DNA from: Melioribacter sp.
Lineage (GTDB): Bacteria; Bacteroidota; Ignavibacteria; Ignavibacteriales; Melioribacteraceae
Direction: 5' to 3'
DNA length: 35,423 nucleotides
Assembly (NCBI GenBank): GCA_012026935.1
Contig: VEPI01000145.1
Coordinates: 3,166-38,588 of the forward strand
A program made the translations under genes and the position numbers. Shown piece by piece: positions 1-35,423 of this stretch (positions within the stretch are counted from its first letter, which is position 1; every line of letters starts with the position of its first letter). Below the pieces are notes generated by a model, which was given only the letters and a program-made list of their open reading frames with translations, was not told where the DNA came from and did not search any database.

Positions 1-546
1 TTTATATTTTTTATTTGATTTACTGCAATTTGCAAATCCTTTTTTATCAAAAATTAATTTTTGTCCGGCTTCACTCAGCCAACCAACTTGCTTAGCCGGA
101 CTGCCTACAACCAACGCATAATCGGGAACATCTTTTGTAACAACAGCACCTGCACCTATGAATGCAAATCTGCCGATTGTGTGTCCGCAAATAATTGTTG
201 AGTTGGCACCAAGTGATGCACCCTCTTTAACTAACGTCTTGATATAATATTTTGAACCGGCTTGAGGATACTTACTCCTTGGATCAATAATATTTGTGAA
301 GACCATTGATGGACCGCAAAAAACATAATCTTCAAGAGTAACACCTTCATAAACTGAAACGTTGTTTTGTATCTTAACAAAATTCCCGATCACCGCATTC
401 GAACCGACATTTACATTCTGCCCTAAGATACAATTCTTCCCGATCTTTGCACCCGACTGCACATGAGAAAAGTGCCATATCTTTGTCCCATCACCAATTT
501 CAACATTGTCATCAATGTAAGCTGATTCATGTTTGAAGTAACCCAT
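1..546 (-). CDS. wlbB: UDP-2-acetamido-3-amino-2,3-dideoxy-glucuronate N-acetyltransferase, 3' end cut by window
   Basis: Acetyl-CoA-dependent N-acetyltransferase of the left-handed beta-helix family (WbpD/WlbB type). It makes the 3-acetamido group of UDP-2,3-diacetamido-uronic acid for O-antigen or another surface glycan. The reverse strand reads open for 182 codons to the window edge. Hexapeptide-type repeats fill residues 10-60 and 105-140, with the family motifs KIWHFSHV, LGQNVNVG, KIQNNVSVYEGV, FCGPSMVFTN and LVVGSPAKQVGW. The ATG at 546-544 is preceded by a good GAGGTGA ribosome binding site in the 12-bp gap after the oxidase gene, so the two form an operon with wlbA first. Family proteins are about 190-200 residues, so only a short C-terminus is missing. 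Assignment rests on recalled motifs plus the adjacent wlbA-type partner. Confidence 0.88.
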   Translation of the reverse strand, partial: MGYFKHESAYIDDNVEIGDGTKIWHFSHVQSGAKIGKNCILGQNVNVGSNAVIGNFVKIQNNVSVYEGVTLEDYVFCGPSMVFTNIIDPRSKYPQAGSKYYIKTLVKEGASLGANSTIICGHTIGRFAFIGAGAVVTKDVPDYALVVGSPAKQVGWLSEAGQKLIFDKKGFANCSKSNKKYK

Positions 547-558
547 TTTCACCTCAAA

Positions 559-1497
559 TTATTTTTGAAGATACGGGTGAATAAAATCTTTCTTAGTAGA
601 AATTTTAGCAAACCGGATATTATAAACCGCCTCAATCGAAGGACGGGCATCCGAAATCCCTAAACCGTTTCCATTTAATATTTCTTGATAAACTTTTGTG
701 TGAAGCTCAGTAAATCCATCCGAGAATTCTATTTCGGTACTGTCAATTTTTATTGAACGGTAAGTCGTTTTTTTACGAGATCTAATTTCCAGCGGTAAAT
801 CATTTTCGTCAATAGACAGAAACCATTTAACATTTGCATCTTTTAGCTCGAACGCACCGGACATTTTTTGATTGTTGGAAAGATTGACTTCGCTTTTCTG
901 AACATCTCCGAACAACCATATTAACAGATCAAAAAGATGTATCCCGATATTTGTAGCAATGCCTCCGCTCTTTTCATCTTCACCTTTCCATGAGTAATGA
1001 TACCAATTTCCTCTCGATGTAATGTAAGTTAGTTCTACTTTATGTTTTTCATTTGAAGAAGTTTTTAATTCTTCTTTAAGTTTTATTATTGACGGATGAT
1101 ATCTCAATTGCATTACTGTATAAATCTTTTTTCCGCTTTTTCTTTCAAGTTCCTCCAAAGAATTTAAGTTTTGAGGATAAAGAACAATTGGTTTTTCGCA
1201 AATTACATTCATACCTAGATTCAATCCCAATCTGATCTGTGAATCATGCAAATAATTTGGCGAGCAAATACTCAAATAATCAATCTTGGAATCATTATGC
1301 TGAGAAAGTTTTACAAGATGCCTTTCAAATCTTTCATACTCATTAAAATAATCGGCATGTGGAAAGAACTGATCTAACACACCAACTGAATCGTGCGGAT
1401 CGAACGAAGCGACAAGAAGATTCCCGGTTTCTTTAATTGCTTTCAAGTGACGAGGAGCTATATACCCTGCTGTTCCCGTTAAGGCAAATCTTTTCAT
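559..1497 (-). CDS. wlbA: UDP-N-acetyl-2-amino-2-deoxy-D-glucuronate oxidase (Gfo/Idh/MocA family)
   Basis: NAD-dependent 3-oxidation of UDP-GlcNAcA, the step that makes the 3-keto sugar later aminated and acetylated by the WlbE/WlbB enzymes. The Rossmann segment ALTGTAGYIAPRHLKAIK stands at the N-terminus. CEKPI carries the catalytic Lys (about 102), and ATNIGIHLFDLL carries the conserved His (about 187). TYITSRGNWY and the C-terminal GFTELH block match WlbA/WbpB. I place the start at the ATG at 1497; a longer frame begins at 1533, but its 12 extra residues precede the family's usual first residues (MKRFALTG). No strong ribosome binding site is visible. The aminotransferase of the pathway is not in the window and may lie left of it. 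Confidence 0.88.
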   Translation of the reverse strand: MKRFALTGTAGYIAPRHLKAIKETGNLLVASFDPHDSVGVLDQFFPHADYFNEYERFERHLVKLSQHNDSKIDYLSICSPNYLHDSQIRLGLNLGMNVICEKPIVLYPQNLNSLEELERKSGKKIYTVMQLRYHPSIIKLKEELKTSSNEKHKVELTYITSRGNWYHYSWKGEDEKSGGIATNIGIHLFDLLIWLFGDVQKSEVNLSNNQKMSGAFELKDANVKWFLSIDENDLPLEIRSRKKTTYRSIKIDSTEIEFSDGFTELHTKVYQEILNGNGLGISDARPSIEAVYNIRFAKISTKKDFIHPYLQK

Positions 1498-1519
1498 AAC
1501 TAAGTGAAATAATTTTATT

Positions 1520-1574
1520 GACAAATTTAGCAAATAGTGTTTGAATAACTATATGGAATTAGATTAAATTTGTC
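1520..1574. promoter_or_regulatory. Inverted repeat and possible -35 box in the wlbA/transporter divergent region
   Basis: The 103-bp gap between divergent genes holds a perfect 10-bp inverted repeat, GACAAATTTA (1520-1529) and TAAATTTGTC (1565-1574), 35 bp apart. The left arm overlaps a TTGACA (1518-1523) that could be the -35 of the rightward gene, with TTGAAT (1541-1546) as a weak -10 at 17-bp spacing. It could be a pair of operator half-sites or chance in AT-rich DNA. Confidence 0.35.
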
Positions 1575-1600
1575 CAACTTCAAATCGCACAGGAGTAATT

Positions 1601-2854
1601 GTGAATCTTACTGCAGAACTTCAAAAAGTAAAATCCGGATTTCACCGTTCATTCTGGGTTGCAAACGGAATGGAGTTGTTTGAACGGTTGGCTTATTACG
1701 GACAGCAAATTGTTTTTATGGTTTACTTAAGAAATAATTTAGGTTTTTCAGAATCCGAAGCGGGACAACTTTCCGGTATGTTTGGAGGATTGATTTATTT
1801 ATTGCCAATTCTTGCCGGCACACTTGCAGACAAATGGGGATTCCGCCGCGCATTCAGTATTGCATTTTCAATTCTTGCCATCGGATATTTTTTAATCGGC
1901 TCTATGGGAATGTCGGTATTCTCCGGTATTTATGGTACAGCTCCGAATTACTGGCTGCTGATGTCATTCCTAATCTTTACGGCATTCGGCGGATCATTTA
2001 TTAAACCGTCGGTACTCGGAACTGTTGCAGTATCCTCCAAAGACGAAGTTAAATCTTTGGGTTATGCAATTTATTATTGGTTGGTAAATATCGGTGCAAT
2101 GGTTGGACCAACAATAGCTTACTTTGTACGGGATAGTTTTGGTAATGAATTTGTTTATCTAGTATCAGCAGCAAGTTGTATTGCAATGCTTGCGGTTAAT
2201 TTATTGTTTTATAAGAATGCAAAAGAAGCCGCGGTAGTTGAATCACTTGGGAAAAAAATTACCAATCTGTTTGTTGTGCTTGGCAATTTCAAATTCATGA
2301 TCTTTCTATTAATCTACTCGCTGTACTGGATTATTTTTTGGCAAGAGTTTATCATAGTTCCTTATTATGTAACTGATTACATACCGAATTTTTTCTCTTA
2401 CGAAATTCTACAATCTTGGTCAGGTGCAGGCGCCATAATTCTTTTTCAAATACCAATTAATAGATTGACAAAAAAAATGTCTACACCGAATGCTATTCTT
2501 AGCGGATTTGCAGTTTCAAGTTTGATTTGGATTATTATTTGGATTAATCCGAGTATTATAACAATAGCAGCCGGAATTATTGCATTTGGCATCGGTGAAG
2601 CTATGCAAGCACCAAGATATTATGAATATATTTCTAAGATAGCACCTGAAGGTCAACAAGGATTATATCAGGGTTATGCATTCTTACCAATCGCTATTGC
2701 ACGATTTGTAGGAGATCCGTTTGGCGGATGGTTATATCAAAACTCGAAAGCCTCCGGCCACCCGGAATATGTTTGGTATTCAATGATTGCTATCGGACTT
2801 TCTGCAGCTTTCTTTATGTACTTGTACAATAAATTTGTTGTGAAAGAAAAATAA
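1601..2854 (+). CDS. POT/PTR-like MFS transporter
   Basis: A 417-residue polytopic inner-membrane protein of the major facilitator superfamily. Residues 25-34, ELFERLAYYG, fit the ExxER-x2-YYG motif of proton-coupled oligopeptide transporters in helix 1. YYWLVNIGAMVGP around residue 160 matches the second POT signature (FYxxINxGS). The MFS loop GTLADKWGFRRAF follows helix 2. Twelve hydrophobic segments can be made out; bacterial POTs usually have 14 and 450-500 residues, so this is a short divergent member. The start is GTG at 1601 with AGGAG at 1591-1595. It stands alone, so substrate (di/tripeptide or other) is not indicated by neighbours. Confidence 0.75.
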   Translation: MNLTAELQKVKSGFHRSFWVANGMELFERLAYYGQQIVFMVYLRNNLGFSESEAGQLSGMFGGLIYLLPILAGTLADKWGFRRAFSIAFSILAIGYFLIGSMGMSVFSGIYGTAPNYWLLMSFLIFTAFGGSFIKPSVLGTVAVSSKDEVKSLGYAIYYWLVNIGAMVGPTIAYFVRDSFGNEFVYLVSAASCIAMLAVNLLFYKNAKEAAVVESLGKKITNLFVVLGNFKFMIFLLIYSLYWIIFWQEFIIVPYYVTDYIPNFFSYEILQSWSGAGAIILFQIPINRLTKKMSTPNAILSGFAVSSLIWIIIWINPSIITIAAGIIAFGIGEAMQAPRYYEYISKIAPEGQQGLYQGYAFLPIAIARFVGDPFGGWLYQNSKASGHPEYVWYSMIAIGLSAAFFMYLYNKFVVKEK

Positions 2855-2862
2855 TTTGATTT

Positions 2863-2958
2863 GTAGAGACGGGATAGCCTGCATTGAGATTCGAGGTGTC
2901 CCGTTTCATTTTTTAAGACGCCACCTGTCTACCGCAGGCAGATTTATGGCGCCTCTAC
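2863..2958. repeat. 96-bp two-hairpin element with short terminal inverted repeat (REP/MITE-like)
   Basis: The gap between the transporter and rsgA begins GTAGAGAC and ends CTCTAC, a 6-bp terminal inverted repeat. Inside are two hairpins. GAGACGGGA (2866-2874) pairs with TCCCGTTTC (2899-2907) with one G-T wobble. CGCCA (2919-2923) pairs with TGGCG (2947-2951), enclosing CCTG (2924-2927)/CAGG (2935-2938). The base composition is GC-richer than the surroundings. This architecture is that of short non-autonomous repeats; copy number cannot be judged from one window. Confidence 0.5.
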
Positions 2959-2980
2959 TTTAATTCTGCGGGTATAATTA

Positions 2981-4078
2981 ATGTTAGATGTTCAAAAGAA
3001 TATGAATAGCATTGAAAAGTTCGGCTTCGATAAATGGTTTCAAGATAAAATTGATTTATCTAGAACGACTGATTATCAAATTGCCAGAGTAATCACTGTA
3101 AATAAAAATAGTTTTGTTGTTTCTAATGGCAAAAATGATATCTATGCTGAATTAACTGGAAAATATTTGTTCAGTTCAGATTCTGTTTTGGATTTTCCAA
3201 CCGTGGGTGATTGGGTATATGTACAATTATTTGATGATGATTCGTTAGCTATCATTCATGAAATATTTCCGCGGAGATCATTATTAAAAAGAAAAACCTC
3301 CGGTAAAAAAATCGAATATCAACTAATCGCGGCAAACGTAGATACGGCAATTATTATGCAATCACTTGATTCCAATTTTAACTTAAGAAGATTGGAACGT
3401 TACTTGGTAATGATTAACGAAAGTAATATTACACCGGTTATTTTCCTTAGTAAAAGTGATCTTATAAGCCTAACTGAAATTGAAAGCAAGATAAATGATA
3501 TTTATAAAATCATACCCGGTATTAAAATAGTAGCATTCAGTAACAACAATCTGTCAGATATAGAAAATATTAAAACTCACTTTACTCCTTTCGAAACTTT
3601 TTGTTTACTCGGTTCATCAGGCGTTGGCAAAACTACATTATTAAATAATCTAATACACCAAGAGTTGTATAAAACTCAGCCAATAAGAGAGAAAGATGGA
3701 AGAGGTAGACATACTACTTCGCGCCGCGAACTTATTGTTCTGGAAAATGGGGCAATTGTAGTAGATAGTCCCGGGATGCGCGAACTTGGGATTATTTCTT
3801 TTGAATCCGGTCTGGATGATACCTTCAATGAAATTGCTGAACTATCTAGCAAATGTCGTTACACTGATTGTACTCATACTATAGAAAGCGGTTGTGCCGT
3901 ATTAAAAGCATTAGAAGACGAAATAATTTCCAAAGAACGTTATCAGAATTATATAAAAATATACAAGGAGTCTCTGTATCACGAAATGTCATATTTTGAA
4001 AAGAGACAGAAGGATAAAAAGTTTGGAAAATTTATGCACACATATTTGAAGAATAAAAATAATAGTAATCGCACCTAA
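2981..4078 (+). CDS. rsgA: Ribosome small subunit-dependent GTPase A
   Basis: Circularly permuted GTPase that assists late 30S subunit assembly. An N-terminal OB-fold (about residues 30-100) precedes the G domain, whose motifs come in permuted order: G4 SKSD (157-160), G1 GSSGVGKT (211-218), G3 DSPG (262-265). The zinc site C-x4-C-x-H-x5-C follows (C292, C297, H299, C305) with a basic C-terminal helix. Length (365) is slightly above the family's usual 300-350. Either ATG 2981 or ATG 3002 could be the start; neither has a clear ribosome binding site. The TAA stop lies inside an attC-like sequence, and a structured repeat stands upstream, so this gene's segment may have moved as a unit. Confidence 0.93.
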   Translation: MLDVQKNMNSIEKFGFDKWFQDKIDLSRTTDYQIARVITVNKNSFVVSNGKNDIYAELTGKYLFSSDSVLDFPTVGDWVYVQLFDDDSLAIIHEIFPRRSLLKRKTSGKKIEYQLIAANVDTAIIMQSLDSNFNLRRLERYLVMINESNITPVIFLSKSDLISLTEIESKINDIYKIIPGIKIVAFSNNNLSDIENIKTHFTPFETFCLLGSSGVGKTTLLNNLIHQELYKTQPIREKDGRGRHTTSRRELIVLENGAIVVDSPGMRELGIISFESGLDDTFNEIAELSSKCRYTDCTHTIESGCAVLKALEDEIISKERYQNYIKIYKESLYHEMSYFEKRQKDKKFGKFMHTYLKNKNNSNRT

Positions 4079-4099
4079 CATGCAGTTCAAAGCGACCGC
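4071..4099 (+). other. attC-like half-site overlapping the rsgA stop codon
   Basis: Starting at the rsgA stop codon the sequence reads CACCTAACATG, then GTTCAAAGCGACCGC. This resembles the left half (R''/L'') of an integron attC site, typically YCTAACA-n-GTTCAAGC-GACCGC. Cassette genes commonly end in this part of attC. The expected right half (GCGG-TTAA, then GTTRGG) is not found in the next 150 bases, so at most this is a truncated remnant. Confidence 0.3.
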
Positions 4100-4149
4100 A
4101 ATGCAGGTGCAGTCAGATTATAATTAATAACTTACATCTACAAAATAGA

Positions 4150-4170
4150 TCCCGCCAAAAATGTGCGGGA
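4150..4170. terminator. Small GC hairpin after rsgA, possible terminator without U-tract
   Basis: TCCCGC (4150-4155) pairs perfectly with GCGGGA (4165-4170) around a 9-base loop, 72 bp past the rsgA stop. On the plus strand it is followed by AAAATATAG, not a T-run, so intrinsic termination is uncertain. Confidence 0.3.
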
Positions 4171-4243
4171 AAATATAGAATAAAATCGTTCCAGCCAGCC
4201 GATAGATAGTTAATAAAATTCTCAAAGTATATTCAGGTGTTCA

Positions 4244-4708
4244 ATGAAACTTTTAAAAAATAATTCATCAGTCGTCATTCTATTTTCAATAATTGTTTTA
4301 TTAATTCTGTTCTTAAATAATGTTCTCGGTATCTACCCCATTCTTGATATCATAAAGTACTTAGAGACTAGAAAATATTATTGGATAATTCCGACAGCAA
4401 GTTTACTGCTGTTCGGAATATGGCTATACAATGATAGAATGAGAAGAAAAGTTATTAATGAAAGGATAGAAGTATTTAAAGCGATTATGCGCACGGTGCA
4501 GGACATTCTGCATAACTCCTCTTCATCCATACAGTTATTAATAATGGATATGAAAGATGAAGGCGTACACGAAGAGCTAATAATAAAAGCTGAGAATAAT
4601 ATGGAAGAGTTAAGGACGGTAATAAAAACTTTAGCATCAATTGATCCGACGACAATAGAATTAAAAGAATTGAATAAAAGTATGTCTATAATAAAAATGC
4701 ACAAATAA
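4244..4708 (+). CDS. Small membrane protein with DHp-like helical hairpin, no kinase domain
   Basis: A 154-residue protein. Two hydrophobic segments (about 9-29 and 46-62) form a hairpin with a short loop. A basic NDRMRRK stop-transfer and then an amphipathic helical region at 70-132 follow. That region resembles a histidine-kinase dimerisation domain: a conserved-looking His-Asn (H90-N91) in VQDILHNSSSSIQLL, a turn near DEGVHEE, and a second helix ELIIKAENNMEELRTVIKTL. No HATPase N, G1 or G2 box follows; the frame simply ends. AGGTG precedes the ATG by 6 bases. It could be a phosphotransfer or scaffold partner for another kinase, or an unrelated coiled coil. No family is recognised with certainty. 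Confidence 0.7.
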   Translation: MKLLKNNSSVVILFSIIVLLILFLNNVLGIYPILDIIKYLETRKYYWIIPTASLLLFGIWLYNDRMRRKVINERIEVFKAIMRTVQDILHNSSSSIQLLIMDMKDEGVHEELIIKAENNMEELRTVIKTLASIDPTTIELKELNKSMSIIKMHK

Positions 4709-4869
4709 TTTTTAGCAACGAAGCTAGTTTATTTTTAGGAGACTCTAAGATTAATTCTGATAATAGCATTAATAGTTGTTTAGCCTGGAATGATATGGTA
4801 TTCAGAGACAAGAGAGAAATTGATTCGATATAGATTAATTGTATTTTGTAAAAAAATAATCCCAATAAA

Positions 4870-6258
4870 CTAACTATGATTTTTTTTGCCCAACTCAACT
4901 CTATTCAATCCATTTAATGCAGCAACACGGTAAGCTTCCGCCATCGTTGGATAATTAAAAGTACTATTGATGAAATACATCAAACTATTTCCATTACCCT
5001 CTTGAGACATTATCGCTTGTCCGATATGAATAATTTCCGAAGCTTCATATCCGAAGCAATGGATACCAAGAATTTTTAAATTCTCTCTATGAAAAAGAAT
5101 TTTTAACATACCGACAGTTCTTCCGGTTATCTGTGCCCTTGCTAAATGGCGGAAGAATGAATGCCCGACTTCATAAGGAATTTTTTTCTCTGTTAATTCC
5201 CTTTCGTTTAATCCGACAGAACTAATTTCCGGAATAGTATAGATCCCGGTTGGTATATCTTCGATTTTTAGTGTTGTTCCTTCACCAAGAATTAAATGTC
5301 TTCCGGCAAATCTCCCTTGATCATACGCAGCACTTGCAAGACTGGGATAACCAATCACATCTCCAACCGCATAAATATTAGGGACAGAAGATTGATAAAA
5401 TTCATTAACCGGAATGGAACCTCTTGCATCGGTTTTAATCCCAAGTTCTTCGAGACCAATGTTTTGAGTATTGCCGGTTCTCCCCTGAGCCCACAATAAA
5501 TAATCACTTCTGATTTCTTTGTTGGATTTTAAATAAATTGTAACTCCGCAATCATCGGCAACTACTTTTTCATATTCTTCGCCATGTCTTAACAAAACTC
5601 CGTTTTCTCTTAAATGATATGCTAATGCATCAATAATTTCATCATCAAGGAAAGCCAGCAGTTGGTTACGTGTGTTTATCAAATTAACTTTTACACTTAA
5701 TCCTCTGAAGATAGAAGCATATTCGCAGCCAATTACTCCGGCACCATAAATTGTTAATGTTTTTGGATTCTCTTTTATTTTTAAAAGTTTATCGCTATCA
5801 ATTATTCTTGGATGTGAAAAATCAACATCCGGTGGGTGATACGGGCGCGAGCCAACTGCTATAATAAATGCATCTGCTTGATATTTCTTTTTTAGTCCTG
5901 TTGATTCAGTTACTTCAATGGTATGTTCATCTAAAAATTTTGCACGGCCAATAATCAAATCAACATTATTCCGTGTATAAAAACCATGTCGTAATTCAAC
6001 TTGAGATTTGATAACACTTTGTGTTTGTATTAATAATTCTTGATAAGTAGTTCCCTCAAACTTATTACTGTCATACAAGATTTGGCTTGCATGTCTTAAT
6101 GCTTTGCTTGGAATTGTACCTTTGTGAGTATTACTTCCGCCAACAAGGGAAAATTCTTCACACACAGCAACATTCTTACCTTCTTTAGCACATGTCATTG
6201 CAGCGCCCTCGCCTCCAGGTCCGCTGCCAATAATTATTACATCGTATTTATTTTCCAT
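4870..6258 (-). CDS. sthA: Soluble pyridine nucleotide transhydrogenase (Si-specific)
   Basis: FAD flavoprotein that equilibrates NADH and NADPH in the cytoplasm. The FAD-binding GSGPGG is at 11-16, the NAD(P)-binding [13 protein letters not shown] near 175, and the second FAD motif [20 protein letters not shown] near 305, followed by the dimerisation domain. Disulfide reductases of this fold have a C-x4-C pair after GG; here the segment is [17 protein letters not shown] (40-56) with no cysteine. The C-terminal His-Glu base is replaced in [16 protein letters not shown], exactly as in SthA. Both features point to transhydrogenase rather than lipoamide dehydrogenase. The start ATG 6258 has GGAAATGAG upstream. 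The gene converges on the small membrane protein gene. Confidence 0.92.
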
Positions 6259-6313
6259 TTACTCATTTCCAAATATTGAATAACTGATTGCAAGTATTAC
6301 TTGTTTTGTTAGA

Positions 6314-7333
6314 TTAATCGAACTTAAGAATAATTGAGTCCTTTCCGCGTTCCGTAAGTTCGTCTGATTTAGAGGTTGTTTTGAACAAATCAAAAACATT
6401 ATTTACCTCCGGAGTAACATTTTTTGTCTCAAATTTCTGTTTCTGGCTAGAGCTGATATTTCCAGTTGTCTTAAACAAATCCATTGCATTATCAATCTTG
6501 GTCTCTTTTTTTATTGATTCATCTTTCGATTCCGGTTTTGAATCATCAATAACCGTTTTAATATGTTGAGAAGCTTGCGACGGAGTAATTGAACCGCCTT
6601 CCGGAATGCCGAGTGCTTGTTTGAGCAATACAATTATTTCTTCTCTTAAATCCTGAACTCTGTTAAAGTCAGGTGGAGTTGGTGTTTGGAATGAGCTTTT
6701 AGTTTCACCTTTGTCTTCCGAAATATTTTTTACTTTGGAAAGTAATGCTGTCTCTGAGTCAGATGATATTATTGTGTTCGGGACAGCATTTCCTTTTTCC
6801 GGTTCAATATTTTCCGGCAGTTCGCTGTCTGTAAAATTCTCGTCGAAGGCAAATATTGCATCAGCAAATATTTTATCGTTCTGGCTTTGAGCTTCAACCG
6901 CTTTTAAATCAAAAGAATATACTTCAGCAAAGTTAGGTTCTGTTTCTTTTTTTGTTAATGAAGTTAGTCCTACTTGCTGAATCTTAAATCTAAATCTTGA
7001 AGGATCGAGATCAAACCGTAAGTGGCGTAAATCTTTTATTGCAAAAATAGGATCGAAATAAATCAATTCGGCTTTGTTATTGATCTTAATAAAATATCCG
7101 TACTTAGTGGAATAGGCATCAAGTTGATCTACATTAGTAAGAAGTCTGTATATTATTAAATTTTTTGGTGATGGATCTTTCACAAAAGAACAAACATCAA
7201 AGTAACTAATACGGCGTGGCCTTTTCAGCTTTTCATTCTTAAATATGATCTTAAAACTATCATTGAAGTTGAATAAATTTTGAGAATAAACCAGTACATC
7301 ATTATTTCGTAAATCAAGTGTTTCCAGTAACAT
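6314..7333 (-). CDS. Unknown protein with duplicated NxxDLFKTT motif near the C-terminus
   Basis: I do not recognise this 339-residue protein. It has no signal peptide or membrane segment. Residues 1-145 look like a folded domain rich in beta-strand residues and aromatic positions. Residues 150-225 are acidic, low-complexity and probably disordered. A predicted helix at 226-242 (VQDLREEIIVLLKQALGI) follows, then a second charged linker. The tail carries NAMDLFKTT (282-290) and NVFDLFKTT (312-320), two near-identical copies 30 residues apart, each preceded by a charged stretch. Such repeats in a disordered tail usually act as docking peptides. It lies between glgP (38 bp upstream) and sthA (55 bp downstream) on the same strand and is probably cotranscribed with glgP. 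Codon use resembles the neighbours. Confidence 0.75.
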   Translation of the reverse strand: MLLETLDLRNNDVLVYSQNLFNFNDSFKIIFKNEKLKRPRRISYFDVCSFVKDPSPKNLIIYRLLTNVDQLDAYSTKYGYFIKINNKAELIYFDPIFAIKDLRHLRFDLDPSRFRFKIQQVGLTSLTKKETEPNFAEVYSFDLKAVEAQSQNDKIFADAIFAFDENFTDSELPENIEPEKGNAVPNTIISSDSETALLSKVKNISEDKGETKSSFQTPTPPDFNRVQDLREEIIVLLKQALGIPEGGSITPSQASQHIKTVIDDSKPESKDESIKKETKIDNAMDLFKTTGNISSSQKQKFETKNVTPEVNNVFDLFKTTSKSDELTERGKDSIILKFD

Positions 7334-7371
7334 CTGTTCTCTATAAATATTTAGTTTTGAAACATGTTTTA

Positions 7372-9942
7372 TTAATTCCCTGCCCAGCGTATTAACCCTA
7401 ATTCAAAGGGATTAATTAACTGAGGATGTTTTGGAAGTATTCTAAGTGTAAATCCAAATTGCCCGGTATCGTTACATTCAATTTGTCCGCGGTAGGTATA
7501 TTTAACTGCTTTCGTTTTTTTACCAACATGCGACATTGTAATTGAATACTTAGTACCATTCGCACCTTCATCAACTTTTCCATAATAGATCTGCACCTCA
7601 ACATCATCGGGCGTAAGTTCACCAAGTTCCACTTCAGCAAGGATCGGATATTTCAACCCAAACTTTAGATCACCATTTTTTTCTTCTTCAGTAACGCTAA
7701 TGAATTTTACCTTGTTCCAATTTTCATATAAAATACTTTTCCATCGAGAAAATTCTTTTCCCTTTTCCCAATTATTCTTCATAAGGTTCATTCGTTTTTC
7801 ATAAGATTCGAAATAAAACTTCTTAGCATATTCTTCAACCATTCTGTGCGAATTGTATTCTGATCCCAAAGTCTTCATGGAATTTTTCATAATTGAGATC
7901 CAGTTGCGCGGTAGTTTATCTTCACCTCTATTGTAAAATATCGGTACAAGTTCTTTTTCAATAGTTTCGTAAATCAAACGGGATTCAACTTCATCTTGAT
8001 AATCCAAATCGTCATATTCTTCTCTATTGCCAATCCTCCAACCTACATTAGGTGTAAATGCTTCATCCCACCAGCCATCCATAACGCTTAAATTCAAACC
8101 GCCGTTTGCGATAACTTTCATCCCTGAAGTTCCGCTTGCTTCAAACGGACGGCGCGGATTATTCAACCATACATCGCAGCCTGCAACCATATAGCGTGCA
8201 ATATTCATATCATAATTTTCAATGAAAACAATTTTCTTTTTTAAGTGAGGTTCTTTAGATATAGCAATCACTTCTTGAATAAGTTTTTTACACTCTTCAT
8301 CTTTAGGATGAGCTTTACCTGCAATTATAATTTGAACCGGAAAATCTGGATTGCTAAGTATATTGCTCAGACGATCAACATCCTTAAAGATTAGAGTTGC
8401 GCGTTTGTAAGTTGCAAACCTTCTGGCAAATCCAATGGTGAGAGCTTGTACATCTAATACCTCTTTTGCAAAAGCAAGTTCTGAAGCAGAACCTCCGCGT
8501 TCGGAGATTTGTTTTATTAATCTGTTTCTTGCAAAAGCAACTAATCTTTCTCTTCTTCTTTCATGGGTACGCCATAATTCTTCATCGGGCATTTCATCAA
8601 TCCGTTTCCAAGCTTCCTTATCGGAAGGATTCTGCATAAATTTTTCACCAAGGTAACGGTATAACAACTCCTGCATATCGTTCGATAAATGTGAATGAGT
8701 ATGTACGCCGTTTGTAATATAATCTATTGGAATTTCATTAAACGGAACATCAACAAATCCTGACATCCACATTTTCTTCGATACTTGTCCGTGAAGCTTA
8801 CTTACACCGTTAACAAAACCGGCCATATTCATTGCGAGATGAGCCATATTAAAGTTAGTTGCAGGCTTTTCCTTAATGATTGTACCAAGACTGTAGAATA
8901 TTTTGTCGCTAATTTTTAATTCATTTCTATAGTACTGTCCAAAATATCTTTCTACAAGATCATTGGGGAAAATATCTATTCCGGCCGGAACAGGAGTGTG
9001 AGTTGTGAAAACATTTGAATAAAAGCCAATATCTTTTGCTTCATCAAAAGAAAGGTTATTATTTTTTATTAGATGACGGATTCGTTCTAAAGAAAGGAAA
9101 GCTGAATGCCCTTCGTTCATGTGGCAAACGACAGGTTTAATATTCATTGCATCTAATGCGCGAATTCCGCCAATGCCGAGTACAATCTCTTGCTGAATTC
9201 TTGTTTCAATATTTCCGCCATATAATGTGCGTGTAATTTTTCTATCTTCTTCCGAATTTTCAGTAACGTTTGTATCAAGAAGAAATAAAGGAATACGTCC
9301 CACTTGAATTTTCCAAACTTGTAAAACAACTTTTCGTCCCGGAAAATCCATTTCAATTTTTAACGGTTTATTATCTTTATTTGTAACCAAAGATATCGGT
9401 TGATTAAAAAAATCGGTTAACTCGTAACGCTCTTGCTGCCAGCCGTCGTTAGTAAGATATTGTTGAAAATAACCTTCTTTGTAACATAAGCCAATTCCAA
9501 CTAATGGTAGCCCAAGATCACTCGCAGATTTTAAATGATCACCCGAAAGGACACCGAGACCACCAGAATATACTTGCAAGCATTCCGTCAACCCAAATTC
9601 GGCAGAAAAGTAAGCAATAAATTTATCACCGTTATATTTATAATTTTTCTGATACCAGCTTTTCTCTTCAAGATAAACATTGAGATGAACCGAAACACGG
9701 TTCATGTGTGATATAAAGCTATCATCATTTGCTATTTCATTTAATCTATCTTGACTAATCTTACCAAGCATTAATACCGGATTATGATGAGTATCTTCCC
9801 ATAATTTCCGGTCTAATCTTCTGAACAACTCTATTGCGTCATGATTCCATGTCCAGAACAGATTATAAACTATTTCACGCAATGGTTCTAATTTTTCAGG
9901 TAAAGAAGGAATTACATTAAATCTTCCTATATAATTTGCCAT
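7372..9942 (-). CDS. glgP: Alpha-glucan (glycogen) phosphorylase, DUF3417-containing type
   Basis: PLP enzyme releasing glucose-1-phosphate from glycogen or maltodextrin in the cytoplasm. At 856 residues it is the long form of the TIGR02094 group, with the N-terminal DUF3417 block (SLPEKLEPLREIVYNLFWTW) and a C-terminal beta domain (from about 740) absent from classic GlgP. The active-site segment EASGTSGMKVIANGG holds the PLP lysine at about residue 609. Other landmarks are FSAEFGLTE and VCHMNEGHSAF. ATG 9942 is preceded by GGAG at 6-base spacing. A 6-bp dyad lies just upstream of that site (9970-9984). No other glycogen genes are in the window. Confidence 0.95.
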   Translation of the reverse strand: MANYIGRFNVIPSLPEKLEPLREIVYNLFWTWNHDAIELFRRLDRKLWEDTHHNPVLMLGKISQDRLNEIANDDSFISHMNRVSVHLNVYLEEKSWYQKNYKYNGDKFIAYFSAEFGLTECLQVYSGGLGVLSGDHLKSASDLGLPLVGIGLCYKEGYFQQYLTNDGWQQERYELTDFFNQPISLVTNKDNKPLKIEMDFPGRKVVLQVWKIQVGRIPLFLLDTNVTENSEEDRKITRTLYGGNIETRIQQEIVLGIGGIRALDAMNIKPVVCHMNEGHSAFLSLERIRHLIKNNNLSFDEAKDIGFYSNVFTTHTPVPAGIDIFPNDLVERYFGQYYRNELKISDKIFYSLGTIIKEKPATNFNMAHLAMNMAGFVNGVSKLHGQVSKKMWMSGFVDVPFNEIPIDYITNGVHTHSHLSNDMQELLYRYLGEKFMQNPSDKEAWKRIDEMPDEELWRTHERRRERLVAFARNRLIKQISERGGSASELAFAKEVLDVQALTIGFARRFATYKRATLIFKDVDRLSNILSNPDFPVQIIIAGKAHPKDEECKKLIQEVIAISKEPHLKKKIVFIENYDMNIARYMVAGCDVWLNNPRRPFEASGTSGMKVIANGGLNLSVMDGWWDEAFTPNVGWRIGNREEYDDLDYQDEVESRLIYETIEKELVPIFYNRGEDKLPRNWISIMKNSMKTLGSEYNSHRMVEEYAKKFYFESYEKRMNLMKNNWEKGKEFSRWKSILYENWNKVKFISVTEEEKNGDLKFGLKYPILAEVELGELTPDDVEVQIYYGKVDEGANGTKYSITMSHVGKKTKAVKYTYRGQIECNDTGQFGFTLRILPKHPQLINPFELGLIRWAGN

Positions 9943-9963
9943 CCGGTTCTCCGATTGTAAGCG

Positions 9964-9992
9964 AATATCATTTGCTGAGCAAATTTAATATT
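9964..9992 (-). promoter_or_regulatory. Dyad upstream of glgP, candidate operator or leader hairpin
   Basis: ATTTGC (9970-9975) and GCAAAT (9979-9984) form a perfect dyad with a 3-base centre. An outer AATAT/ATATT pair (9964-9968, 9988-9992) extends it imperfectly. It sits about 16 bp upstream of the glgP ribosome binding site, so it could bind a regulator or fold in the leader RNA. The rest of the 288-bp gap to plsY is AT-rich with no clear promoter. Confidence 0.35.
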
Positions 9993-10230
9993 TATTTTTT
10001 GAATAATTAACTATTTCTTAATGAGAGGAATTATTTCAGACCTCATGATGGTAAGATAATCTGTGAATATGACTAATAATCTTAGAGATCCGAGATAACT
10101 AGTTGCGTTTTTTTCTTTCTGGAACAATTTAGTATTTATGAATATAAAAGCAATAAATCATATTTATATAATAGTGTTTTACAACCTAATGATTTTTAGT
10201 AAATTTGCTTTATAACAAGCTCCCGGCATA

Positions 10231-10845
10231 ATGAATTACTTAATTAGTTTAGCAATAGGATACTTAATCGGCTCTTTTCCAACTGCTTTCATTATTTTAA
10301 AAAAGGCTCGTGATCTAGATATAACCCAAACCGGTTCCGGAAATGTAGGCGCGCTAAATTCATTTCGAGTAACAAAATCAAAACGGATTTTTTTATTAGT
10401 CTTAATTATAGATTTCTTAAAAGGTTTTCTAAGTGTAATGTTCTCTGTCCTACTATTTGGACCTGAATTTATTTTTCCAATGCTTAGTATTATTGCAGCA
10501 GTATTTTCACATTGTTATTCCCCATGGATTAATCAAAAAGGCGGTAAAGGTTTAGCAACGGCTACCGGCGGCACATTAGGTTTATCAGTGCCTATTATTA
10601 TAATATGGATTTTTATGTGGAGTGTACTATATCAATTTCGCAGAGATATAAATTTTGCAAGTGTTTATGCTTCAGTTATGACAGCTCTCTCATCAGTTTT
10701 CGGTTTTTCTGTTATGAATAAATTTTCTTACTTCCACGCTCACAGTAAATTTGAATTCGGTTTTCTTGTAACTATTGTGATGTTAATTATAATTTCCAAA
10801 CACTCATCCCCATTAAAAGAAAGATTAATGAAAAAAATAAATTAG
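10231..10845 (+). CDS. plsY: Glycerol-3-phosphate acyltransferase (acyl-phosphate dependent)
   Basis: Integral membrane enzyme transferring acyl groups from acyl-phosphate to glycerol-3-phosphate, the first step of phospholipid synthesis. The 204-residue length and five hydrophobic segments are typical. Family motif 1 appears as GSFPTAFII, motif 2 as TQTGSGNVGALNSFRV (usual GSGNPGATN, so Pro and Ala-Thr are altered), DFLKG follows, and motif 3 is NQKGGKGLATATGG. The substitutions mark a divergent PlsY but the glycine and lysine framework is intact. No ribosome binding site is evident before ATG 10231. The protease gene follows after 9 bp. Confidence 0.87.
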   Translation: MNYLISLAIGYLIGSFPTAFIILKKARDLDITQTGSGNVGALNSFRVTKSKRIFLLVLIIDFLKGFLSVMFSVLLFGPEFIFPMLSIIAAVFSHCYSPWINQKGGKGLATATGGTLGLSVPIIIIWIFMWSVLYQFRRDINFASVYASVMTALSSVFGFSVMNKFSYFHAHSKFEFGFLVTIVMLIIISKHSSPLKERLMKKIN

Positions 10846-10854
10846 GAATTAACT

Positions 10855-12048
10855 ATGAATAGATTTAAACATATTCTTTTTTCATCTGCTGTTACACTAA
10901 TTATAGCGTCTGTTGTTTTTACAATCTTTATTAAGAACGATTCGACGAGTAGCAATTATCTTAGTTCAATTTTAAATCAACCCTCATCAAATAATTTACT
11001 GCGTCAACAAATAAATTCTACATTAGATAGTGAGAGACAAAATATTATTACTAAAACTGTTGCTGAAGTTAGTCCTGCTATTGTTGGAATAAATGTAACA
11101 GAACTACGACAATACCGTGATCCACTTAGTACGGATCCATTCTGGAGACAGTTTTACGGTGATAGAGTTTATAACCAACAAGTAAAAAGTCTTGGGAGTG
11201 GAGCGATAATAACATCAGATGGATATATATTAACTAATGATCACGTAGCAGGTGCCGCAATAGAAACAATTGTTACTCTTACAGATGGAAGGCAATATAA
11301 CGCTAAAGTAGTTGGCAGTGATAAAATATCTGATGTTTGCCTTCTCAAAATTGATGCGAAAGATCTCCCCTATATTAAATTTGGAAATTCCGATAATATA
11401 ATTATAGGCGAGTGGGCAATTGCACTTGGCAATCCCTTTGGACTCTTTGATATTAATGATAAACCAACCGTAACTGTTGGTGTTATTAGCTCAACCGGAA
11501 TGAATATTGGGACAATGGATGACCGTACATATCTAAACATGCTTCAAACAGATGCGGCGATTAACAGTGGAAACAGCGGCGGGCCTTTAGTTAATGCTGT
11601 TGGTGAGTTTATAGGAATGAATACTCTTATATTACAATCTCAAGATGCACAACGATATGGATTAAATTTTGGAAGTATTGGAGTTGGTTTTGCGATACCT
11701 GTAAATAAAATCAAAAAAGTTGTAGCTGAATTAAAGGAAAAAGGGAAAGTTGATCGCGATTTTTGGACAGGTTTAAGTATACTTACTATAAATGAATCAA
11801 TAGCTAAAACTTACAATTTGAAATCATCAAGAGGCGTTGTAGTTACACAGGTAGCAAAAAATTCACCTGCATCTAAGGCAGGACTTTTAATTGAAGACAT
11901 TATTACGGGAATTAATGATTTTAAAATTAATGACGACATCACATTGATTGGAATATTTCAGGAATACAGAACTGGAGATTTAGTAAAAATCAAAATACTC
12001 AGAGATGGAAAAGAGCAAGTCCTTACTATGAAATTGGAGAGGAAATAA
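10855..12048 (+). CDS. HtrA/Deg-type periplasmic serine protease, membrane anchored
   Basis: Trypsin-fold quality-control protease. Residues 6-26 form an N-terminal anchor or signal segment. The protease domain spans about 60-295 with the full triad: H130 in LTNDHVAG, D160 in ISDVCLLKID, and S241 in INSGNSGGPLVN. One PDZ domain follows at about 305-395 (RGVVVTQVAKNSPASKAGL). With a single PDZ and 397 residues it is DegS-like in architecture, although a free DegQ-like role is possible. The ATG has AGGA upstream. The TAA stop abuts the purB ATG with no gap, so these two are coupled. No sigma-E or RseA gene is nearby. Confidence 0.92.
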   Translation: MNRFKHILFSSAVTLIIASVVFTIFIKNDSTSSNYLSSILNQPSSNNLLRQQINSTLDSERQNIITKTVAEVSPAIVGINVTELRQYRDPLSTDPFWRQFYGDRVYNQQVKSLGSGAIITSDGYILTNDHVAGAAIETIVTLTDGRQYNAKVVGSDKISDVCLLKIDAKDLPYIKFGNSDNIIIGEWAIALGNPFGLFDINDKPTVTVGVISSTGMNIGTMDDRTYLNMLQTDAAINSGNSGGPLVNAVGEFIGMNTLILQSQDAQRYGLNFGSIGVGFAIPVNKIKKVVAELKEKGKVDRDFWTGLSILTINESIAKTYNLKSSRGVVVTQVAKNSPASKAGLLIEDIITGINDFKINDDITLIGIFQEYRTGDLVKIKILRDGKEQVLTMKLERK

Positions 12049-13350
12049 ATGATAGAGAGATACACTCGTCCCGAGATGGGAAAGATTTGGAATGACCAAT
12101 TCAAATTAGAAACTTGGTTGAAGATTGAGATTCTTGCTTGTGAAGCTCGTGCAAAAATGGGAGAAATTTCTAAATCTGATTTTGAACAAATAAAGAATAA
12201 ATCCAAATTTGATCTCAAACGAGTGTTGGAAATTGAAGAAACTACAAAGCACGATGTAATTGCATTTTTAACAAATGTAGCTGAAAATGTTGGTCCCACT
12301 TCCAGACATATCCATTATGGAATGACATCTTCAGATGTATTGGATACTGCTCTAGCTATTCAAATGAAAACAGCCGGTGAACTTCTTCTAAAAGATTTAA
12401 ATGAATTAAAACTAGTTTTAAAAAAACGTGCAATTGAACATAAAAAAACTATTTGTGTGGGAAGAAGCCATGGGATCCATGCAGAAGCTTATTCAATGGG
12501 TTTGAAATTTGCTCTTTGGTTTGAAGAAGCAAAAAGAAATATCGAACGCCTTCAGCGTGCAATTGATTCAGTTAGTACAGGAAAAATTTCCGGTGCAGTC
12601 GGAACTTTTGAACATCTTTCTCCAAATGTTGAAGAATATGTTTGTAAAAAACTCGGTTTGAAACCAGAACCAGTTGCAACACAAGTTGTGCAAAGAGATC
12701 GTCACGCAGAATTCATTTCAGTGCTTGCAATAATTGGTTCTTCATTAGAAAAAATTGCAATCGAAATTCGACACCTTCAGAGAACAGAAGTGTTGGAAGC
12801 AGAAGAATATTTTTCAAAAGGTCAAAAAGGTTCTTCGGCAATGCCTCATAAAAGAAATCCTATTGTGAGCGAAAGAATTACCGGCATTGCAAGAATCCTT
12901 CGTGGAAACTCCATTGCAGCTTTAGAAAATGTATCTCTCTGGCATGAACGTGATATTTCCCATTCATCTGTTGAACGTGTTATTATTCCAGATTCTTGTA
13001 TTGCACTTGATTATGCTTTAGGGCTTACAATAAAACTAATAGATAATTTAATTATCTATCCGGAAAACATGCTGAAGAATCTTAATCTCACCCGCGGATT
13101 AATCTTCTCCCAAACTGTACTGCTTAAACTTACTGAGAAAGGAATGTCGCGTGAAGATGCTTACCAGATAGTTCAAACCTCTGCCATGAAAGTCTGGGAG
13201 GATTCCTCTAAGAATCTCAAAGACGAACTATCAAATTCGCCTGAAGTTAAAAAATTCTTATCCAATAAAGAGATTGGGGAGTTATTCGATACTAGTAAAC
13301 TCTTGAAGAATATTGATCATATTTTTAAGAGATCAGTAAACCTTAATTAA
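12049..13350 (+). CDS. purB: Adenylosuccinate lyase
   Basis: Cleaves SAICAR to AICAR and adenylosuccinate to AMP in purine synthesis; cytoplasmic tetramer of the fumarase/aspartase superfamily. The signature GSSAMPHKRNP is at 261-271 with the flexible-loop catalytic Ser. GRSHGIHAEAYSMG (138-151) holds the catalytic His 141, TKHDVIAF (67-74) a substrate His, and GMTSSDVLDTA (91-101) the first conserved block. At 433 residues it is the short Bacillus/Thermotoga-type enzyme. GGAGAGG inside the end of the protease gene is the ribosome binding site. Confidence 0.96.
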   Translation: MIERYTRPEMGKIWNDQFKLETWLKIEILACEARAKMGEISKSDFEQIKNKSKFDLKRVLEIEETTKHDVIAFLTNVAENVGPTSRHIHYGMTSSDVLDTALAIQMKTAGELLLKDLNELKLVLKKRAIEHKKTICVGRSHGIHAEAYSMGLKFALWFEEAKRNIERLQRAIDSVSTGKISGAVGTFEHLSPNVEEYVCKKLGLKPEPVATQVVQRDRHAEFISVLAIIGSSLEKIAIEIRHLQRTEVLEAEEYFSKGQKGSSAMPHKRNPIVSERITGIARILRGNSIAALENVSLWHERDISHSSVERVIIPDSCIALDYALGLTIKLIDNLIIYPENMLKNLNLTRGLIFSQTVLLKLTEKGMSREDAYQIVQTSAMKVWEDSSKNLKDELSNSPEVKKFLSNKEIGELFDTSKLLKNIDHIFKRSVNLN

Positions 13351-13425
13351 TCTAATCCTACTAAGAGACAGAAAACTATCTCCCTTTCACTTTTTCCTTC
13401 ATTTTTGTCAATTTTCTAATATTTC

Positions 13426-13454
13426 TTGACAAATTATTTTTCCTTCAATATATT
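13426..13454 (+). promoter_or_regulatory. Sigma-70-type promoter of groES-groEL
   Basis: TTGACA (13426-13431) and TATATT (13449-13454) are separated by exactly 17 bp, five of six -10 bases matching consensus. The CIRCE operator begins at the end of the -10 box, so repressor binding would block transcription. Confidence 0.75.
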
Positions 13455-13479
13455 GGCACTCGCTAATTTAGAGTGCTAA
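13453..13479 (+). promoter_or_regulatory. CIRCE operator (HrcA binding site)
   Basis: TTGGCACTC (13453-13461), 9-bp spacer, GAGTGCTAA (13471-13479). It matches the CIRCE consensus TTAGCACTC-N9-GAGTGCTAA at 17 of 18 arm positions. It implies HrcA repression released on heat shock. hrcA itself is not in the window. Confidence 0.95.
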
Positions 13480-13487
13480 TCAAATAA

Positions 13488-13805
<318 letters not shown>

Positions 13806-13816
13806 AAAAAGTTTGA

Positions 13817-15469
<1,653 letters not shown>

Positions 15470-15490
15470 GAGTTAATATTCAATGTTATG

Positions 15491-15521
15491 AAAAAACCCC
15501 GATGGCAAGTCGGGGTTTTTT
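15491..15521. terminator. Bidirectional intrinsic terminator between groEL and the uxs gene
   Basis: AAAAAACCCCGA (15491-15502) pairs perfectly with TCGGGGTTTTTT (15510-15521) around a 7-base loop. The run of six T after the GC stem on one strand is mirrored by A6 before it, so it serves the converging genes on both strands. Confidence 0.92.
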
Positions 15522-15553
15522 ATAAACTGTTTTCAGAAAAAAAATCTGTTACC

Positions 15554-16498
15554 TTACTTCATCAATTCCCTCTTAAAATATTCTAAAGTAATTCTAAGTC
15601 CATCTTCCCTACTTACTCTCGGCTCCCATCCCAAGACTGATTTTGCTTTACTTATATCTGGTTGACGAACTTTTGGATCATCTGTTGGTAATTCTTTATA
15701 AATAATTTTGCTTTTAGAATTAGTTAAGCGAATTACTTCTTTGGCAAAATCTTCGATAGTAATTTCATTTGGGTTACCAATATTTACAGGTAAAGTCTCA
15801 TGTGATAATAACAGCTTAAAAATTCCATCAACCAAATCATCAACATAACAGAAACTTCTAGTTTGCAAGCCATCACCAAACACAGTAATATCTTCATTCT
15901 TCAAAGCTTGAGAAATAAAAGCCGGTAACGCACGACCATCATCAAGACGCATTCTGGAACCATAGGTGTTGAATATTCGAACTATTCTAGTATCAAGATT
16001 ATGAAAGTTATGATAAGCCATCGTTAATGCTTCAGCAAATCGTTTTGCTTCATCGTATACACCACGTGGACCCACAGGATTTACATTGCCCCAATAGTCC
16101 TCGCTTTGAGGATGAATAAGAGGGTCACCATAAACTTCTGATGTTGAAGCTAAAAGAAATGTTGCTTTTTTTTCTTTGGCCAAACCGAGAGCTTTGTGTG
16201 TGCCGAGTGAACCAACCTTTAACGTCTGAATGGGATATTTTAAATAATCAATTGGACTTGCCGGAGACGCAAAGTGTAGGATAAAGTCAACGTCAGAAGA
16301 AATTTGTATAAAATTTGTTACATCTAAATTTATATACTGAAAATTTTTATTTGTTACTAAATGTTCAATATTTTCAAATCGACCCGTGAGTAAATTATCT
16401 ATACAAATAACTTTGATATCTTCATCTATAAGCTTATCACAAAGATGAGAACCAAGAAAACCTGCACCCCCGGTAACTACAGCAACTTTTTTTTCCAT
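15554..16498 (-). CDS. UDP-glucuronate decarboxylase (UDP-xylose synthase type), extended SDR
   Basis: NAD-dependent conversion of UDP-glucuronate to UDP-xylose (or the keto-pentose) for surface glycans. NAD-binding GGAGFLG is at 10-16. The catalytic block TSEVYGDP (119-126) is followed by [20 protein letters not shown], with Y148 and K152. The [11 protein letters not shown] form is diagnostic of UXS within the extended SDRs, as is [13 protein letters not shown] (213-225). At 314 residues it is a full-length single-domain enzyme. No ribosome binding site is obvious before ATG 16498. It lies 82 bp downstream of ftsX on the same strand and ends at the shared terminator. Confidence 0.88.
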
Positions 16499-16580
16499 TT
16501 GCAGTATTTTTACACGACTTTTCTTAAAGTAATTTGGCTATAACCGAATATTAAGATTAAAATTTTTAATACTTTCTTTA

Positions 16581-17447
16581 TTACTCTTCGAGCAAACGAG
16601 AAATCTTTAATGATGAAATAAAACTACCAATAAAACCTAATGCGAGTCCGATTAACAAAATAATTAAATTCATTAATTTGATCGGATTAATAAAATTAAA
16701 ATTAATAAAAACCTTAGCCAATAAAATCGAAATAACGCTTAATAAAAGAATACAAATAAGAGATGATATAAAACCAATTATAATACCATTTAATATCAGT
16801 GGAATTTTCATCGTACTAATTTGAGCACCAACTAATTTCATTGTTAGATAATGATTTCTATTACCATACATCTGTATTTTATTATTACTGTAGACGAGAT
16901 AAGTTGCTAAAAGTATTAGTGTAATTGATAGGAAATAAATTACATATTCAAATGATTTTAATAAATTCAAAATCCGCAGAACTGTTTTGTAATCATAAAT
17001 AACTTCTGTAACACCCTTCATTTTTCTAATTTGATCAGTTAACTGTTCAATATTCGTTTCATTCAACGGTTGCGGTTTGAATTTAACAACAAAAGAATTC
17101 GGTAAGGGATTCTCATCAAGCACTGATCTAAAATCCTGACCGGTTTCTTTGACAAAATTTATTACTGCTTGATCCTTATTAACAAACGCAACTGATTGAA
17201 CTGATATGATTTTTTGAATTTCAACTTTTAAATCATCAATTTCATTTTGACTTAAATTTTCATTTAGATAAACATTTACCTCAATAGATTGTTTTATTTG
17301 ATCGGAGAACTTATTTGCGCTGAATACAAGAAAAATTGAAATAGTGCTTAAGATTACTGCAATAGTAGTTATAGTTATTGTAATTGCAGTAGCAAGAGAT
17401 GATTTTCTAAATATTCTAAATGCCTCTCGGAAATAAAATATTATCAT
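16581..17447 (-). CDS. ftsX: Cell division permease-like protein FtsX
   Basis: Four-helix membrane protein that with the ATPase FtsE activates septal peptidoglycan hydrolases. It has a cytoplasmic N-terminus (YFREAFRIFRKSSLAT), helix 1 at about 18-42, an extracytoplasmic loop at 45-160 containing the family's NPLPNSFVVKF motif, and three C-terminal helices (about 165-190, 215-245, 255-280) ending in a basic cytoplasmic tail. Its length of 288 is normal. It begins 5 bp after the upstream lipoprotein stop and is the last gene of the ybaB-recR run. ftsE is not adjacent, unlike the usual ftsEX pair. Confidence 0.88.
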   Translation of the reverse strand: MIIFYFREAFRIFRKSSLATAITITITTIAVILSTISIFLVFSANKFSDQIKQSIEVNVYLNENLSQNEIDDLKVEIQKIISVQSVAFVNKDQAVINFVKETGQDFRSVLDENPLPNSFVVKFKPQPLNETNIEQLTDQIRKMKGVTEVIYDYKTVLRILNLLKSFEYVIYFLSITLILLATYLVYSNNKIQMYGNRNHYLTMKLVGAQISTMKIPLILNGIIIGFISSLICILLLSVISILLAKVFINFNFINPIKLMNLIILLIGLALGFIGSFISSLKISRLLEE

Positions 17448-17452
17448 AAGTT

Positions 17453-17950
17453 TTAAAAATTTGATTCATCAGCCCAGCGGAGTATTTTCCATTTTTTATT
17501 TTCGTCTTTAGCGAGAGTTAAATTTACTCTACCGTCCACAAAAATAATATCCGTTGGGTTAAATGTTATTGTTAAATTAAAACTTCTTATTATTCTTGTT
17601 GAATCACCAGTCATTGAAACTATATTATTCCAAATTAGATCCAACCGTTGAGAATTTTGGAACAGACCATTCGTAACTTTCATTTCATCCTCTCGTCCCC
17701 AGGAAATATCAGCTCCAAGATCGTAATCACGGTACGTAAATGTAAAGTTTTTATCTAATACCTGTCTATAAATCAGCGTGTCTTTAAATGTATAGGCATA
17801 TTGAAAATTTTGGAATACTCCTCCAATATCAGTTTGGCCGCTTATTAATCCTTCATTGCTTCCCAGATTTTCATCAATGCTTGGAGCAAACGGATTGATG
17901 CAGCTGTTCGCCGCAAAAATTATTAAACAGTAAAAGAATATCCGTTTAAT
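17453..17950 (-). CDS. NTF2-like lipoprotein with probable ATT start codon
   Basis: An open frame of 165 codons with no ATG, GTG or TTG at its head. I place the start at ATT 17950. GGGAGG lies 4 bases upstream, encoded in the last codons of the preceding gene, and ATT overlaps that gene's TAA by one base (ATTAA). Reading ATT as Met gives a textbook lipoprotein signal: MKR, hydrophobic IFFYCLIIF, lipobox AANS-C17. The first internal ATG (17683) would remove the signal and half the fold. The mature part, with RQVLDKNFTF, SWGREDEM and KWKILRWADE, has the spacing of NTF2/SnoaL-like domains and parallels the upstream lipoprotein. Its role is unknown; position before ftsX suggests an envelope function. 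Confidence 0.75.
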   Translation of the reverse strand: MKRIFFYCLIIFAANSCINPFAPSIDENLGSNEGLISGQTDIGGVFQNFQYAYTFKDTLIYRQVLDKNFTFTYRDYDLGADISWGREDEMKVTNGLFQNSQRLDLIWNNIVSMTGDSTRIIRSFNLTITFNPTDIIFVDGRVNLTLAKDENKKWKILRWADESNF

Positions 17951-18518
17951 ACAACCTCCCTTTTAATTCACTCCAACTTGAATAATTATCTTTTCGTAAA
18001 TCATACCATTCGCCAATTACCCATTGATTTCTACTATCCAAATAAATTTTAAATTGAACGGAACCCTTGTACTCACCAGAAATTGTTTGATCATTTGCCA
18101 GAAAAGACAGTGAATAATCATACTGATAAACAGCACTATCTCCAAGTTGTGTATTGTTGCCGTTGCTTAATGTAAGAGTAATTGATTGACCGTCTTTTGA
18201 TCTTGCTTTCATATTTTTAAAATACTGTGTTTCTGAATCTATGTTCCAACCGATCAATCCCGGGTATTGCGATACAAGGCCTGCCGCTGCTATGAACTTA
18301 AATTTTCTATTTGAAAATGAAGGATCTACAAAACAAATTAAATAATTCTCTAAGATTTTATTCTGTATGGATGAAACAAAATTACCGAATAATATATCCG
18401 GCGTTGTTGCGGGTATATTACTATTTCCTACTGTATTGGGTTGTTCGGGATCTCTCGTTGTTAAAATATCACATGAGATAAGAGAGAACATTAAAAATGC
18501 AATTATTATCTTTTTCAT
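17946..18518 (-). CDS. NTF2-like lipoprotein, paralogue of the next gene
   Basis: A 190-residue exported lipoprotein: MKK, hydrophobic IIIAFLMFS, lipobox LIS-C16. A flexible linker rich in Thr, Pro and Asn (20-40) follows. The globular part has ILENYLICFVDPSFSNRKF near its start, a central acidic-amide loop, and QWVIGEWYDLRKD near the end. The order of features is the same as in the following lipoprotein, suggesting tandem duplication and divergence; the fold call is by pattern, not alignment. Its start overlaps the methyltransferase stop (ATGA), and its own end supplies the ribosome binding site and start overlap for the next gene. Ligand and partner are unknown. Confidence 0.75.
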   Translation of the reverse strand: MKKIIIAFLMFSLISCDILTTRDPEQPNTVGNSNIPATTPDILFGNFVSSIQNKILENYLICFVDPSFSNRKFKFIAAAGLVSQYPGLIGWNIDSETQYFKNMKARSKDGQSITLTLSNGNNTQLGDSAVYQYDYSLSFLANDQTISGEYKGSVQFKIYLDSRNQWVIGEWYDLRKDNYSSWSELKGRLY

Positions 18519-19249
18519 TTTTTGAAAAATAATATTAATCGTGAAGAGTTTTGTTCATCATAATTGCTTCCATCATAATCACCAAAAGCAGAAACCCGTG
18601 TAAAACCAATTCTTTTGAATTCCGTTTCAATTTCATTTTTTGAATATAACCTTACAGATTCAATAAAATGTTGTTCTTCCAAATCTTTTTTAATATGGAT
18701 TTCTTTTATAACTCTGTCTTTAACAACTTTTCTTTTTTCAATAATTATTTTATTATCAATTACCTTCTTACTTTCACCTGTTAAATTCGCCAAAAGAAAA
18801 TTTTTGTTTAAGTAATCTAAAACATAAAAACCATTTTCGTTTAGCAAACTGTAAGCGGTATTAATGAACTTGAAATTCTCCTCATTATTCTTAAAATATC
18901 CAAAACTTGTAAAAAGATTTATTATCAGATCAAATTTTTTTCTAAAATAAATATTTCTTAGGTCTGCACATACAAAATTATTTTCTAATGATTTTTTCTT
19001 AGCATTATCTTGAGCTTTCAAAAGAAGGGTTTTACTCAGATCAAAACCAATAACCTTAAATCCTCTTGATGCTAAATATATAGAATGCCTGCCCGCACCG
19101 CATGCTGCATCAAGAATAGAATTTTGTTTAATTAATTTTGTTTGTCTAAGAATTAATTCAAGCAGCTTGGTCGCATCATCATCATCCCGGTGTTGATAAA
19201 CAGATAAATATTCTTCAGAACTGAACCAATTCTTAAACCAGTTTTCCAT
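18515..19249 (-). CDS. Class I SAM-dependent methyltransferase
   Basis: Rossmann-fold methyltransferase of unknown substrate, 244 residues. Motif I is SILDAACGAGRHSIYLASRG (about 44-63), the acidic SAM ribose-binding residue is in VIGFDLS, motif II-like VCADLRNIYF follows, and then FDLIINLFTSFGYF. The C-terminal half is a beta-rich cap with many Lys and Glu. It resembles the small-molecule methyltransferase group (Methyltransf_25/11). I use ATG 19249, which overlaps the recR stop as TGATG; an in-frame TTG at 19252 is less likely. The gene is translationally coupled on both sides. Confidence 0.82.
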   Translation of the reverse strand: MENWFKNWFSSEEYLSVYQHRDDDDATKLLELILRQTKLIKQNSILDAACGAGRHSIYLASRGFKVIGFDLSKTLLLKAQDNAKKKSLENNFVCADLRNIYFRKKFDLIINLFTSFGYFKNNEENFKFINTAYSLLNENGFYVLDYLNKNFLLANLTGESKKVIDNKIIIEKRKVVKDRVIKEIHIKKDLEEQHFIESVRLYSKNEIETEFKRIGFTRVSAFGDYDGSNYDEQNSSRLILFFKK

Positions 19250-19845
19250 CAAAGGGAAATTCTTCCTATAAATGCGCGTCCTATTGTTGCCGAGTCGGCA
19301 AATTCCAAATCACCGCCGATTGGAAGCCCTCTTGCAATTCTAGAAACTTTAATTGGTAGATCTTTTAATAATTTTATAAGGTATAATGATGTAGTATCAC
19401 CTTCCGAATCGGGATTCATGGCAAGTATAATTTCTTTTACTTCATCATTCTTAAGACGTGAAAGAAGTTCTTTAATTTTTAGTGAATCAACCGTGATTCC
19501 AGCTAAAGGATTTAATACACCGCCAAGCACGTGATAAAGTCCATTGTATTCATTTGTTTTTTCAATCGCAATCACATCACTTGCATCTTCAACAACACAA
19601 ATGATCGAGCGGTCACGTTTTGTGCTTTTACAAACATCACATATTTCTTCTTCTGAAATATTAAAACATTCTTGACAAAACCGAATTTTCTCTTTTAAAT
19701 CAATCAACGATTTAACCAATGCATCAACATTTTGCTGATCATTTTTTAGAATATGAATTGCCAAACGTTGTGCAGTTTTTCTGCCAATGGATGGTAACTT
19801 ACTTAATTCATCAATCGCTTTTTGTAATGGTTCGGCTATCAGCAT
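19249..19845 (-). CDS. recR: Recombination mediator RecR
   Basis: Acts with RecF and RecO to load RecA at gaps. Helix-hairpin-helix SKLPSIGRKTAQRLAIHIL is at 15-33, the zinc finger has C57, C60, C69 and C72, the Toprim core is IICVVEDASDVIAIE (81-95), and the Walker-B-like closing block is ARGLPIGGDLEFADSATI. Length 198 is exactly typical. It abuts ybaB (stop immediately followed by ATG), the conserved ybaB-recR order, although dnaX is missing upstream. Confidence 0.97.
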   Translation of the reverse strand: MLIAEPLQKAIDELSKLPSIGRKTAQRLAIHILKNDQQNVDALVKSLIDLKEKIRFCQECFNISEEEICDVCKSTKRDRSIICVVEDASDVIAIEKTNEYNGLYHVLGGVLNPLAGITVDSLKIKELLSRLKNDEVKEIILAMNPDSEGDTTSLYLIKLLKDLPIKVSRIARGLPIGGDLEFADSATIGRAFIGRISL

Positions 19846-20172
19846 TTAAAATCCAGGTAGATTCATGCCAGGAGGCATCATTCCCTTTGTAATTGCACCC
19901 ATCTCATCTTCAGCCATTTTCCCGGCCGACTGTAGTGCTTTATTTACAGCAGCAACAACAAGATCTTCCAACATTTCCTTATCACCGCTTTTAGCAATTT
20001 CTTCATCTATTACAATAGAAATAATTTCCTTCTTTCCATTGGCTGTTGCTTTAACCATACCGCCGCCGCTTTCTTCTGTAACAGTTTTATTTTCCAATTC
20101 AGCTTGAACTTTTGCCATGTCAGACTGCATCTTCTGAACTTGTTTAAGCATATCCTGCATATTCAACTTCAT
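19846..20172 (-). CDS. ybaB: YbaB/EbfC-family nucleoid-associated protein
   Basis: Small dimeric DNA-binding protein of 108 residues. An N-terminal helix with DMLKQVQKMQSDMAKVQAEL is followed by the strand region GGGMVKATANGKKEIISIVI and a C-terminal helix, ending in a Gly/Pro/Met-rich tail. A strong GGAGGA site precedes ATG 20172. It heads the leftward operon with recR. The 176-bp divergent gap to psd must hold both promoters; no consensus boxes or operators stand out. Confidence 0.95.
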   Translation of the reverse strand: MKLNMQDMLKQVQKMQSDMAKVQAELENKTVTEESGGGMVKATANGKKEIISIVIDEEIAKSGDKEMLEDLVVAAVNKALQSAGKMAEDEMGAITKGMMPPGMNLPGF

Positions 20173-20348
20173 TATTCCTCCGGATTACAAATTGATTAGC
20201 TTTTTTGTAGAATTTAATGATTTCTTTCATGTTTCTTGCGGACGAAAGTTAGCAAAAAAAAGTTTCACAAGAAATTAAACGTAGAAAATATTACATTTGT
20301 GCCGTTATTCTGATAAATGCTTTCCATTTTCAACTGTTAACTAATCAA

Positions 20349-20999
20349 ATGATGATAACTAAATACGGATTAAGTACATTTCTATTTTGTGCCGGTTTTT
20401 CGGTTATTTTAATAATCTTTTCCTTGTTTATTCAAAATCACTGGATCAAATACCCGATCTTAATTCTTAGCATAACTTTCTTATTATTTTGTATTAATTT
20501 CTTCAGAGATCCGGAAAGGAATACACCTGACAAAAAAAATGTTATTGTATCACCGGCAGACGGCGAAATAGTAATTGTGAAAGATGTGATAGACAATGAA
20601 TTCTTAAAAGAAAAAGGTAAGCAGATTTCTATTTTTATGTCACCTCTTAATGTTCATGTAAATCGAATTCCAATAGACGGTAAAGTTGATTATTTTAATT
20701 ACTTAAAAGGTGAATACCTTGTAGCTTTTCATGAAAAAGCAGATAAACGTAATGAACGAACTGAAATTGGCATAACCAGTAAATATGGAAAAGTCTTTTT
20801 TACACAAGTTGCCGGATTTATTGCCCGCAGGATTGTATGTTCAATTCAAGTTGGAGATTCTGTGAAGATCGGAGAACGATTTGGTATGATAAAATTCGGC
20901 AGCCGTTCCGATGTGATCGTTCCTACTAATTGGAAATTGAAAGTAAAACTTGGTGATAAAGTAACTGCAGGTGAAACAATACTATTCGAGATCGAATAA
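20349..20999 (+). CDS. psd: Phosphatidylserine decarboxylase, short (Psd-related) type
   Basis: Pyruvoyl-dependent enzyme turning phosphatidylserine into phosphatidylethanolamine. Two N-terminal membrane helices (about 10-29, 34-51) lead into the catalytic domain. FRDPERNTP and VSPADGEIV (67-75) hold conserved Asp; MSPLNVHVNRIP (97-108) holds the His pair. FGSRSD (183-188) contains the Gly-Ser at 184-185 where self-cleavage makes the pyruvoyl group. At 216 residues it matches the short archaeal/Bacteroidota form. ATG 20349 is followed directly by a second ATG; no ribosome binding site is seen. The stop overlaps the next start as TAATG. Confidence 0.95.
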   Translation: MMITKYGLSTFLFCAGFSVILIIFSLFIQNHWIKYPILILSITFLLFCINFFRDPERNTPDKKNVIVSPADGEIVIVKDVIDNEFLKEKGKQISIFMSPLNVHVNRIPIDGKVDYFNYLKGEYLVAFHEKADKRNERTEIGITSKYGKVFFTQVAGFIARRIVCSIQVGDSVKIGERFGMIKFGSRSDVIVPTNWKLKVKLGDKVTAGETILFEIE

Positions 21000-21754
21000 T
21001 GAATAAAATTCCATTCCCAAAATCATTTATTGCTAATACCGTAACCGCCTTAAATGCAGTATGCGGATTTATATCAATTGTATTTGCTTCACAAGGCGAA
21101 TTCCGTATCGCATCTATTATGATAATTGCTGCTGCCAGTTTTGATTTATTAGACGGCATAGTAGCCCGATTATTAAACACATCCAGCCGATTCGGTGTTG
21201 AACTTGATTCTCTTTCCGATATTGTAAGTTTTGGCGCTGCGCCGGCATTTCTAATTTACAAATCCTATATGTTTCAACTTGGCGGGTTGGGAATATTACT
21301 AAGTTCTTGCCTCTTGGTTTTTGGTTCTTTGCGACTCGCTAGATTTAATATTCAAGTTGAAGATCTTAACACCAAAGCCGATTTCAAAGGATTGCCAATT
21401 CCTCTTTCAGCGATTACGGTTTCCCTTTTTGTTTTATCATTTTTTAGAAATGGTATTATTATCGAACCATATACTAAAATGATAATTCCGTTGATTGTTT
21501 TATTATCACTACTTATGGTTAGTAAGATAAGATATAATGCTTTGCCAAAATTGCGAAAGAAAGACATTAAACAGAAGATTTATTTATTTGGAATTTTAAT
21601 CGTTGCATTAATTTTAGCAATTGTCACCAACGGAGAAATTCTTTTTTATATTTTTATTGGAATAGTTCTATTCGGAATTTTTAGAAAGATTTACTACTTA
21701 GCACTCAGTAAAAAAGATGAGAATGGCAACGGATCAACCTTAACGGAGAATTAA
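20999..21754 (+). CDS. pssA: CDP-diacylglycerol--serine O-phosphatidyltransferase
   Basis: Membrane enzyme making phosphatidylserine, the substrate of the preceding psd product. The CDP-alcohol phosphotransferase signature D-G-x2-A-R-x8-G-x3-D-x3-D is complete at residues 52-74 (D52, G53, A56, R57, G66, D70, D74), preceded by D49. About eight hydrophobic segments are visible in 251 residues. It overlaps psd by one base, and the short C-terminal tail is hydrophilic (KKDENGNGS). purS starts one base after the stop, so lipid and purine genes share a transcript. Confidence 0.95.
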   Translation: MNKIPFPKSFIANTVTALNAVCGFISIVFASQGEFRIASIMIIAAASFDLLDGIVARLLNTSSRFGVELDSLSDIVSFGAAPAFLIYKSYMFQLGGLGILLSSCLLVFGSLRLARFNIQVEDLNTKADFKGLPIPLSAITVSLFVLSFFRNGIIIEPYTKMIIPLIVLLSLLMVSKIRYNALPKLRKKDIKQKIYLFGILIVALILAIVTNGEILFYIFIGIVLFGIFRKIYYLALSKKDENGNGSTLTEN

Positions 21755-21755
21755 A

Positions 21756-22007
21756 GTGTTCAAAGCAACTGTCATTATTAAGAGAAGACCAAAGATTTTG
21801 GACCCGCAAGGGAAAGCAGTTGAACAAGGTGCGAAACTTCTTGGCTTTAATAATGTTAAACAAACAAGAATAGGCAAATACATAGAATTCTTTGTGGATA
21901 CAACTGATAAAAAAATAGCTGAGAATGAAGTTCGCGAATATTCCGAAAAACTCCTTTCTAACCCTATAATGGAAGATTTTGTTTATACTTTGGAAGAAGT
22001 TAAATGA
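21756..22007 (+). CDS. purS: Phosphoribosylformylglycinamidine synthase subunit PurS
   Basis: Small bridging subunit that joins PurQ and PurL in the FGAR amidotransferase complex. The 83-residue alpha/beta protein shows the family pattern VIIKRRPKILDPQGKAVEQG near the N-terminus and VRQTRIGK-type NVKQTRIGKYIEF in the middle. The start is GTG 21756, with CGGAG eight bases upstream. It overlaps purQ by four bases (ATGA). Confidence 0.95.
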   Translation: MFKATVIIKRRPKILDPQGKAVEQGAKLLGFNNVKQTRIGKYIEFFVDTTDKKIAENEVREYSEKLLSNPIMEDFVYTLEEVK

Positions 22008-22699
22008 AACCAAAATTTGGAGTTGTTGTTTTCCCCGGTTCTAATTGCGATCATGACGCTTACTATTCTCTGAAAAAAGTTTTGGGATATCAAGCAGAAT
22101 TTATTTGGCATAAGGATAAAGATTTAAAAGGAAGTGATGTAATTATTCTTCCAGGAGGATTTTCATACGGAGATTATCTCCGTACCGGTGCTATTGCCAG
22201 ATTTTCACCTATAATGGATTCTGTATATAAGTTTGCAGAAAACGGCGGTGTTGTTATTGGTATTTGTAATGGTTTCCAAATTCTTTTAGAGATAGGCTTG
22301 TTGCCCGGAGTTATGATAAAAAACGAATCATTAAAGTTTGTGTGCAAGGATGTTTATCTTAATATAGAGAATAGGGAAAATATTTTTACAAAATCTATAA
22401 AACAAAATATTTTGAAAATACCAATTGCTCATGGTGATGGTAATTATTTTACAGATGAAATAACTTTAAAAGAACTCGAGCAGAACAATCAAATATTATT
22501 TCGTTATGTTTCATCAGATGGAAAAGTTAATTCGGAATCTAATCCGAATGGTTCTTTTATGAACATAGCTGGAATAATGAACAAGAAAAAAAATGTAATG
22601 GGATTAATGCCACATCCTGAACGATGCTGTAATCCCCTTCTTGGGAATATTGATGGCTCTTTAATTTTTAGATCAGTTGCAAAGCACTTTCTTAACTAG
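22004..22699 (+). CDS. purQ: Phosphoribosylformylglycinamidine synthase, glutaminase subunit PurQ
   Basis: Class I glutamine amidotransferase feeding ammonia to PurL. PGSNCDHDAY is at 11-20, the oxyanion strand ILPGGFSYGDYLR at 48-60, the nucleophile elbow VIGICNGFQILLE with Cys 88, and the His-Glu pair in MPHPERCCN near the C-terminus. The 231-residue length is typical. The large subunit purL is not adjacent; tatA follows instead, so the complex is encoded at more than one locus. Confidence 0.96.
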   Translation: MKPKFGVVVFPGSNCDHDAYYSLKKVLGYQAEFIWHKDKDLKGSDVIILPGGFSYGDYLRTGAIARFSPIMDSVYKFAENGGVVIGICNGFQILLEIGLLPGVMIKNESLKFVCKDVYLNIENRENIFTKSIKQNILKIPIAHGDGNYFTDEITLKELEQNNQILFRYVSSDGKVNSESNPNGSFMNIAGIMNKKKNVMGLMPHPERCCNPLLGNIDGSLIFRSVAKHFLN

Positions 22700-22728
22700 A
22701 AAAATAATAACAATAAATAGAGGTAATT

Positions 22729-22923
22729 ATGTTTGGAAATTTGGGAGCAGGAGAAATACTTTTAATTGTCCTTGTGATTTTAATACTCTTCGGTTCTAAA
22801 AAAATTCCGGAATTAGCCCAAGGAATTGGTAAAGGAATGAGAGAATTTAAAAAAGCATTAAATGATGTTCAGGAAGACATTAAGATTTCCGATAAGAAAG
22901 ATTCCACAGACGAAAAAAAATAA
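22729..22923 (+). CDS. tatA: Sec-independent protein translocase subunit TatA
   Basis: Pore-forming subunit of the twin-arginine export system. The 64-residue protein has a short N-terminal membrane helix (about 8-21) with the hinge [22 protein letters not shown] split over 22-44, which is the canonical FG hinge and amphipathic helix, then an acidic-basic tail. AGAGG precedes the ATG. tatC is not in the window. Confidence 0.95.
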
Positions 22924-22956
22924 TTTAATAGATTCTTAATTCCTCCGGTGATCTAA

Positions 22957-24363
22957 TTGCTGAACTACAATAATCACTCCGAAAAAATTTCTTTGATCAA
23001 AGAGAACAAACTTTCTCTACGCGAGAATGTTGCCTTCTTTCTCAAGCGTATAAAAGACAATTCCGGTCTTAATGCTTTCAATTTTGTTTTTGAAGATTGT
23101 ATTGAAAGCGCAGACTTTATCGAAATGAAAATAAAGAGCGGCAATGCGGGCAAACTAGCCGGTATGATAATAGCTGTAAAAGACGTACTGGCAATAAAAG
23201 ATCGCCCATTAACTTGCTCTTCAAATATCCTAAAAGATTTCCACTCTTTATATACGGCAACAGCAGTTCAAAAATTGATTGACGAAGACGCAATAATAAT
23301 TGGCAAAACTAACTGCGATGAATTTGCTATGGGCTCATCAAATGAGAACTCAGCATTTGGTGCTGTTAAAAATCCTGTTGATCATTCACGAGTCCCAGGC
23401 GGCTCGAGCGGTGGATCTGCCGTTGCAATTGCTGCAAATCTTTGTGATGTTTCCTTCGGAACAGATACGGGCGGTTCAATTCGCCAGCCGGCAGCCTTCT
23501 GCGGTATTTACGGACTCAAACCAACTTACGGAAGAGTATCGCGTTACGGCTTAACAGCCTTTGCATCATCATTCGATACCATTGGCCCGTTTGCAAAAAA
23601 TATTTATGATATTGCACTTGTTCTCTCGGTTATTTCAGGTTATGATCCTAAAGATTCTACAAGCCAGAATGTTGATGTAACCGATTTCAGTTCTTATCAA
23701 AGATCTGAGAGGAAATTTAAAATCGGTTTGCCTAAAGAATATTTTGCAGAAGGATTGAACGAAGAGATTAAAAGTGCCATTCTTAAAAAAGTTGAATCAC
23801 TTAAAAATGCCGGACATGAAATAATCAACATTGAACTTCCGCACACTGAATATTCAATTGCAACATATTATATTCTTACAACAGCGGAAGCGTCTTCTAA
23901 TCTTGCACGCTTTGATGGTGCACGTTATGGTTACCGTTCAAAAGATAGCGGCACTTTAAGAAATATGTATCTCAATTCCCGGTCCGAAGGATTTGGTTCA
24001 GAAGTTAAAAGAAGAATTATGCTCGGCACTTATGTTTTATCAGCCGGATATTACGACGCTTATTACCGCAAAGCGCAAAAAGTTAGAAGATTATTGAAAC
24101 AAGATTTCGATAATGCTTTTGAGAAAGTTGATCTGATTATTACACCAACTACTCCAACTACCGCATTTAAGTTAGGCGAAAAATCAAACGACCCTCTTGA
24201 AATGTATCTTGAAGATATTTATACAACCTCAGCAAATCTTGTTGGTATTCCTGGGATTAGTATTCCCATAGGAAAAGATAACCAAGGTTTACCTATTGGA
24301 ATGCAGATAATGGCAAATCAGTTTGAAGAAAATAAATTATTAACATTCTGTTCGGATTTTTGA
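22957..24363 (+). CDS. gatA: Asp-tRNA(Asn)/Glu-tRNA(Gln) amidotransferase subunit A
   Basis: Amidase-signature subunit that releases ammonia from glutamine for transamidation of mischarged tRNA in the GatCAB complex. The triad is K75 (AVKDV), S150 (PGGSSGGSA) and S174 (DTGGSIRQPA); these sit at constant offset 4 from K79, S154 and S178 of the staphylococcal enzyme, so the N-terminus is set correctly. The start is TTG 22957, the only initiator before the conserved N-terminal helix (an in-frame stop precedes it), with GGTGA 5 bases upstream. At 468 residues it ends at LLTFCSDF, roughly 10-20 residues short of many GatA proteins. gatB and gatC are elsewhere. Confidence 0.95.
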   Translation: MLNYNNHSEKISLIKENKLSLRENVAFFLKRIKDNSGLNAFNFVFEDCIESADFIEMKIKSGNAGKLAGMIIAVKDVLAIKDRPLTCSSNILKDFHSLYTATAVQKLIDEDAIIIGKTNCDEFAMGSSNENSAFGAVKNPVDHSRVPGGSSGGSAVAIAANLCDVSFGTDTGGSIRQPAAFCGIYGLKPTYGRVSRYGLTAFASSFDTIGPFAKNIYDIALVLSVISGYDPKDSTSQNVDVTDFSSYQRSERKFKIGLPKEYFAEGLNEEIKSAILKKVESLKNAGHEIINIELPHTEYSIATYYILTTAEASSNLARFDGARYGYRSKDSGTLRNMYLNSRSEGFGSEVKRRIMLGTYVLSAGYYDAYYRKAQKVRRLLKQDFDNAFEKVDLIITPTTPTTAFKLGEKSNDPLEMYLEDIYTTSANLVGIPGISIPIGKDNQGLPIGMQIMANQFEENKLLTFCSDF

Positions 24364-24434
24364 TAGGTAAAATTCATTAACCTTTCTTAATTTTGTCCGG
24401 TCAGTTTTTGAAATCAATAATTTAAGGAATAGAT

Positions 24435-25403
24435 ATGAGTATTCTTCTTGACAAAAAAACACGTGTATTAGTTCAAGGAATTACAGGCGGTGAAGGTTCT
24501 TTTCATACTAAACAAATGATCGAGTACGGTACGAATGTAGTTGCAGGTGTAACACCCGGAAAAGGCGGTCAAAAATTTGAAGACACAAATGTTGCCATCT
24601 TTAATACTGTGGCAGAAGCTGTTAAAGCAACCAAAGCGAATGCATCTGCTATTTTCGTCCCGCCTCCTTTTGCAGCTGATGCAATTCTTGAATCTGCAAA
24701 TGCAGGTATTAAATTTATTGTTTGCATCACGGAAGGTATTCCAGCTAAAGATATGATCGCAGTTTATAATTCTATTAAAGAAAAAAATGTAAGATTGGTT
24801 GGACCAAATTGCCCCGGTGTTATTTCCCCCGGAAAAGCAAAAATCGGAATTATGCCAGGCTTCATTCACAAACAAGGTAAAGTTGGAGTAGTATCACGCA
24901 GCGGCACATTAACCTATGAAGCAGTTAAACAACTTTCCGATCTTGGTATTGGGCAATCAACTTGTGTTGGAATCGGCGGCGATCCAATTATCGGTTCACG
25001 ATTTATTGATGTAATAAAATTATTCAATGAAGACCGCGATACGGAAGGAATAGTAATGATCGGTGAAATTGGCGGAAGTGCAGAAGAAGAAGCTGCAGAG
25101 TTCATTAAGAAAAATGTTAGGAAACCCGTTGTTGGATTTATTGCCGGCAGAACAGCACCTCCGGGAAGAAGAATGGGTCACGCAGGAGCTATTATTTCCG
25201 GTGGTAAAGGAACTGCAGTTGAAAAAATGACAGCAATGAAGAAAGCAGGTATTCATGTTGTTGAAAGTCCTGCTGCAATAGGAATTACCATGAAGAAAGC
25301 TTTGAATAATGGGAAAAAGAAAATATCAAATAAGAAAAAAGCTGTGAAGAAAATTGTAACGAAAAAAGTATCGCCAAAGAAAAAAAATAAAAAGAAGAAA
25401 TAA
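24435..25403 (+). CDS. sucD: Succinate--CoA ligase alpha subunit with lysine-rich C-terminal tail
   Basis: TCA-cycle enzyme coupling succinyl-CoA cleavage to nucleotide triphosphate synthesis. The CoA-binding Rossmann domain has [13 protein letters not shown] (13-25); the ligase domain has GPNCPGVI (123-130), and the phosphorylated His 249 in [12 protein letters not shown]. The canonical protein ends near residue 290 (ITMKKALN). Here 32 further residues, 17 of them Lys, form a tail of alternating Lys clusters (291-322). The tail is in frame and ends at the TAA that overlaps the ndk start. sucC, the beta subunit, is not adjacent. AAGGAA is the ribosome binding site. Confidence 0.95.
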
Positions 25404-25846
25404 TGGAGAGAAAATTGAATAATAAAACACTCGCAATTCTTAAACCGGATTGCGTGAAAAAGAATTTGATAGGCAAAGTAGTAACTTTAATACAAAACGC
25501 CGGATTTAAAGTTTCAGCTATGAAAATGGTTAAGTTAACTTCGGATGCAGCAAAAGGATTTTACGCGATTCATAATGGAAAACCTTTCTTCAATGATTTG
25601 ATAACATACATGACTTCCGGTCCTTGTGTGCCTATTGCACTTGAGAAAGATAATGCAGTTGAGGATTTCCGTAAATTAATCGGCGCAACTGATCCGGCAA
25701 AAGCAGCAGAAGGAACAATCAGAAAATTATATGCCGATAGTATTCAAGAAAATATTGTTCATGGATCAGATTCCGATGAGAACGCTGCAATAGAAATTTC
25801 TCACTTTTTTTCCCGCAAAGAAATTCTAGATATAAATGGTTTCTAA
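25403..25846 (+). CDS. ndk: Nucleoside diphosphate kinase
   Basis: Balances nucleoside di- and triphosphates through a phosphohistidine. [12 protein letters not shown] opens the fold, and the active His is H120 in ENIVHGSDS. All conserved blocks are present. The ATG overlaps the sucD stop (TAATG); an in-frame TTG five codons on (25415) has GGAGAG four bases ahead and would give the usual family N-terminus, so either start is possible. Placement beside sucD is suggestive because succinyl-CoA synthetase and Ndk exchange nucleotide triphosphates. Confidence 0.96.
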
Positions 25847-25857
25847 ATTTTTAGATA

Positions 25858-25894
25858 CTTCCCTTTTTAACGAGATGATAAGGGAAGAATTTTT
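25858..25894 (+). terminator. Intrinsic terminator after ndk
   Basis: CTTCCCTT (25858-25865) and AAGGGAAG (25880-25887) form a perfect 8-bp stem with a 14-base loop, followed by AATTTTTAA. It lies just after the ndk stop, and would separate the lipoprotein gene at least partly from the upstream operon. Confidence 0.6.
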
Positions 25895-25914
25895 AATCAT
25901 AAAATGAGAATCAC

Positions 25915-26961
25915 ATGAAAAGTAAATTAATTGGAATTGCATTACTTCTTTTATTACTTGTTATAGGAATTGGATGTGGTAAGAAAGATGAGAAGCAAAA
26001 TAACCAGCCGGCAGTAAGTGCTGAAGAATTAAACAATCTGAAAAGCGTTGACTTGAATGGACAGAAAGTTTTTCTGAAATATAAATTTGAGAAAGGTGAA
26101 CAACTTCGTTATAAATTAATTACAGTTACTTCTTCCCGGCAAACAATAAAAGCTGATTCGTTAATGAAATCAACCGGTGACCAAACATTAACCTACTTTT
26201 TCGATATTGAAGTTTTAGAAGTTGATCCGGATAATATCGCAGAACTTTCAATTAATATTTCTCAAATTATTTTTGACGGTCTCATCAACGGACAAAAAAT
26301 GCACTACGACACTAAAACAAATGTATCCAAAGAGGAAAAATTAAAATATGTTGAATTTGAAACTGTATCGAATACTCCATTCAGAGCAAGAGTAAATCAA
26401 AAAGGAGAAATTTTAGAAGTAACAAGAGTTGATAAGATGGTTGATAAAATGATGGCCATTCAACCTGAAATGCAAAAAATAACTGCCGATCAAAAATCAG
26501 CTTTGTTAAAAAATATTAGCGAAGGTGAACTTAAACCGAGGACACAACTTCTATTTAGAGAATTAACCACGAATGAAGTTGGCAAAGATTCAGCTTGGCA
26601 GAAATCAACGCCGGCAAATTTAGGTGTGTTCAAACTTGAAAATATTATCAACTATAAAGTAAATGATTTTGTAAAAGTCGGTGATGATAAAGCAGCCAAG
26701 CTTTCAGCAGTACTTTCGGTAAAATGGTCCGGTGACAAAAAAGGTACTGATAACGGAGTAAACTTTTTATTTGATGATCCTAAAGTTTCCGGTGGAGGTA
26801 CAATTCTTTTTAATATAGATAAAGGTAAGGTTATACGAGGTGAAACAACTACCAACATCGAAATGGGTGTTCAGATTGATGCAAAAGATTCAATGAAAAA
26901 AATGAAAAGAACTTTCCGCAAAGATACTTCCGTAAACAAAAATATTGTTGAACTGTTATAG
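25915..26961 (+). CDS. Lipoprotein, DUF6263-like
   Basis: Secreted lipoprotein of 348 residues. Signal MKSK, a long hydrophobic stretch LIGIALLLLLLVIG, and lipobox IGIG-C21 are followed by a Lys/Asn/Gln linker. The mature part is almost all beta-strand by pattern: KYKFEKGEQLRYKLI early, then ADSLMKSTGDQTLTYFFDIEV, and a repeat-like late block GGGTILFNIDKGKVIRGETT. This resembles the DUF6263 family of Bacteroidota-type envelope proteins, recalled not searched. No catalytic motif is visible. GAGAA precedes ATG 25915. The gene converges on nfeD with a long hairpin between. Confidence 0.8.
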   Translation: MKSKLIGIALLLLLLVIGIGCGKKDEKQNNQPAVSAEELNNLKSVDLNGQKVFLKYKFEKGEQLRYKLITVTSSRQTIKADSLMKSTGDQTLTYFFDIEVLEVDPDNIAELSINISQIIFDGLINGQKMHYDTKTNVSKEEKLKYVEFETVSNTPFRARVNQKGEILEVTRVDKMVDKMMAIQPEMQKITADQKSALLKNISEGELKPRTQLLFRELTTNEVGKDSAWQKSTPANLGVFKLENIINYKVNDFVKVGDDKAAKLSAVLSVKWSGDKKGTDNGVNFLFDDPKVSGGGTILFNIDKGKVIRGETTTNIEMGVQIDAKDSMKKMKRTFRKDTSVNKNIVELL

Positions 26962-26973
26962 TATTTCATATAC

Positions 26974-27022
26974 TGAATGAGTGAAGAGTCTAATTGAGTT
27001 GAGAGATTCTTCACTACATTCA
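26974..27022. terminator. Long hairpin between converging genes
   Basis: TGAATG-A-GTGAAGAGTCT (26974-26991) pairs with AGATTCTTCAC-TA-CATTCA (27004-27022): about 17 base pairs with one mismatch and a small bulge, loop 12 bases. It lies 13 bp after the lipoprotein stop and 10 bp before the nfeD stop. No strong T-run follows on the plus strand; on the minus strand none either, so it may stabilise 3' ends rather than terminate. Confidence 0.55.
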
Positions 27023-27031
27023 ATGCAACAA

Positions 27032-28357
27032 CTATTTTTTTATACCTACGACAATCTTCGATCCTTCCACAGCTTTCACAATAATTGCAGAATCATGACT
27101 GATATAATCACCTTCTGTGACTACATCAATTCTTTGTTCGTTAATTATTGCAGAACCAGCTGGGCGTAAATCCGTTAATGCAATTCCTTCAACTCCTATA
27201 AGATGATCAAAGATTGGCTTTGCAGTATAACCAGATTTCCCGGGAACGTGTTCTTGTAAAATTAGTCTATTCCAAATATTTGTCTTGGGTAATATTTTTG
27301 AAAGCAAATAAATAAATATTCCGGTTCCCACAAATACTGCAGCTAATTGTATAATCGCAACAGATATTAATGACCTGTCTGTTATTTCAAAATCACCGAT
27401 GAGACCAAGAAATAAACCTGTTATCATTAGTATTATTCCTAATACACCAACAATACCAAATCCCGGTATGATAAATATTTCGATCAAGAGAAGAATAACA
27501 CCAACAATAAAAATTACAATTTCTATTACTGAGGCTAACTGAAGAATATATCCTGAACCAAAAAATAAAACGAGAGCAATAACAGCAATCGTCCCGGGTA
27601 AACCCCAGACTCCCATTTTTATTTCCGTGAATATTCCCAGAAGACCAATCATAATCAGCAAAGAAGAAACTATCGGATTGTTTAAGAATCTAACAAAATT
27701 TTCAGCCCAGTTTGAACTAATTGTTAACTCTTCAGCTTTGTCAAAACCAAAAGCTTTTTTTACGTCTTCAAGATTAGTTAAAACCGTATCAGCCATTTTA
27801 TATTTGAGAGCTTCTTCTGCCGTAAGTGTAATCAATTTTGTGCTGTCATCTTTTAGATCAGCTACAGAAATTGTTTCATCAACCATGCCTTGTGCAATAT
27901 CTGTCCGACGATTATTTTTTTCGGCAGTTGCTCTCATTTCAGAGCGCATATACGATTGATATTTTTCAGATTGCTTCTGTCCGGATTGGTCTACTACCGT
28001 TGAAGCGCCGATTGAAGCCCCGGGAACCATAACAATTTTCTCGCATGATAAAGCAATCAAAGCGCCGGCTGAGATTGCACGCTTATCAATGAATGCAATT
28101 GTTCTGACTTTACTGTTAAGAATAGCATCTTTGATTTGTGTCGCCGCATCAACTCTTCCGCCGAACGTATTAATCTTAAAAATTATTGCATTAGCAAAAT
28201 TCTTTTCAGCTTCTTCAACTACCCGTTTTACATAGGGTGCAATTCCAAGATCAATTTCACCCTCAATATTTCCAATATAAATTTTTTGATGCTGTGCAGT
28301 TATACTATTTAACAATGCTAATGTGAGTATAACAAAAAATAAAATTGAGCGTCTCAA
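27032..28357 (-). CDS. NfeD-family membrane serine protease (1510-N type, long form)
   Basis: Long NfeD protein: an exported ClpP-like serine protease joined to membrane helices and a C-terminal OB-fold, usually paired with a stomatin/flotillin substrate. The signal is at 1-21. The protease domain has NTFGGRVDAA, the catalytic Ser 96 in RAISAGALIALS and a Lys in SEKYQSYMRSEMR that fits the Ser-Lys dyad. Four or five helices lie at about 225-365, then the OB-fold with GVEGIALTDLRPAGSAIINE. The start is TTG 28357: no ATG in frame. A 4-codon ATG-AGA-AAA-CCT-TGA mini-frame (28368-28354) overlaps it. No stomatin gene is adjacent. Confidence 0.9.
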   Translation of the reverse strand: MRRSILFFVILTLALLNSITAQHQKIYIGNIEGEIDLGIAPYVKRVVEEAEKNFANAIIFKINTFGGRVDAATQIKDAILNSKVRTIAFIDKRAISAGALIALSCEKIVMVPGASIGASTVVDQSGQKQSEKYQSYMRSEMRATAEKNNRRTDIAQGMVDETISVADLKDDSTKLITLTAEEALKYKMADTVLTNLEDVKKAFGFDKAEELTISSNWAENFVRFLNNPIVSSLLIMIGLLGIFTEIKMGVWGLPGTIAVIALVLFFGSGYILQLASVIEIVIFIVGVILLLIEIFIIPGFGIVGVLGIILMITGLFLGLIGDFEITDRSLISVAIIQLAAVFVGTGIFIYLLSKILPKTNIWNRLILQEHVPGKSGYTAKPIFDHLIGVEGIALTDLRPAGSAIINEQRIDVVTEGDYISHDSAIIVKAVEGSKIVVGIKK

Positions 28358-28429
28358 GGTTTTCTCATATGAAGTGAATAATTACATGATCTACTTACTC
28401 AAAAAGAAGAAATTATTCAATAGAAATGA

Positions 28430-29320
28430 TTAGCGATTTATGAAGGCATAATTCAATATCTTATAAACAAGTTTAGCGGCAACGTAATTTGATGAAGGTG
28501 AGTATTTTGACGGTGCTAATTCAACAACATCAAATCCCACAATATTTTTTTCGAGTCCTACAATTTTAAGAAGATCCATTGTTTCATCCCAAAATAATCC
28601 GCCAGGTTCAGTCGTTCCGGTTGCAGGTAGAAGTGAGGGATCAAATCCGTCAACATCAAACGTGATGTAAACATTTTCCGATAAATTTTTCACAACTAAT
28701 TCTTGCCAATTGTTGCCGTACATTCCTAATTTTATTTCGCGTGCGTAAAATGTTTTTATACCCCTATGTTTTCTTAACTCAGATTCTTCTTTACACTGAG
28801 CTCTAATTCCAACTTGAACTATACTCGAATTGAATTCTGAAACTCTTGCCATTACACTGGCATGAGAATATTTAGAACCTTCATAACTTTCACGCAGATC
28901 GGAATGAGCATCAATTTGTAAGATAGAAAGGTTAGGGAATCTTTCATGATGTGCTTTAATCGGAGCAGCTGATAATGAATGTTCTCCGCCAAGGGTTACT
29001 ACAAATTTTCCAGCATCTAAGTGTTTGGAAACTTCTTTATAAATTTTATCAAGAGATTTTTCCACAGATAACTTTTGCAAGTTTAATGCTTCAAGTGTAC
29101 AAATTCCTTTTTCAAAACATAATTCCTTCCCCAGCTCTTCATCATAAAATTCAACATAATGGGAAGCTTCCAATATTTCTTCCGGTCCTTTACCCGTGCC
29201 TTTACCGTAAGAAACAGTTTTTTCTAACGGAGCGGAAACAATTACTATCTGGGAATCTGTGTAATTGGAATATTCTTTTTCTATTGCTAGAAAATTTTTC
29301 TTTATGCCGAGTTCTTTCAT
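28430..29320 (-). CDS. speB: Agmatinase / ureohydrolase family protein
   Basis: Dinuclear manganese enzyme; agmatinases hydrolyse agmatine to putrescine and urea. Metal ligands are complete: H114 in LGGEHS, D137, H139 and D141 in QIDAHSDLR, D222 and D224 in TFDVDGFDPS. YSHASVMAR (151-159) and GTTEPGG (235-241) match the agmatinase rather than arginase subgroup. Length 296 is typical. The substrate could differ (guanidinobutyrate, formimidoylglutamate), but the motifs favour agmatine. A weak GAAGAG site precedes ATG 29320. The gene is 54 bp after yajC with a hairpin in the gap. Confidence 0.87.
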   Translation of the reverse strand: MKELGIKKNFLAIEKEYSNYTDSQIVIVSAPLEKTVSYGKGTGKGPEEILEASHYVEFYDEELGKELCFEKGICTLEALNLQKLSVEKSLDKIYKEVSKHLDAGKFVVTLGGEHSLSAAPIKAHHERFPNLSILQIDAHSDLRESYEGSKYSHASVMARVSEFNSSIVQVGIRAQCKEESELRKHRGIKTFYAREIKLGMYGNNWQELVVKNLSENVYITFDVDGFDPSLLPATGTTEPGGLFWDETMDLLKIVGLEKNIVGFDVVELAPSKYSPSSNYVAAKLVYKILNYAFINR

Positions 29321-29332
29321 ATGTACTCTTCA

Positions 29333-29358
29333 TTCCCCCTTCAAAAAAGAAGGGGAAA
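29333..29358. repeat. GC hairpin in the yajC-speB gap
   Basis: CCCCTTC (29336-29342) pairs with GAAGGGG (29349-29355) around an A6 loop, with TT/AA extension past a bulged C. On the minus strand no T-run follows, so it is not a clean terminator. It resembles short dispersed palindromes common in this group, and could modulate speB translation. Confidence 0.45.
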
Positions 29359-29374
29359 TGATAAAAAAATATTT

Positions 29375-29685
29375 TTAATCTTTTAATACAGATAAAATTG
29401 AAGATCGTTCAAATTTTATTTTAATATTATTGCCAACGTCAACAAGAACTGTCTTATCTTCTAAACCGGCAATGGTTCCGTGCATACCGCCGCTTAAAAT
29501 AATTTTATCTCCTTTTTGTAAAGCCTCCAGCATTTTTTTCTGCTCTTTAGCCCTTTTCTGTTGTGGTCTTATAATCATAAAATAAAAGATTGCAAAGATT
29601 GCACCGAACATGATCAAAGTGCTAATCATACTTCCGCCGCCGCCTTGACCATCAGGTGCTGGCGCCATTGCTAAAAGAATATCCA

Positions 29686-29686
<1 letters not shown>
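29375..29686 (-). CDS. yajC: Preprotein translocase subunit YajC
   Basis: Accessory membrane subunit that joins SecDF. The 103-residue protein has a Gly-rich N-terminus (PDGQGGGGS), one membrane helix at about 20-39, the conserved IIRPQQKRAKEQKKML, and the small cytoplasmic domain GDKIILSGGMHGTI. Its ATG overlaps the tgt stop (TAATG), with GAGGAG in the last tgt codons as ribosome binding site. tgt-yajC is a widely conserved order; secD/secF do not follow here. Confidence 0.96.
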
Positions 29687-30909
<1,223 letters not shown>

Positions 30910-30971
30910 TTATAATATGATTTTTAAGTTAACAACAGGTTATATGAATCTAAGAATATTGTTTGATAAGC

Positions 30972-31061
30972 TGTTAAAACAGTTCAACCTATTACAATTA
31001 TTTTCTTTAACTCAGCTATTAATCGTGGGGTTTGAAGAACAATGTTAAAACTGTTTTACCT
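30972..31061. promoter_or_regulatory. Two copies of a 19-bp dyad motif upstream of tgt
   Basis: TGTTAAAACAGTTCAACCT (30972-30990) and TGTTAAAACTGTTTTACCT (31043-31061) match at 16 of 19 positions and are 71 bp apart start to start. The second is a near-perfect dyad, GTTAAAAC-T-GTTTTACC. A degenerate partial copy (GGAACGGTTTAAA) lies at 31081-31093. They lie in the 261-bp gap before the tgt-yajC-speB-nfeD run and look like repressor or activator operators. The gap has no other gene. Confidence 0.5.
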
Positions 31062-31146
31062 GTCCGCTATTCTTTTTGACGGAACGGTTTAAATTCTAAT
31101 TCACACGGGGATTAAACAATAAAATTATAAGGTCGAAATTAGCTAA

Positions 31147-31500
31147 TTATCCTTGTTCAGTTTTTCCCAGCCAGCTAATAATACCGCCTTTTAGATTGTA
31201 AACTTTTTCAAAACCCATACTTTTCATTTGTTGACAAGCGGAATGACTTCTTCTTCCGGCTCGGCAATAAACAAAATAAGGTTTCGAACGATTAAGCTTT
31301 TCAATCTGATCTGCAAAATTTGGTTTGTAAATATCAATATGTTTCGAATTCGGTATTCTTAAAGATTTGTTCTCTTCAAGAGTTCTAACATCTATTAAAA
31401 TAAAATTCTTTTCTTCTTTCATCATTTTTTCAAATGAATCTGAATCTAAGTGATGAATATCATTATGATTTCCAAAGAGAGAGGATAATATGGAGGTCAT
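31147..31500 (-). CDS. Single-domain rhodanese-like protein
   Basis: Sulfur-carrier or persulfide-transfer protein, 117 residues from ATG 31500. ILIDVRTLEEN is the early CH2A-type motif; the active loop CRAGRRS starts at Cys 79, followed by KVYNLKGGIISWLG. Loop composition, with Arg and Ser, fits thiosulfate-type single-domain rhodaneses. A GTG at 31521 would add seven residues, but AAAGGG sits correctly for the ATG. No signal peptide is seen. It follows the CBS membrane protein gene closely and ends the minus-strand run; nothing indicates the sulfur acceptor. Confidence 0.9.
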   Translation of the reverse strand: MTSILSSLFGNHNDIHHLDSDSFEKMMKEEKNFILIDVRTLEENKSLRIPNSKHIDIYKPNFADQIEKLNRSKPYFVYCRAGRRSHSACQQMKSMGFEKVYNLKGGIISWLGKTEQG

Positions 31501-31525
31501 TTTGCCCTTTCTGAATTTCACCCGG

Positions 31526-32761
31526 TTAAATTTCTGTTTCCGGAATTAGTGTGAGTTTTAATAAATCAATTTTGGTTTTGTCTGCTTTTAAGATTTGTAC
31601 AGATAAATTAGAAATCTTAAATGATTCTCCTTTTACAGGGATCCTTCCAATCTTAAACGTTACATATCCGGCAATAGTTTCATAATCGCCTTCCGGTATT
31701 TGAAAATCTAATTCTTCATTCAAATAATCTATTTCTACTTTACCATTAACCAAATAAGAATTAGCATCTATCTTTTTGGCAATTTTTTCTTCAACATCAT
31801 CATACTCATCGCGTATTTCGCCGAATAATTCTTCTATCAAATCTTCTACAGTTAGAATCCCCGCTGTTCCGCCAAATTCATCTACAACAATAGCAATTGA
31901 AAATTGTTTGTCTAGAAATTCATTCAGCATTTCTAAACTTTTTTTTGTCTCAGGTACAAATACTACATCACGCATAACGGTTTTGAGATCATCCGGCTGT
32001 TTAAAAATATCTTTACTGAAAACAACTCCTTTTATGTTATCTAAATTTTCATCGTAAACGGGAAGTTTGGAGTAACCGGAATCAATAAAAGATTTCATAA
32101 CTTCATTCATTGTGCTTGTTATTTCTATACCTACAATTTCAGTTCTGGGTGTCATTGCTTCATAAACACGCTGCTCGCGTATATCAATAACTTTACTGAT
32201 AATATCAGACTGCTCTTCATCCATCTTACCGGCTTCTGAACTTTCTTCAATTAAATTCTGAATATCTTCTTTATCGAATAAATGTTGAATCTCTTCTTCC
32301 TCTTTTAAGTTTGTTCTGCTTAAAATTGAAGACACTTTAGATGTTATTTTCACCAACGGATATAGTACTATTGTAATTATTCTTAATGGAATTGCTACGA
32401 TCATAACAAGCCGGTCTGCAAGCTCTCTGCCAAAATATTTTGGGATCAATTCACCAAATAGAAGTATCAATACGGTTGATATCAAGAGAATTTCAAATTC
32501 TTGCAAACCAAATAAATTAAAAAGGAAAACCGAACTGAGAGAAGCAAAAGTAACATTGACAGCATTATTAGAAATTAATATCGTAGAAAAAAAATGATCT
32601 GGATTATTTATAAAATATCTTGCATTCAGTGCCGATAGATTTTTCTTCCGTGCACGAATTTCAATTTTAATTTTATTCCCGACAATGAAAGCAATCTCTG
32701 AAGACGAAAAAAATGCACTTAATAAAAGGAGAATAAATAAGCTTAATAGATCATCAATCAT
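31526..32761 (-). CDS. CorC/HlyC-family membrane protein (CNNM, CBS pair, CorC_HlyC domains)
   Basis: Predicted magnesium/cobalt efflux-type transporter. The DUF21/CNNM membrane domain spans about 1-180 with helix 1 SLFILLLLSAFFSSSEIAFI and LLFGELIPKYFG in its third segment. Paired CBS domains follow at about 195-315 (MTPRTEIVGIE, IAIVVDEFGGTAGILTVEDL), then the CorC_HlyC C-terminal domain (ANSYLVNGKVEIDYLNEEL). I choose ATG 32761, which has AGGA six bases upstream and gives the usual N-terminus. An upstream in-frame ATG at 32785 overlaps the prenyltransferase stop as ATGA and cannot be excluded. Not haemolytic by any visible feature, despite the old family name. Confidence 0.9.
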   Translation of the reverse strand: MIDDLLSLFILLLLSAFFSSSEIAFIVGNKIKIEIRARKKNLSALNARYFINNPDHFFSTILISNNAVNVTFASLSSVFLFNLFGLQEFEILLISTVLILLFGELIPKYFGRELADRLVMIVAIPLRIITIVLYPLVKITSKVSSILSRTNLKEEEEIQHLFDKEDIQNLIEESSEAGKMDEEQSDIISKVIDIREQRVYEAMTPRTEIVGIEITSTMNEVMKSFIDSGYSKLPVYDENLDNIKGVVFSKDIFKQPDDLKTVMRDVVFVPETKKSLEMLNEFLDKQFSIAIVVDEFGGTAGILTVEDLIEELFGEIRDEYDDVEEKIAKKIDANSYLVNGKVEIDYLNEELDFQIPEGDYETIAGYVTFKIGRIPVKGESFKISNLSVQILKADKTKIDLLKLTLIPETEI

Positions 32762-32781
32762 TTCATATCCTATACATTCTA

Positions 32782-33669
32782 TCATGCATAAATAATAAAT
32801 ACGGTTGTTACTATGTACAAAACTAAATTAATTATCATTGGAATATCCGTCATCAATACTTCAATTACGTTTTCACCCTTGTCTTTTTTGTAAACTAAAT
32901 ACATATATCTAAAAATTCCGAATATCACATATATTGTTGTAAATACTAAATTCTCGGAACCAAAAAAATGAACTGTCCTATCCGCTACAGAATACAAAGC
33001 ATAACTTAATATTACACCGCTGCCTGTCATGGCTGCAATTTGATCTATGAAACTCAAAGAGTAATCTTTCAGAACTAATCTTTGTTCCGAAGGATTGGAA
33101 CTATTTGCAATTTCAACACGCCGTTTCATAACTGCAAGGAAAAGCGAAAGGAATATTGTTGTTAGTATTAGCCAGTTTGAAATACCCACTGATATTAAAA
33201 ATGCGCCGGCAATTACACGCAGCATAAATCCGGAGGCAATACAAAATAAATCCACTATCACAACTTCTTTTAGGAATGATGTATATAAAATATTTATGAT
33301 GACATAGGACCAAATGATCAAACTAAAATAGAGAGACATCTGAAAAGTAATTATTGTAAGTATTAAGAAGAAAATAACCGATATAGCTGAGGCTGTGGAC
33401 TTGGAAGCAGAACCGCTAGCAACCGGTCTATTCTTCTTTAAGGGATGAAATTTATCTTTTGGTGCATCTACGATATCGTTAAAAACATAAACAGCACTTG
33501 AAGCAATTGAGAATGTAAAAAATCCGAACAAGACGGTAAGAAAATAATCCGGACTAAAAATATGTTTTGAAAATACTGCCGGGACAAAAATAAAAAAATT
33601 CTTTGGCCAGCTGGTAACTCTAATTAGTTTTATATAAACGTATATATTAGAATACCACGGCTTCTTCAT
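32782..33669 (-). CDS. UbiA-family prenyltransferase, decaprenyl-phosphate phosphoribosyltransferase-like
   Basis: Membrane prenyltransferase with about nine helices. The first Asp-rich motif [23 protein letters not shown] (64-86) has N64, D65, D68, D72 and the HP-x2-K-x-RP extension specific to DPPR synthases such as mycobacterial Rv3806c. [20 protein letters not shown] followed by LRVIAGA, and [10 protein letters not shown], also match that subgroup. These enzymes join phosphoribosyl pyrophosphate to polyprenyl phosphate, the first step toward polyprenyl-phospho-arabinose. The start lies 23 bp inside the end of the mutase gene. The subgroup call is by recalled motifs; the DprE1/DprE2 epimerase genes are not in view. 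Confidence 0.85.
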
Positions 33670-35302
33670 AAGTCCCGAAGTGTTGTTTCAATTCTTCAAC
33701 CATTTCACCCAAAGTAACATAATTATTTGCCGCTTTTACAAAAACCGGCATTAAATTTTTACCGCTTGTAGCTGCTTCACTTATTTCCTGAAGACTTTTT
33801 TCAACTTCATTTTGATTTCTGCTCTGATGTAATTCTGCTAATCTTTTTCTTTGTTGAATTTCCACTTCAGGAGAAATTGTAAGTATCGGAATATCTATCT
33901 TAGATTCTTCTTCAACAAATTCATTAATCCCGACAATAAATTTTTCTTTTTTCTCCAATTCTCTCTGGTAGCGATATGCAGAATCGGCAATTTCTTTTTG
34001 GAAATAACCGTGTTCAATTGCGTCAATAACTCCGCCGAGAGAATCAATCTCGCCAAAAATTCTATTTGCTTCCGCTTCCATTTTATTCGTGAGTGATTCA
34101 ACAAAATAGCTTCCTCCAAGCGGATCAACGGTATTTATTATTCCGGTTTCATAAGCAAGTATTTGTTGTGTACGGAGAGCAATCTTAACCGCTTTCTCAC
34201 TTGGAAGTGCTAAGGTTTCATCCATCGAATTTGTGTGAAGCGATTGCGTACCGCCAAGCACAGCAGCCATAGCTTGAAATGCAGTACGAACAATATTGTT
34301 TTCCGGCTGCTGGGCTGTTAAAGTACATCCGGCTGTTTGTGAATGGAAACGTAACCACCATGATCTTGGATTTTTAGCTCCGTACTTTTCACGCAATCTC
34401 TTAGCATAAATTCTTCTAGCAGCCCGGTACTTTGCAATTTCTTCAAAGAAATCCAAATGCGAGTTAAAGAAAAATGAAAGTCTCGGCGCGAAAGAATCAA
34501 TGTCCATTCCTCTTTCCAGACAAGCTTCGATGTATGCAAATCCATCAGCCAAAGTATAAGCAAGTTCCTGTGCAGCAGTAGATCCCGCTTCGCGAATATG
34601 ATAACCGCTTATTGAAACCGGATTCCATTGAGGCACTTCATTAGCACAGTACTCAATCATATCTGTAATAATTCTCATCGAAGGACGCGGCGGGAAAATA
34701 AATTCTTTTTGTGCGATGTACTCTTTTAAAATATCGTTTTGAAGTGTTCCTCGAAGTTTCTCAAAACCAACACCTTGTTTTTGAGCTACCGCAAGATAGA
34801 ATGCAAATATCATCGCTGCCGGAGAATTGATTGTCATTGAAGTTGATACTTTATCAAGCGGAATACCGTCAAATAAAATTTCCATATCTTGAAGTGAAGA
34901 GACAGCAACTCCGCAAATTCCAACTTCACCTTGGCTCATAGGTGAATCGGCATCCCAGCCCATTAAAGTCGGAAGATCGAATGCTACGGAAAGTCCGGGC
35001 TGTCCATGTTCAAGTAAATATTTGAATCGCTGGTTTGTATCTTCGGGCGTTCCGAATCCCGCAAACTGCCTCATCGTCCAGACTTTTCCGCGATAACCGT
35101 TTGTATGAATGCCGCGTGTATAAGGATATTCTCCAGGGAAACCTATCTCTTCAAGTTGATTATTAATTCCAATATCATCTTGTGTGTAAAGCGGTTTGAT
35201 CGGTACGCCGGAAACAGTAGAAAATTTCATTCCGTTTTCGTCCGACTTTGAAAGTTTATTAATGTATGCTTCTTTTGCTTTATTATATTTATCTGAAAGC
35301 AT
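33647..35302 (-). CDS. B12-dependent acyl-CoA mutase large subunit, isobutyryl-CoA mutase-like
   Basis: Catalytic (TIM-barrel) subunit of the split methylmalonyl-CoA mutase family, 551 residues, without the C-terminal cobalamin-binding domain, which must come from a separate small protein. [26 protein letters not shown] and [11 protein letters not shown] place the active site, with His 235 over the cobalamin. The two substrate-selecting residues are F80 and Q198. Methylmalonyl-CoA mutase has Tyr and Arg there (Y89, R207 in Propionibacterium); IcmA has Phe and Gln at the same numbers as here. GAGG is 4 bases before ATG 35302. Neighbour genes for the small subunit and the G-protein chaperone are not in the window. 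Confidence 0.93.
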
Positions 35303-35328
35303 AAAACCTCTTTTCTGAAATAAATATT

Positions 35329-35423
35329 TTATTTCTTTACTTTAATGAAAAATGGGTATAACATATAAACTGTCAACATCATTGCAACAGTTGTAAAAAT
35401 GTCAAATACAGGCTCCAGTAGCT
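35329..35423 (-). CDS. C-terminal end of a membrane protein, cut by window edge
   Basis: The reverse strand is open from the window edge for 30 codons to TAA at 35331-35329. The peptide is strongly hydrophobic ([20 protein letters not shown]) and ends in a basic FIKVKK, as a last membrane helix with a cytoplasmic tail would. The other two minus frames close quickly. The stop is 26 bp before the mutase ATG, so it is probably in the same operon. Family cannot be judged from this piece. Confidence 0.55.

Follow-up and report, generated by a model that had tools for sequence, protein, structure and literature searches.

The AUH start codon of infC is kept widely, and outside infC few conserved AUU starts are known to us. 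Binns and Masters are said to have described an AUU start for Escherichia coli pcnB in 2002. The pcnB start is cited in the available part of PMC13009471, which also describes Staphylococcus cvfC1, where AUU is combined with a strong Shine-Dalgarno (SD) sequence, the non-canonical start is conserved among Staphylococci and a reporter gives ~10% of AUG output in RPMI medium, as well as an AUA start in Staphylococcus ccpN. According to a portion of PMC5472188, the start codon of Streptomyces sigR is GTC in 32 of 34 species and GTT in the other 2, and IF3 represses the gene. In E. coli, an excess of IF3 reduces re-initiation (extract of PMC2268962), and gene pairs in which stop and start overlap as ATGA or TGATG are able to re-initiate (extract of PMC6728339).

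Here we describe ORF2, a putative lipoprotein gene in a 35,423-nt stretch of Melioribacter sp. DNA (class Ignavibacteria; assembly GCA_012026935.1, contig VEPI01000145.1, positions 3,166 to 38,588; hereafter the window, numbered from its first letter), whose start codon is probably an AUU lying on the stop codon of the preceding gene, ORF1. Like infC, which has such starts in the order of ORF2 as well, it appears to hold an AUH start over a wide phylogenetic distance; however infC is autoregulated by its own product, whereas ORF2 is predicted to encode a lipoprotein and starts on an upstream stop. With pcnB it would share being a chromosomal gene with an inefficient AUU start, and we know of no instance of the pcnB start overlapping a stop codon. 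The features in common with cvfC1 are AUU preceded by an SD sequence and conservation of the start, but cvfC1 is the first gene of its operon and so uncoupled from any upstream stop, and its start is conserved at the level of the genus rather than the order. In sigR a non-canonical start likewise occurs within a gene pair, but the codon is GUC, it belongs to the upstream gene of the pair and it was shown by experiment. As in the ATGA and TGATG pairs, stop and start overlap and coupling is expected; those pairs have canonical starts, however, and ATTAA is absent from the extract of PMC6728339. A search of titles and abstract openings, covering few subscription journals, returned no AUU start in Ignavibacteria and no ATTAA overlap, and the accessible part of PMC10783764, which names Ignavibacteria and start codons, includes the class where it tabulates anti-SD types and does not contain the term 'AUU'. 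ORF2 would join the known non-canonical starts as a new case, being the second gene of a pair, with its start on a stop, kept over an order. We know of no precedent for the order-wide persistence or for the proposed lock by stop overlap.

Organization of the locus

The minus strand of the window carries, in this order, recR, a methyltransferase gene, ORF1, ORF2 and ftsX, the first two identities being assigned by eye from the sequence. The features discussed below are:

17946..18518, minus strand: ORF1, upstream lipoprotein with the C-terminal end SWSELKGRLY, translated just ahead of ORF2
17955..17960, minus strand: Shine-Dalgarno sequence GGGAGG, within the ORF1 codons AAA GGG AGG and 4 nt 5' of ATT
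17948..17950, minus strand: probable AUU (ATT) start codon of ORF2, at signal-peptide distance from the lipobox and conserved in 73/137 orthologues
17946..17948, minus strand: ORF1 stop codon TAA, with T17948 common to ATT (ATTAA, 5-nt gene overlap)
17900..17950, minus strand: predicted lipoprotein signal peptide of ORF2 through lipobox Cys17, the ATT-to-Cys spacing being found in 73 loci
17453..17950, minus strand: ORF2, lipoprotein with a predicted NTF2-like fold, 165 codons plus stop
16581..17447, minus strand: ftsX, the next downstream gene (Pfam FtsX_ECD and FtsX above cut-off)

Two lipoprotein genes side by side (17453-18518) thus adjoin ftsX. On the minus strand the head of ORF2 reads AAG GGA GGT TGT ATT AAA CGG ATA TTC, following an in-frame stop. 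A first-pass annotation made from the letters of the window had claimed that this head contains no ATG, GTG or TTG, which is correct: the first such codon in the frame is ATG 17683, so that none lies ahead of the lipobox Cys. Translation beginning at ATT gives (M)KRIFFYCLIIFAANSC, in which residue 17 is Cys (codon 17902-17900), in agreement with the lipoprotein signal that had been proposed to follow ATT and to end at Cys 17, and GGGAGG was likewise rightly placed 4 nt ahead of ATT (17960-17955). The geometry of the overlap had been described less accurately. One base, T17948, is indeed shared by ATT and TAA, but ATT (17950-17948) precedes TAA (17948-17946) rather than following it, and the resulting ATTAA, in which ORF1 and ORF2 overlap by 5 nt, is not the TAATG geometry to which it had been likened. 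The usual coupling forms are found elsewhere in the window, as TAATG (1 nt) at 20999 and ATGA (4 nt) at 22004-22007. The pair has two marks of a coupled pair, an overlap of stop and start (ATTAA, 17950-17946) and an SD sequence (GGGAGG) inside the first gene. A gene caller restricted to ATG, GTG and TTG would pick 17683, as the annotation had warned, and in the window would drop 89 of the 165 ORF2 residues together with the signal peptide.

The ORF2 and ORF1 proteins

As expected of a lipoprotein, the lipobox Cys lies 12-20 residues from ATT (mode 16) in all 73 orthologous loci that have ATT at this place; G or S directly precedes the Cys in 71 of the 73, and K or R occurs at residues 3-6 in 44. 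In the ORF2 structure model (mean pLDDT 79, with the first 19 residues at low confidence) the mature protein adopts an NTF2-like fold, the best second-look match being 3rob_B (Z 16.9, rmsd 1.9 over 120 residues); the other matches include many domains of the ketosteroid isomerase or scytalone dehydratase-like kind. A shared fold of this kind, as predicted by the model, does not indicate a function. Searches of ORF1 and ORF2 against Pfam and NCBIfam (E up to 1 and 0.1) returned no matching model, and a PDB sequence search gave no meaningful match. ORF1 is perhaps a distant relative of ORF2, as hinted at by a weak profile match between the two (hhalign probability 23.5%, E 9e-4) and by second matches to the ORF2 search at 24-30% identity in 3 genomes.

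Conservation of the ATT codon

A protein search of 57 genomes, those of the window and its relatives, found ORF2 in 55, and a profile search found it in 236 of 245 genomes of the class; the gene is thus nearly universal in the class sample. In a phylum sample that includes class members the profile search found it in 61 of 148 genomes. Start regions were read in 154 loci, which after removal of 15 duplicates gave 139 distinct loci and after removal of 2 truncated ones 137; this sample covers 50 of the 55 protein-search genomes and 60 more, hand-picked from the 236 to spread over genera. ATT overlaps the ORF1 stop in the same geometry in 73 of these 137 orthologues, a count in which relatives are not independent of each other. 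The 73 comprise 31 of 40 loci in the window's own family (f1), 4 of 5 in f2, 9 of 13 in f3, 4 of 4 in f13 and 25 of 34 named loci without a family code, with none among the remaining 41 (L148 of family f15, which has ATT at -26, was left out of the ATT count because a TTG at -22 is common to it and its sister L153). One of the ATT loci lies on the finished chromosome of Melioribacter roseus (G018; 3,300,414 bp, according to the available part of PMC3534657). The ORF1 stop in the 73 loci is TAA (67) or TAG (6) and never TGA, and the last ORF1 codon is TAT (67) or AAT (6).

At codons -30 to -13 from the lipobox Cys, 61 of the 73 ATT loci have no ATG, GTG or TTG, and 60 have none anywhere between the in-frame stop and -13; this stop lies at most 6 codons upstream of ATT in 60 loci. 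The other 12 do have a canonical codon at -30 to -13, which in 8 of them is a GTG that arises, as judged by eye, from the Trp-Ser codons of ORF1. By a hand count of the coded genera, ATT without an alternative start extends over 24 in the order and a further 2 in f13. The comparison of orthologues that the annotation had called for revealed none, among those counted, that begins at the internal ATG without a signal peptide, and all carry the lipobox cysteine. Because ATT often touches a stop by chance (in 400 kb of M. roseus it does so in 67 of 299 frames of at least 200 codons), the bare overlap is no evidence; the part that is not chance is the lack of any other start combined with conservation in 73 of 137 orthologues.

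Codon choice at the end of ORF1

The T of ATT is the silent third base of the final ORF1 codon (Tyr or Asn). With shared ancestry ignored, this codon ends in T in 73 of 75 cases vs 446 of 592 for the same residues elsewhere in ORF1, and among the 14 ORF1 positions listed it ranks highest (0.97), with another close to it at 46/48 (0.96). The codons that make up the SD sequence in the ATT loci, compared likewise without regard to ancestry, are GGG in 39 of 72 cases vs 29 of 363 elsewhere in ORF1 and AGG in 32 of 50 vs 38 of 273. The corresponding figures for the non-ATT loci are 11/27 vs 20/184 for GGG and 3/11 vs 21/210 for AGG, and since the GGG excess is present there too, it is evidence for the SD sequence and not for AUU itself. 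All 73 loci have 4 nt or more of AAGGAGGT no further than 16 nt ahead of ATT, the minimal AAGG of the SD sequence being dictated by the conserved Lys-Gly of ORF1, and ATT in the ORF2 frame arises by itself from the terminal Tyr-stop of ORF1. UGA, which at this place would lay an out-of-frame UUG (TTG) over AUU, is the ORF1 stop in 0 of 73 ATT loci vs 94 of 299 long frames in M. roseus, again with shared ancestry ignored.

Distribution of start codons on the protein tree

In a quick tree of the mature protein all 73 ATT rows fall within a single clade of 93 (SH-aLRT 84, not starred) that consists of the window's order and family f13, while all 44 rows outside it have ATG, GTG or TTG at -30 to -13 and none of them is counted as ATT. 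At least 15 switches between ATT and not-ATT are required on this tree. Among the other 20 rows of the clade, ATT is replaced by ATA in L004, which is near the window's species, and by ATC in L048. A TTG that overlaps a TGA stop (TATTGA or AATTGA) is found in L022, L028, L093 and L107, all with the lipobox Cys; in L024 an ATG comes immediately after this TTG. L017, L018 and L094 start at ATG, each with the lipobox Cys, and L078 has TTGs only. ACT occupies the ATT position in L021, which has no obvious ORF2 start, and in L089, which also has GTG at -19; L016 has GTG at -19 and ATC at -16; and in L052, L062 and L084 the codon is ATT or ATC, the stop is displaced 3 nt downstream and there is also a TTG at -22. 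ORF1 is present without any ORF1/ORF2 overlap in L057, L064 and L072.

Because outgroup families also pair TTG with TGA (L116, L118, L127, L132 and L139), we infer that TTG preceded ATT, an order that the rooting of the tree does not establish. Only one G separates TATTGA from TATTAA, and its loss would convert a TTG start with a TGA stop into an ATT start with a TAA stop, the rest of ORF2 remaining in frame. One homologous place thus offers a natural series of ATT, ATA, ATC, TTG and ATG, and with a cultured host of finished genome and a clear reason for which AUG is barred, the question of selection versus lock-in for non-canonical starts becomes addressable.

A probable AUU start, proposed to be coupled and locked in

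The lack of another start, the conservation, the silent-site bias and the SD sequence point to an NTF2-fold lipoprotein whose translation is coupled to ORF1 and initiates at an AUU that is locked in since ATG would destroy the upstream UAA, a reading to which we assign a probability of roughly 0.87. AUU initiation coupled to ORF1, as the annotation had suggested, appears to fit best a frame that has no other start and an ATT kept by 73 of 137 orthologues; ORF2 has no canonical start at a plausible position, and the position of ATT is conserved, as would be expected of a gene that starts at AUU. A ribosome ending ORF1 at UAA, or its 30S subunit, would be held by GGGAGG in the last ORF1 codons and would use initiator tRNA to re-initiate, in preference to fresh 30S binding, at the AUU that begins two nucleotides before the ORF1 UAA, so that the product would be a lipoprotein beginning Met-Lys-Arg.

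The proposed lock would follow from the third base of AUU being the T of the ORF1 stop. The start must end in T because the stop begins on its third base, and an AUG there would abolish the stop, the end of ORF1 becoming TAT GAA by direct reading of the sequence. With AUU locked by the conserved Tyr-stop of ORF1, the arrangement may be neutral and regulation is not needed to account for it. In L057 an intact ORF1 with the same Tyr-stop is followed by a spacer and then by ORF2, which has an SD sequence and AUU but lacks any canonical start within range. Because SD and AUU are kept past the spacer, coupling is not obligatory in this genome, which would argue, for one genome only, against a pure overlap lock.

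Alternative readings

The weak start may itself have been selected, with IF3 repressing ORF2, so that the level of ORF2 would either stay at a small, constant proportion of that of ORF1 or vary with IF3, in the manner of infC and sigR. Such regulation, which we consider possible but doubtful, would add to AUU initiation and not replace it. In its more specific form, which we entertain just as tentatively, an inefficient, IF3-sensitive AUU on its partner's stop would act as a translational control element and set the ratio of the two lipoproteins and would have been kept up across at least 24 genera with occasional AUA/AUC swaps, even in L057. Regulation would agree with the persistence of AUU over 24 coded genera of the order, with the fact that two replacements are again AUH (ATA in L004 and ATC in L048) and with the retention of AUU and the SD sequence in L057 after the overlap was lost. 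It would agree also with infC: of 30 loci of the order (L095, from the window's genome, and L176-L204), 22 were readable with the motif used, and 18 of these 22 show no canonical start but have AUC or AUU 8-10 codons ahead of the first conserved Asn. Recovery of infC as non-canonical indicates that the approach detects a known AUH gene, making it a positive control, and since its AUH starts are kept here, IF3 discrimination is probably intact. However the overlap lock accounts for the persistence without regulation, and L017, L018, L022, L028 and L107 live with ATG or TTG instead.

The prfB frameshift has an SD-like stimulator at 3-nt spacing from the last sense codon, and GGGAGG lies at this same spacing, 3 nt ahead of the last sense codon of ORF1, as it should if ORF1 and ORF2 were fused through a +1 slippage at UAU-UAA. 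We consider such a fusion very improbable. Re-pairing of tRNA-Tyr or tRNA-Asn with AUU should be impossible, which sets the site apart from those of the prfB type, and the complete lipobox signal of ORF2 would come to sit inside the fusion; moreover relatives that start at ATG make ORF2 as a separate protein, and in L026, L075 and L080 an in-frame stop stands immediately ahead of ATT.

Slightly less probable still is a start further in, at ATG 17683 or at a TTG or GTG of the hydrophobic core, with the upstream part untranslated. This is the result to be expected from a caller limited to ATG, GTG and TTG, and some orthologues do have a TTG or ATG within the hydrophobic stretch. But invariant or nearly invariant residues among 24 diverse orthologues (C17, N19, P20, F21, P23, G44, F46, N48, D57, T58 and more) lie before 17683, as does the first helix of the predicted fold, and the ATG or TTG of relatives stands ahead of the whole signal peptide. 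A misread base or assembly error in a genome that truly has ATG would suit a draft assembly of 176 contigs, 44 named relatives that are MAGs and a reading decided by a single letter, but is the least probable of all, since the identical ATT occurs in 73 distinct loci including a finished chromosome, ATG here would delete the ORF1 stop, and an error cannot recur in 24 coded genera and finished M. roseus, which excludes sequencing error for the family.

Scan of the Melioribacter roseus genome

In 400 kb of M. roseus there are 128 same-strand gene pairs in which a frame stays open through the stop of the upstream gene, and, as judged from the listing, ORF2 alone among them has AUU without a usable canonical start; the least clear of the other ATT rows are + 33194, with a TTG further upstream, and - 330632, with an ATG 67 nt on. 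The AUU start thus looks like a property of the gene and not of the genome. A genome-wide AUU habit was considered and rejected. Among 328 coding-like frames in the 400 kb (12% of M. roseus), 29 have no canonical start in the first 25 codons, and most of these resemble leader sequence ahead of an ordinary start, a few others resembling frameshifts (mutL and a feoB-like frame), 7 of the 29 having been inspected at the nucleotide level and the rest judged by the listed sequence. The 25-codon filter misses ORF2 because of the TTGs in its hydrophobic core, and a sharper filter was used for the 128 pairs. The coding model trained on M. roseus passed only 10 frames of the window.

Two frames from this genome are of separate interest. 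The FeoB-like frame (G018 ~3088080, plus strand) has its first part out of frame and looks like a frameshift or a decayed gene. M. roseus mutL (G018 ~3163148, minus strand; within L156-L175) has no in-frame canonical start, and an out-of-frame ATG lies just upstream with an A7 run between, so that the frame may reflect an indel or transcriptional slippage, or the gene may start at ATC.
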